Shown piece after piece: positions 1-38,964 of a DNA stretch of 38,964 bases. Position numbers and translations under genes: made by a program. Numbering within the stretch: position 1 is the first letter of the stretch; the number at the start of each line of letters is the position of its first letter. The DNA is from a virus, in the IMG/VR virus record IMGVR_UViG_3300037502_001564, positions 1-38,964 of that record; one strand, 5' to 3'. Below the pieces are notes generated by a model. The model saw only the letters and a program-made list of their open reading frames with translations. It made no database searches and was not told the origin of the DNA.

Positions 1-399
1 TTCTGCAAAGGCGAGATCGTTGACCCCAATGAGAAGCTGAAGGCTGAGTTCAAGGCGCTGAAGCGTGATCCCACAAATTGGCAAACCGACCGCGTTGTCA
101 GCATGTCGGCATCGCCCAACATCAGCCGAAGCGGCAACCGCACGCTGCGCGTTGAGTGGGTGACGCCTTACAGACAGTTCACCACCTGGGTGATGCCAGA
201 GGCAAAGCACATCAGAGGCCAGGCCCAGTGGGCCGCTTTCGACGGTGCCACGCAAGGCGGAACGGTTTCGCCAAGAACAGTGACATATCGCAAGGACGCA
301 GAAAGCGGGTTCTTTGAGATCCGCGCATATAACAGGCCGGAGGACGTAGAGCCGGAGGCCCCCAGCATCGAGGACAAGAAAGCATATGCGGCTCAGTGA
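1..399 (+). CDS. C-terminal part of a helicase-like protein (cut by the window start)
   Basis: The reading frame is open from the first base, so the start lies outside the window; 132 residues are visible. The segment from about residue 33 to 115 resembles the C-terminal domain of the complete DEAD-box helicase at 36352-38070. Both have a basic strand segment, then an aromatic stretch with a W-x-x-PE or W-x-C-PD element, then a final strand before an acidic, charged tail. No catalytic helicase motif is inside the visible part, so the assignment rests on this likeness and on the next gene being a VRR-NUC nuclease, as on the right side of the window. The protein is clearly not the same allele as the right-hand helicase. 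A different DNA-metabolism protein remains possible. Confidence 0.5.
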   Translation, partial: FCKGEIVDPNEKLKAEFKALKRDPTNWQTDRVVSMSASPNISRSGNRTLRVEWVTPYRQFTTWVMPEAKHIRGQAQWAAFDGATQGGTVSPRTVTYRKDAESGFFEIRAYNRPEDVEPEAPSIEDKKAYAAQ

Positions 400-829
400 T
401 TTTCAGGACATCGCCCAAGATGGCGTGCTGACATTTGGCGATCTGGAGTTTCGCGGCAAATGTCCGACCGAGGAGCAGGAACAGATCACGTTCTTCGGTC
501 GGTTGCGGCGCGCGCATCCCGACACATGGGGGATATTGGCGCTGCATCCGCGCAATGAAGGACTGCGGATCGGCGGTCAGTTTGGCGCTGTATCGAAGCA
601 CAAGGCCGAAGGCATGACGCCAGGTGCATCGGACATCATCATCCCGGCGCGTGTGGCCTTTGTCTGCGAATTGAAGCGTCGCGATCCGACGCTTGGCAGG
701 TGGCAGAATGGTCAGAAGGAATACCTTGCCGCATCGGCTAAGGCCGGTGCATTTGCCTGCGTTGCGCTGGGCTGTGACGCCGCTTGGCAGGCTTTTGAGG
801 CGTGGCTGGCGGCCAGTGATCTAACCTAG
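386..829 (+). CDS. VRR-NUC-type nuclease (left version)
   Basis: This 147-residue protein shows the small phage VRR-NUC pattern, a PD-(D/E)XK endonuclease fold. An N-terminal EEQEQ segment lies near residues 30-34. A His-Pro-Arg-Asn element sits near 54-57, then G-A-S-D-I at 80-84 with Asp83, and E-L-K at 95-97, giving the D...ExK metal site. Such stand-alone nucleases usually accompany phage helicases and are thought to act on branched DNA in replication or recombination. It overlaps the upstream helicase-like gene by 14 bases and its stop overlaps the convergent gene at 821. A distinct VRR-NUC gene at 38160-38516 occupies the same position relative to the right-hand helicase; the two share the motif layout but little sequence. 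Confidence 0.75.
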   Translation: MRLSDFQDIAQDGVLTFGDLEFRGKCPTEEQEQITFFGRLRRAHPDTWGILALHPRNEGLRIGGQFGAVSKHKAEGMTPGASDIIIPARVAFVCELKRRDPTLGRWQNGQKEYLAASAKAGAFACVALGCDAAWQAFEAWLAASDLT

Positions 830-1045
830 CTTGCGCCCATAGAAGGCTTCCAGTTCGGAAAGCCGCTTTTGAATTGCCGTCTTGGCGTTTTCGTCAAGGC
901 GGTTTTCTTTGTGCAGTTGCAGCATGTAGCCTTTGAGTTCCTGCACGCCGATGATCGTGGCCACCTTTTCAGCATGTGTTGGCTCTTGCCCACGCGCCGA
1001 AACGCGCAGGCAATGCCATTCTGCTTTGCTTCTTTCAAGCTTCAC
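821..1045 (-). CDS. Small hypothetical protein, 74 aa
   Basis: I do not recognise this protein. It starts with GTG, chosen because that codon overlaps the stop of the upstream gene (GTGA), the coupling style used throughout this phage. The product is mostly helical and charged, with a probable coiled segment near residues 30-70 rich in Lys, Glu and Leu. Its 3' end overlaps the convergent nuclease gene by nine bases. It has no counterpart between the nuclease and the DUF6378-like gene at the right end, so it belongs only to the left haplotype. Confidence 0.55.
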   Translation of the reverse strand: MKLERSKAEWHCLRVSARGQEPTHAEKVATIIGVQELKGYMLQLHKENRLDENAKTAIQKRLSELEAFYGRKLG

Positions 1046-1245
1046 TCAGGCTCCCCGCGCGCGTGGTCGATGGCGAAGCGGACGGAGCCGCGCATCGGTC
1101 CAGATTTTGGCGTCACCTGATACGATGTGACTGGGCCTTGCGCCGTGCGGCCCGATCCGAAGCGGTATTTGAACTTCGTGTCCATGTCGCCGCCGTGGAT
1201 CTCGACTAGGCCGTCGATGATTGATTTGAGTTCGTGCAGCTTCAT
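1042..1245 (-). CDS. Small conserved phage protein, paralogue of the gene at 35208
   Basis: The 67-residue product aligns along its length with the 65-residue protein at 35208-35405. Both begin with an ELK-x-I-I-D helix, followed by an E/H-x-L/I-H-G segment, an F-x-Y/Y-Q strand, an S/A-G-R-T turn, a V-T/F-R-V strand, and an end of the form D-x-x-RGE-x-E. Function is unknown; the size and predicted mixed alpha/beta content suggest a small single-domain protein. It overlaps the DUF6378-like stop (TAATG) and the next gene (GTGA), so it is translationally coupled. Its opposite orientation and different neighbours compared with the 35208 copy show that the two ends are not simple duplicates. Confidence 0.65.
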   Translation of the reverse strand: MKLHELKSIIDGLVEIHGGDMDTKFKYRFGSGRTAQGPVTSYQVTPKSGPMRGSVRFAIDHARGEPE

Positions 1246-1559
1246 TACAGAGCCTCTCCCCTCAAGCCGACCATCATCTTGGCCTGCATGTCTTTCTCCT
1301 TGTCCGCAATCTCCCCGCCGCAGGCCAGATATCCGCAGCCGTCAATCCAGTTGTCCGCGTGGGCCGGGTTCGACTTGGCGCGCGCCAGCTTCAGCAGGGT
1401 CATCATGACAGCCACGTCGTGGCTCTTTATGTTCCGCCCGAGGTGGGCCGACCAGTATAGCGCCACCATATTAAAGTTTTGTTCCGCATCCCCATGAGTA
1501 GCAGCACGGTCTCGCGTGACGTACTCTTTGGCGGTGTCGAGGATCTCGGAGCGGTTCAT
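1245..1559 (-). CDS. DUF6378-like conserved phage protein (left copy)
   Basis: The 104-residue protein starts MNRSEIL, has a D-R-A-x-x-x-G-D-A element near residues 17-25, a long helix with A-L-Y-W-S-A, an HDVAVMM segment near 47-53, and ends in a W-x-D-G-x-G-Y-L-A motif. This pattern fits the phage family I know as DUF6378, whose function is not established; the D-x-x-x-x-x-G-D and helical layout recall MazG-like all-alpha NTP hydrolases, but that is speculation. The right-end copy at 38547 is nearly identical over the first 75 residues and differs at the C-terminus, where this copy carries about 15 extra residues. The start overlaps the upstream HTH gene (ATGA). Confidence 0.75.
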   Translation of the reverse strand: MNRSEILDTAKEYVTRDRAATHGDAEQNFNMVALYWSAHLGRNIKSHDVAVMMTLLKLARAKSNPAHADNWIDGCGYLACGGEIADKEKDMQAKMMVGLRGEAL

Positions 1560-1774
1560 GCCAGATCTCCCGGTTTAATCCAATTCGCGGCCTTGATGTC
1601 GCCGCCTGTGAGTTGCTCGATCTTCTTGGCAATCTCTGGCTTTGGCAGGCGCTTGCCGGTGAGGATCATGCTGATGACATCCTTCTTGGCCGGAATCAGC
1701 TTTCCAAATGCGTCGGACTTCATCCCACGCGCCCGAAGCCAGGCCGATAGCAGTGCGTTGTTTGGCAGGTTCAT
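1556..1774 (-). CDS. Small Cro-like helix-turn-helix regulator
   Basis: The 72-residue protein reads like a YdaS/Cro-type repressor: N-terminal helix with LLSAWLRARG, then a turn, an A-F-G-K-L-I helix, the recognition helix around KKDVISMILTG near residues 29-39, and a closing helix followed by a short tail. A perfect Shine-Dalgarno AGGAGG lies seven bases before the ATG. It is divergent from the operon starting at 1902, so it probably controls that operon and itself from the 118-bp region between them. No peptidase domain is present, so it is Cro-sized rather than CI-like. The right end of the window stops inside an almost identical copy. Confidence 0.75.
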   Translation of the reverse strand: MNLPNNALLSAWLRARGMKSDAFGKLIPAKKDVISMILTGKRLPKPEIAKKIEQLTGGDIKAANWIKPGDLA

Positions 1775-1892
1775 GTTTGCCTCCTTTCGATGGCCAATCT
1801 ATGGGCGCGAAAATTATTCATGTCAATGTCGATTTTTATCTTGCACGCGGTGTGGCAGGCTGTATGGTGGTCCTACGAACTAGCAAACAAGG
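1775..1892. promoter_or_regulatory. Divergent promoter/operator region
   Basis: This gap separates the leftward HTH gene from the rightward modification operon. On the - strand a perfect TTGACA hexamer (complement of 1821-1826) is followed 17 bases later by CATAGA (1798-1803), a weak -10. On the + strand TTGCAC near 1842-1847 is followed after 16 bases by TATGGT, a weak candidate for the rightward promoter. A short direct repeat ATGTCA/ATGTCG lies at about 1820-1831 and could be a regulator half-site. The middle of the gap (about 1809-1840) is AT-rich against the GC-rich genome. Confidence 0.45.
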
Positions 1893-1901
1893 ATGAACAA
1901 G

Positions 1902-2156
1902 ATGGCACGCTTCGCAAACACCTCAGCCGAATATCTCGCAATGATCGCAGACGAAACTGACGATGCAGCTTTTGCCGCTTACATCGCCGCCGAGATCAAG
2001 GCGCTCGCAGTGTGGGACGCGATCCCCAACAGCGAAGCAAAAGACAGCGCGTACACCAATGCAGATGAGATGATGCACCTTGAAAAGCTGATTATGGCTG
2101 AAGACAAGTTGGGATGGCTTCGCGCAGCCATTGACACTTACGAGATGAACGCATGA
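1902..2156 (+). CDS. Hypothetical protein, 84 aa
   Basis: First gene of the rightward operon. I chose the ATG at 1902 because AAGGA (1889-1893) lies eight bases upstream; an in-frame ATG at 1893 overlaps that site and would have no proper spacing. The product is acidic and almost entirely helical, rich in Ala, Asp, Glu and Met, with no cysteine motif and no membrane segment. I do not recognise a family. Its stop overlaps the next start (ATGA). Early position and acidity would suit a small host-takeover or DNA-mimic protein, but no sequence evidence shows that. Confidence 0.6.
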   Translation: MARFANTSAEYLAMIADETDDAAFAAYIAAEIKALAVWDAIPNSEAKDSAYTNADEMMHLEKLIMAEDKLGWLRAAIDTYEMNA

Positions 2157-2326
2157 CCAGCCACCGCTACGAAGAGGACTACGGCGATTGGCTTTATCAC
2201 AAGCAACGCGACGATGAACTAGACTTGCTGGGCGTCATCGCCCGGCCAGCACCACGCCCCCAGCCGGCGGCCTACGCGCCGCCCCAGTGGAAACCAACTT
2301 ACCCCGGCGAAGAATCGCCTTTTTAG
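2153..2326 (+). CDS. Small proline-rich hypothetical protein, 57 aa
   Basis: The ATG overlaps the stop of the upstream gene. The N-terminal half is charged with several Tyr, Asp and His (MTSHRYEEDYGDW...), and the C-terminal half is a Pro/Ala-rich tail ending in EESPF. There is no recognisable domain; the tail is probably disordered. The stop TAG is followed by AGGAGATC, which supplies the ribosome site for the next small gene. Support is its length, coupling and fit in an otherwise gap-free operon. Confidence 0.5.
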   Translation: MTSHRYEEDYGDWLYHKQRDDELDLLGVIARPAPRPQPAAYAPPQWKPTYPGEESPF

Positions 2327-2337
2327 GAGATCAAATA

Positions 2338-2436
2338 ATGCGTATTCGTGACATCATCGCCGATCTGATCGGCGTCATCGCAATTTTCGGCGGCGGCTAC
2401 GGCCTCCTGCTCATCGGGCATGGGCTGGGGTGGTGA
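2338..2436 (+). CDS. Tiny single-span membrane peptide, 32 aa
   Basis: The frame gives a 32-residue peptide with a charged start (MRIRDIIAD) followed by a continuous hydrophobic, glycine-rich stretch of about 20 residues ending in GLGW, which would span the membrane once. AGGAGA lies nine bases before the ATG, and its TGA overlaps the ATG of the methyltransferase (TGATG). Function is unknown; tiny phage membrane peptides of this type can modify host membrane processes or superinfection. It is too short for usual gene callers. Confidence 0.45.
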   Translation: MRIRDIIADLIGVIAIFGGGYGLLLIGHGLGW

Positions 2437-3569
2437 TGCCAGCCTATTACAACGAGATCGACCCCAAGGCCGCCGCGTGGCTGCGGGAACTTATCAAGCA
2501 AGGCCACATAGCCGATGGAGTGGTGGATGAACGATCAATTGTCGATGTTACCCCTGATGAAGTGCGAGGCTTCACCCAGTGCCACTTCTTCGCAGGGATC
2601 GGCGTCTGGTCCTATGCCCTGCGATCAGCAGGCTGGTCAGACGACCGTCCTGTTTGGACAGGAAGCTGCCCGTGCCAGCCTTTCAGCGCGGCAGGTGCAA
2701 GAGGCGGGTTTGATGACCAGCGGCACCTCTGGCCTCATTGGCACCACCTCATCAGCCAGTGCCGCCCTCCAGTCGTCTTTGGCGAGCAGGTTGCAAGCAA
2801 GGACGGCCTCGGTTGGCTCGACCTTGTACACGCTGACATGGAAGCAACGGGCTACGCCTTCGGGGCTGCAGATCTGTGCGCTGCGGGCGTCGGCGCGCCG
2901 CACATCAGACAGCGCCTCTGGTTTGTTGGGCTGGCAGACGCCAGTGGTTCAGGACAGCAAGCAGAGCGGGTTGGCTCCGTCAGGGACGGGCAACAGCCTC
3001 AAGCTGTCATTCGAGGTGCAGCGGGCGGGCTGGCCAACGCCGACAACGCCGAGCGGTGGTCAGACACCGCCAGAGGGAACGTCGGCGACGGGCATCACGC
3101 CGGACGGCAAGAAGGTGCAGGTCACGCTGAAGGACGTGGCGCAGATGACGGGCTGGCCGACACCGCAGATGCGGGACTTCAGATCGGGCGGGGAGGATCG
3201 GGTGGAGAACCCGGATCGGTCGAACAATCTGAACGACTTCGTACTGATGGCGGGCTGGCCGACGCCAACGACCAGGGATCACAAGGACGGCTCGGAGTGT
3301 CTGAACGTGCCGACGAATGCATTGCTGGGGAGGGTGGCATGGTCTGCCGGGTGGACGACATCACACGGCCCGGCCCGACTAACGGCTTCTGGCGAGATGC
3401 TGACTGGCTCTTCTGCCGGGATGGTCGCTGGCGGCCAGTTAGATCCGGCTCATTCCCGCTGGCTCATGGGTCTCCCGCCAGAGTGGGACGACTGCGCGGT
3501 TACGGCAATGCCATCGCTGCCCCGGTCGCGCAAACCTTCATCGAAAGCGTAATGGAGATACTAGCATGA
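2436..3569 (+). CDS. DNA (cytosine-5-)-methyltransferase
   Basis: This 377-residue protein transfers a methyl group from S-adenosylmethionine to carbon 5 of cytosine in DNA. Motif I FFAGIG is at 51-56 and motif IV PCQPFS at 79-84 with catalytic Cys80. Motif VI is the variant GEQV at 116-119, motif [12 protein letters not shown] at 158-165, and motif X around [11 protein letters not shown] at 355-365. An unusual N-terminal extension of about 45 residues precedes motif I. The segment between VIII and X, where target recognition should lie, is low complexity: Gly/Ala/Asp/Arg-rich with four GLADA-like repeats at about 165, 198, 239 and 273. No partner endonuclease is visible, so it probably protects phage DNA from host restriction. 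The start is the ATG overlapping the upstream TGA; two GTG codons precede it in frame. A second long frame overlaps it (see 2527-3552). Confidence 0.88.
2527..3552 (+). CDS. Overprinted ORF with GWPTP repeats, inside the methyltransferase gene
   Basis: This +1 frame stays open for 341 codons inside the methyltransferase gene. The ATG at 2527 has GGAG six bases upstream; an in-frame ATG at 2515 has no such site. Visible features are a Ser/Ala/Leu-rich region and a conserved-looking LYTLTWK segment. These are followed by GWQTP or GWPTP repeats at nucleotides 2929, 3028, 3151 and 3253 and a C-terminal [14 protein letters not shown]. From memory, phage and metagenome annotations contain many proteins with WPTP repeats followed by WLMGxPxxW, usually named as methyltransferase-related; I cannot search to confirm. 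The segment LMTSGTSG followed by a Ser/Ala-rich stretch also fits that group. Function is unknown. The alternative is that it is only a by-product of GC-rich coding in the other frame. Confidence 0.5.
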
Positions 3570-4153
3570 ACCTCAACAAAACCCACAAGGCCAATATCGT
3601 CCGCGACATCATGGCCGACATCCCCCAGGTCGACCACAGCGCGCAGGCGCATGCTCTGCTGCAAGCCAAGGCCGTCGAGAAGATGCCGCCTGAGGTGCGG
3701 GCGGTATATGACAAGCCGGAGCTTCGGCGCTGGCTGTCGATGCGCTTTGCCACGCATGCCAACCACATCGGGGGCGCAAACATCATCTGGCAACGGGAGC
3801 GGAACGAATCGAACGGGATGTCGATCTACGCCTACCGCATCCACTACAATGGCGCGGCCGAGGACCGAGAGCTTGTGACCGAGGTCCAAGGGCCGCTGGC
3901 CGAGCTTGCCCGCGCTGCCGAAGAGCAGTGGAAGGCACGTCGCTCGATGGAGGACAAGCTCAAGACCGTGCTGGCTGGCATCCGCACCTTGAAGCAGGCC
4001 AAGACCTTGCTCGAGCCGGAGCTTCACAAGTACCTGCCGGAAGAACCGCCCAAGGAACCCAAGTCCGCGCAGGCATCGACGGCGCTGGTGCCGTATGTCG
4101 TGGCTGGGCTGCGCGAGATGGGGTGGCCCAAGGACGAGGGAGTGCAAGAATGA
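3566..4153 (+). CDS. Possible nucleotide-modification-associated protein (Nmad5-like)
   Basis: The 195-residue protein begins [20 protein letters not shown] and continues with an Ala/Gln-rich helix, then MPPEVRAVYDKPELRRWL near residues 40-57. This resembles the start of phage proteins grouped as Nmad5 (putative nucleotide modification associated domain 5), where a basic helix is followed by a 'P-P-x-V-R-x-x-x-D' element. The middle holds a short beta-rich part (residues 70-105), then a helical region and a Pro/Lys-rich linker before a short C-terminal helix. It directly follows the cytosine methyltransferase with an ATGA overlap, which agrees with a role in DNA modification. The family call is by eye only. 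Confidence 0.42.
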   Translation: MNLNKTHKANIVRDIMADIPQVDHSAQAHALLQAKAVEKMPPEVRAVYDKPELRRWLSMRFATHANHIGGANIIWQRERNESNGMSIYAYRIHYNGAAEDRELVTEVQGPLAELARAAEEQWKARRSMEDKLKTVLAGIRTLKQAKTLLEPELHKYLPEEPPKEPKSAQASTALVPYVVAGLREMGWPKDEGVQE

Positions 4154-4338
4154 CCACCGCAGCCGAACTCCGCGAATACATCGCACGCAAGCAACAGCAG
4201 ATCGAGGATTTGGAAAACAGATACGGCACGGGCGTCCGGCCGGGTTGGGTGGGGGAAGAAATCACGATCCTCTACTTCTACAAACAGGACGCCGAACAGC
4301 AACTGAAGCAAATGGAAGAAGCCAATGGAACCGAATGA
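4150..4338 (+). CDS. Hypothetical coiled-coil protein, 62 aa
   Basis: The ATG at 4150 overlaps the upstream stop (ATGA). The product is highly charged and Gln-rich, with a heptad-like helix at residues 5-25 (ELREYIARKQQQIEDLENRY) and another at the C-terminus (KQDAEQQLKQMEEAN), separated by a Gly/Pro turn. It would form a helical hairpin. No family is recognised. Its 3' end overlaps the following gene by 14 bases. Confidence 0.55.
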   Translation: MTTAAELREYIARKQQQIEDLENRYGTGVRPGWVGEEITILYFYKQDAEQQLKQMEEANGTE

Positions 4339-4735
4339 GATCATCGTGACGAACTGCCTGCCGACGGGGACCAGCTTTGGCGTGCTGGCCAGTGACATGA
4401 CGCAGAATGTGTTCATCCCGTCCAAGCTGGCTCTGGAGACAGGCCTGCGCCCCGGACAGAGGGTCATGGCCAGCGTGGTTCCGAACGTGCAGCAGCCCGA
4501 GAAGACGCCGTGGCTGGCCATTGCCCTGCACGACAGCCTGCCCGCGCCGGAGCAAAAGACGCTGGCCGACAAGATCCGGGATGAGTTGAAGGGCGGCGCC
4601 GCGACGACGATTGAGTTGGCGCACTTTTTGAACGTCAACTCGTCCGAGGTGCAGCGGGCGCTGGAGGCCATGAAACTGCCGCGCACAGATCTGTGGGCGC
4701 TCGAGATGGACGAACTCATGCAGGTGTCGGCATGA
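4325..4735 (+). CDS. Hypothetical protein with OB-like and winged-helix-like halves, 136 aa
   Basis: Residues 1-68 read as a small beta-barrel: short strands separated by turns, with a GLRPGQRVMASVVPN segment as in cold-shock/OB folds. Residues 80-120 read as a helix-turn-helix unit: ADKIRDEL, a turn, TTIELAHFLN, then SSEVQRALEAM as the probable recognition helix. The combination suggests a nucleic-acid-binding protein, perhaps an operon regulator. This is inference from secondary-structure patterns; I know no named family. Its stop overlaps the next start (ATGA). Confidence 0.6.
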   Translation: MEPNEIIVTNCLPTGTSFGVLASDMTQNVFIPSKLALETGLRPGQRVMASVVPNVQQPEKTPWLAIALHDSLPAPEQKTLADKIRDELKGGAATTIELAHFLNVNSSEVQRALEAMKLPRTDLWALEMDELMQVSA

Positions 4736-4932
4736 GCGGCGGGACAGACGCATTCGTAGTTCTTCTGTGGATCACCATGCACGGCGGACCTATTGACGGC
4801 ACCAGCTATGGCATCCCGTTCCTGACCGAAGCCGCCTGCAAGAAGGCGATGGCGCCTATCGGAGATGCCCTCGACTATGACTATAGCATGACCTGCGAGA
4901 TCGTGCCGATTGAAGTGGAGATGGAACCATGA
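4732..4932 (+). CDS. Hypothetical small protein, 66 aa
   Basis: The ATG at 4732 overlaps the upstream stop. An N-terminal hydrophobic strand (FVVLLWITMHGG) is followed by an alpha helix with TEAACKKAMAPIGDAL and a C-terminal acidic strand (CEIVPIEVEMEP). The two Cys residues are at about 35 and 56. The form resembles small phage proteins with a strand-helix-strand fold that often carry a signal-like start, but the hydrophobic stretch here is short. No function is assigned. Confidence 0.55.
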   Translation: MSGGTDAFVVLLWITMHGGPIDGTSYGIPFLTEAACKKAMAPIGDALDYDYSMTCEIVPIEVEMEP

Positions 4933-5006
4933 CCCAACAGACCTGCCCACCCTGTAACAACAACTGCAACCAAGGCCGCGACTGCCCGGCGAGGAGAGGG
5001 AAATGA
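4929..5006 (+). CDS. Cysteine-rich micropeptide, 25 aa
   Basis: The frame reads MTQQTCPPCNNNCNQGRDCPARRGK: four cysteines, in two pairs (CPPC and a C-x5-C with the CNQGRDCP element), and a basic tail. Both ends overlap neighbours by ATGA, which is the main support for translation. The element CNQGRDCP is one I have seen at the end of many small phage proteins. Four cysteines could bind one zinc ion. It is far below usual gene-calling limits. Confidence 0.5.
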   Translation: MTQQTCPPCNNNCNQGRDCPARRGK

Positions 5007-5419
5007 CCGTAGACATGACCAACAACCGAGTGCCGTATGGCCTGCTGACCGACAAGGAAAAGGCTGCGCTGCATGAGCATGAGAAGGCGGGTGGGGTCTT
5101 TAAGGTTTCCTATGAGTCCCATCTTGTTTGGACAATTATCCCCACACCCACTTGGAAATCATTCAACATCTACCGCACCGTTCCCCTGCCCGCAAAGACC
5201 CAAGACGTGATCGCGTGGGAGAAGCTGCCTGATTGGGTTGAGTGGGTGGCGCGGAATGAAGACGGCACTGTTTGGTGCTTCCAGTTTGATCCTGAAGATC
5301 GGAGTGGGGTGTGGTTAAGCGGGTCAAAATATCGCCGCATCGACGACTTCCCCGGCATCGTGGTGCAGATCGGGACAGTGGATTGGACTGAATCTAAACA
5401 GCGGAGGCCACGGGGATGA
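5003..5419 (+). CDS. Hypothetical protein, 138 aa
   Basis: The protein starts MTVDMTNN and is rich in aromatic residues, with many Trp (WTIIP, WKSFNIYR, WEKLPDWVEWVA, WCFQFDP). It appears mostly beta-stranded after a short N-terminal helix (LTDKEKAALHEHEKAG). I do not recognise a named family. It is coupled to both neighbours by ATGA overlaps and precedes the Lar-type gene. Role unknown. Confidence 0.6.
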   Translation: MTVDMTNNRVPYGLLTDKEKAALHEHEKAGGVFKVSYESHLVWTIIPTPTWKSFNIYRTVPLPAKTQDVIAWEKLPDWVEWVARNEDGTVWCFQFDPEDRSGVWLSGSKYRRIDDFPGIVVQIGTVDWTESKQRRPRG

Positions 5420-5988
5420 GTGACGATCTAAAACCCTGCCCGTTCTGCACGGAAGGGAAATCTGTCAGCACTTACTTCGACCACGAGCAGGGCGACAAGT
5501 GGGGATATGCCGCATGTGATGCCTGCGGGGCTAGAGGTCCAGAAGTCCGCACCAATTATGACCGTGCTGATGATGCACCGTGGCGGGCCGAAGCTATCGC
5601 AGCATGGAACACCCGCACCCCTGACCCTCGCATCGAAGCCCTGACCGCTGATAGGGTTAAAAATAATAAGGATTACTGCGCCTTAATGGAACGGTATGAC
5701 GCCCTGTACGAGCAACTCGAAGCCGCCAGACATGACGCCGATGAGGCCGAGGCTTATGCGGAGGAGTTGGCGAAGGATCAAGTTGATCTGTGCCGTCAAC
5801 TTATTGCCGCAGAAGATAAGCTGGCGAAGGTGGTGGAGGCGCTGCGGGAGATTGCCAAACCCAAGGTTGGTCCTGATTTTGACTGGTCTGAGGATGAGGT
5901 GAACAAGTGGAGGGCAGCCTGGTATCGAAAATACGGAGATATCGCTCGCACCACGCTGGCCGAGATTGAGACAAGCGATGCCCCGTGA
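5416..5988 (+). CDS. Lar-type restriction alleviation protein with coiled-coil extension
   Basis: Residues 1-67 match the Lar family: two zinc-binding knuckles, CPFC at 8-11 and CDAC at 34-37, an aromatic strand between them, and the closing A-I-A-A-W-N-T-R at 60-67. Lar proteins of prophages relieve host type I restriction. Residues 75-145 form an extra, strongly charged helical region likely to be a coiled coil, followed by a short C-terminal helix. The typical Lar protein is much shorter (about 60-70 residues), so this is an extended version. It shares an operon with a DNA methyltransferase and a possible modification protein, which supports a shared defence-evasion role. Confidence 0.75.
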   Translation: MSDDLKPCPFCTEGKSVSTYFDHEQGDKWGYAACDACGARGPEVRTNYDRADDAPWRAEAIAAWNTRTPDPRIEALTADRVKNNKDYCALMERYDALYEQLEAARHDADEAEAYAEELAKDQVDLCRQLIAAEDKLAKVVEALREIAKPKVGPDFDWSEDEVNKWRAAWYRKYGDIARTTLAEIETSDAP

Positions 5989-6148
5989 AGTCAGCAACAG
6001 CCCCGGCGCACGAGCCTTGCGGCTGGCAGGGTATGTGAAGCTCCCTGCGTGGTGGGTCACGCAGGAGCAGTACGAGCTGATCCTGTGGATGGCCCAGCAA
6101 AACAAGGAAACCATCGAAGCCATCAAGGAGAGAGCATATGGCCGGTAG
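5978..6148 (+). CDS. Hypothetical protein, 56 aa
   Basis: I chose the ATG at 5978, which overlaps the upstream gene by 11 bases; a TTG at 5966 in the same frame is less likely. The product has a basic N-terminus, a KLPAWWVTQEQYELILWMA segment and a charged helix at the end. It looks like a small phage protein with a helix-turn-helix flavour but no clear motif. Its 3' end overlaps the following HTH gene by 11 bases. Confidence 0.5.
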   Translation: MPREVSNSPGARALRLAGYVKLPAWWVTQEQYELILWMAQQNKETIEAIKERAYGR

Positions 6149-6443
6149 AAAGTTTATCACCAAGGACATGATCACGGCTGCCAAGGAGAAAGGCTGGAAC
6201 GCGACGCAGGCGGCGCGCCACTACGGAATGCATCGTACGAGTATCTCTGGCGCCTGCGAGCGTTTCGGGATCGAGCTGCCGCAGTCCAAATTTAACCCGG
6301 ACATGCCATCGACGCGCAGTAAGTTTTGGAGGGACGCCGTCAGCAGGCCAAAGACGAAGGCCGCGTGGTCGTGCAGCCCGGAGGCCATCGAGCGCACGCT
6401 GCAGCGGATCCAGAGGGAAAAGAGATTGCAGGCGATGGAGTGA
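6138..6443 (+). CDS. Helix-turn-helix DNA-binding protein, 101 aa
   Basis: Residues 5-45 hold a homeodomain-like helix-turn-helix: KDMITAAKEKG, NATQAARHYG, then MHRTSISGACERFG as recognition helix. The remaining part is basic (RSKFWRDAVSRPKTK) with a C-terminal charged helix. It is the last gene of the rightward operon, with a good ribosome site (GGAGAGA) before the ATG. It could regulate early-to-late switching or bind DNA at packaging, but no direct evidence is present. The late operon converges on it from the right. Confidence 0.65.
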   Translation: MAGRKFITKDMITAAKEKGWNATQAARHYGMHRTSISGACERFGIELPQSKFNPDMPSTRSKFWRDAVSRPKTKAAWSCSPEAIERTLQRIQREKRLQAME

Positions 6444-6473
6444 CCAGCTAGAACGACAGCGAGGGGCGCACAC

Positions 6474-6488
6474 GAAGCCAGCGGCTTT
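6474..6488. terminator. Short hairpin between convergent operons
   Basis: AAGCC (6475-6479) and GGCTT (6483-6487) form a short stem with a three-base loop and one wobble pair outside, in the 79-bp gap between the end of the rightward operon and the end of the leftward late operon. There is no T-run, so this is at best a weak terminator. I see nothing else in the gap. Confidence 0.25.
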
Positions 6489-6522
6489 GTATCGGTCGAG
6501 GATCAGACTGCGCTACGGCTTA

Positions 6523-6696
6523 TCATCCACCATCGCGCCCCTCGCGATTTTTCATTCTCTCAATCAGCGCCAGCACAAGGCCGCCGAACTGGGCAAACGG
6601 TATCACGCCGTGATACTGATTGATCGACACCAGCAGGCCATCGCGCGTGACGCGCCAGGAGGCGATGGGCAGGTTATCCCGCGTCACACCCAGCAT
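6523..6696 (-). CDS. Last gene of the late operon, hypothetical, 57 aa
   Basis: The - frame from ATG at 6696 gives a 57-residue protein starting MLGVTRDNLPIASW and ending in a charged tail (ERMKNREGRDGG). It has alternating strands (WRVTRDGLLVSINQYHGVIPF) and one hydrophobic helix (FGGLVLALIERM). It overlaps the o-spanin gene by 23 bases. I do not recognise a function; its position next to the lysis genes hints at a lysis or membrane role. It is supported by coupling, composition and a plausible fold. Confidence 0.5.
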   Translation of the reverse strand: MLGVTRDNLPIASWRVTRDGLLVSINQYHGVIPFAQFGGLVLALIERMKNREGRDGG

Positions 6697-6907
6697 CCAA
6701 GATCTGGATTAGCCTCGCGCCCGTGACCAGCGAAAGAGACCCGCCATCGTCCGCCAATGCCGCCGCATGTTCCGTCCGCGCCTGTTCGGTCCCGGAGCAG
6801 ATCGCATCACCGCTTACCCCGCTCATGCAGCCAGTCACGGGCAGCGTCAGCGTCAGACATACGAGCAACCTCGTCCATGCGTTGGCGTGTCTCAACATAG
6901 TCTTCAA
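6674..6907 (-). CDS. Outer-membrane spanin (Rz1-like lipoprotein)
   Basis: The 77-residue product has a basic start, a hydrophobic signal segment at about 12-25 and a lipobox, LPVTGC, with the lipid-carrying cysteine at about residue 27. The mature part is short with two further cysteines. This is the plan of an o-spanin, which sits in the outer membrane and joins the inner-membrane spanin to fuse the two membranes at the end of lysis. The gene begins inside the i-spanin gene (6807-6907 shared, different frame), the classic nested Rz/Rz1 arrangement. Confidence 0.72.
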   Translation of the reverse strand: MKTMLRHANAWTRLLVCLTLTLPVTGCMSGVSGDAICSGTEQARTEHAAALADDGGSLSLVTGARLIQILDAGCDAG

Positions 6908-7025
6908 GCCCCTCTATCTTGGCGTCAGCCTGAGCAGACTTTCTGCCGCCAAGCCAGCTTGATGCCAGCATGACGACAGAAAATAACAGCTTCGAGACGG
7001 CGCCAACCAGCGCCCGCCAGATCAT
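6807..7025 (-). CDS. Inner-membrane spanin (Rz-like)
   Basis: The 72-residue product has an N-terminal membrane anchor (about residues 8-26, LVGAVSKLLFSVVMLASSWL) followed by a charged periplasmic helix rich in Asp, Glu, Arg and Lys. That is the i-spanin plan, although the periplasmic part is short. I chose the ATG at 7025 because it overlaps the holin stop (ATGA); an in-frame start exists 24 bases upstream. The o-spanin gene is nested in its 3' half. Confidence 0.68.
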   Translation of the reverse strand: MIWRALVGAVSKLLFSVVMLASSWLGGRKSAQADAKIEGLEDYVETRQRMDEVARMSDADAARDWLHERGKR

Positions 7026-7186
7026 GCGCGCTTGGAGTAGATCGACCAAGCAGCCGCAGCCAGCGTGGCCGCAGCGCCCCCGATGGCCGTCACAGTTTCA
7101 GCATCGACCAAACCCTGGCCAATGAAATATCCGCCAGCGGCGGCGACGATGGCGCGAACAACGCCCGCGATTTGTTCACCAGTCAT
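7022..7186 (-). CDS. Holin, resembling the Pam3 gp28 family
   Basis: The 54-residue protein starts MTGEQIAGVVRAIVAAAGGYFIGQG and has two hydrophobic segments (about residues 6-24 and 32-49) separated by a short polar turn, ending in a basic tail (YSKRA). This agrees with the small two-span holins I know as the Pam3-gp28 family. Holins permeabilise the inner membrane at a set time and release the endolysin. An in-frame upstream extension exists, but the ATG at 7186 has AGGAG nearby and overlaps the endolysin stop. Confidence 0.72.
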   Translation of the reverse strand: MTGEQIAGVVRAIVAAAGGYFIGQGLVDAETVTAIGGAAATLAAAAWSIYSKRA

Positions 7187-7695
7187 ATCAGTCTCCTGAG
7201 AAAAGCGGACAGAGCCGCGAGAAACCCAGACTTCGGCGCAACAGGCGCTGGCTGGGGTCTTGCCTTCGCATACCAGCTTGGCACCGAGAAGCCTGGGCAA
7301 GCCTTGGCAGCGTATTGGTTGTGACCCGAAATCGTCCTGATCGTCGGGTGGTCCTTCAGCAATCGCACCAGCAGATCCTGCAAGGCTCGATCCTGCTCAG
7401 GCGTGAAATGATCGGAAAACTTGTCATCGGACGATGCGCCATGCCCGCCGAAAAGCGCGACCGCGATGGTCCCTGTATTTTTGCCTTTGGTGTGAGATCC
7501 GACCTGATCCAAAGGACGGCCCGCGACCGTAGAACCATTGCGGTCGATCAGAAAATGATAGCCCACGTCCTTCCATCCGCGACCGTTCACATGCCAGCGG
7601 CGTACCTCGGCAACCTTGTCGGCAGTGTTGCGCGTGATCCACCAATCAGGCGGCGTGGCCGTGCAGTGAACGATGACCTCGTTCAGCGGTCTCAT
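7183..7695 (-). CDS. Endolysin: N-acetylmuramoyl-L-alanine amidase (T7 lysozyme type)
   Basis: The 170-residue enzyme cleaves the bond between N-acetylmuramic acid and L-alanine in peptidoglycan. Zinc ligands His10 (VIVHCTAT), His125 (SGHNQY) and Cys133 (KACPGF) are in place, with Tyr46 and Lys131 at the positions that assist catalysis in T7 lysozyme. The domain fills residues 1-140 and a Pro/Ala-rich linker leads to a short basic, hydrophobic C-terminal helix (LAALSAFLRRLI). There is no signal peptide, so export depends on the holin encoded just downstream, whose start overlaps this stop (ATGA). Confidence 0.92.
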   Translation of the reverse strand: MRPLNEVIVHCTATPPDWWITRNTADKVAEVRRWHVNGRGWKDVGYHFLIDRNGSTVAGRPLDQVGSHTKGKNTGTIAVALFGGHGASSDDKFSDHFTPEQDRALQDLLVRLLKDHPTIRTISGHNQYAAKACPGFSVPSWYAKARPQPAPVAPKSGFLAALSAFLRRLI

Positions 7696-7934
7696 TTTCC
7701 GACCTTGGAAATGAGCGCCTTTATATCGTCGCGGATCTCGGCCAGCATCTTGTTGGTCTCGTCACGTGCCTGGCGCGATGCTTCCAGATCCTCACGGCGC
7801 TGGTTCCAAAGCCGCTTGATCTCTTTGGTGTTCTCTGCGCTGCCAGCCTCAAGACGCACCAGCCACACAACGACCGCAACGAAGCTAACCGCCACTGGCC
7901 AATATGCAAAAATACCTTCCATCGCGGCCCTCAT
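7692..7934 (-). CDS. Membrane-anchored coiled-coil protein of the lysis region, 80 aa
   Basis: One hydrophobic span at about residues 8-26 (FAYWPVAVSFVAVVVWLV) is followed by a long charged helix with heptads (residues 30-77) rich in Glu, Arg, Lys and Asp. This resembles the small phage proteins encoded next to the endolysin, sometimes annotated as holin-like or DUF2730-like. It may be a second holin, an antiholin or an accessory protein. It is coupled to both neighbours by ATGA. Confidence 0.6.
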   Translation of the reverse strand: MRAAMEGIFAYWPVAVSFVAVVVWLVRLEAGSAENTKEIKRLWNQRREDLEASRQARDETNKMLAEIRDDIKALISKVGK

Positions 7935-8224
7935 GCTTTATTCCGCTTCGAAATGGCTGCAGCCTTTTTCTTAGCGTCTGCTTTACTGGACGCGCCCCAT
8001 GCCCGCAGAGACAGTAGCAGGCGCGTCGGTTCTCCATCTTTATACTCAGGCCCAGGCATGTTGCCCATGCGCGCCAAGAAAGAAGCCCGGCGAGGGTTGT
8101 CGCCAGACTTCACCGGGGCTTTGAGGTTCATGCCCTCGGCCTTCGCAGAAGCGCGCCCCTTGGCGTTTAATCCGCCTTTGGGGTTCTTGCCCTCTTTGCG
8201 CTGCCATGCCGGGGTCTTGGCCAT
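7931..8224 (-). CDS. Conserved basic phage protein (DUF6321-like), 97 aa
   Basis: The protein starts MAKTPAWQRKEGKNPKGGLN and is rich in Lys, Gly and Ala, with motifs KSGDNPRRASFLARMG near residues 40-55 and a C-terminal LSLRAWGASSKADAKKKAAA. I recognise this as a widespread phage family that I know as DUF6321, usually located among virion genes. The high positive charge suggests binding to DNA or an acidic partner; a head-packaged protein is possible. The ATG at 8224 overlaps the upstream stop (TGATG). Confidence 0.7.
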   Translation of the reverse strand: MAKTPAWQRKEGKNPKGGLNAKGRASAKAEGMNLKAPVKSGDNPRRASFLARMGNMPGPEYKDGEPTRLLLSLRAWGASSKADAKKKAAAISKRNKA

Positions 8225-8379
8225 CACTTGCCCTTCTTCGGCTTGGCGGTCTTAGCAGAGGCCCGGAAGGCCGCTGCTGTTGGCGCGCCCTTGGCACCAG
8301 GCTTGCGCATCTTTTCCCCAGATCCGGCTTTGATGCGCGCCCGCTTGGCGGCGATGTTGGCGTAGAGACCTTTCGCCAT
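8224..8379 (-). CDS. Small basic phage protein, 51 aa
   Basis: The 51-residue product starts MAKGLYANIAAKRARI, then has KAGSGEKMRKPGAKGAP near residues 17-33 and ends in a Lys-rich tail. This is a recurrent small phage protein, often in the same neighbourhood as the DUF6321-like gene. It is extremely basic and probably unstructured. In-frame codons further upstream would extend it into the neighbouring gene, so I take the ATG at 8379. Function unknown. Confidence 0.65.
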   Translation of the reverse strand: MAKGLYANIAAKRARIKAGSGEKMRKPGAKGAPTAAAFRASAKTAKPKKGK

Positions 8380-8380
8380 C

Positions 8381-8674
8381 TTAGTAACGCGGCGGCCAGT
8401 TGTCGTAGCCGTTGATCTGGACCGTGACAGATCCAGAGGTGTAGCCACCCGTCTTGACGCCGGCGCGGTAGAAGTTCTTCATCGGGTCATAGCCGACTTC
8501 CTCCGCAGGCGCCGTCCAGGTGTCAACGTCGCGCCAAGTGGTGCCGTCCGTTGAACGCTGGGCTGTCACGGTGGCCGAGAACGTGCCGCTGATGGAGATG
8601 TTGAAGTCCCCGATGATGAGAACCGGATCAGTGAACGTGTTCTGAGCCGAGATGGTCCTGGTCGTTGCTGGCAT
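8381..8674 (-). CDS. Virion-associated beta-sandwich protein, 97 aa
   Basis: The 97-residue product is beta-rich with an Ile-rich first half (VLIIGDFNISISGTFSATV) and then RSTDGTTWRDVDTWTAP and YRAGVKTGGYTSGSVTVQI. This pattern of strands with a 'ST-DG-TTW' turn is common in small structural proteins of tailed phages next to tail-fibre genes, possibly a decoration or fibre-capping protein. Specific role unknown. Confidence 0.6.
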   Translation of the reverse strand: MPATTRTISAQNTFTDPVLIIGDFNISISGTFSATVTAQRSTDGTTWRDVDTWTAPAEEVGYDPMKNFYRAGVKTGGYTSGSVTVQINGYDNWPPRY

Positions 8675-8686
8675 GGCTGCCTCCTA

Positions 8687-10753
8687 TCAGAAAATGGGCC
8701 GGAAGATTTCGCGGAATATAGGGCGGAACACCTGCCTGAAGACGTTTTGCCCTGCTGGAACGACTGGCGGCACGGTGAAGTAGACATTGACGTTGTTGCC
8801 GCTGTCGGTCGAGTTCGCGCCGACGTAGAACTTGTTGGCGTCTGAAACCGCGATGTCCCGCACAGCCAAGTAGTCGATGCCTGACGTGACGTTGGTCAGA
8901 GCCAACGTGCGCTGAGTGCCTGCCGTGCTGCTGTTGAGCGTCACCACGTTACCAGAGGTGCCAGTGACGGACCACGTGCCAACGGCAAGGGGGGAGCCAG
9001 ATACGGATATCGTGTGTGCGACTGTCTTTGTGGACGCGAGTTCGGTCACGTTGATGTTGTCGATGTTGGTTGTAGTGACACCAGTCGCGCCGCCGATGGT
9101 GAGCTTGTTAAGTGCTAGACCACCGCCTGAAAAGTTCCTTGTAGTAGTTGCTGTGCTGGACAGCAAAATGTTTGCCGTACCTTTGTCAATGGTCAAATTA
9201 GTAGTGGAGGCCGCGTTCCACACAGCTACCGATGTGCCAGTTAGCGTCCATAGACCAGAACCCATAGAAAGGGTGCGGACGTTTGTACCGGTTGTGGAAA
9301 AGAAGCTGACTGTAACATTGTAGCCTGCTGCATTAAACGTGCCTTGGATTAGGGACAAAGCTGTTGACGACGTAAAAGCGTCACCAAGTTGTAGAGTGCC
9401 AACTGCGGACACGGCCACGGTGAAGTTGAAGGTTTTCCCTGCTGTGATTAGCGTCGATGTCCCTCGCCCACGGTAATCCTGACGAGATGTCCCGCTGAGT
9501 GTTACACCAGAGCCGAGAGTGAACGATCCATAGAAGTTTGCCAACGCTCCCGCGGTAAGCGTATAAGCGCTGGTTCTGGATGACATGTCCAAAACGCCTC
9601 GGTTGTGTCCAGCAATTGACAGTGAAGTGCCTGTCGTGGCTTCGTCCACAATAATGGTGTCTTGTGCCAGCGGAAAGTTTGCATCACTGCCAGTGCCGCC
9701 AGAAGACGTTGCCCAAGAGGACGACCCAGCCCAAGTCGTATCAGTACCTACGCGATACACCGTTTTGGCTGCTGGAAATGTGATGCCTGTATTGCCACCG
9801 CAGTTGCCAGCGCCAGCCGGAGAGGCTGGAGAGGCCGCACCAGCAAGCGTGATGTCCTCGAAGTCACAATTATCCGCAGATATAACCGCTGCGGTTAGTG
9901 TTCGCGCTGTCCCGGCGATGGTGGACCGAACGTATCCCCTAGAGGAAAACGACGACCCGGCGCAGGTTAGTGTGCCGTTGATCGTTTGGTCTCCCCCAAG
10001 AGAGAGTGCGGTCACCCCTGCCGAACTGGCGACCAGTGTCAAGTTGTTGAACGTTTGCGCCGATAAAATCGTGCGGGTGCCTGAGCCAGATGTGGTGAAC
10101 GAGTAGTTGTGGAACGTCAAAGGTATGGTCGCGTTAAGTGTGATAAAATTACCAGAATGGTTTATCTGGGAAGTCCCTGCGTTAAACGTCACATTGCTGC
10201 CAGAGATGGAAAAAGATGTACTGCTTGAGACAGCGACCGTTGATGATCCGAGTTGGATAGCCCTAGTCAACGATCCGCCGCTATTAAGGTCTCCCAGTGT
10301 CACGTTGTAATTGGCCGTGTTGAACGTCCCCTGCGTAACTGTTATCGTTCTTGTGCTTATGTTTAGCGCATCACCCAGCGTTACGGTGATCCCAGCACCA
10401 TCCACGGTAACGCCGCCGAAGGTCTTACCAGCAGTCGTAAGAGTTCCCGTTCCTGTGAACGTCATCGTCCCTGTGTGAGTGTACGTCATCCCAGCCGATA
10501 GGGTAACGCTGCCAGCGACAGTGATGTTGACTGACCCGGTGATTGTCCCAGCAAAGCCTGTGCAGTTGATCGACTTCGCGCCCGTGTTGCCTGCGGCGAT
10601 GGTCACTGTACCTAACGAGAGAACGGTAAAGAACACATCGTCGGCAGACGTAGGAACAGACGCGCCGCCAGTGCCGCCAGATGTCGTGGCCCACTTAGTT
10701 CCAGCCGTGCCGTCCCAATTTGCAGTTCCACCGACCCAGTATCTATCAGCCAT
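8687..10753 (-). CDS. Large repetitive beta-structured tail fibre or adhesin, 688 aa
   Basis: The product is almost only Thr, Ser, Gly, Ala, Val and Asn, the composition of a beta-helix or long fibre. Two homologous units are visible. Unit one starts YWVGGTANWDG with ATTSGGTGG and a C-terminal QGTFNTANYNVT near residue 170. Unit two starts YRVGTDTTWAG near residue 340 and ends in QGTFNAAGYNVT near 495. The extreme C-terminus is odd: a PP-rich linker followed by four FRxIF/FRxVF repeats. I take the ATG at 10753, which overlaps the upstream stop; longer in-frame starts lie in the neighbour. The location between the tailspike and lysis genes supports a receptor-binding or tail-appendage role. 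Confidence 0.7.
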   Translation of the reverse strand: MADRYWVGGTANWDGTAGTKWATTSGGTGGASVPTSADDVFFTVLSLGTVTIAAGNTGAKSINCTGFAGTITGSVNITVAGSVTLSAGMTYTHTGTMTFTGTGTLTTAGKTFGGVTVDGAGITVTLGDALNISTRTITVTQGTFNTANYNVTLGDLNSGGSLTRAIQLGSSTVAVSSSTSFSISGSNVTFNAGTSQINHSGNFITLNATIPLTFHNYSFTTSGSGTRTILSAQTFNNLTLVASSAGVTALSLGGDQTINGTLTCAGSSFSSRGYVRSTIAGTARTLTAAVISADNCDFEDITLAGAASPASPAGAGNCGGNTGITFPAAKTVYRVGTDTTWAGSSSWATSSGGTGSDANFPLAQDTIIVDEATTGTSLSIAGHNRGVLDMSSRTSAYTLTAGALANFYGSFTLGSGVTLSGTSRQDYRGRGTSTLITAGKTFNFTVAVSAVGTLQLGDAFTSSTALSLIQGTFNAAGYNVTVSFFSTTGTNVRTLSMGSGLWTLTGTSVAVWNAASTTNLTIDKGTANILLSSTATTTRNFSGGGLALNKLTIGGATGVTTTNIDNINVTELASTKTVAHTISVSGSPLAVGTWSVTGTSGNVVTLNSSTAGTQRTLALTNVTSGIDYLAVRDIAVSDANKFYVGANSTDSGNNVNVYFTVPPVVPAGQNVFRQVFRPIFREIFRPIF

Positions 10754-10958
10754 CGATCTGCTCCTCGGTCTCAGGTTCCGCCTCGGGTGAAGGCGCGGTG
10801 ATGAAAGCCACCCAGTTGTCAAACCTCTGCTGCTTCATGGCCTCAATGCCAGCGTCACCCAGAGCATCGATCTCCGACTGCGTTAGGTTCAGCGCGTCTC
10901 GCAGCTTATGAACGCCGTCAGTCTTGGTGAACGGGATGTTGATGAGTTGAACGGTCAT
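10746..10958 (-). CDS. Small hypothetical tail-region protein, 70 aa
   Basis: The 70-residue protein has a basic, hydrophobic start (MTVQLINIPFTKTDG), a helical centre (LRDALNLTQSEIDALGDAG...MKQQRFDNWVAFI) and an acidic tail (PSPEAEPETEEQ). It overlaps the adhesin start by eight bases. The position between two receptor-binding genes would suit a small chaperone or adaptor for one of them, by analogy with tail-fibre assembly genes, but no motif supports it. Confidence 0.55.
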   Translation of the reverse strand: MTVQLINIPFTKTDGVHKLRDALNLTQSEIDALGDAGIEAMKQQRFDNWVAFITAPSPEAEPETEEQIDG

Positions 10959-10967
10959 GTCAGCCCC

Positions 10968-13193
10968 TTACGGCAAGTTCGGGCCGTTTGAGAAAACGGC
11001 TAGGGGTGAAAGGTATCTCCACGTCACTGTGCCATCGACAATCGCGGTTCCTGTTCCAGTCGGGCCTCCAGTTGACGCAGAGGTGCCGCCAGTGGTGCAT
11101 TCGTAGATTTTGTTTGTGTCGTTTAGAGCAAGATCACCAGCAACGTAAGCGGTGCTGCCAACCCAAGCAGGTGCAAGCCTGCCGCTCGTCGTGCATTGGA
11201 AGTAAGAAATGCCGCCAGATGACACTACATCGCGGACGGCCATGTCACCGCGGGAGTAAACGCCCAAAACTCCAGCACTCGGCAAGGAGTTGGCGTAGTG
11301 TACTACTGGTGACTGGTCGATGCCAGAGAACACCACGAGAGGCTTTTGCGAGGGTGTCATCCTCCGCAGGCCGATAGACTGCAACCGCAAAGCAGTGCTT
11401 CCGGGGACGGCTAGGCATTGGATGTATCTCACGCGCGAGGAGACACGGAAGTTTGCCTGTTGCCCGTCGGTTGTCGCGTAATACGAACCCCCGAAAGTGC
11501 CAGCAGTCCAGTAGTTATACCGTCCGACGCCCGATCCAATACTAATTACAATGTCAGGCCCAAGACCTGCGTCATAGGTCAACGCTTGGAAATTGGCATC
11601 AAAGGCGCGGATAGCAAACCGCCCAAGGAAACCTGTCTTGGCCTGCACCATGAAACTGAACGCATCACCTCCAGAGCATTCGGCAAAAAACCCGATAGAC
11701 CGAGTGCTGTTCAGGAAAATGGCGTCGCGCAATACGCGGATGTTTGTGCTGTGGGTGATAAACCCGACAGGCGCAGCAGTGTTGTCTGTAAAGTGGAGAC
11801 CGCCCAGAATAGTCGCCACCGTAGACGAGTTAGCCTTCACCAGCTTCGTCAAGTCATCCCACCGGACAGCATCGTTCGTTTGGGCTGGGGCGGTGGATTG
11901 GCTTGCAAAGTTTAGCCGTGCTGAACCGTTTTCTTGTGCGCGCAGTTCTGCGCCGCCGCCGCTGGCAGCAAAGTAAGACGCAGTGAAAATGTTGCCGACG
12001 ACAAGGGCATTACTGGTCGTGCCATCACCAACGGGGCCGTCACAGCGCATGGCGGGTCCGCGCCCACTTTCATAGCGCGCGTCGAGAATTACGTTCTCAC
12101 CACCGCAGCCATCAAACCATACCGGGATGCGCTCGTCTCCCGAAGATCCATTACCCGGCTGGAAGCATGGTCCAAACCACTTGTTCGAGTTGTGGTTTAC
12201 ATAACCAGAGTTGATTGCGCGGAACCAAATTCCATAGCAGTTCCCAAGCGCATTCGTTGCTGTCGTGGTGGTCGCATCCCCACCAAGAAACGTATTCTCG
12301 TTGACAAAGTTATTCCCGGCAGACCCATCACAAGTCAGGGCGGTGGCATACTTGCAATCGATAACTGCCAGTATGTTGTGGGTCGTGTGCTGATATCCTT
12401 GCCCAATCGAGTAACAATCGAAACCGACTGTAAAACCCTCGATGCGCCGCACATGCACGTTCCCGCGCTGCGAGTTTATCATGCGGAACCCGACAAAGGC
12501 TGTGTTCGACCAGTCGAGTGTTGACGACACAATGTAAGCGTTCGAGATGCTTCCCCTGTTCCGCGTTCCAGATGACCCATGAATGATGGCAGCACGATCT
12601 CTCGGACCCGCATAAGTAACAATTGCGTTTCCAAAATCAACGTCGAGGTTTGCTGGGAACGATATCGTGTTGCTGATGAGGAAGTTGCCAGAACTTGCAA
12701 AATACAGCCCACCAGCGCCACTGTTTGCGGCAGCCTGAATGGCCACCGTGTCGTCCGTCACGCCATCACCGACAGCGCCAAAGTCCTTGACCGACACATA
12801 ATCCTGCAACCGCTCCGTCAGCACGCGATCAACCGCGCCTGATGATCCTTCATTGTAGATCATTTGATCTGTGCTGCTGGCAGTGGTGCCTGGGGTGAAC
12901 CCATAGCCAGCAGGGCTGTAGATCACCAAGGTGTTGTTCTTGTCGCGTACCGTCACCGAGAACTGCGAATTGGCGAAAATCAGAGCCGGAGATCCATTGC
13001 GCATGACGTAGCCGTTCGACGTGCGCAATGGCTGGGCCGCTGGCTGCGTGAACGTCGGGTCGTAGTACACCTGGATCGGGTTTGTCTCAGGGTTCAGGTT
13101 GGCCGTGCCAAAATACAAATAGCCCGCGTCCAGCGGATCGCCGTTCTTGTCGGTGAAGATCGGATAGGGCGGGGCGAGTTGCGTCAGCGGCAT
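10968..13193 (-). CDS. Tailspike protein with P22-like head-binding domain
   Basis: The 741-residue protein starts with a P22-gp9-like head-binding domain (residues 1-115, with IFTDKNGDPLDAGYLYFG and a YDPTFTQPAAQPLRTSNG segment). Residues 133-149 carry VSVKDFGAVGDGVTDDT, the signature that opens a pectate-lyase-type right-handed beta-helix, which extends to about residue 550. The C-terminal part has two Y-x-x-GD-type repeats ending in Cys-Thr, resembling small carbohydrate-binding modules. P22-like tailspikes are trimers that bind and often cleave surface polysaccharide. The binding part is probably host-specific and of different origin from the head-binding domain. Confidence 0.88.
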   Translation of the reverse strand: MPLTQLAPPYPIFTDKNGDPLDAGYLYFGTANLNPETNPIQVYYDPTFTQPAAQPLRTSNGYVMRNGSPALIFANSQFSVTVRDKNNTLVIYSPAGYGFTPGTTASSTDQMIYNEGSSGAVDRVLTERLQDYVSVKDFGAVGDGVTDDTVAIQAAANSGAGGLYFASSGNFLISNTISFPANLDVDFGNAIVTYAGPRDRAAIIHGSSGTRNRGSISNAYIVSSTLDWSNTAFVGFRMINSQRGNVHVRRIEGFTVGFDCYSIGQGYQHTTHNILAVIDCKYATALTCDGSAGNNFVNENTFLGGDATTTTATNALGNCYGIWFRAINSGYVNHNSNKWFGPCFQPGNGSSGDERIPVWFDGCGGENVILDARYESGRGPAMRCDGPVGDGTTSNALVVGNIFTASYFAASGGGAELRAQENGSARLNFASQSTAPAQTNDAVRWDDLTKLVKANSSTVATILGGLHFTDNTAAPVGFITHSTNIRVLRDAIFLNSTRSIGFFAECSGGDAFSFMVQAKTGFLGRFAIRAFDANFQALTYDAGLGPDIVISIGSGVGRYNYWTAGTFGGSYYATTDGQQANFRVSSRVRYIQCLAVPGSTALRLQSIGLRRMTPSQKPLVVFSGIDQSPVVHYANSLPSAGVLGVYSRGDMAVRDVVSSGGISYFQCTTSGRLAPAWVGSTAYVAGDLALNDTNKIYECTTGGTSASTGGPTGTGTAIVDGTVTWRYLSPLAVFSNGPNLP

Positions 13194-13245
13194 TGGGCAT
13201 CCTTTCGCGTGATTTTTACCACGAAATGCGGGGTCTTGGATAGGG

Positions 13246-15147
13246 TCATTGCGGGGCTGCCTGCGGCTGCTCTTCAGCGGCCTTCTCGGCGCGCAGTGCC
13301 ACCGTTAGCTGCTTGATGAGTTCCTGCTCCTGCGGGCTGCCTTTGGTGGTCTGCGGCAGCTTCAACAGGATGTTGCGGACAGGCGCGCTTTCATACAGAC
13401 GGGCAATGCCGCCGATGGTGAGGATGCTGGTGGTGGCTGCTCCTGCACCGCCCAGAACGTCTACCGCGACCGATCCTCCTATGATCGGTTGGTTTTGAAG
13501 GCCACTTTCCGGCAAGACACCAGCGCGTCCGGCGCGCTCAGTCATCTTTAGCGTGCGGATCAGCCCCTCGACGGCCTTCAGATCCTGCCCAGAGAAAAAC
13601 ACGCCGATAGGAGATCCAAGGCGGATCAACTGACGCTTGAACTGATCGGGGCTTAGTTCATCAAACTTACCGCCGACTCTGTTGAATGCCTCCTGCAAAA
13701 CAGCAGTGCGGGCGTTACTCTTGCCTTCGGAAGACAGGCCACGATAAAGCGCTTTTGCGTCGCTAGGATTGACAGAAAACAGCATTGAACGAACAGTTTC
13801 TGGCGTAACATCGCCTTTGGCCAGAGTGTTCTTCAAGACGCCAAGTTCGAGATCATCAGCCATGCTGGAAAGCTGTTTGTTGGCGATGTTCCACTTGTCG
13901 AAATCGCGGCGCTGGCCGTTGGCCTTGATATAGTCCCCCATCTCCTCACGCAGCGGCGCATAGATGCTGCTTAGAACCTTCTCGCCTTGGCTGCGAACAG
14001 AAGCCAAGCTCTGATCCTTAAATGCTTCACCAATTTGCTTTCGCAGTTCCTCGACAACGTCCAAAGGTTGCCCTTGCTGAACGACCTGCTTCTGGCCGTT
14101 TGGGAGCGTAACCTCGCGGGTGCCAGTGAGATCGTCCCGCCACGTCATCAGCCGATCAATGACAGGCTTAAATTGTGTCGGGCTAATCTTGTTCAGGCGC
14201 GCGATTTCTTCGTCAATCTTCGCAACGGTTTTGGTGACGGGAACAGCCACATTCGGCTGCGCCAAGCGCTCAATCACCTCGGTCTTCATGCCGGTGTATT
14301 TGGTCAGGTTATCGCCGCGACGGCCAAGAAGATCTTTCGTCACTTTTGAAATAGCAGTGTTGTCTGCTGTCAAAGTTTCAGTGACGCCATAATTGCGCAA
14401 AAGATCGACGGCTGCGTCAGTGCGCGCTTCTTGTTGTGCCGCACGCACGCCACCCGTGCCAGCGTAGGGGATCATCTCACCGCTGCGTTGCAGCCATTTT
14501 CCGGCGAATGTCGTCGGCTTGACCACATCGGTGGTCATCACACGAACGCCGGCATCTTCAGCCTCACGCACAGCGGCAGGCAATGCAGCCGATGGCGCTT
14601 CCATTCTCACGCCAGCGGCACGCCCGCCAGCGACACCGCCTGCCAGACCAGCCGCAAGCTGCGCGCCTGGGCCGCCGCCTGCTTCTGCAACAACCTGCGC
14701 CGCGCCGCCGCCACCACCGCCAGCAGCAGCCTGCGCTCCGGGTTGGGCCGCAAGCTGGCCAGCGATACGTTGCGCTCCAGTGGTCAAAACACGTTCAGCG
14801 CCGCGCGCGATAGCAGCCTGACCGCCAGCACCAACGGCACCCTCGCTGATGGCGCCAATCACGCGCTCGGTGGCCGTCTCTGGCTCAGGCACGCCGAGAT
14901 CGGTCAGCGCACGCTTGACCTGTTCTCGCAACGGCTGGGTCTCGGTTCCGAACAGGTAATTCTGCACCGCAGCAATCGGGTCATAGGCAAGGCCGACGAT
15001 GCCAGCGGCGCCTTGAGCCGCAGCGCGCCCAGTCAGCCCGAGTTGGCGCTCCAGATCGGCGGTCTTGCCTTGGGGTTCTTGCTCCCTGGATTGAGCCGTT
15101 GCCTCGGCAATTGCAGCAGCAAGCGCGATTGGGTCTAGATCTGCCAT
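13246..15147 (-). CDS. Large internal virion / DNA ejection protein, 633 aa
   Basis: The product is a long, mostly helical, Ala- and Gly-rich protein. A Gly/Ala-rich low-complexity region lies near residues 120-190. Charged helices dominate the rest and a hydrophobic Gly/Ala/Ile segment lies near the C-terminus. This composition and the place before the tailspike match the P22 gp16 position: ejection proteins leave the virion with DNA and form a conduit through the cell envelope. No enzymatic motif is seen. The ATG at 15147 overlaps the upstream stop (TAATG). The call is by context and composition. Confidence 0.6.
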   Translation of the reverse strand: MADLDPIALAAAIAEATAQSREQEPQGKTADLERQLGLTGRAAAQGAAGIVGLAYDPIAAVQNYLFGTETQPLREQVKRALTDLGVPEPETATERVIGAISEGAVGAGGQAAIARGAERVLTTGAQRIAGQLAAQPGAQAAAGGGGGGAAQVVAEAGGGPGAQLAAGLAGGVAGGRAAGVRMEAPSAALPAAVREAEDAGVRVMTTDVVKPTTFAGKWLQRSGEMIPYAGTGGVRAAQQEARTDAAVDLLRNYGVTETLTADNTAISKVTKDLLGRRGDNLTKYTGMKTEVIERLAQPNVAVPVTKTVAKIDEEIARLNKISPTQFKPVIDRLMTWRDDLTGTREVTLPNGQKQVVQQGQPLDVVEELRKQIGEAFKDQSLASVRSQGEKVLSSIYAPLREEMGDYIKANGQRRDFDKWNIANKQLSSMADDLELGVLKNTLAKGDVTPETVRSMLFSVNPSDAKALYRGLSSEGKSNARTAVLQEAFNRVGGKFDELSPDQFKRQLIRLGSPIGVFFSGQDLKAVEGLIRTLKMTERAGRAGVLPESGLQNQPIIGGSVAVDVLGGAGAATTSILTIGGIARLYESAPVRNILLKLPQTTKGSPQEQELIKQLTVALRAEKAAEEQPQAAPQ

Positions 15148-16334
15148 TACTGCCCCGTCTGCTTCTGATAGATTTCCCAAGCCATTTCTTGAACCCCAGG
15201 TGCTAGCGCAACGACAGCCGGGTTTGACATAAACGTGGCCTTGGCTTCGTCACCAGCGGCGGTTGATGTAGCTTCAATTTCCGCTGCTGCCTCTTCTTCG
15301 GCTTCACTTGGCGCGCCGAAGATCTGGTTAGCGTCTAGACCATACTGCTTGATGACAGGCATCAGGGAAGCACGCGCCCTCTCTTCAGATTTCGCTGCGG
15401 CGGCAAACAGGTCTTCCGCTTGGCTCTTAAAAGACGCGCGCTGCTCGGCAGTCAGTCGCTCACCAGCGACCGCTTGGTTGTAAATGTTTCTGATGGCTGT
15501 CGGGATGCCACCAGAGTTTTGAGCGGTTGAGAATTCACCCTCACGGACTGTCGAACCGGGGTCAAGCATCTTCATATAGTTGAAGATCAGCGCAATGTCG
15601 CCAGGGCCTGTGTCCTGAGACGCTGCCACGCGGTCAAACGCCTGCGCTACCGTTCTGTAGTCCTTGGTTAGGTCGGTGTATTCTTTGCGGATCTGCTTCT
15701 CGCGCTCGAAAACCTCTTTATTGTCACCACCCTGCCCTACCCCCAACGCCTTATCAATCCCAGCAACATATTCCGTGCCTTTGAGTTCCATCATGGTAAA
15801 GGCGCTTGTCGCGGCGATAGCATTCAGCCCCATTTCTGGGTTTGTGTTCAGTTGCTCAAGCGCAGATCCGTAGGTGGCAGCCATGCCCTCATCGCCAGAG
15901 TTCTTTGCTGCTTCAAGTTGCACGGTCAACTGATTGCGCACAGCATCAATGTTCCCCATCCGCGCGGCGGCATACAGATCTTGGGAAGTTCTGAGCATGG
16001 TTTCTAGCTTCGGGGCTTCAAGCATTGTCTTGAGCGACGACAGATCCTGACGGATTCCAGGGTTAGCAAGAAATGCCCGCGTGAAATCTTCAGTCGTTGC
16101 GTTGGGACCAAGTTCCGCAAGGCGCATCAACTCGGCTTGTCCTGCCTCTGCCGCCGCACGCTGGCGCTCTGCCTCGGCACGGCGCATCTCAAATTCAGAA
16201 GCCGCGCGGGCTTCAGCAGCGGCACGCATGTCCATCACCTGGCGCTGCTCGATATCAGCCCGTCCGAGGCCATAACCGCGCATTGCCTCTTCAATGGGGT
16301 TCTTCACGTCAAGCATGTAGTTGATCGGTTCCAT
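15147..16334 (-). CDS. Internal virion / DNA ejection protein, 395 aa
   Basis: The protein is helical and rich in Ala, Glu, Arg and Gln. A charged coiled-coil region lies at residues 25-70 (an extended run of A/R/E-rich heptads), followed by helical repeats, and an acidic Glu/Ala-rich linker near residues 345-365. This matches the usual form of the gp20-type ejection proteins of P22-like phages. It sits between two other ejection-protein candidates with one-base TAATG overlaps. No named motif confirms the assignment. Confidence 0.6.
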   Translation of the reverse strand: MEPINYMLDVKNPIEEAMRGYGLGRADIEQRQVMDMRAAAEARAASEFEMRRAEAERQRAAAEAGQAELMRLAELGPNATTEDFTRAFLANPGIRQDLSSLKTMLEAPKLETMLRTSQDLYAAARMGNIDAVRNQLTVQLEAAKNSGDEGMAATYGSALEQLNTNPEMGLNAIAATSAFTMMELKGTEYVAGIDKALGVGQGGDNKEVFEREKQIRKEYTDLTKDYRTVAQAFDRVAASQDTGPGDIALIFNYMKMLDPGSTVREGEFSTAQNSGGIPTAIRNIYNQAVAGERLTAEQRASFKSQAEDLFAAAAKSEERARASLMPVIKQYGLDANQIFGAPSEAEEEAAAEIEATSTAAGDEAKATFMSNPAVVALAPGVQEMAWEIYQKQTGQ

Positions 16335-17023
16335 TAGAACGCTCCCCCACCGTAGAACATGCCCTGCCCGAAGGTCAGCGGCGCGCTAGCACCTTGTGGC
16401 GTATAGCCTTGATATGCCATGCCCCGACCGATAGCCATGCCAGCGTTGCCGATGAGATTGCCAAACGCTTGCCCCTGTGCCAGCGCACTGCCTGCACGCG
16501 CGGCGCCCTGTTGCTGCATCAGGTTTGAGATGTTCTGACCAGTCTGCATGCCAGCCGTGCCAACTCCAGCCGCCGCATTCTGTCCAGCAGATGCTAGGCC
16601 GCCAAGTCGGCTATATTGCTGCTCAATCAAACCAGACAGGATCTGAGGGCGGAACTGGGCCAAAGCGCCCTGCACGTTGCCACCACGCAGGCCACCCGTG
16701 GCAGCCGCATTCTGCAAGATCGCATTCTCGCCCTGCTGGGCAAGCGCGGCAAACTCCGGGCCTTGCTCAATGGCTTGCAGGGCCGCACGTTGCGCATCAG
16801 CCCCGCCAACACCAACCAACGCCATCTGCTGGTTAAATGCCGAAGTGCCACCCGTAACAAACGGCGCAAGAAGTTTCTGCACCGCATCGAACTGGCGGCG
16901 CTGTTCGTCAATGCCTGCCTGCGCAGATGCGGTTTGTGCGGCAGCGCCTTTGCGTGCTGCGCTTGATTGAACAACTGCGCTGCCGACACTGCTGCCGATC
17001 AATCCAACTATAGGATTAGGCAT
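16334..17023 (-). CDS. DNA ejection protein (gp7-like position), 229 aa
   Basis: The protein begins with a hydrophobic glycine-rich segment ([18 protein letters not shown]), continues with an Ala/Gln-rich helical part (AQAGIDEQRRQFDAVQKLLAPFV) and ends in a Gly/Gln/Ala-rich low-complexity region. This is characteristic of a phage injection protein, with a membrane-active N-terminus and helical bundle, located upstream of two further ejection-protein candidates as in P22. I chose the ATG at 17023, as the upstream in-frame start would lie inside the previous gene. Confidence 0.65.
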   Translation of the reverse strand: MPNPIVGLIGSSVGSAVVQSSAARKGAAAQTASAQAGIDEQRRQFDAVQKLLAPFVTGGTSAFNQQMALVGVGGADAQRAALQAIEQGPEFAALAQQGENAILQNAAATGGLRGGNVQGALAQFRPQILSGLIEQQYSRLGGLASAGQNAAAGVGTAGMQTGQNISNLMQQQGAARAGSALAQGQAFGNLIGNAGMAIGRGMAYQGYTPQGASAPLTFGQGMFYGGGAF

Positions 17024-17552
17024 GTTCAAACTCCCCAAGATAACCTGCCAACGTCTCGCCATAGAGCGACATGACCGAAGGCGCAGCTAGGAGCGCCCTC
17101 TCGTAGCCGTGACAGATTTGAATGACCAGCAGCACCAGATCGTAATAGCCAGCGCGCCACATGTAGCTCTTCGCGTCCGCGTTGCCCGCACGCTCCACCA
17201 TGTCGGAAGCCTGCCATTTCAGAAGCTGAACGGCAACGACCGGGAGCAATGCGCCCGCATTCGCGGCAAAGAACGGATTGGCAGGCATCGCCACCAAAAG
17301 CTGATTGAATGCCCGATCCTGTGCAGACCGTGAAACGGTGTCGCCATCGGCTACATCATCCAGAAACTGGATCGCATCCCACATGCCGATTAGCCAAGCA
17401 ACCGCCGCATCGGGCAGGTCGAAGGCAGATTTCAGGTTCATCTCGAGGATTTCACGCATTCGCTCGCCTATCGCGGGATGCGCCTGCTGGTGGGCCAAAG
17501 TCTCAGCGTCCGCATTATCGCAGAAATCGGTTTTTCGGGCAAGGCTCGTCAT
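17016..17552 (-). CDS. Conserved helical phage protein, 178 aa
   Basis: The protein is all-helical with a striking [14 protein letters not shown] segment near residues 58-71, then long hydrophobic helices ([33 protein letters not shown]). I have seen this LDD-x-A-D-G-D element in other phage proteins from the same position, between lytic transglycosylase and ejection genes, but know no function. The aspartate-rich turn might bind a metal. It is coupled by ATGA to the transglycosylase gene. Confidence 0.65.
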
Positions 17553-18091
17553 TGCAGGCGGAACCTTTCAAGAATGGCATAGGGATTGTACAGGGAAAGC
17601 GGATCGACGCGCTCACCGTAAAGATCCGCCACACGGTTTGACGGCTGATAACCGCGCGCGAAATCGCTTTCCTCTGCACCACCAGGCATCGGGCGGAAAC
17701 GAGACTGCGTGGGCGTCGAGCCTGCGCCAGAATAGTCGCCCATGATCTTGGCGACATAGTTCTGCGTCTCGGCAAACGGAGGCACGCCGCCGTATTTGCG
17801 CACGTTGCCCGGACCCGCATTGTACGCGGCCAAGGCCAGCACAGGGTCGCCGAACTCGTCAAGCTGCTGGCGAAGATACCGCGCACCGCCGCGCAGGTTC
17901 TGGATCGGATCTGTCGGATCGACGCCCAATTCAGCCGCAGTGCCTGGCATCAACTGAGCCAGGCCAGTGGCACCCTTTGATGACACGGCATCGGGATTGA
18001 ACGAACTCTCTGCACCGATAAGGCGCAGGAACAGGTCCGGGTCAACGCCCTCTTCGATGGCGATCATGCGGGCGGTTTCGCGGTAGTCCAT
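17549..18091 (-). CDS. Virion lytic transglycosylase (SLT family)
   Basis: The 180-residue protein has a soluble lytic transglycosylase domain at residues 5-125. [12 protein letters not shown] contains the catalytic Glu28. It is followed by the [10 protein letters not shown] element near 43-52 and the AYNAGPGNV motif near 90-98. It cleaves the glycan strand between N-acetylmuramic acid and N-acetylglucosamine, forming a 1,6-anhydro end. Among ejection genes it most likely opens the wall for DNA entry, not for lysis. The ATG at 18091 overlaps the upstream TGA. The C-terminal 55 residues are Pro/Arg-rich and probably anchor the enzyme in the virion. Confidence 0.88.
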
Positions 18092-18462
18092 CAATCGTCT
18101 CCTTCATGCGCCTGGCATGCGCGCAGGGCGGAACAGACGAAATCGAACTTCTTGCAATAGCCGCGACCGCCGCCAGAGGCGTCATAGTCCGTCACCGGGA
18201 TGCTTTCCATCATGGCCTGCATCATCGGGTCAACGCAGAAGTATTCGCAGTTCAGGCACATGCGACGGCGGGCTTCCTTCTCGTTCATGTCCCAGGCTTT
18301 GGCCAGCCCAGCCCAGAACGGCTTGTTTGCCTTCGGGTCAAGCGACGGATTGGCCGGGCCAAACTGCCAGCTATCAATCGCCACCTGCTTGTTCTTCTTG
18401 TTTTCGGCTGCGCTGGAGATCTTCATCTTCGGCAGACCAAACTCCATCATCATCTCGTCCAT
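18091..18462 (-). CDS. Cysteine-rich conserved phage protein, 123 aa
   Basis: A Met-rich start and basic region precede a cluster of cysteines near residues 69-115. It includes the CLNCEYFC segment, then YCKKFDFVC and LRACQA, six cysteines in total. This is likely a metal-binding (zinc or iron-sulphur) knuckle. Proteins of this form occur in podovirus structural regions, but no function is established to my knowledge. It overlaps both neighbours (TAATG, TGATG). Confidence 0.65.
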
Positions 18463-18797
18463 TATGCGATCTCCCGACCTGAGCAGCGAATTGTGAGCGA
18501 CGTGGCCGCGCTGGCCAACGTCGAGATAAAGTCACCCGCCTCTAGCACATGGCCGATCAGTTCCGGGCAAGTGTAGGTCTCATCAGGCGCGACAGTGCGG
18601 GTGTCGATGATAAGGTTGTCGGCCCCGGCTGACGTGGTGACGCGCACAAGGTTGACCGAGATCGCCACGTTGCCGGCGCTGGTGTTCGTCACCGTGAACT
18701 TGTCGATGATCGCCTTGACCGCCGTCGCGGTGTATTGCGCCGTCTGCGTGCTTTCCGCCTGCTTCGGCGGGATCAGAACCTTTGGTGTGACTGCCAT
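18462..18797 (-). CDS. Small structural beta-sandwich protein, 111 aa
   Basis: The protein starts MAVTPKVLIPPKQAESTQTAQY and is dominated by beta strands of an Ig-like type: KAIIDKFTVTNTSAGNVAISV, VAPDETYTCPEL, and AGDFISTLASAATSLTIRCSG. This is a recurrent phage virion protein, usually near head-completion genes. It might decorate the capsid or neck. No specific assignment is possible. Confidence 0.62.
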   Translation of the reverse strand: MAVTPKVLIPPKQAESTQTAQYTATAVKAIIDKFTVTNTSAGNVAISVNLVRVTTSAGADNLIIDTRTVAPDETYTCPELIGHVLEAGDFISTLASAATSLTIRCSGREIA

Positions 18798-18807
18798 GCT
18801 GGCCTCC

Positions 18808-20058
18808 TTATTGCTGAACCTGCGTCACCGCGATCAATGCGGCAGGCGCAGCAGGGTAATCATTCGGCGCCGTACCACCAGCCGCGACAGTGGCCAGAGA
18901 CACGTTGGTATCATCTGCCTGCCACCACAACTCGATATATTCACCAGCGGCAAGGCTGAAGAAGTCTGCCATCGACAGGGGGGAATAGCCGTTGTTGATG
19001 TCCAGCGTGATGATGCGCGTCGAGTTCGGGACGTTTGTCCCGTTCTTCTTATACCAGAAGCGAACCGTCTTGGCGCTACTGCTTCCGCTGGAAAGCTGCA
19101 ATGTCAGGTCGAACTGATACAGGCCAGAGTCCACCACGGTAAGCTGCGTTCCAGATACGATACTGATACCGTTGGCGATCTCGACGTTGTCCCATGTCAC
19201 CGCATAGGACGTGTTGATCGCAGCAGGCGAAACCGTCCCGGTCTTGCTGAACTCGCCATAATATTGCTGCTGCTCTATGGTCGGGCGCACGAATATTTCG
19301 CCGTTGACTGCATCGGCTGCGAGAACAGCCGCCACCGGGATCACATTGTCGGGCGCTGTCGGCTTAGTCGCAGTCAAAGCCCCTGCCACCGTGGGGCTGG
19401 CATAGAGAATATCGCCGACCGAGAACGCGCTGGTGTCGATCCCGCGCACATGGCCCCAGGTGGTGCAATAGCCGACCTCTCCGCTGTCTGGCAGATCATG
19501 CGTCAACACGCCCAGAATATAGAGTGACGACAGGGTTCCATCGGCCAGATATGGCGTGACCGAAAGCACGTTGTTTGCACCAACGCCGGCAAACCCAACC
19601 ACGGTGCCGTTGGGGATCATCACGCCAGTCATATTCTCAACGCGGGCGTAATACTCTAGGCCAATCTGTTGGATCACGCCGTATTCCATGCCGAGATCGG
19701 CAGTCTGATTGGCATCGTTCCATGACAACCGACCAATCCGGTTTACATGCGGCGCTGCAAGATTCAGATCCAGATAATCAGTGCGCAGTGAATTGTGCGC
19801 GTCAGACAGCGGACCCTTGGCCATAAGATCGGCCAGACTTTCGGCAGACGTTGCGCTGGCAAGAGCGACCTCGGCCTTATTGTCAGCCGCCCCCGTGGCA
19901 TAACTGTTGTCAAGGATCAACTGCGTCAGCGTGGCAATCTCAGATGGCGTCAGCGTGCCGGCGACTTGGAAAAGCCGCTCCAGCGCCTTGATGGCTTCAG
20001 GATCGTTGCCGACGAAGCGGGCGATCTGGTTGCGTGTCAGGGTGATCGGATCAGCCAT
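18808..20058 (-). CDS. Virion protein with C-terminal C1q/TNF-like beta domain, 416 aa
   Basis: The N-terminal 95 residues are helical with NQIARFVGNDPEAIKALERLF and a TPSEIATL turn. The middle (about 130-270) is beta-rich with VMIPNGTVVGFAGVGANN and several glycine turns. The C-terminal part (about 280-416) reads as a C1q/TNF-like jelly roll: WDNVEIANGISI, SGLYQFDLTLQL, KTVRFWYKKNGTNVPNS, and AAGEYIELWWQADD. This fits a head fibre or whisker. The location between the gp10-like gene and small structural genes supports a virion role. Confidence 0.65.
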   Translation of the reverse strand: MADPITLTRNQIARFVGNDPEAIKALERLFQVAGTLTPSEIATLTQLILDNSYATGAADNKAEVALASATSAESLADLMAKGPLSDAHNSLRTDYLDLNLAAPHVNRIGRLSWNDANQTADLGMEYGVIQQIGLEYYARVENMTGVMIPNGTVVGFAGVGANNVLSVTPYLADGTLSSLYILGVLTHDLPDSGEVGYCTTWGHVRGIDTSAFSVGDILYASPTVAGALTATKPTAPDNVIPVAAVLAADAVNGEIFVRPTIEQQQYYGEFSKTGTVSPAAINTSYAVTWDNVEIANGISIVSGTQLTVVDSGLYQFDLTLQLSSGSSSAKTVRFWYKKNGTNVPNSTRIITLDINNGYSPLSMADFFSLAAGEYIELWWQADDTNVSLATVAAGGTAPNDYPAAPAALIAVTQVQQ

Positions 20059-21458
20059 CAGAACGCCAGCGGTTCAACCCGCGCCTCCAGCCGTGCCACG
20101 GCAAGCTGCGCCTCGCTGGTGCCACGGAACTTCTGCAAGCGCCAATTGCGCATGCTGCCCTGCTGAAGCCACACCACCCGCTTATTGTATTCACCCAGCT
20201 TGCCCACGCGCGCAGGCTTTTCAACGCTATAGGTCAGTCCGTCCAGAGAGTAGCTGGTCCACACGGTAGGATCTGCGCCAGGCTGCACGCGGCCCGTCAG
20301 CGAGACAAGTTCCATCTCATGGAAGATCGCCCCGCGTCCCTCGTTGTAAACGATCAGCGTGCCAAACTCCCAGCCGATTGTCTCGCCCCAGTGGCTGGCG
20401 ATGTTCTTGTCCAGATAGCCCACGTCAGTGTCGCCAGGCTTGCACACGTTCCAGCGATCATAGGCAAACACGGCATCGCAGACAGCCCATTTGCCCAGCC
20501 CGGTCAGCGACGTGCGCAGGATAAACCACACCTGCTGCCCAGCAGCCTGCGAGCCAGCCGCATCAAAGACGATGGTTTGATCAGGCAGGTGGATGTCAAG
20601 GAACTGGTGCGCGCCCTCGGTGCGCTCTTGCATGAAAGAGGTGGAAAGCTGCGCCTCGGTGTATCCGGCAAGGATCTCCTCGATCTCGCGCGTGGCGATC
20701 TTTTGCACCGTGCCGTTAGCACCGACATAGACCGAAATGTTTTCGTTCATCCCGCTGCCCATGAAGGCGATGTTTTCGCCAAACACGCAGCAGGTATGAG
20801 TGCCAAGCGTACCCTTCTGCATCTGCGCGCCAGGGATGCGCTGGAACGGAAAACCCGCCGTGCCGGTATTATCAAACACCTCAATAGTATGGCGGTTTAG
20901 CGCATAGATTTCGTTGCGCAGCTTCAACAGTCCCTTCACCGGGTCAGGGTCAGCCTCCGAAGATCCATACTTCAGAGGATCAACGGCGAAGGGATTGTTC
21001 AATTCTGTGATGACGAGAAACTCGCCGTCGGTCGTCATAAAGTAACCATCGACCCAAACCACGGTCAGCGCCGTGCCGAGATCAGGATCAGTGACCTGCG
21101 CCAGAGTTGTCCCGTCATAAAGATAGAGACGCCCGCCAGAGGTCACGGCCAGATAATCAAAGCTGTAGGTGAACGTCACGCGATTACCGCTGCCAACGTC
21201 ACCGATGACCGTGACGGTGCCATCTTGCGCGACTGTCACCAAACTGGTTCCCATGACGCGGTAAAGCGTCCCGCCCCAGTTGATGCCGCCCCGGTTTGAT
21301 CCGGGGCCATCACCAGTCTTCACAATGCCATCGCCGGGGCGCAGATAGCCCTCCGAGATGCCCGTGGCTTTCGGCACAGGCACAAGGTTGACAGGATAAC
21401 TCGACCGAAAGTCTGGCGAGCCATCCGTGTAGATCCCGTTGATGATGCCGATCTGCAT
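20058..21458 (-). CDS. P22 gp10-like packaged-DNA stabilisation / tail-hub protein
   Basis: The 466-residue protein is beta-rich and has the plan of P22 gp10, a head-completion protein below the portal and gp4 ring (472 residues in P22). Its first residues (MQIGIINGIYTDGSPDF and a YPVNLVPVPKATG segment) and RPGDGIVKTG near 45-55 fit that family, as do the repeated strand motifs of a propeller. The gene follows the gp4-like gene with one structural gene between. I chose the ATG at 21458, overlapping the upstream stop (TAATG); a GTG 18 bases upstream is the alternative. Confidence 0.85.
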   Translation of the reverse strand: MQIGIINGIYTDGSPDFRSSYPVNLVPVPKATGISEGYLRPGDGIVKTGDGPGSNRGGINWGGTLYRVMGTSLVTVAQDGTVTVIGDVGSGNRVTFTYSFDYLAVTSGGRLYLYDGTTLAQVTDPDLGTALTVVWVDGYFMTTDGEFLVITELNNPFAVDPLKYGSSEADPDPVKGLLKLRNEIYALNRHTIEVFDNTGTAGFPFQRIPGAQMQKGTLGTHTCCVFGENIAFMGSGMNENISVYVGANGTVQKIATREIEEILAGYTEAQLSTSFMQERTEGAHQFLDIHLPDQTIVFDAAGSQAAGQQVWFILRTSLTGLGKWAVCDAVFAYDRWNVCKPGDTDVGYLDKNIASHWGETIGWEFGTLIVYNEGRGAIFHEMELVSLTGRVQPGADPTVWTSYSLDGLTYSVEKPARVGKLGEYNKRVVWLQQGSMRNWRLQKFRGTSEAQLAVARLEARVEPLAF

Positions 21459-21904
21459 TAGCCGATCCGATACCAAGCATTGGTGGCAGCATCAAACCGC
21501 ATGGTGAAGAAGGCGTTGGCAGCGGCCAAGGTGGTCGGAGCGCCGGTGACTGTCCGACCTGCGCCAGAGACGGTCAGCGAAGAAACGATCTGCGTGCAGT
21601 TGACGCTCACCTCCTGCTTGTCGGTCGGCGCCGAGGGCAGCACGATGGTGCCAGCCGCGAAGGTGGCCGTCGGCGTCAGCAACAGCCAAGTGTCGCCGGC
21701 GGCTACAGTCACCGAAAAGCCCGTGGCGCTGGGTGCCGCGTATTGCGTCGTCAGCGAACCCGGCAGCGTCAGGTTGTCCTGCATGAAGGTCAGCAGCAGG
21801 TTGATCGAGGCTTTGCGCGTGTCGCCGTTATTCGTGGCCCAGACGGCGAGCAGATCGCCAAGCTGGATCGTGTCAAGCGAAGAAAGCTGATTGATGTTGG
21901 TCAT
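21458..21904 (-). CDS. Conserved virion protein, 148 aa
   Basis: The product begins MTNINQLSSLDTIQLGDLLAVW and continues with a TRKASINLLLTFMQDNL helix. The remainder is beta-rich with SVTVAAGDTWLLLTP and SLTVSGAGRTVTGAPT. The 'INQL-x-x-L-D-x-x-x-x-G-D-L-L' start is common in phage structural proteins near tail and neck genes. The domain may be related to fibre or neck proteins. Located between gp4-like and gp10-like genes. Confidence 0.65.
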   Translation of the reverse strand: MTNINQLSSLDTIQLGDLLAVWATNNGDTRKASINLLLTFMQDNLTLPGSLTTQYAAPSATGFSVTVAAGDTWLLLTPTATFAAGTIVLPSAPTDKQEVSVNCTQIVSSLTVSGAGRTVTGAPTTLAAANAFFTMRFDAATNAWYRIG

Positions 21905-21908
21905 TGCA

Positions 21909-22394
21909 TCATTCCCATGTCAAGGCGCTGTCCGGGCCAACCGTCAGCGGGTCAATTGGATGACGCAGGAATGCGTCGTTGTAGTAGCGCCAGCCCTTGT
22001 TGCCTTGGCCGCTCGGGATCGTCATATCGCCAAGCTGCATCTCAACCGGGAAGGTAGATCTGGACAACAGCGCCTTGTACGACATCTGCGCGTTGGCCTT
22101 CGTGTCTGGCGAAACTGTCTTACCATACCCCGGAGCGATGCGAACTGCCAGATTGAGGTGCATGGCTTCAAGCGCGTCATCAGGCACGCCGATCACCTGA
22201 TCCAGATCGCTGGCAGCCGTGGACGACGGCAGCGGATAGCGCAGGCGGATGCCCTTGCCGTTCCATGTTGCCATCATCGCATCGAGGCGCTGCAAGGCAC
22301 CTTCCAACTGCTGCGGGGCAAGGTCAAAGACATAGCCAGCGAGGCCGATCTCTTCGAATGCCCGATTCACGATGTCGCGCTTGGTGTATGCCAT
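21909..22394 (-). CDS. P22 gp4-like tail accessory / head-completion protein
   Basis: The 161-residue helical protein has the gp4 pattern: YTKRDIVNRAFEEIGLAG at the start, QQLEGALQRLDAMMATWNGKG near 28-48, then a YPLPSS segment and PDDALEAMHLNLAVRIAPGYGK near 70-91. P22 gp4 (166 residues) forms the ring below the portal that seals the filled head. Its position upstream of the gp10-like gene in the same operon is as in P22. The ATG at 22394 overlaps the upstream stop (TGATG). Confidence 0.85.
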   Translation of the reverse strand: MAYTKRDIVNRAFEEIGLAGYVFDLAPQQLEGALQRLDAMMATWNGKGIRLRYPLPSSTAASDLDQVIGVPDDALEAMHLNLAVRIAPGYGKTVSPDTKANAQMSYKALLSRSTFPVEMQLGDMTIPSGQGNKGWRYYNDAFLRHPIDPLTVGPDSALTWE

Positions 22395-22621
22395 CACAGG
22401 GCCTCAGATTTGCGCGGACGGCCACGCTTCGGCTTGTCCTCGGCTTCGGGTGCAGGATCTTGCGAAACACCGCTGGCGGCTGCGATAGCCTCGCGCACGG
22501 TGAAGTGCCAGCCAGCCTTGATGGTGGCTTCAACCTCGTCATCTTCCACGATGCACAGATCAAACGTCTCGGTCGCGCTGCGTTTGAAGGCACCCGGAGA
22601 CTTGTAGAGCATGGTCGTCAT
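22394..22621 (-). CDS. Small conserved head-region protein, 75 aa
   Basis: The protein starts MTTMLYKSPGAF, has a DLCIVEDDEVEATIKAGW segment near 21-38 and a Lys/Arg-rich end (KPKRGRPRKSEAL) resembling an AT-hook. This type of short protein with a strand-turn-helix plus basic tail is common between coat and head-completion genes; function unknown. It is coupled by ATGA to the previous gene. Confidence 0.62.
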   Translation of the reverse strand: MTTMLYKSPGAFKRSATETFDLCIVEDDEVEATIKAGWHFTVREAIAAASGVSQDPAPEAEDKPKRGRPRKSEAL

Positions 22622-22788
22622 TTAGCTTTTCCCTTTGGCGCCTTCGATGGCTTGCCAGCCTTCATGGCGGCGGTGCGTGCGGTGTTCAATGCAATGGCGA
22701 TGGCCTGCTTGCGCGGGCGGCCCGACTTCTCTTCCATCTTGATATTCTCACCGATGGACTTGCGGCTGTAACCTTTTTTCAGCGGCAT
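22618..22788 (-). CDS. Small basic phage protein (DUF6496-like), 56 aa
   Basis: The ATG at 22788 gives MPLKKGYSRKSIGENIKMEEKS followed by GRPRKQAIAIALNTAR and a Lys/Pro-rich tail. The 'KKG-xS-x-x-x-I-x-x-N-I-x-x-x-x-x-x-G-x-P-x-K-Q-A-x-A-I-A' signature is the phage family I know as DUF6496. It is highly basic and often next to the coat gene. Upstream in-frame codons would include the intergenic region and are not used. Function unknown. Confidence 0.72.
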   Translation of the reverse strand: MPLKKGYSRKSIGENIKMEEKSGRPRKQAIAIALNTARTAAMKAGKPSKAPKGKAK

Positions 22789-22847
22789 GGCATTAGACCC
22801 CTTGGATGGTTGAAGGGGGCGAGTTTCCCCGCCCCCAAAGATCACAA

Positions 22848-24143
22848 TCAGGGAACCTGATTGAAGAGCAAGATACCCGACATCTCGGGCTGCTTGTTCA
22901 CAACGCCGAAGAAGGTATCCATACGATACTTCGTGACGGCGGTGTTGATGTCGTAGAACTTCTGCATCACCAGTTCGATGCCCTGATCGGTGGTGCCACG
23001 CATCACGTCAACGCCAGCGTTGGTCGGGATTGCGTAACGACCCGGCAGGATTTCCAGAGCGTCTTTCTGCCAGAAGCAGTTGATGTCAGCGGCATCGACG
23101 TTCAGGATCGTGACGGTCGAACCGTTGGCCGGGGTGGCCGTGACGTTCTTGTACTGCAGTTCTGCATCGGTGCCGCCCTGAGCCGAGATGATCGGCGGAG
23201 AGATGACAACGGTGTTGTTACCAGCAGTGCCGCCGCCCGAGGTGATCGAGATGATGCGGAACGTCTTGGCCTGGCCAGTGTCGCCCTTGGTGATGTGATG
23301 CACCGCGTTGACGCTTGCCAAACGGAAGCAGTCACCAACGCGCACGACAGCACCAGCAGCCAACGTGATGTTGAGCGACTGATAGCGGTTGTCCACGTTG
23401 GCGGTTTCACCCGTGCCTGCGGTCGAGGTCGCACGCGGGGTGTAGTACTGGTTCGCGCCGTTGATGGTGATGTCACCGACCGGGGTGGTGTTCCCCAGGA
23501 TGCGGTTGGCATAGTCCATCTTGTAGGTCTGGAAGCCAGCGACTTCACCGACGAACGAACGCTCATAGGCGGTGGTCGGCTTGCCCGTCATGGTCTGACG
23601 GCCAGCGAGATCCGACGCCATGCCGTTATACGAACGCGAAGACAGCGCCAGATAACGGTCGAACATCTGCACGCCCTGCTCGTTGAACACAGCGTCGCAT
23701 TCAGCCACGTCAGCGTAACCGCCAGCGGAACTGGAGCGGGTCACGACCATCGTGGACTGGGCAGCAGCCACGTTCATGATGGCGACGTTGATGTCCGAAG
23801 CAAGTTTCTGCTTTGCGGAATCGCCAAGGCGGCCTTCTTGCAGTTGGTCGCGCAGTTCTTTCGCGTCCAGAGCAAACGGCACGGTCTTGTTGAAGCCGAG
23901 AGTTGCCGGGACAGCAAGCTGCGTGAAGTCAACGAACTGCGACGAGATGTCGGTGCGCGGCGCGCCGTTGATCGAGGTCGCAATGTAGGGCTGCGGACGC
24001 CAGATCACGTCATTGGTGCGTTCCATCATCGAGCCGTCGGTGTTGTAAACCGACACGTTGCGCGACATTACCAGCGCATCGTTGAAGCCTTCGAGGATGT
24101 TCTCAAAGGCAACTCGTTCTTCTTTTGAAAAAGCGTTAGCCAT
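22848..24143 (-). CDS. Major coat protein (P22 gp5-like)
   Basis: The product has 431 residues, almost exactly the length of P22 coat protein (430). It starts MANAFSKEERVAFENILEGF and shows the P22-type series: VMSRNVSVYNTDG near 26-38, a WRPQPYI segment, and DISSQFVDFTQLAVPA near 65-80. Next come FALDAKELRD near 92-101 and a beta-rich insertion-domain region near 220-345, ending with HK97-fold-like strands. It assembles the icosahedral shell with scaffold protein from the gene next door. A good ribosome site AAGGA precedes the ATG. Confidence 0.9.
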   Translation of the reverse strand: MANAFSKEERVAFENILEGFNDALVMSRNVSVYNTDGSMMERTNDVIWRPQPYIATSINGAPRTDISSQFVDFTQLAVPATLGFNKTVPFALDAKELRDQLQEGRLGDSAKQKLASDINVAIMNVAAAQSTMVVTRSSSAGGYADVAECDAVFNEQGVQMFDRYLALSSRSYNGMASDLAGRQTMTGKPTTAYERSFVGEVAGFQTYKMDYANRILGNTTPVGDITINGANQYYTPRATSTAGTGETANVDNRYQSLNITLAAGAVVRVGDCFRLASVNAVHHITKGDTGQAKTFRIISITSGGGTAGNNTVVISPPIISAQGGTDAELQYKNVTATPANGSTVTILNVDAADINCFWQKDALEILPGRYAIPTNAGVDVMRGTTDQGIELVMQKFYDINTAVTKYRMDTFFGVVNKQPEMSGILLFNQVP

Positions 24144-24166
24144 TTCCGTGGTCCTTCATGTGGGGT

Positions 24167-25030
24167 TTAACCCTTGGCCTTCTGCTTCTTATACTGGAAA
24201 ACCTTGGAATAGTCGCCAGTCTTTTCTGCTTCAGACCGCAGGCGGTCGAGGGTGCTGTCAACCGCGCCAGACGGGCGGGCGGTGCCGCTGATCTTGCGCT
24301 CGGGTGACGATTGAGCCTTACGGTTCGAGATCTTCAACTGCGTCTCCAATTTCGCAACCGCGAAGGCGAACTTCACGGGATCGGTGATGGAAGCGATTTC
24401 CTTCGCCTTCTTCGGGTTCTTGCCCAGAGCATAAACGACAAGAGCCGGGTTTTCGGCACCTTGCACAATCATCCCCTGCTGCATGACGCTGAGAGTGTCT
24501 TGAACGACATCCTCCGCAAACTCAAAGTCGCGCACCTTCAGACTGGCCTTCGCCCCCTGATAGCTTTCTAGCTTGCGCTCCCACTCCTTCTGAACAGCTT
24601 GGTGTTCAGACTTCATGGCAGCCTCACGCTCGTCGTGCTGGCGCTTCTTGTCGTACCATGCGGTCAGTTCCCGCTCGTATCGGTCGGTGTCGTAATCGGC
24701 TTTCTCAAGCGTTGGCTTCGGTCCAAGGGGCGCGACCCCAGGTGTGTTCCGCTGTTCGACCTGCGCTAGACGCTGTTCAAGCTCCTTGGCACGACGCTTT
24801 TCCTCACGATACTGCTTGCGAAGGTCACGAACCCAATCGGGCGCGCGGGCCTCCTCATCTTCTTCCGGGGCTGGCGCTTCCCCGTTGATCGAAATGACGA
24901 CCTCTCCATCTTCGGCATCATCGCCTTCGCCTTCAGCCTCGTCTGCCATCTCGGCATCTTCAGCCTCTAGTTCAGTTTCTTCAGCCTCGACTTCAAAGTC
25001 CTCTTCGATCTGTTCTGCCAATTCAGTCAT
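24167..25030 (-). CDS. Scaffolding protein (P22 gp8 position)
   Basis: The 287-residue product is highly charged and helical. Residues 1-60 are very acidic, and an Arg/Lys/Glu coiled-coil region covers about 60-160 (RKQYREEKRRAKELEQRL). The C-terminus is basic with TLDRLRSEAEKTGDYSKVFQYKKQ, the place where scaffold binds coat in P22. It is close in length to P22 gp8 (303). It lies between portal and coat, the conserved location. The assignment relies on context and composition because scaffolds diverge strongly. Confidence 0.8.
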   Translation of the reverse strand: MTELAEQIEEDFEVEAEETELEAEDAEMADEAEGEGDDAEDGEVVISINGEAPAPEEDEEARAPDWVRDLRKQYREEKRRAKELEQRLAQVEQRNTPGVAPLGPKPTLEKADYDTDRYERELTAWYDKKRQHDEREAAMKSEHQAVQKEWERKLESYQGAKASLKVRDFEFAEDVVQDTLSVMQQGMIVQGAENPALVVYALGKNPKKAKEIASITDPVKFAFAVAKLETQLKISNRKAQSSPERKISGTARPSGAVDSTLDRLRSEAEKTGDYSKVFQYKKQKAKG

Positions 25031-25055
25031 GCGATCCTCGCGATTTTCTCACCCA

Positions 25056-27116
25056 TTACATTGTGCGGCTGGGCGGTTGCCGCATTCCTGTGGCGACGGT
25101 CTCTTGCAGAGCCTTCGCCGTGTTCACCACGTTGGTGCGCTCTTTCTGCTGAATTCCAGCAAGCACCTCAACGGTCTTGGCGCGGGTCTCTTCCGCACGC
25201 GCCAAGGTGTATTCTGTGTTGGCCTGAGCCTGGCCAGCCTTGGCCTGCGCTTCCATCGCGGCGGCCTGAAGGTAGAGCGCCTGAGGATCGGGCTGCTGCG
25301 CGGCCTGCATTTCGGCCAACAGCTTTTCGCCTTCCTGCTCGGTCGGCTGGATGACGCCCATCTTGATTAGCTTGTCGCGGAAGTAAGCGCGAACCTCGCC
25401 AATGCCCTCGCCGTCCATGTTCATCATGGCCATCGAGGTCAGCACCTGCTGCGTCTCGGGATCTGGCGCGATCTGGATCATGCCCAACAGCGCGCGGACG
25501 GTGGCGCTGCGCTTGGTAGCCGAGGCCGGGCCGACATCAACAGCCACGTCAAACTTAGCGGTGGACAGGTCGTTTTCGTATTCGACTTCGCCGGTCTTGG
25601 GGTTGAGCATCGGCTTGCCCATCTCGACGCTGGACAACTCACCGCCGAGGCCAACCGACTTCATCTTGCGGCCAGGCTCGACCATGATGTCACGAGCCAT
25701 CGACAGCCAGACCTCGCCGCAACGCTTCACAGCCTTAGCCATGTTGCTCATGTAGATGTAGGTCTGCATGTCCAGACGCTGCTGGATCAGTTCAACGGCC
25801 TTGCCGCTGACGTTGGAGACGACCTCCTCGGCAGCGTCAGGCTTGCCCAGCAGGTCGCTCATGTCCTGTTCCGTGATCTGCAACAGGCCAGCCAGCGCAG
25901 GTGGGATCTGCGGTGGCTTGGTGTAGCCGACCGGGCCTGCAAGGGTCTCACCGCCGTTGGCGTCGGTCACGGTGTTCAGAAGCAGATAGGGATAGTTTCT
26001 GAGGTTGTCCTCGGACCACATCATTTCGTGGCCGGCCACCTGCTCGGGCGTGAAGATCGGCTTTTCAACAGTCGAAAGCGCGGAGATCTCGCCCAGCTTG
26101 GAAAGCTGCATGTTCTTCAGCCGCTGGGCGTCCTTAGCCAAACGCACATGACCCATGCACCGCTCGACGTTGTCCACGAACCAGCGCTTGCCATAGACGG
26201 GGATGATCGGGATCTGGTCGCCGGCAATGTAGCCGCTATCTTCCAGAACCTTGCTGCCGCTCATAATGTACTTGCGCACCTTGCGGCGCTTCACGCGGCG
26301 CTGGCGAACCTCTTTGGTGCCGACAGCCTCAAGCATCATCTCCAGTTCGGGATCTTGCTCAAAGTCTTTTTCCGAATACTTTTCTTCCTGCCCGTCAAGG
26401 GTCTGGAAGATGCGGATCAGTTCCGACGCTTCTTCGACGCGGTAGACCTCGGCCACATAGACGACATCCGGCGTGGCCCAGTCGAATGCCACCTGCTCAA
26501 TGCCCTTGGGCCAGGTGGTCGGGTCGTCTTCCCAGACTTCGCGGTAGGCATCTGGCGTCATCGCCGTCAGCACATAGCACATGCGCGCGTCAGACTTGTC
26601 CTGACGCTTGGCATCCAGATCGAAGAACACGGTGGTGTCAGCGTCATAGATCGGCTCGATCCGAATGCGCTGCTTTTCGTTTTCTTCGTCGTATTCGTCT
26701 TCGTAGACAGCACGCAGGCGGAACGCGCCGAAGCCACCGCCGACAGCCTCCTCGAATGCGTTGTCGTAGGCCTCATTGGCGCCGCTGTCCTGTTCATCAG
26801 ATCGGAACAGGCCATCGCACACGTCGGCCATTTTGTCGTCGTCGGTGCCGTCCTTGCTCACGAAGTCAACCGTGATGCGGTTGTTGCGGTATTCGTTGAT
26901 GATCCGCATGACGGCCAGGTGAACCTTGTTCACCTCAAACTTCGGCTTGTTTAGATATTGCTCATAGAGGTTGCCCTCCCACTGCGCGCCCGAGATGGAG
27001 TAAAAGCGGCGGTCCTCCAGGCACTGCAAACGCTCATCGCGCATGGTGGCCTGGATGGTGTCGAACTCCGACATCGCTTCGGCATGAACATTTGCAAGCC
27101 GCTGGTCTTTGGTCAT
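25056..27116 (-). CDS. Portal protein (P22 gp1-like)
   Basis: The protein of about 686 residues has the P22-portal plan: an N-terminal helical part with RLQCLEDRRFY SIxGAQW-type segments, and KPKFEVNKVHLAVMRIINEYRNN across two helices near residues 55-75. A NRITVDFVSKDG strand comes next, then a long central region and a helical C-terminal barrel with Gln/Ala-rich coiled coil (QAAAMEAQAKAGQAQANTEY). It forms the dodecameric ring through which DNA is packaged and ejected. P22 gp1 is 725 residues. I use the ATG at 27116; a TTG nine bases upstream has AAAGG eight bases before it and is a reasonable alternative start. Confidence 0.88.
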   Translation of the reverse strand: MTKDQRLANVHAEAMSEFDTIQATMRDERLQCLEDRRFYSISGAQWEGNLYEQYLNKPKFEVNKVHLAVMRIINEYRNNRITVDFVSKDGTDDDKMADVCDGLFRSDEQDSGANEAYDNAFEEAVGGGFGAFRLRAVYEDEYDEENEKQRIRIEPIYDADTTVFFDLDAKRQDKSDARMCYVLTAMTPDAYREVWEDDPTTWPKGIEQVAFDWATPDVVYVAEVYRVEEASELIRIFQTLDGQEEKYSEKDFEQDPELEMMLEAVGTKEVRQRRVKRRKVRKYIMSGSKVLEDSGYIAGDQIPIIPVYGKRWFVDNVERCMGHVRLAKDAQRLKNMQLSKLGEISALSTVEKPIFTPEQVAGHEMMWSEDNLRNYPYLLLNTVTDANGGETLAGPVGYTKPPQIPPALAGLLQITEQDMSDLLGKPDAAEEVVSNVSGKAVELIQQRLDMQTYIYMSNMAKAVKRCGEVWLSMARDIMVEPGRKMKSVGLGGELSSVEMGKPMLNPKTGEVEYENDLSTAKFDVAVDVGPASATKRSATVRALLGMIQIAPDPETQQVLTSMAMMNMDGEGIGEVRAYFRDKLIKMGVIQPTEQEGEKLLAEMQAAQQPDPQALYLQAAAMEAQAKAGQAQANTEYTLARAEETRAKTVEVLAGIQQKERTNVVNTAKALQETVATGMRQPPSRTM

Positions 27117-27186
27117 GCGGGCCAAGTTGCGCGCCTTTCGCTGGATATTTGGGCCGAAGTATACGGCAGGTCGATCTGAATATCAA

Positions 27187-28413
27187 TCACCGCGCCATCG
27201 GCATGCTGACGGGGATCGGGCGGGCCTTCGGCTTCTCTTGCTTTGCCATGCGACGTGCGCCCTCGCAGGCATAGCGCAGCGCGTCGATGACGTGGTTTTC
27301 CTTGTCCTCCAGCACAGGCAAGATGCTGCCCGTGTCCCGGTCGGTCTTGTAGCTGTAGAGCGTCAACTCATCGATGGTGTGCTTGCAGCGGGGATGCACC
27401 ACGATGTCAAAAGACTTCAGCCATTCGACGCCCTCTTCGACCGACTTCGGCCCCTTGACCGCCGGCATGATCTTCGGGAAGCCGTTTTTGCGCATGTGGC
27501 TGATCGTCTCGGGCCGTGCGCTGTCGGCCACCATCGGCCAGCGTTCAGCCTCGGGGATCGACATGAACAGCGCAGGCGTGTCAACGATCTCGCAGCCCAC
27601 CTGATAGGCCTCGTGGTCAATATATAGCTTCCGTCCTATAATGTGGCAGCGAATGCCAACGGTCGGGTCAGTGGCAAAGCCCCAGTCAGCGCCCAAGCGA
27701 TGAACGGCATCAGGCGGTGCCTCGAAGTCTTCAATGGTCCAGTTCTTAAACACGCGGGTTTCGCTGTTGCGGACATACTCGCCCTTCCAGACGTGCAGGT
27801 ATTTGTCCGGGTCTCGTCGCTTGTCGTATTCCATTTCGTCTTTGAGAACGTCGGGGAACCACGGGTTGTCGCTGTAGTTCACCTCGACGATCACGCTGTC
27901 GGGCGGCGGCGTTGGCCCACGCAGCAGGCCCTCGATGGGGTCTGTGTCGAACCGTGGGTTCCAACTGAACAGCAGTTGCGATCCGGGCTTACGGATTGTC
28001 GGGCGCAGCAGATCCAGCGAGAACTGGCTGATCGACTGGGCCTCCTCGACCCAGGCAATGTCAAAGCCTTCAAGCGACTTCACGCTGTCGGCTGTGTGGT
28101 TCTGCATGCCCTGGAAAATGATGACGCCGCCGTGCGGGCATTTGATCTCGGCCTGCTGCACCTGAAACAGATGACCGACGCCAAGCTCCTCGATCTTGTT
28201 CTCGATCAGCTTCTTGACCGACTGCTTCAGCGACTTCTGCACCTCGCGCACGCAGACCACATCGGTCTTGCGCATCACACACCGCTCGACGATCCATTCG
28301 GCGAAGAAGGTTGACTTGCCAGATCCACGCCCGCCGAACGCCCCGATGTAGCGGGCGCTCTCGCGTTGCAGGATCGGCAGCGCCCAGCGAGGCGTGTTGA
28401 TGGTGAGGTTCAT
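27187..28413 (-). CDS. terL: Terminase large subunit
   Basis: The 408-residue packaging motor-nuclease has Walker A GGRGSGKST at 27-35 and Walker B FDIAWVEEA at 117-125. The coupling motif SWNP is at 150-153. The RNase-H-like nuclease domain carries Asp243 (LGADWGF), Asp297 (VADSAR) and Asp377 (HVIDAL). The pattern fits the Terminase_3/PBSX family rather than P22 gp2. It cuts concatemeric DNA and pumps it into the prohead through the portal encoded next. The start overlaps the small-subunit gene stop by ATGA. The 70 bp between its stop and the portal start hold no gene. Confidence 0.92.
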   Translation of the reverse strand: MNLTINTPRWALPILQRESARYIGAFGGRGSGKSTFFAEWIVERCVMRKTDVVCVREVQKSLKQSVKKLIENKIEELGVGHLFQVQQAEIKCPHGGVIIFQGMQNHTADSVKSLEGFDIAWVEEAQSISQFSLDLLRPTIRKPGSQLLFSWNPRFDTDPIEGLLRGPTPPPDSVIVEVNYSDNPWFPDVLKDEMEYDKRRDPDKYLHVWKGEYVRNSETRVFKNWTIEDFEAPPDAVHRLGADWGFATDPTVGIRCHIIGRKLYIDHEAYQVGCEIVDTPALFMSIPEAERWPMVADSARPETISHMRKNGFPKIMPAVKGPKSVEEGVEWLKSFDIVVHPRCKHTIDELTLYSYKTDRDTGSILPVLEDKENHVIDALRYACEGARRMAKQEKPKARPIPVSMPMAR

Positions 28414-28769
28414 GCCTTCGGATCGATGATGGTTCGCTTGATTTCGACCGGGATGGCGCCGCCGTCTGGGCCGGAGTGTTCAACCTGGTGCTGCTCTTTC
28501 CAGCGCGCCCGCGTTTTCATCCAGAAGATCATGGCGGTGGTGTCGCCGCCCTTGGCCTTGTTGAACAGCGCACCGCCGATGGCAGCGTTGGCCTTTGCCA
28601 TCGCGAGGTCAAGCTCCTCGCGGTAGTGCTTGGCGAGTGTCTTGTCATCGATGCCGATGATGCGGGCGATTTCCTTTTGCGGCGTGCCGATGGTGGCATG
28701 CAACTGGACAAGCTGGCGCTGCTCCGGCGTTGGCTTGTGCGTGCGATCTGGGGGCGGTGGTGCTGGCAT
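28410..28769 (-). CDS. Terminase small subunit-like DNA-binding protein
   Basis: The 119-residue product has a Pro/Thr/His-rich start, then a helix-turn-helix: EQRQLVQLHATIGTPQKEIA with RIIGIDDKTLAKHY as recognition part near residues 35-50, followed by a helical region (ELDLAMAKANAAIGGALF). The location next to terL and the HTH plus oligomerisation-helix plan fit a small terminase subunit that recognises phage DNA for packaging. The C-terminal 30 residues are probably disordered. Confidence 0.7.
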   Translation of the reverse strand: MPAPPPPDRTHKPTPEQRQLVQLHATIGTPQKEIARIIGIDDKTLAKHYREELDLAMAKANAAIGGALFNKAKGGDTTAMIFWMKTRARWKEQHQVEHSGPDGGAIPVEIKRTIIDPKA

Positions 28770-28927
28770 TATGCGGCCTCTTTCTGCTTCGACCAGTGCA
28801 GCTTCATTGAGACGCGCTTGATCGTGCGCTTGACGCTGCCATCGCTCAAAGCGCCTGAGATCAGGATTGCGTCAAGGATGCGCTCCAATTCGTCGGCCTC
28901 CTCGTCTTGCAAAGTGATCGTTCTCAT
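28769..28927 (-). CDS. Small hypothetical protein, 52 aa
   Basis: The frame from ATG 28927 reads MRTITLQDEEADELERILDAIL, then GALSDGSVKRTIKRVSMKL and a basic tail. It overlaps both neighbours (ATGA with the methyltransferase, TAATG with the small terminase), leaving no gap in the operon. An N-terminal acidic helix and a basic second half suggest a helical hairpin. Not recognised; missed at common length limits. Confidence 0.6.
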   Translation of the reverse strand: MRTITLQDEEADELERILDAILISGALSDGSVKRTIKRVSMKLHWSKQKEAA

Positions 28928-30159
28928 GCGCGGCCACCTGCGACGGCTTCAAAGGTTTCTCCCGTCGCTTCCAGCGTTGCCTGCTGTCCCGTGAATTCCT
29001 GCCAGCGCTTGACGATCACGTCGCAATATTTCGGGTCGAGTTCCATAAGGCGGGCGTTGCGGCCGTGCTTTTCGCAGGCAATCGCTGTGGTTCCAGATCC
29101 GGCGAAGCTGTCCAGCACAAGGTCGCTGCCCTTGGTGTTGTTAAGCATCTGATACTCAAACAGTTCGACCGGCTTCATCGTCGGATGCTCGCCGTTGCGG
29201 CTGGGCTTGTCGAATTGAAGAATGGTTGTCTGCTTGCGATCCGCTGCCCAAAGATGGGCTGCGCCGTCCTTCCATCCGTAAAGGCAAGGCTCGTGTATCC
29301 AATGGTAATCTTGGCGGCCCATGACGAGGCTCGACTTCTTCCAGATAAGGCACTGGCGAACCGTCCATCCAGCGTCCTTTGCGGCGCCTCTGAAATTATA
29401 GCCCTCCGAGTCTGCGTGCCAGATATAGAACACCGCGCCCGCCTTCATCACGGCATCGGCTGCAACATAAGCATCGCGCAGGAACTGGCGGAATTGATCG
29501 TCTGCCATGCTGTCGTTTTTGATCGTCAGCTTTTCCTTAGTGCCGCCCTCATATGCCACATTGTAGGGCGGGTCTGTCAGCCACATATCCACAAGCGGGC
29601 CGTCGCACAGCCTCTGAAGGTGATCAATGCTCGTGCTATCGCCGCACATCAGCCTATGTCGCCCCAATATCCACACATCGCCCTCGACGGTCACGGGAAC
29701 GGCCGGCACCTCTGGCACCGCGTCCTCGTCGGTCAGACCTTCTGTCGGCTCGGCCAGGAAGTTGGCAATCTCGCCCGTCTCAAAGCCTGTGAGCGACAGA
29801 TCGAAGCCTTGGCTGTCCAGATCCTGCAATTCGACTTTGAGCAGATCGTTGTCCCAGCCTGCGTCCAGCGCAAGGCGGTTGTCCGCGATGACATAGGCGC
29901 GGCGCTGGGCTTCGGTGAGGTGCGATGCCTCGATGACTGGCAGGTCGGCCAGGCCCAGCTTTTGGGCTGCCATGACGCGCCCGTGGCCTGCGATGATGCC
30001 GTTCTCGCCGTCAACGATGATCGGGTTCAGGAACCCGAATTCGCGGATGCTGGCGGCGATCTTGTCAACCTGCTGCGGAGAGTGGGTGCGGCTGTTGCGG
30101 GCGTATGGCACCAGCGATGCCACCGAAACGGTTTTATATGTCGGAAATGGCCTGCTCAT
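28924..30159 (-). CDS. ParB-domain fused to DNA adenine/cytosine-N4 methyltransferase
   Basis: The 411-residue protein joins two parts. Residues 1-110 form a ParB/Srx-type domain with NSRTHSPQQVDKIAASI near 22-38 and GHGRVMAAQKLG at 58-69. Residues 160-411 form an amino-methyltransferase: DPPY at 196-199, HPTMKP at 325-330 and the S-adenosylmethionine motif FAGSGTT at 352-358. The order DPPY before FAGSG marks the beta class, which makes N6-methyladenine or N4-methylcytosine. No restriction partner is visible, so it probably protects the phage genome or marks packaging sites. Lying just upstream of the terminase genes, it is expressed with the packaging genes. Confidence 0.9.
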   Translation of the reverse strand: MSRPFPTYKTVSVASLVPYARNSRTHSPQQVDKIAASIREFGFLNPIIVDGENGIIAGHGRVMAAQKLGLADLPVIEASHLTEAQRRAYVIADNRLALDAGWDNDLLKVELQDLDSQGFDLSLTGFETGEIANFLAEPTEGLTDEDAVPEVPAVPVTVEGDVWILGRHRLMCGDSTSIDHLQRLCDGPLVDMWLTDPPYNVAYEGGTKEKLTIKNDSMADDQFRQFLRDAYVAADAVMKAGAVFYIWHADSEGYNFRGAAKDAGWTVRQCLIWKKSSLVMGRQDYHWIHEPCLYGWKDGAAHLWAADRKQTTILQFDKPSRNGEHPTMKPVELFEYQMLNNTKGSDLVLDSFAGSGTTAIACEKHGRNARLMELDPKYCDVIVKRWQEFTGQQATLEATGETFEAVAGGRA

Positions 30160-30350
30160 CTGTCGCTTCCCGGTGCAGATTGTCTATCGCGCATTATACG
30201 CCTTTGCGGCTCGGATTGAAAGCGCGACGGATCGAGGATGCGCTTTGCTTCCTGGCGCGTGATGCCCAGCTTGCGGGCTGCTTCGCTCACCGATCTATAT
30301 TTGCCGATGGGGCGGGGCTGTGAGCCGTTAGGATGATGCGGGCTGGTCAT
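30156..30350 (-). CDS. Small HTH-containing hypothetical protein, 64 aa
   Basis: The ATG at 30350 gives MTSPHHPNGSQPRPIGKYR, then SVSEAARKLGITRQEAKRIL, a clear short helix-turn-helix near residues 20-40, and a basic Gln/Arg-rich tail. It is coupled to both neighbours by ATGA. It could help regulate the late operon or bind packaging sites, but only the HTH pattern supports that. Confidence 0.6.
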   Translation of the reverse strand: MTSPHHPNGSQPRPIGKYRSVSEAARKLGITRQEAKRILDPSRFQSEPQRRIMRDRQSAPGSDR

Positions 30351-30607
30351 CGCTTCACCGCCAAATATGCAAACTGTCCGACGCCCTCGCGCTTGCAGAA
30401 CAGGAAGCACCGCTTTTCGGTTTCGGCGCGTGCGGCGGCGTGGCGATGAAGCCCACCGCAATGCTGGCCTTGATGGTAGACAATGCGGTCGCCCTTTTCA
30501 GCCGCGCCAAGGGCCACCTCAAAAGCGTCTGGGCGCGTTTCGCCGGTGATGTAGATGGTGGCCGGTTGCCGCACGTCTGGCGGCGTGGTATTTCTGGTGT
30601 CAGTCAT
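30347..30607 (-). CDS. First gene of the late operon, conserved hypothetical, 86 aa
   Basis: The protein starts MTDTRNTTPPDVRQPATIYITG. Its centre, AAEKGDRIVYHQGQHCGGLHRHAAARAE, is rich in His and Gly and resembles phage proteins in which a 'D-x-I-V-Y-H-x-G' strand is followed by a 'C/A-G-x-H-R-x-A' helix. The C-terminus ends FAYLAVKR. A strong ribosome site (GGAGG) lies eight bases upstream. Function unknown; the His cluster might bind a metal. Confidence 0.65.
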   Translation of the reverse strand: MTDTRNTTPPDVRQPATIYITGETRPDAFEVALGAAEKGDRIVYHQGQHCGGLHRHAAARAETEKRCFLFCKREGVGQFAYLAVKR

Positions 30608-30632
30608 TGGCGATCCTCCCTCGCTGATGCTT

Positions 30633-30673
30633 GGGCCGGTTGAGGTTTGCAGACCTCCCGGCCCGTTTCTTTT
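30633..30673 (+). terminator. Hairpin with T-run reading on the + strand
   Basis: GGGCCGG (30633-30639) pairs with CCGGCCC (30658-30664), and inside it GAGGT (30642-30646) pairs with ACCTC (30653-30657) around a six-base loop. On the + strand the stem is followed by GTTTCTTTT, the form of a factor-independent terminator. All flanking genes are on -, so it would either stop antisense transcripts coming from 30 kb or act as a stable 5' leader structure of the late mRNA. Confidence 0.6.
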
Positions 30674-30728
30674 ACATCATCAGCCGCGCTGGGTCAAAGG
30701 ATGGATTATCGGCATTTATTCCCATTTA

Positions 30729-30749
30729 TTCGGACAATGCCTGTCCGAA
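30729..30749. promoter_or_regulatory. Perfect palindrome TTCGGACA / TGTCCGAA
   Basis: Eight-base perfect arms with a five-base spacer (atgcc), overlapping the last base of one CATTTAT motif. The half-site TGTCCGAA recurs at 30965-30972 and a TGTCCG at 30866-30871. It looks like an operator for a dimeric protein, possibly a phage regulator or replication initiator. Confidence 0.5.
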
Positions 30750-30794
30750 GAAATAGCAATCACTAACCTCTTGTTTTCTTAGGAGAATAGTAAA

Positions 30795-30821
30795 GGGGGG
30801 GGGATGGGGGGTATATATATA
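30795..30821 (+). other. G-run block followed by TATATATATA
   Basis: Nine consecutive G, then AT, six G and the alternating TATATATATA. A C-rich tract with several runs of four or five C follows to about 30860. Separated G and C runs could fold as a long hairpin or G-quadruplex when single-stranded, and the TA block would melt easily. Homopolymer of this length is also a typical place for sequencing error. Confidence 0.45.
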
Positions 30822-30919
30822 CACTTCTTCCCCCACCCCCTCCCATTCCCTCTCCACCCTATCCTTGTCCGTTCTGAACTGCCGGAATAAATGGGATAAA
30901 TGGCATAAATCAAAAAGAC

Positions 30920-30948
30920 AAAAAAAATCAGGGGCTTAACCCCTGATT
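30920..30948 (-). terminator. Factor-independent terminator after the primase gene
   Basis: AATCAGGGG (30926-30934) and CCCCTGATT (30940-30948) form a perfect nine-base stem with a five-base loop. On the - strand it is followed by eight T (complement of 30920-30927). It lies 25 bases beyond the stop of the leftward primase gene, so it most likely ends the HTH-primase transcript and separates it from the late operon. Confidence 0.85.
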
Positions 30949-30954
30949 AAGCGT

Positions 30955-30972
30955 TTCGGATAAATGTCCGAA
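30955..30972. promoter_or_regulatory. Second TTCGGA / TCCGAA palindrome
   Basis: Six-base perfect arms (30955-30960 and 30967-30972) with a six-base spacer that contains most of an ATAAATG motif, so iteron and palindrome are nested. It abuts the primase stop codon. Same arm sequence as the palindrome at 30729. Confidence 0.45.
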
Positions 30973-33273
30973 TTATTCCCCCGGCACAAACCAAGCCATG
31001 CGCGGCCTGCCCTTCTGTCCCTCGTTCACATTTCGACAAGCGATGCCTTTGTCTTGCACCAGCGCGTCAAGAACCTCCTGCCGCTTGCGCGGCTCAAGGT
31101 TTGCAAAGGCCCGGACGTTTTCGGAAAGTTCGCTGGCTGTGCAGCCGCGAAGGCCGGCCGCCTCGATCTTGGAATAGACGGCCTTGCACGCGGCCTCAAA
31201 CGGCCCGTCAGCGAGCGACCTGCGAAGCGCGGCCACCGCCCGTCCAGAATAGAAGGTCGCGTAGTCTATGGCCCACTGAAGGCTTGTGGCGCTGATCTGT
31301 TCCTCGCGGCGGGATCTGGCGACGATCAAGGCGATGCGCTGGGCGATTTCCTTTGTGCGGCCAAACATCGCCTCAAGCCCATACCGCTCATGCTCGTCCA
31401 TCTTGCGAAGCAGATCGATGTCGCAGGCGCGCAGGAGGTCGTGGCACTCGGGCGCGAATGAAATGGTGATTGGCGCGGGTGCGATGTCGAAGGTCTCGCC
31501 CGGCCCAAAGTTTCCATCCGATGCGGCGGCGCACTCTTGCGCCCACTCACACAGTTTCTCGCCAGGATCAACGCTGCGGACCATGCGCGAGGGCTGGCGG
31601 CCGATGTAGCTTTCCACAATCACGAAGCGGCCCAAGAAGCCGTCTGTGACGTATCGGCTTGAGAGGTTGTCGTAGAGCGTGCTGGGCGTGGTCATGCTCA
31701 TCAGGGTCAGGCTGGGGCAGCGCACCACCTTATCCAACTCCTTGGCCTGCTTTTCGGTGATGCCCATCTTGGAATAGCCTTGCGGGCGCAGAGTGCTGGT
31801 CTGCCGGCCAAACACCTCCATCAGGATGGTCTGGGCGTCTGTCTTGTGGTGGTTTCCTGCGGCTTGGGCTGTTTGTAGGACGCGGCCAAGCTCGTCGATG
31901 ATGCTCAGATGCGTTGGCTGCGAGACAAGGGCGGAAAAGACGCCGCTGGCGCTGGTGTATCCGCTCGGGCCGATCAGGTGTTCCAGCTTGGCGGCTTCAA
32001 GCAGGCGCTCCAGAACCGTCTTGGCATGTTCCTTTCCAGCGGCCGACTTGCCGACGTTGACGAAGTAAAGGCCGGACATATTAGACTGGTCAGTGACCCA
32101 GCGGCGGCCCATGACGACAGAGCCAAAGGCCAGAGCCGCTTGAACGGCAAACTGCGGCTGCTCCTTTGGGGCTGTGGTGTTGTAATAATGGACGGCCTCT
32201 TGCAGCACGCCGGGAACACCAAGCAGATGCTCAGGGATGTCTGACAGCGGCCCGGATGCTTCTTTTGGCTTGGCCAGGATCTGGGCAGCCACCTTGCGGC
32301 CATGCTCGATCTTTTCCGGCTCGTAATCATGCACCGGGTCAGACGAGACGTTGAGAAAATCAGCCGCGTCTTTGACGGCCTTGGTGATGTCCCCGCCATG
32401 CTCGTAATAGGACCAAAGTTCAAAGGCGTCGAAGGTGTGGGCGCTGTCGAAAGGATCGGATGCGTGGTGGCTGTAGGCTCGGCCGTCATCAAACAAGACC
32501 ACCCCGGCAAGACCGCTCTTGCTGTTGGGAGACAGATAGCGGCCGCGCGCGGTGGGGCGGTATCCGTAGCGCACAAGAAGCTCGTGCATGTCGTGGGCAT
32601 CATTGAAGGCATCAATGACGCTGGTGCGCTCGCTCGGCGCGCGTGGCTTGCGTGGAGGCTGAAACTCTTTGACGGGCGCCCAAGGGCAGATCTGCTGAAG
32701 CTGCGGCCTGAAGCGGTCCCACTCGGTCCAGAGGAGGAGAAGCGGCGCTGGGATCTCAGGCAGGCCGTCAAAGACGCTCGGCCCGGCCCAGGTGTATGGG
32801 CTTCCCGTGTCGGGATGGATCGACGGCGGCAGAACGTCCTGAACAGCGCCAGCGCGCAATTCAAACACGACCTCGGTTTTGCGGGGATCGCCCTGCACCG
32901 GCCAACTGATCTTGTGGGTTTTCAGCCCCTCTGGCGCGCGGAAAAGCACCTTGCCGCGATCAGGACGGCCGACGATCTTTGGCGCTGATGCAATGATTGC
33001 ATCGTAATCAATGCCGAGAGCCTCAAAGATGAGGCGGGTGTGGGCCACATTGTCTACATCAAGGGCGCAGGTGCCTGACGGCCCGTGCAACAGGCCCATG
33101 TTGTGCGATGGGTTGGCGGTGAAATATGCCTCGGCCTTTTCTGGGTCAGAGATGGCGCGCTCCGGCTGCTGCCAGCCAAAGGATGTCGGCCCCTTTGTTC
33201 CGGCAGGCATGGCCACCAAGAACCATCCAATGTCTGACGTGTAGCGGCGCGCAAATGATGCTGCGTCACTCAT
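30973..33273 (-). CDS. Primase-polymerase / DUF3987 helicase
   Basis: The 766-residue protein has an N-terminal bifunctional primase-polymerase (Prim-Pol) domain: residues 1-170 with MPAGTKGPTSFGW, the metal-binding DVD at 72-74, and LPPSIHPDTG near 148-157 with the PS-x-H element. The second half is a DUF3987-type helicase/ATPase with GKSAAGKE at 408-415 as Walker A and LSIIDELG at 456-463 as Walker B. It would prime and unwind DNA during phage replication. The C-terminal 60 residues are a winged-helix-like region. It begins inside the stop of the small HTH gene (ATGAGTGA) and ends beside the iteron region, which supports a role at a nearby origin. Confidence 0.87.
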   Translation of the reverse strand: MSDAASFARRYTSDIGWFLVAMPAGTKGPTSFGWQQPERAISDPEKAEAYFTANPSHNMGLLHGPSGTCALDVDNVAHTRLIFEALGIDYDAIIASAPKIVGRPDRGKVLFRAPEGLKTHKISWPVQGDPRKTEVVFELRAGAVQDVLPPSIHPDTGSPYTWAGPSVFDGLPEIPAPLLLLWTEWDRFRPQLQQICPWAPVKEFQPPRKPRAPSERTSVIDAFNDAHDMHELLVRYGYRPTARGRYLSPNSKSGLAGVVLFDDGRAYSHHASDPFDSAHTFDAFELWSYYEHGGDITKAVKDAADFLNVSSDPVHDYEPEKIEHGRKVAAQILAKPKEASGPLSDIPEHLLGVPGVLQEAVHYYNTTAPKEQPQFAVQAALAFGSVVMGRRWVTDQSNMSGLYFVNVGKSAAGKEHAKTVLERLLEAAKLEHLIGPSGYTSASGVFSALVSQPTHLSIIDELGRVLQTAQAAGNHHKTDAQTILMEVFGRQTSTLRPQGYSKMGITEKQAKELDKVVRCPSLTLMSMTTPSTLYDNLSSRYVTDGFLGRFVIVESYIGRQPSRMVRSVDPGEKLCEWAQECAAASDGNFGPGETFDIAPAPITISFAPECHDLLRACDIDLLRKMDEHERYGLEAMFGRTKEIAQRIALIVARSRREEQISATSLQWAIDYATFYSGRAVAALRRSLADGPFEAACKAVYSKIEAAGLRGCTASELSENVRAFANLEPRKRQEVLDALVQDKGIACRNVNEGQKGRPRMAWFVPGE

Positions 33274-33442
33274 TGCTCTCGCCTTTCAGGTAATCTGACA
33301 GCTTGGTCAGCGTTGCCAGCGTCACGTTTTTCCCACCATCGGCGACGTGTTTGACGGTCGGATAGGAAAGCCCGCATCGCTCGGCCACAACAGTTAGTCG
33401 CCGGTCCTTAAGCATGTCCTGTATCTTGTGCAGTTCTAGCAT
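33266..33442 (-). CDS. Small Cro-like HTH regulator, 58 aa
   Basis: The frame from ATG 33442 reads MLELHKIQDMLKDRRLTVVA, then ERCGLSYPTVKHVADG, a classical helix-turn-helix with TVVAERCG as helix two and SYPTVKHVA as recognition helix, followed by NVTLATLTKLSDYL as closing helix. It is divergent from the recombination operon and overlaps the primase gene, so it probably regulates both sides from the 96-bp gap. It resembles XRE/Cro proteins without a peptidase part. Confidence 0.75.
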   Translation of the reverse strand: MLELHKIQDMLKDRRLTVVAERCGLSYPTVKHVADGGKNVTLATLTKLSDYLKGESNE

Positions 33443-33538
33443 TTTTGGCCTCGTTTTTTGAAATCATAAAAAACATCTTGCACATGCTGAAACATTCTGC
33501 AAGTGTGCCGGTGTTGGAAGTGAAAAAGAGAGGTTCGA
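33443..33538. promoter_or_regulatory. Divergent control region with TGCAAG half-sites
   Basis: CTTGCA (33477-33482) and TGCAAG (33498-33503) form an inverted pair with 15 bases between. A third TGCAAG at 33549-33554, followed by CTTGC after two bases, lies just inside the rightward gene. TATGAT on the - strand (complement of 33464-33469) is a good leftward -10 candidate with a weak upstream -35 (TTCAGC, spacing 17). GAGAGG before 33539 is the ribosome site of the rightward gene. This is the most likely operator for the HTH protein encoded at its left edge. Confidence 0.6.
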
Positions 33539-33916
33539 ATGACCAACGTGCAAGCACTTGCGCGGGACTGGCTTGAAGCCAAGCGCGCAGAAAACGCGGC
33601 CAATGCGGCCCGTATCAAGATCGAGACACAACTGGCCCAAGCGCTGGATGTTCCCGACGAAGGAAGCAAGACCCACAAGATCGACGGCTTCAAGGTTACG
33701 CTCACCCAGCCGGTGACGCGCAAGCTGGATGCTGCCGCTTGGGAAAAGGTGAAGCAGCATGTTTCGCCCGATTTGGCTCCGATCAAAGTGAAGCTGGAGC
33801 CTGACGCCACCGGCTGCAAATGGTTGGCCGAGCATGATGCGAAAACATGGCGCAAGATCGCGCCGGCATTTGAAACCAAGCCGGGCAAGATCGGCGTTAA
33901 AGTGGAGGAGGTGTGA
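33539..33916 (+). CDS. Hypothetical phage protein (DUF7173-like), 125 aa
   Basis: The protein starts with a charged helix (VQALARDWLEAKRAENAANAARIKIETQLAQAL), followed by SKTHKIDGFKVTLTQPVTRKLD near residues 43-64 and a C-terminal strand-rich part (TKPGKIGVKV). This 'helix, then G-x-KVT strand, then R-K-L/M-D' plan matches small proteins encoded just before Sak4-like ATPases, a group I know as DUF7173. It begins the rightward recombination operon. Function unknown, possibly an accessory factor of recombination. Confidence 0.7.
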   Translation: MTNVQALARDWLEAKRAENAANAARIKIETQLAQALDVPDEGSKTHKIDGFKVTLTQPVTRKLDAAAWEKVKQHVSPDLAPIKVKLEPDATGCKWLAEHDAKTWRKIAPAFETKPGKIGVKVEEV

Positions 33917-33917
33917 G

Positions 33918-34673
33918 ATGGCAATTGATCTGAAAAGCCTATCAAAGCCCAAGGGCGATAGGCCGGTTATCATGACGATCTTCGGTGAGGCCGGTTTGGG
34001 CAAGACCACGCTGGCAGCCTTGATGCCGAAGCCGGTCTTCATCCGCACAGAAGATGGCACGATGAGCCTAATTGGCAATGACGATGTGGCGCTCTTTGAT
34101 GTGGCCACTAGCACCAAAGAAGTGCTGGACCAGATCGAGGCGCTGGCCACGCAAGAGCATGGTTACAAGACCGTGGTGCTGGATAGCATCACGCAGCTTG
34201 CCACCATGATTGAGGCCGAGATTGTCGCGGCCGATGCAAAGGCCAAGAGCATCAATCAAGCCGGTGGTGGTTATGGGGCTGGATATGCTGCTGCCGCAGA
34301 AAAGCATCGTCAGGTGCGCGAGTGGATCGGCGCCCTGGCCTATGAGAAGGGCATGAACGTGGTGTTCATCGGCCACGCAGACACCGAGACGCTCGACCTG
34401 CCAGACCTTGATGCCTATGCCCGGTATACGGTGCGGATGCACAAGAAGTCTTTGCCGCATTATACCGACAACGTGGATCTGGTGGGCTTCATACGCCTAA
34501 AAACCTTCACGCGCGGCGATGGCGACAAAAAGCGCGCGATCAGCACCGGCGAGCGGGAAATCATCTGCCACCCGGTGGCATCAAACGTCTCAAAGAACCG
34601 CTTTGGCATCACAGCCGCATTGCCGTTCAGTTTTGAGACTGGCAACCCTTTCGAAAAATTTGCAGCGAAGTGA
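33918..34673 (+). CDS. Sak4-like ATPase (RecA-type single-strand annealing/recombination)
   Basis: The 251-residue protein has Walker A GEAGLGKT at 23-30 and Walker B-like TVVLDS at 85-90, with a FIGHADTE segment near 150-157, the plan of AAA_24/Sak4-type RecA-like phage ATPases. These support homologous recombination together with an SSB-like partner. The next gene encodes that partner (DUF669 type). I chose the ATG at 33918 after TGAG spacing; longer in-frame starts overlap the upstream gene. Confidence 0.82.
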   Translation: MAIDLKSLSKPKGDRPVIMTIFGEAGLGKTTLAALMPKPVFIRTEDGTMSLIGNDDVALFDVATSTKEVLDQIEALATQEHGYKTVVLDSITQLATMIEAEIVAADAKAKSINQAGGGYGAGYAAAAEKHRQVREWIGALAYEKGMNVVFIGHADTETLDLPDLDAYARYTVRMHKKSLPHYTDNVDLVGFIRLKTFTRGDGDKKRAISTGEREIICHPVASNVSKNRFGITAALPFSFETGNPFEKFAAK

Positions 34674-34685
34674 GGAGAAAACACC

Positions 34686-35150
34686 ATGCAATTCAACGGA
34701 TTTGACGCGAACCAAGTTGACCCGAATGTGGTCTATGAACCTCTGCCCGCCGGATGGTATAAGGCGGTCATCACCACCTCCGAAGAAAAGCCGACCAAGG
34801 CGCAGACCGGCAGCTATCTGCAACTGAGCCTTGAGGTGATCGAGGGGCCGATGCAAGGGCGCAAGCTGACCGATCGGCTCAACCTGAACAACCCGAATGC
34901 AACCGCCTCGGAGATTGCCTATCGCACGCTTTCGGCGATCTGCCACGCTGTGGGTGTCATGACGCCTCGGTCATCGCAGGACTTGCATGACAAGCCGCTG
35001 ATGGTGAAGGTCAAGGTTAAGCCCGCAGACGGCCAATACAGCGCCTCTAACGAGGTGGCTGGCTACGAGGCACCCGGCAAGCCCGTGCAGCAAGAAACGG
35101 CACCAGCGGCCTCTTCTGGTGGTGCTACGCCGCCTTGGAAGCGCAAGTAA
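34686..35150 (+). CDS. DUF669-type single-stranded DNA-binding protein
   Basis: The 154-residue product has an OB-like core (residues 15-110: PLPAGWYKAVITTSEEKPTK, SYLQLSLEVIEGP, RKLTDRLNLNNP, KPLMVKVKVKPAD) and an unstructured Pro/Ala/Ser/Gln tail ending PPWKRK. This is the DUF669 pattern found next to Sak4-like ATPases, where it serves as the phage SSB. A strong AGGAG lies before the ATG. Unlike E. coli SSB the tail ends basic, not acidic. Confidence 0.8.
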   Translation: MQFNGFDANQVDPNVVYEPLPAGWYKAVITTSEEKPTKAQTGSYLQLSLEVIEGPMQGRKLTDRLNLNNPNATASEIAYRTLSAICHAVGVMTPRSSQDLHDKPLMVKVKVKPADGQYSASNEVAGYEAPGKPVQQETAPAASSGGATPPWKRK

Positions 35151-35163
35151 CGTCAATCAAGAC

Positions 35164-35185
35164 CTAAGCCCCTGCGGGGGCTTAG
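35164..35185 (+). terminator. Strong hairpin after the SSB gene
   Basis: CTAAGCCCC (35164-35172) pairs perfectly with GGGGCTTAG (35177-35185) around a four-base loop. There is no T-run, so it could act as a partial terminator or an RNA-stability element that lowers expression of the downstream genes relative to the SSB. Confidence 0.5.
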
Positions 35186-35207
35186 TGCTGGATAGATGGA
35201 GGCTGAA

Positions 35208-35405
35208 ATGACTATCGGAGAGTTGAAGCGGATTATTGACACCGTGCATGAATTGCATGGGCCAGACGCAAGGACGGCGTTTGTTTATCAACGCGCGTCT
35301 GGGCGCACTGGAATGGGTGATATTTCTTCATTCCGCGTGAGCCTTGGCGCGCATACCAAATCCATTCACTTCAATGTGGATTATCCGCGCGGGGAGGCCG
35401 AGTGA
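35208..35405 (+). CDS. Small conserved protein, paralogue of the gene at 1042
   Basis: The 65-residue protein begins MTIGELKRIIDTVHELHG and ends in YPRGEAE. It aligns throughout with the 67-residue protein at 1042-1245 (see there). GGAGG sits five bases before the ATG at 35208, which decides the start against an in-frame ATG at 35196. Its stop overlaps the nuclease start (TGATG). Confidence 0.68.
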   Translation: MTIGELKRIIDTVHELHGPDARTAFVYQRASGRTGMGDISSFRVSLGAHTKSIHFNVDYPRGEAE

Positions 35406-36355
35406 TGAACCTGGAGCAATATGTCACCCCGGCCACGGTCAAGGCGATCTATGACCATTATATTGCCAAGCGAAAGAACGAGCATCGTCCGCATCTCGGT
35501 GGCTCCCAGATCGGCAACGAGTGTGAGAGGGCGCTTTGGTATCAATTCCGCTGGGCTTGGTCGCCGGACTTCGAGGGGCGCCAGCTTCGCCTGTTTGAGA
35601 CTGGAGATCGAGAGGAGGAGCGGATTGTTTCCAACCTGCGCGCCGTTGGCGTGACAGTTTGGGACCGTGACCCAGAAACCGGCAAGCAGATCCGCTTTAC
35701 CGCCTGCGATGGTCATTTTGCTTTGTCGCTGGATGGGGTGGGTGAAGGTTTTGCAGAAAGCAGCAAGCCGCACACGCTTGAGTTCAAGACGATGAACGAG
35801 AAGAATTTTGCCGCGCTGAAGGCAAAAGGCGTGAAGGAGACAAAGCCGGTCTATTGGGCGCAATGCCAGATCGGGATGCACCTAGCCGAGATCGACCGTT
35901 GCGTGTTTCTGGCGGTGAACAAGAACACCGACGAGCTTTACATGGAGCGGATCAAATACGATGCGGCCGAGGCCTTGATGCTGATGGCTAAGGCCGAGCG
36001 TGTTGTGTTTGCAGCCACGCCGCCTTCGCGCCTGTCAGACGATCCGTCGTTCTTTAAGTGCCGTTTCTGCCCCTACAAGCCCGTCTGCCACGGCTGCAAG
36101 ATCCCAGAAGCCAACTGCCGCACCTGTGCGCATGCAACGCCTGAGCGCGGCGGTGATGGGTCGTGGAGTTGCGCCAAGGGCCGCGACATGAAGCCCGGCT
36201 GCCCGGCGCATCTGTTCATCCCGCACATCATGCCGCCAGACCTTGAGGTGAGCGACACAGGCGAGGATTGGGTTGAATATCTGGACAAGGACACGGGCGA
36301 GGTCATGCGGAACGAATGCAACAGCGCCGATCTCCATAAGGGGAGAATGCTGTGA
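35405..36355 (+). CDS. Cas4-like PD-(D/E)XK nuclease with cysteine cluster
   Basis: The 316-residue protein has the Cas4/RecB nuclease pattern. GNECERALWY near 38-46 includes Cys40. GDREEERI near 68-74 follows, then SLDG at 109-112 with Asp110, LEFKT at 125-129 (ExK) and Q155. A C-terminal cluster CRFC (219-222) and Cys228 could complete an iron-sulphur site with Cys40. Five more cysteines follow (231, 238, 241, 256, 266), more than Cas4 needs, and might bind a second metal. It sits between the SSB and helicase genes and probably works as a recombination exonuclease producing single strands. Confidence 0.8.
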   Translation: MNLEQYVTPATVKAIYDHYIAKRKNEHRPHLGGSQIGNECERALWYQFRWAWSPDFEGRQLRLFETGDREEERIVSNLRAVGVTVWDRDPETGKQIRFTACDGHFALSLDGVGEGFAESSKPHTLEFKTMNEKNFAALKAKGVKETKPVYWAQCQIGMHLAEIDRCVFLAVNKNTDELYMERIKYDAAEALMLMAKAERVVFAATPPSRLSDDPSFFKCRFCPYKPVCHGCKIPEANCRTCAHATPERGGDGSWSCAKGRDMKPGCPAHLFIPHIMPPDLEVSDTGEDWVEYLDKDTGEVMRNECNSADLHKGRML

Positions 36356-38070
36356 AACTCCGCAAATATCAGGAAGATGCCATCGACGCGGTTTATCAGT
36401 ATTGGGCAGATGGTCGTGGTGAAAACCCGCTGATCGTTGCCCCAACTGGCGCAGGCAAGTCTGCCATCCTCGCCAAACTGGTTGAGGACGCGATGGAATA
36501 TACCGGGACGCGGGTGATGATCCTGACCCACGTCAAGGAGTTGCTGGAGCAGAACGCCAAGACGCTGCTACGGATTGTTCCCCATGCGGACATTGGCTTT
36601 TACAGCGCCAGCATCGGCCAGAAGCGGCTGGACAAGCCGATCACCTTTGCCGGCATCCAGTCTGTCTATCGTGAGGCGCCAAACATGATCCCAGCGCCTG
36701 ATCTTGTGTTGGTCGATGAGGCGCACCTGATCCCAAAGAACAGCGAGACACGCTACGGCCGCTTTATCGGAGAGCTGAAGCAATGCAACCCGCTTGTGAA
36801 GATCGTCGGCTTGACGGCGACACCTTACCGGCTCGACAGCGGTTTTTTGCACAAGGGCGATGAGGCTATTTTTGACGGCATCGCATACGACATCCCGGTC
36901 GGGATGCTGATGGATGAGGGCTATCTGTCCCCAGTCATTTCAAAGGGCAGCCTGAACAAGATCGACCTGACCAACGTGAAGATGCGCGGTGGCGAGTTTA
37001 ACGAAACCGACCTCGCAACGGCCGCCAGCGACCCGGCCTTGGTCGAGGCAACGGTGAAGGAGATCGTTGCGCTGGGTGAAAGCCGCAAGGCTTGGCTGAT
37101 CTTCGCATCCGGCCTAGGACACGCCGACATGATCCGAAAAGCCTTTGCGCGGGAAGGCTTCGATATCGAGGTGGTGTCTGGCGAAGATCCGATGAACGAG
37201 CGGACTGGCAAGATTGAGGCTTTTAAGCGCGGTGAGCGGCGCGGGCTTATCAATTGCGGAGTTTTGACCACTGGATTTGACCACCCGGCCGTCGATCTGG
37301 TGGCCCTGGTCAGAGCCACGGCAAGCGCCGGGCTTTACGTTCAGATCGTTGGGCGCGGCACACGGCCCGTCTATGCGGCTGGCGTGGACATGGAGAGCAA
37401 GGAAAGCCGGTTGGCGCACATCGCCAAAGGCCCGAAGCCGAATTGCTTGATCCTAGACTATGGCCAGAACGTCGAGCGGCACGGGTTCATTGACGCGATC
37501 AAGGTTAAGCCCAAGGGCGAAGCCAAGGGCGGAGATGCGCCGGTGAAGGTTTGCGAGGCCTGCCAGACGGTCAATCACGCAGCCGTGAGGAACTGCATCG
37601 AGTGCGGCTTTGAGTTCCCAGCGCCAGCCCTGAACCACTCAACCAAAAGCTACAGCGGCGCGATGCTATCGACCCAGGTTGAAGCGGAGTGGCTGGACGT
37701 TGATTCGGTGGAGTATGCCCTGCACCAGAAAGATGGAAAGCCCGACAGCGTGAAGGTCACTTACGTTTGCGGAATGGTGCGGCAAAGTGAATGGCTCTGC
37801 CCGGATCACGGGGGCTATGCCGCAAGCCGCTATCAGGCGCGCATGAAGGCGCTGGACAGCACCGCCATGACGACGGCAGACGCGCTTGGGCAATGCACCA
37901 TGTGGAACTGGCCCAGCCGGATCAGGATCAAGCCTCGGGCCGATAACCCGAAGTTTAACGAGATCGTGCAGCTAGACTACAGTGCAGCCAAACCACGCGC
38001 ACCAAAAGAAAAGACAGAAGAGGAGATGCGTCTTGAACGACTTGCCGGAGAAATGTTCGGAGCCATCTAG
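36352..38070 (+). CDS. DEAD/DEAH-box helicase (SF2) with zinc finger
   Basis: The 572-residue protein starts with GTG (GTGA overlap, GGGGAG upstream). Helicase motifs are APTGAGKS at 30-37, VDEAH at 121-125, TATPYR at 155-160, a CGVLTTGFDHP segment at 302-312 and QIVGRGTRP at 331-339. A four-cysteine zinc finger (C401, C404, C415, C418) follows, and the last 140 residues form a domain that resembles the partial protein at 1-399. SF2 helicases of this form act in phage DNA replication and recombination. The downstream gene encodes a VRR-NUC nuclease, which could be its partner. Confidence 0.9.
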   Translation: MKLRKYQEDAIDAVYQYWADGRGENPLIVAPTGAGKSAILAKLVEDAMEYTGTRVMILTHVKELLEQNAKTLLRIVPHADIGFYSASIGQKRLDKPITFAGIQSVYREAPNMIPAPDLVLVDEAHLIPKNSETRYGRFIGELKQCNPLVKIVGLTATPYRLDSGFLHKGDEAIFDGIAYDIPVGMLMDEGYLSPVISKGSLNKIDLTNVKMRGGEFNETDLATAASDPALVEATVKEIVALGESRKAWLIFASGLGHADMIRKAFAREGFDIEVVSGEDPMNERTGKIEAFKRGERRGLINCGVLTTGFDHPAVDLVALVRATASAGLYVQIVGRGTRPVYAAGVDMESKESRLAHIAKGPKPNCLILDYGQNVERHGFIDAIKVKPKGEAKGGDAPVKVCEACQTVNHAAVRNCIECGFEFPAPALNHSTKSYSGAMLSTQVEAEWLDVDSVEYALHQKDGKPDSVKVTYVCGMVRQSEWLCPDHGGYAASRYQARMKALDSTAMTTADALGQCTMWNWPSRIRIKPRADNPKFNEIVQLDYSAAKPRAPKEKTEEEMRLERLAGEMFGAI

Positions 38071-38188
38071 CTGCCGCACATGCACGCACTTGGTTGATGA
38101 GCGGTATTGCATGAAGTGGCGCGACATCGTGCCAGATGAAGCACAGGAGGACGGATGCAATGAATGGACGCAAGACCCACCCTTCTGA
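38033..38188 (+). CDS. Small cysteine-rich protein, 51 aa, TTG start
   Basis: The frame has AGGAG (38021-38025) seven bases before a TTG at 38033, inside the helicase 3' end. The product has five cysteines: one at residue 8, then CRTC, CMKW and GCNEW, and it ends DPPF. The 'C-x2-C ... C-x-x-W ... P-x-E-A-x-x-x-G-C-x-x-W' arrangement is one I associate with small phage zinc-binding proteins. In-frame codons further upstream have no ribosome site. It overlaps the nuclease gene by 29 bases. Confidence 0.6.
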   Translation: MNDLPEKCSEPSSCRTCTHLVDERYCMKWRDIVPDEAQEDGCNEWTQDPPF

Positions 38189-38516
38189 AACGGAAGAGCA
38201 GGAGGGCTTTGTAAACTGGTTCCGCGCCAAGTTTCCGGGAGTGTTGATCTTTGCCATTCCCAACGGCGGGCATCGCGCAATCAGCACGGCCAAACGGCTG
38301 AAGGCCGAAGGCGTTGTGCCTGGCATCCCAGATCTTCATGTCCCGGCGTGGCGGCTGTGGATTGAGATGAAGCGCGTGAAGGGCGGGAAACTATCGGCCG
38401 AGCAGGAAGCAATGATCCTGCACCTTGAGGGCCTGGGCCACAAGGTTGTCGTTGGCAAAGGCGCCGAAGATGCCAGCGCGCAGATTGTCGAGTGGATTAA
38501 AGCGCACAAAAAGTGA
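38160..38516 (+). CDS. VRR-NUC nuclease (right version)
   Basis: The 118-residue protein carries the VRR-NUC core: EEQEGFVNWFRAKFP near 12-26, IPNGGHR near 33-39, GIPDLH with Asp58 at 55-60, IEMKR with E69 and K71, and a final LHLEGLGHKVVVGKG. It is a compact PD-(D/E)XK endonuclease like those fused to or encoded near phage helicases. AGGAGG lies nine bases before the ATG at 38160, so I prefer that start over 38136. Its stop is part of the terminator stem. Confidence 0.87.
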   Translation: MNGRKTHPSETEEQEGFVNWFRAKFPGVLIFAIPNGGHRAISTAKRLKAEGVVPGIPDLHVPAWRLWIEMKRVKGGKLSAEQEAMILHLEGLGHKVVVGKGAEDASAQIVEWIKAHKK

Positions 38517-38540
38517 GACCGTCCATTTTGTGGACGGTCT
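38516..38540. terminator. Perfect hairpin between convergent genes
   Basis: AGACCGTCCA (38516-38525) pairs with TGGACGGTCT (38531-38540), a ten-base perfect stem with loop TTTTG. It stands between the end of the + recombination operon and the end of the leftward DUF6378-like gene, so it likely acts on both transcripts. No long T-run follows on either strand. Confidence 0.7.
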
Positions 38541-38546
38541 GAGTGT

Positions 38547-38834
38547 TTAGAGAGCCTCTCCACGATTGGTCGCGTCTTCGACCAGCTCGCCGCCGCAGGC
38601 CAGATAGCCGCAGCCATCGACCCAGTTGTCCGCGTGTGCCGGGTTCGACTTGGCGCGCGCCAGCTTCAGCAGGGTCATCATCACGGCCACGTCATGCGGC
38701 TTGATGTTCCGCCCGAGGTGGGCCGACCAGTATAGCGCCACCATATTAAAGTTTTGTTCCGCATCCCCATGAGTAGCAGCACGGTCTCGCGTGACATACT
38801 CTTTGGCGGTGTCGAGGATCTCGGAGCGGTTCAT
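38547..38834 (-). CDS. DUF6378-like conserved phage protein (right copy)
   Basis: The 95-residue product equals the left copy (1245-1559) over the first 45 residues, with Ser-to-Pro and Ile-to-Val changes and a shorter, different C-terminus (VEDATNRGEAL). DNA identity rises towards the gene start: two differences over the last ~260 bases of the window versus many near the 3' end. It shares the ATGA overlap with the HTH gene. Confidence 0.75.
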   Translation of the reverse strand: MNRSEILDTAKEYVTRDRAATHGDAEQNFNMVALYWSAHLGRNIKPHDVAVMMTLLKLARAKSNPAHADNWVDGCGYLACGGELVEDATNRGEAL

Positions 38835-38964
38835 GCTAGATCTCCCGGTTTAATCCAATTCGCGGCCTTGATGTCGCCGCCTGTGAGTTGCTCGATCTTC
38901 TTGGCAATCTCTGGCTTTGGCAGGCGCTTGCCGGTGAGGATCATGCTGATGACATCCTTCTTGG
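38831..38964 (-). CDS. HTH regulator, cut by the window end
   Basis: Only the C-terminal 43 residues are visible (from KDVISMIL to KPGDLA), identical in protein to the left copy at 1556-1774. One silent base differs (38837 versus 1562). The start would lie beyond the window. It almost certainly is the same gene as the left copy, seen again at a permuted end or in a duplicate. Confidence 0.75.
   Translation of the reverse strand, partial: KKDVISMILTGKRLPKPEIAKKIEQLTGGDIKAANWIKPGDLA

Follow-up and report, generated by a model that had tools for sequence, protein, structure and literature searches.

M.EcoHK31I and M.EaeI are C5-cytosine methyltransferases (MTases) of the specificity YGGCCR, and both are made of two polypeptides. 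Lee, Kam and Shaw reportedly found in 1995 that the small gene of M.EcoHK31I lies within the large gene in a different reading frame and that activity requires both proteins. In the MTases of the Bacillus phages SPR, phi3T, rho11 and SPbeta, the region from motif VIII to motif IX holds a tandem series of exchangeable target-recognition modules, each about 40 residues long; these enzymes are single chains read in one frame, unlike the pair of genes described below. In C5-MTases the target-recognition region lies between motifs VIII and IX (PMC3404938). M.EcoHK31I has motifs I-VIII and X on its large chain and motif IX on its small chain, with the predicted TRD placed in the large subunit, and the title of the 1995 paper, as cited there, says that two proteins are required (PMC3404938). 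M.AquI has its catalytic unit divided between two chains, of which the small one includes motif IX and a portion of the variable region (PMC3404938). A prophage MTase with a predicted M.EaeI/M.EagI-like specificity is also on record, and the review that discusses it asks why it is apparently inactive (PMC4722110). A match on a Klebsiella aerogenes plasmid was followed as a lead to EaeI and was discarded, the region being phage-like with no restriction enzyme listed.

By analogy, M.EcoHK31I is the closest precedent for the locus studied here. The split of motifs is the same, with I-VIII and X on the catalytic chain (alpha) and a putative motif IX on the second chain (beta), and here too one gene lies inside the other in another frame, as is said of M.EcoHK31I. 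When the two systems are compared by description, beta differs in that it also carries several shuffled variable cassettes, and alpha in that its linker is neutral. In M.AquI (CYCGRG) motif X is on the small chain, whereas here it is on alpha, and here beta lies wholly inside the alpha gene.

Layout of the two predicted chains

The window, that is the whole stretch of DNA that was analysed, is the virus record IMGVR_UViG_3300037502_001564 of 38,964 bases. The features of the locus are as follows.

2436..3569, plus strand: alpha, C5-cytosine methyltransferase catalytic chain, frame 0 (Pfam DNA_methylase, PF00145, 1e-11; PHROG_363, 1.6e-85; AlphaFold model)
2517..2520, plus strand: Shine-Dalgarno (SD) GGAG of beta, inside MTase codons (SD and start score against synonymous recodings)
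2527..3552, plus strand: beta, putative subunit of 341 aa nested in the +1 frame (ORF, PHROG matches, stop depletion, selection, start signal)
2583..2609, plus strand: alpha motif I, HFFAGIGVW (near-invariant columns in alignment A5)
2664..2687, plus strand: alpha motif IV with the catalytic Cys, SCPCQPFS (near-invariant in A5)
2784..2792, plus strand: alpha motif VI in the variant EQV, not ENV (EQ invariant in A5)
2815..2910 (approximate), plus strand: beta N-terminal hairpin region (G91, T98 and W99 invariant in 111 beta sequences; predicted two-strand hairpin, pLDDT about 70-87)
2901..2927, plus strand: alpha motif VIII, HIRQRLWFV (conserved in A5)
2929..3027, plus strand: beta cassette 1, ending in FEVQRA (cluster 13)
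2961..3386, plus strand: alpha linker, the frame-0 reading of the cassettes, without conserved motif (predicted disorder; neutral; always open)
3028..3150, plus strand: beta cassette 2, ending in DVAQMT (cluster 20)
3151..3252, plus strand: beta cassette 3, ending in DFVLMA (cluster 1)
3253..3348, plus strand: beta cassette 4, ending in GRVAWSA (cluster 0, present in 18 loci at positions 1-4)
3436..3492, plus strand: beta motif IX-like segment of 19 residues (C-terminal HMM matches actinophage MTases; resemblance to Dcm)
3498..3542, plus strand: alpha motif X, 15 residues (YGN invariant in A5; C-terminal helix with pLDDT 92-94)
5416..5988, plus strand: Lar-type restriction-alleviation gene, given for context (PF14354, 1.2e-9; phrog_599, 8e-17)

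Alpha starts at ATG 2436, with an alternative GTG at 2430, and contains motifs I, IV (PCQ), VI, VIII and X in the order of a C5-MTase. In its AlphaFold model the catalytic domain (about residues 1-175) and the motif X helix are confident, and residues 185-326 are disordered, mostly with pLDDT 30-40. The fold is that of a Rossmann-like catalytic domain, the best matches in PDB being M.HaeIII (2.2e-8) and M.HhaI (1.7e-7). The alignments used for structure prediction of alpha and beta left out the rows from annotated-region loci. No xMGxPxxW motif IX-like segment was found in frame 0 of alpha in loci of the nested type; the segment is in the +1 frame instead. The conserved C-terminal part of alpha, RPVEPGTFPLAHGVPARV, could hold part of the motif IX or TRD function.

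The beta ORF is enclosed by the MTase ORF (2430/2436-3569). In the window it has in-frame ATGs at 2515, 2527 and 2545 and a stop at 3550-3552, and the best start is ATG 2527, with GGAG at 2517-2520 and a 6-nt spacer. ATG 2527 is favoured, and ATG 2515 is not a general start, because in several sister loci the +1 frame is closed by a stop that falls after the 2515-type ATG and just before the 2527-type ATG. The first-pass annotation had described this 341-codon ORF with its GGAG-6-ATG inside the MTase gene, together with the GWxTP repeats and the 11-residue end of its product, and all of these are present as described. It had also proposed a search of the product against phage protein collections, which gave matches to phrog_1008 and phrog_31772 at about 1e-36.

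Beta consists of a conserved N-terminal part, GSTLYxLTWKxxxTPSGRxxxxLRAS, followed by 1-5 cassettes and a conserved end of 18 residues. The hairpin region overlaps alpha motif VIII and the stretch that precedes it. Cassettes are typically 30-45 residues long with GWPTP at the start, and the window beta has four of them and a truncated repeat. When 483 cassettes from 148 loci were clustered, 205 clusters were obtained, and the common cassettes turn up in several positions with many different neighbours, which makes the arrays a mosaic. Several variable modules, shuffled among relatives, are placed between motifs VIII and IX as in multispecific MTases. The cassettes are candidate target-recognition modules and very probably act as such. 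The last part of beta looks like a motif IX, for which RRLTPRECARLMGFE of E. coli Dcm may be compared; this putative assignment draws on a short segment and on the actinophage fusions described below. AlphaFold modelling of beta alone (pLDDT 60.7, pTM 0.30) predicted one short helix per cassette and the N-terminal hairpin. Such a poor model is what would be expected of a chain without its partner, and it is no evidence of a fold, such as that of the MTase small domain. Searches with beta gave no match in PDB and no convincing match in Pfam.

Stops, start signal and selection in the two frames

In the window alone the open +1 frame is not significant and chance cannot be rejected, as synonymous shuffling of the window MTase gives 1.5 expected +1 stops against 0 seen (P about 0.14). 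The length of the ORF is weak evidence because of this P value and because this high-GC phage has other long ORFs. A 440-aa ORF at 22806-24128 (plus strand) lies antisense to a 431-aa ORF at 22848-24143 (minus strand) in the window.

A chance ORF is rejected by comparison across relatives, for which the window by itself was insufficient. Eighty viral loci were gathered by the MTase protein only and, with the window and a few phage records, some of which were fetched via a +1 match, they made up a set of 85 loci. From motif I to motif X the +1 frame is free of stops in 79 of the 85; the whole set has 10 stops in the +1 frame against 233 expected and, for comparison, 1069 in the +2 frame against 941 expected. 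Over motifs I-VIII no +1 stop at all was seen in 63 unique MTase-selected loci, where 59.6 +/- 7.2 were expected. The +1 frame is broken between motifs I and X in L019, L036, L056 and L083, and also in L001 (phiKX1). A second collection was made by the +1 protein and contains 80 viral and 80 bacterial loci, some of the viral ones being common to both collections. The MTase frame is kept in the same phase in all 160 of these beta-selected loci, no stand-alone beta occurs among them, and the 27,591 codons of 143 loci contain a single stop in the MTase frame. Each collection retains the other frame, and the overlap is therefore obligate among the loci collected. The first-pass annotation had regarded overlaps of this kind as rare; in this family the overlap is the rule.

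The start codon and the ribosome-binding site of beta are more conserved than chance would allow. Over 59 unique MTase-selected loci, the average of the best SD and start score is -6.47 against -0.46 +/- 0.69 (minimum -1.73) for MTase-synonymous recodings, a gap that is widened by the fixed penalty given to recodings without any start. ATG is used in 58 of the 59 loci, mostly 23 or 17 codons upstream of motif I.

Selection was measured frame by frame as dNN/dNS with our own simplified version of OLGenie counting, in which pair-based counts are non-independent and computed without a tree. For motifs I-VIII the +1 ratio is 0.52-0.69, and for the 50 codons that precede motif X (the IX/X region) it is 0.44-0.60; the same measure gives 1.08-1.9 for the unused +2 frame as a control. 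Within the cassettes, whose clustering by +1 sequence favours low +1 divergence, the +1 ratio is 0.12 (0.10-0.13) and the MTase frame has dNN/dSN of 1.21 (0.98-1.47), that is no detectable constraint. The clustering bias explains neither constraint at the level of 0.12 nor the neutrality of frame 0. Cassette differences at MTase codon positions 1, 2 and 3 are 0.309, 0.102 and 0.062, a pattern which is the third-position variation of the +1 frame. No MTase-frame stop is present in 460 unique cassettes against 409 expected, a set which is conditioned on the MTase ORF; the 1 stop per 27,591 codons is the less conditioned figure. As the +1 frame is constrained and frame 0 is neutral but open, the coding function in the middle of the gene belongs to the +1 protein, and the MTase frame there is a linker.

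Purifying selection maintains both frames of the overlap. In the middle, however, the constraint shifts from alpha to beta, and within the mosaic cassettes only the +1 frame is constrained. It had been proposed in the first-pass annotation that relatives be compared for the retention of both frames, and that frequent +1 stops or a lack of purifying selection would speak against a second gene. The depletion of stops and the frame-specific constraint favour a +1 gene on both counts. The description of this gene as overprinted on the MTase holds for the gene ends only; in the middle third it is the +1 frame that is constrained and the MTase frame that is passive.

Frame swaps and the breadth of the arrangement

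The beta C-terminal HMM matches single-chain MTases of SchottB, Papez, Fushigi, L346 and others just before motif X. The clearer actinophage matches range from 5.8e-10 to 1.7e-3 (SchottB 5.8e-9, L346 5.8e-10), with the best reversed decoy at 0.2. Gudmit, L335, L337 and L339 carry whole cassettes as part of the catalytic chain; the PTPEAKLANSGPDYARA cassette is in the catalytic frame in these four and in the +1 frame in L346 and SchottB. The protein sequence of a cassette is kept in whichever frame it occupies, and fused cassettes sit between motifs VIII and IX. L268, a Paenibacillus copy, differs from the sister copies of the same strain in that its motif IX segment is read in the catalytic frame and a motif X was not found; this layout perhaps came from a frame-changing indel.

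The nested arrangement is present in hundreds of phages with hosts among Proteobacteria, Firmicutes and Actinobacteria, and is mostly annotated as a single gene. A scan of distant loci covered 79 with a recognisable PCQ motif, in which the motif IX-like end is in the +1 frame in 63 and in frame 0 in 3, and was missed by the pattern in 13; the GC content of the MTase gene goes from 0.38 to 0.66 across distant loci. The same overlap is seen in Vibrio, Salmonella, Tunturiibacter, Microbacterium and Escherichia BASEL phages. Most records annotate only the MTase (epsilon15, RcCWillis) and some annotate both genes (K1G, PhiXhv-5). In Redbud, a Paenibacillus larvae phage, the same nested gene is gp51, annotated as 'g50 internal gene', and in K1G it is the +1 ORF30, annotated as 'Mte8-like protein'; like beta, both are nested in the +1 frame of a phage MTase gene, and their records give no function. 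All 111 members of the beta alignment A4 match both phrog_1008 and phrog_31772. These are the beta families, and their label, DNA methyltransferase, hides a non-catalytic overlapping partner. No description of the overlap in phages was found in the open-access literature, subscription papers lying outside the search.

Some individual records may be mentioned here. In phiKX1 (LC644975.1) a partial +1 ORF at 1636-2244 is annotated as a hypothetical protein and the methyltransferase was missed. An HNH-like segment at 2240-2770 of the same phage interrupts the motif IX/X region, conserved in both frames; no Rfam match to a group I intron was found at the insert. NC_023841.1, named Dunaliella viridis virus SI2 (algal host), has the end of a phage-type MTase pair at 31056-31313, and its host label may deserve a check.

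Alternative readings and the proposed enzyme

We consider it highly probable that the locus encodes a nested two-subunit C5-cytosine MTase, in which alpha is catalytic, beta provides the cassettes and motif IX, and the two form a joint anti-restriction enzyme. It could instead be supposed that a single polypeptide arises by programmed frameshifting, in which alpha is read up to motif VIII, a +1 slip follows, and the ribosome goes back to frame 0 for motif X. The switch of the constrained frame from 0 to +1, the shared end, and the in-frame fusion of the cassettes and motif IX with the catalytic part in some actinophages are in keeping with such a product. However, two shifts would be required, the +1 frame is maintained over motifs I-VIII as well (0 stops against 59.6; dNN/dNS 0.52-0.69), beta has its own conserved SD and ATG, and frame 0 is open across the cassettes against 409 expected stops, so that we regard frameshifting as improbable. 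Slightly more improbable is that beta works separately in anti-restriction or regulation and merely shares the DNA of the MTase: beta never occurs without alpha in 160 loci, and actinophages have its C-terminal segment and the cassettes as part of the MTase chain, although the Lar restriction-alleviation gene in the neighbourhood and a diversity of cassettes that fits an arms race would suit a protein of this kind. By far the least credible reading is that the +1 ORF is a by-product of the codon usage and amino-acid repeats of alpha, which would then be the sole gene. The P of about 0.14 for the window alone, and the fact that PHROG families can come from wrongly called frames, are what can be said for it, but it is refuted in practice by the depletion of stops, the frame-specific selection, the conserved SD and start, the neutral evolution of alpha across the cassettes and the frame swaps seen in nature. 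The view of the first-pass annotation that a second, methylation-related protein is encoded in the +1 frame is strongly supported by comparative selection, its translation being predicted. Of the alternatives 'anti-defence or methylation-related' the second is retained, with beta as a likely subunit of the same MTase, and a separate anti-defence protein is not.

For the nested two-subunit MTase we infer from sequence comparison the following course of events. Alpha would contribute the cofactor-binding and catalytic motifs I-VIII, a disordered linker and the C-terminal motif X. Beta would be translated from its own Shine-Dalgarno and ATG inside alpha, and would supply the hairpin region, motif IX and, at the TRD position between motifs VIII and IX, one to five cassettes. 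The two chains would assemble into one enzyme methylating the phage DNA, probably at several target sequences, one for each cassette or cassette combination. Phage DNA methylated in this way would escape host restriction, and swaps of cassettes would change the specificity. The Lar-type gene lies about 1.8 kb downstream of the MTase in the window; its nearness suggests an anti-restriction region and fits the anti-restriction role proposed for the enzyme. The Lar gene is not a constant partner of the MTase: of 14 related records, which include fragments, none had a Lar match above the cut-off.

What is new in comparison with M.EcoHK31I is the modular cassettes, the breadth of the family, the switch of constraint and the natural frame swaps. 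It may well be, and we lean slightly towards this view, that these loci form a large and ancient class of heterodimeric nested phage C5-MTases, in which recombining cassettes of a +1 specificity subunit re-target methylation and indels shift cassettes between the chains. If this is true, many 'orphan' phage cytosine MTases (those of epsilon15, K1 coliphages, Paenibacillus phages and others) would need two proteins, a recoded clone of the annotated gene alone would be expected to yield an enzyme that is inactive or has the wrong specificity, and prediction of specificity from the catalytic chain would be looking at the wrong frame. The locus is an unusually clear natural nested overlap, in which the constrained frame switches within the gene and modules cross frames, and models of the origin and evolution of overlapping genes are directly testable on such loci.

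Follow-up and report, generated by a model that had tools for sequence, protein, structure and literature searches.

The window, which is the whole stretch of DNA analysed here, is an entire IMG/VR viral record of 38,964 bases. Its genes between about 8.7 and 33.4 kb run leftward and include, from right to left, those for HTH protein, primase, intergenic stretch, 86-aa open reading frame, ParB-domain methyltransferase, terS, terL and portal. From about 33.5 kb, genes for Sak4-like, DUF669/SSB-like, Cas4-type exonuclease and helicase proteins run rightward. The primase carries a prim-pol domain (PF09250; residues 8-175, E 5e-22) and an ATPase part that matches DUF3987 (E 3e-12). The small protein encoded just upstream has weak matches to the Pfam families HTH_26 and HTH_3, below the cut-off, and is probably the repressor of the operon; an HTH gene is found at the equivalent place in the roseophages CRP-901 and CRP-902. 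The divergent early promoter region (33443-33540) contains an inverted repeat ahead of the HTH gene, CTTGCACATGCTGAAACATTCTGCAAG (CTTGCA..TGCAAG), which is unlike the iterons described below and is likely to be the operator of the HTH repressor.

An intergenic stretch of 365 bp (30608-30972) lies between the primase gene and the next leftward open reading frame. Most of the features in table 1 belong to a block within and at the edge of this stretch, the proposed origin (30711-30976), which begins at the primase stop codon.

Table 1. Features of the primase-proximal block and its neighbourhood in the window.
Feature	Position	Strand	Remarks
ATAAAT	30887, 30896, 30905, 30960	+	first three in 9-bp phase
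ATAAAT	30713-30719, 30723-30729	-	CATTTAT on the + strand
Extra CATTTAT unit	30713-30719	+	outside the inverted pair
Inverted pair of complete sites	30725-30753		TTTATTCGGACA 30725-30736 (+); TTTCTTCGGACA 30742-30753 (-)
Palindrome TTCGGACAATGCCTGTCCGAA	30729-30749		
Conserved element AAAACAAGAGGTTAG	30763-30777	-	between core and right-hand site; marine form AAGAATAAGGGGTTTGG
Core: G9-AT-G6, TATATATATA, C-rich tract	30795-30844		hairpin-capable
G9-AT-G6	30795-30811		
TATATATATA	30812-30821		sole copy in the window
Array, three TTTAT units in 9-bp phase	30884-30910	-	ATTTATGCCATTTATCCCATTTATTCC on the - strand
Terminator-like hairpin and T run	30926-30948	-	ends leftward HTH-primase transcript; kept in L004-L008
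Palindrome TTCGGATAAATGTCCGAA	30955-30972		half-site ATAATTCGGACA 30965-30976 (-)
Primase-proximal site	30955-30976	-	palindrome TTCGGACATTTATCCGAA and half-site ATAATTCGGACA; overlaps primase stop codon
Prim-pol/DUF3987 primase	30973-33273	-	Pfam PF09250 and PF13148; proposed initiator
58-aa Cro-like HTH protein	33266-33442	-	overlaps primase start
Weak promoter-like match TTGACC-17-TAAAAG	30669-30697	-	faces leftward methyltransferase/terminase genes

The first-pass annotation had described six ATAAAT motifs in the block, three of them in exact 9-bp phase, together with two TTCGGA..TCCGAA palindromes, a G9-AT-G6 tract, TATATATATA and a terminator within 260 bp. All of these elements were found. 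The six ATAAAT copies are the only ones in the whole window, counting both strands, and in 2,000 dinucleotide shuffles of the 365-bp stretch the mean was 0.53 copies, none of the shuffles reaching six; the clustering of the motif in the block is thus far beyond chance. The only TATATATA of the window also sits here. On the primase strand the palindrome is followed by the terminator, then by the three phased TTTAT units, the hairpin of G/C tracts around TATATATATA, the AAAACAAGAGGTTAG element and finally the TTTATTCGGACA-like inverted pair. We propose the core as a candidate DNA unwinding element. The AAAACAAGAGGTTAG element, recognized in an alignment of 13 divergent phages, is a candidate initiation or priming region.

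Folding of a 317-nt stretch as single-stranded DNA gave a z-score of -3.9, and most relatives gave values between -3 and -5.8; folding is weaker in L009, L013, L214 and L039. In the fold predicted for the window both arrays pair with each other and enclose the core hairpin, an arrangement that recalls the stem-loop of plasmid pRN1. A search of the block against Rfam for structured RNA gave no match.

The terminator belongs to the primase operon. The block had also been suggested to be a control point for late transcription; what points to this is the terminator-like hairpin and a weak promoter-like match at the edge of the block. In a promoter scan no site reached the threshold. TTGAYC-like boxes are visible by eye at the corresponding place in relatives.

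A search with the primase yielded 62 viral loci, and more came from a genome search and two additional searches with primases. An orthologous stretch is present downstream of the primase in relatives. Those whose primases are 58-99% identical to that of the window share one block design: TTTAT repeats in 9-bp phase, a G/C-tract hairpin, an AT-rich core and an inverted-repeat site. The block is 85-95% identical in L004-L007 and L146, which also keep the primase-proximal site (30955-30976), and in L003 the core is 98% identical and displaced by 0.7 kb through an inserted gene. Where the primases are 58-73% identical, the sequence of the block is largely replaced and its plan kept (phased TTTAT units, G/C hairpin, TA-rich core, AAG-GG-TT element and inverted pair). 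Most relatives have the G/C-tract hairpin with the TA-rich core, and an inverted pair at the position of 30725-30753. The block sometimes lies 1-5 kb from the primase, beyond unrelated genes; in the marine group the distance is 0.6-4.7 kb, with other genes between. In L003 (6325-6855) and L161 (after 5290) a convergent gene stands between primase and block, with diverged sites ahead of it, and the two inserted genes apparently belong to one family.

The sites were counted with a single scoring rule in 31 non-redundant loci having at least 2.5 kb of downstream sequence. At least three sites were found downstream of the primase in 23 of the 31, while none of 43 upstream controls reached even two. 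Several of the eight low scorers still possess the block (L233, L237, L241 and L200, in the last of which it lies just past the scanned stretch); it was not found in the examined DNA of L017, L018 and L164. An unbiased scan of 1.66 Mb for at least three hexamers in 9-bp phase returned this family of arrays and otherwise coding repeats only. An 18-base pattern of the core, searched in IMG/VR, returned mostly unrelated AT-rich matches (L145, L147-L150, L154 and L155). One primase relative (L239, 5001-7327), whose contig is binned as gammaproteobacterial, contains 25 stops in one frame and was left out on account of its stop codons; it is either frameshifted or an assembly error. Conservation in relatives, which the first-pass annotation had itself set as the test of an origin, supports that reading well.

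The site is better read as TTTAT-N-N-GGACA (TTTAT-N-GCA in marine forms) than as ATAAATG. The meaningful unit is longer than the 7-mer and comprises TTTATTCGGACA, TTTCTTCGGACA and ATAATTCGGACA together with the phased array. The sites to the left and right of the core vary between phages yet match within each phage: 193 7-mers are shared between the two sides against a permuted mean of 78 (none of 20,000 permutations was as high), and 101 8-mers against 14 in composition-matched shuffles. In the same comparison L019 and L161 showed no left-right sharing. The matching suggests that one protein reads both sides of the core.

The best candidate for this protein is the primase. Its C-terminal part (about residues 691-762) is a predicted winged helix: the last 87 residues have this topology in two structure models, the model of the isolated domain has a mean pLDDT of 78, and the top-scoring structures in a fold comparison were winged helices (Z 10.0, rmsd 1.9 over 66 residues). 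A profile of the primase gave no match to solved structures at E <=0.1, and Foldseek gave none below E 0.001 for the small C-terminal domain; the absence of the P4 origin-binding domain from the Foldseek matches listed proves nothing either way.

Within the winged helix, residue 714 corresponds to base 6 of the site. Among 52 phages, Ser occurs with T in 26, Arg with G in 23 and Ala with C in three, with zero errors, and of the 536 variable columns of the primase alignment this is the only one without error. The inverted pair of the window has T at base 6 and its primase has Ser714. On a tree built without the primase C-terminal domain, the base changes five times and the residue changes with it at each of these places. 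Of 300 labelings simulated with the same number of changes, none yielded a zero-error column with four or fewer residue types, and six yielded a zero-error column of any kind. The base-6 class was assigned by rule for 35 sequences and by hand, from complete sites, for 17 freshwater phages, and residue 714 had been spotted by eye before the full column scan. When base 6 is read automatically before nGGACA, the majority agrees in all 11 phages with that form. The phased array units of the window clade are mixed at this base (G, C, T), so that a rule taking the majority base after TTTAT would class L004 as C, and L003 has one G arm alongside T sites. L161 was not entered in the class table because its sites are difficult to interpret; with Arg and G, its TTTATGGGG words would fit the rule. 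A corresponding rule for base 7 and residue 715 was inspected by eye and proved inconsistent. Residue 714 is found where helix 2 begins, outside the classical recognition helix, and its link to base 6 is therefore a correlation; the residue may act indirectly.

One alternative accepts the origin and explains the agreement between residue 714 and base 6 by hitch-hiking, the 3' end of the primase gene and the block being exchanged together while another protein reads the sites. The two are physically adjacent in the window clade, and L008 is set apart from its neighbours by clustered changes within the final 55 primase residues; since the block is in many cases directly adjacent to the 3' end of the primase gene, joint recombination could have created some of the correlation, especially in L008. 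However, primase columns nearer to the block predict base 6 worse, the match persists in marine phages, in which unrelated genes separate block and primase by 0.6-4.7 kb, and there is one residue type per base in all 52 phages. We regard hitch-hiking as an unlikely explanation.

The repeats might instead be a cluster of operators, through which the 58-aa HTH protein or a late regulator controls the primase or late transcription. The HTH and primase genes belong to one operon, both in the window and in CRP-901/902, and promoter-like boxes lie at the block edge. As the reader of the sites the HTH protein was rejected: L005 (T) and L008 (G) share an identical 58-aa HTH and have different sites, and even the most predictive HTH column is wrong in seven cases, against none for primase residue 714. 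The HTH gene has its separate CTTGCA..TGCAAG repeat in front, and operators leave the symmetric arrays around an AT-rich core unexplained; this explanation is quite improbable. The first-pass annotation had inferred an initiator recognizing the 7-mer. The initiator is supported by this analysis in a changed form, with a site of 9-12 bp in place of ATAAATG and, as the probable reader, the winged helix of the primase in place of a separate HTH protein.

In the genomes compared, the block design follows the primase, and not the terminase, the methyltransferase or the upstream HTH gene. L004 has a primase 98% and a block 95% identical to those of the window, but a methyltransferase of 58% and a terS of 78%; L003 (primase 99%, core 98%) has other packaging genes. 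Conversely, L066, L067, L068, L070, L118 and L126 share a portal or terL at 92-98% and are without this primase. No such block was seen in L070 (terL 93%) and L126 (terL 97%). In L066 (portal 98%), L118 (portal 93%) and L065 (methyltransferase 93%), which also lack this primase, each genome's TATATATA is surrounded by other repeats. With another replication protein come other repeats; a swap of the replication module therefore appears to swap the repeats, which disfavours a packaging site. Such a cos or pac site, with repeats bound by the TerS encoded about 2 kb further left, is the least probable of the alternatives. In its favour are the location of the block, which has the primase on one side and the methyltransferase-terminase genes on the other (in L039 it directly precedes a terS-like gene), the possible occurrence of G-rich tracts at cos ends, and contigs L008, L176 and L178, which end inside the block. 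Against it, the block tracks the primase and not the terminase, is absent where terL or portal is 92-98% shared (L070, L126, L066), has contig ends at differing points, as with assembly breaks at low-complexity tracts, and lies away from the end repeats of G002 and G003 (121 and 112 bp). The different repeats of L065 (1400-1810), L118 (2400-2810) and L066 (3940-4230) surround TATATATATA at the same place; they are GTGTAAAC-like or CTAACTTCG-like, and probably represent further, unrelated origin types.

On the comparative evidence, the block is very probably the replication origin of the phage, and the adjacent primase would bind it through its C-terminal winged helix. Repeated sites lie beside an AT-rich putative melting region, as in iteron-type origins. 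For binding, melting and the position and direction of priming we infer the following scheme. The primase would bind the TTTATTCGGACA inverted pair on one side of the core, and the phased TTTAT array with the distal palindrome on the other. Oligomers on both flanks would melt the TATATATATA core, aided by the G/C-tract hairpin; the DUF3987 ATPase would widen the bubble, and the prim-pol domain would start synthesis on the exposed strand, possibly near AAAACAAGAGGTTAG. More broadly, and with a slight leaning in favour, phages with prim-pol/DUF3987 proteins may form a replicon family in which each primase uses a C-terminal winged helix to read its own iterons by a one-residue/one-base rule (Ser-T, Arg-G and Ala-C at residue 714 and base 6), replicase and origin forming matched cassettes; related phages may then be barred from each other's origins.

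A DnaA-dependent origin was rejected, there being no DnaA boxes (TTWTNCACA) on either strand of 30601-30990. GC skew, proposed earlier as a check, proved uninformative: in all nine genomes the raw cumulative minimum falls at a distance of 0-2.6 kb from the core (60 bp or less in three of them), but there is no switch at the block at fourfold-degenerate sites. The C and G tracts, through their own local skew, also draw the minimum to the block. The raw signal stems from coding composition and was dropped as evidence.

To call this origin novel, as had been done, is too strong, since its plan has precedents in pRN1 and P4. In pRN1, a Sulfolobus plasmid encoding ORF56 and ORF904, the origin lies just 3' of the prim-pol gene and lacks iterons; the motif recognized there is described as unknown (PMC4234260). 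The window shares with pRN1 a protein uniting an AEP prim-pol, an ATPase/helicase part and a C-terminal winged helix (here predicted), a small DNA-binding protein whose gene immediately precedes that of the prim-pol in the operon, and the plan HTH, prim-pol, terminator and origin directly 3'. In position and folding potential (z -3.9) its block resembles the pRN1 origin region, a large stem-loop 3' of the gene on which replication of the plasmid depends. Unlike pRN1, the window has clear iterons flanking the core, and its helicase part is DUF3987, a different predicted helicase family (PMC5862659), instead of SF3. The host of the virus is probably an alphaproteobacterium.

The alpha protein of satellite phage P4 comprises a primase, which is of the bacterial (Toprim) type, an ATPase and a C-terminal winged helix that binds origin repeats (Ziegelin and Lanka 1995; Yeo et al. 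2002, as summarized in PMC4234260). The window likewise has a single protein with these three parts and candidate origin repeats, which it would bind in the same manner; it differs in having an AEP Prim-Pol N-terminal domain, not Toprim, and in the sequences of the repeats. Replication of P4 needs a second region, crr. The system of the window thus combines traits of pRN1 and P4 and falls fully under neither definition (DUF3987, not SF3; AEP, not Toprim).

The prim-pol of phage NrS-1 starts sequence-specifically at 5'-TTTGGTTA-3' or GTG, a specificity for the priming template that is ascribed to the helix-bundle domain (PMC8718748). GGTTAG and GTG, which resemble these start sites, occur near the core of the window and are taken as a lead only. 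In CRP-901-type roseophages (PMC10149686), whose related primase is 59% identical, we found the same origin architecture with TTTATTGCA sites; the searched text of the CRP-901/902 paper mentions no replication origin. The annotated hypothetical gene CRP901_gp06 (1614-1892) overlies the origin-like block (about 1610-1980 of the CRP-901 record; about 7560-7930 of L242) and is perhaps not a genuine gene.

Sites, a candidate reading domain and a base-predicting residue are now available from dozens of related phages, of which two (CRP-901 and CRP-902, with host FZCC0083) are in culture. The recognition sequence of pRN1-like replication proteins can thereby be approached with natural proteins and natural sites, and the approach could locate origins in the many phage genomes from the environment for which skew gives no guidance.

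The last 328 bases of the window (38637-38964) repeat 1362-1689 with 10 mismatches. The repeated sequence codes for a protein similar to the DUF6378 protein of CRP-901, and the repetition reflects either a gene duplication or an imperfect circular overlap caused by strain variation.
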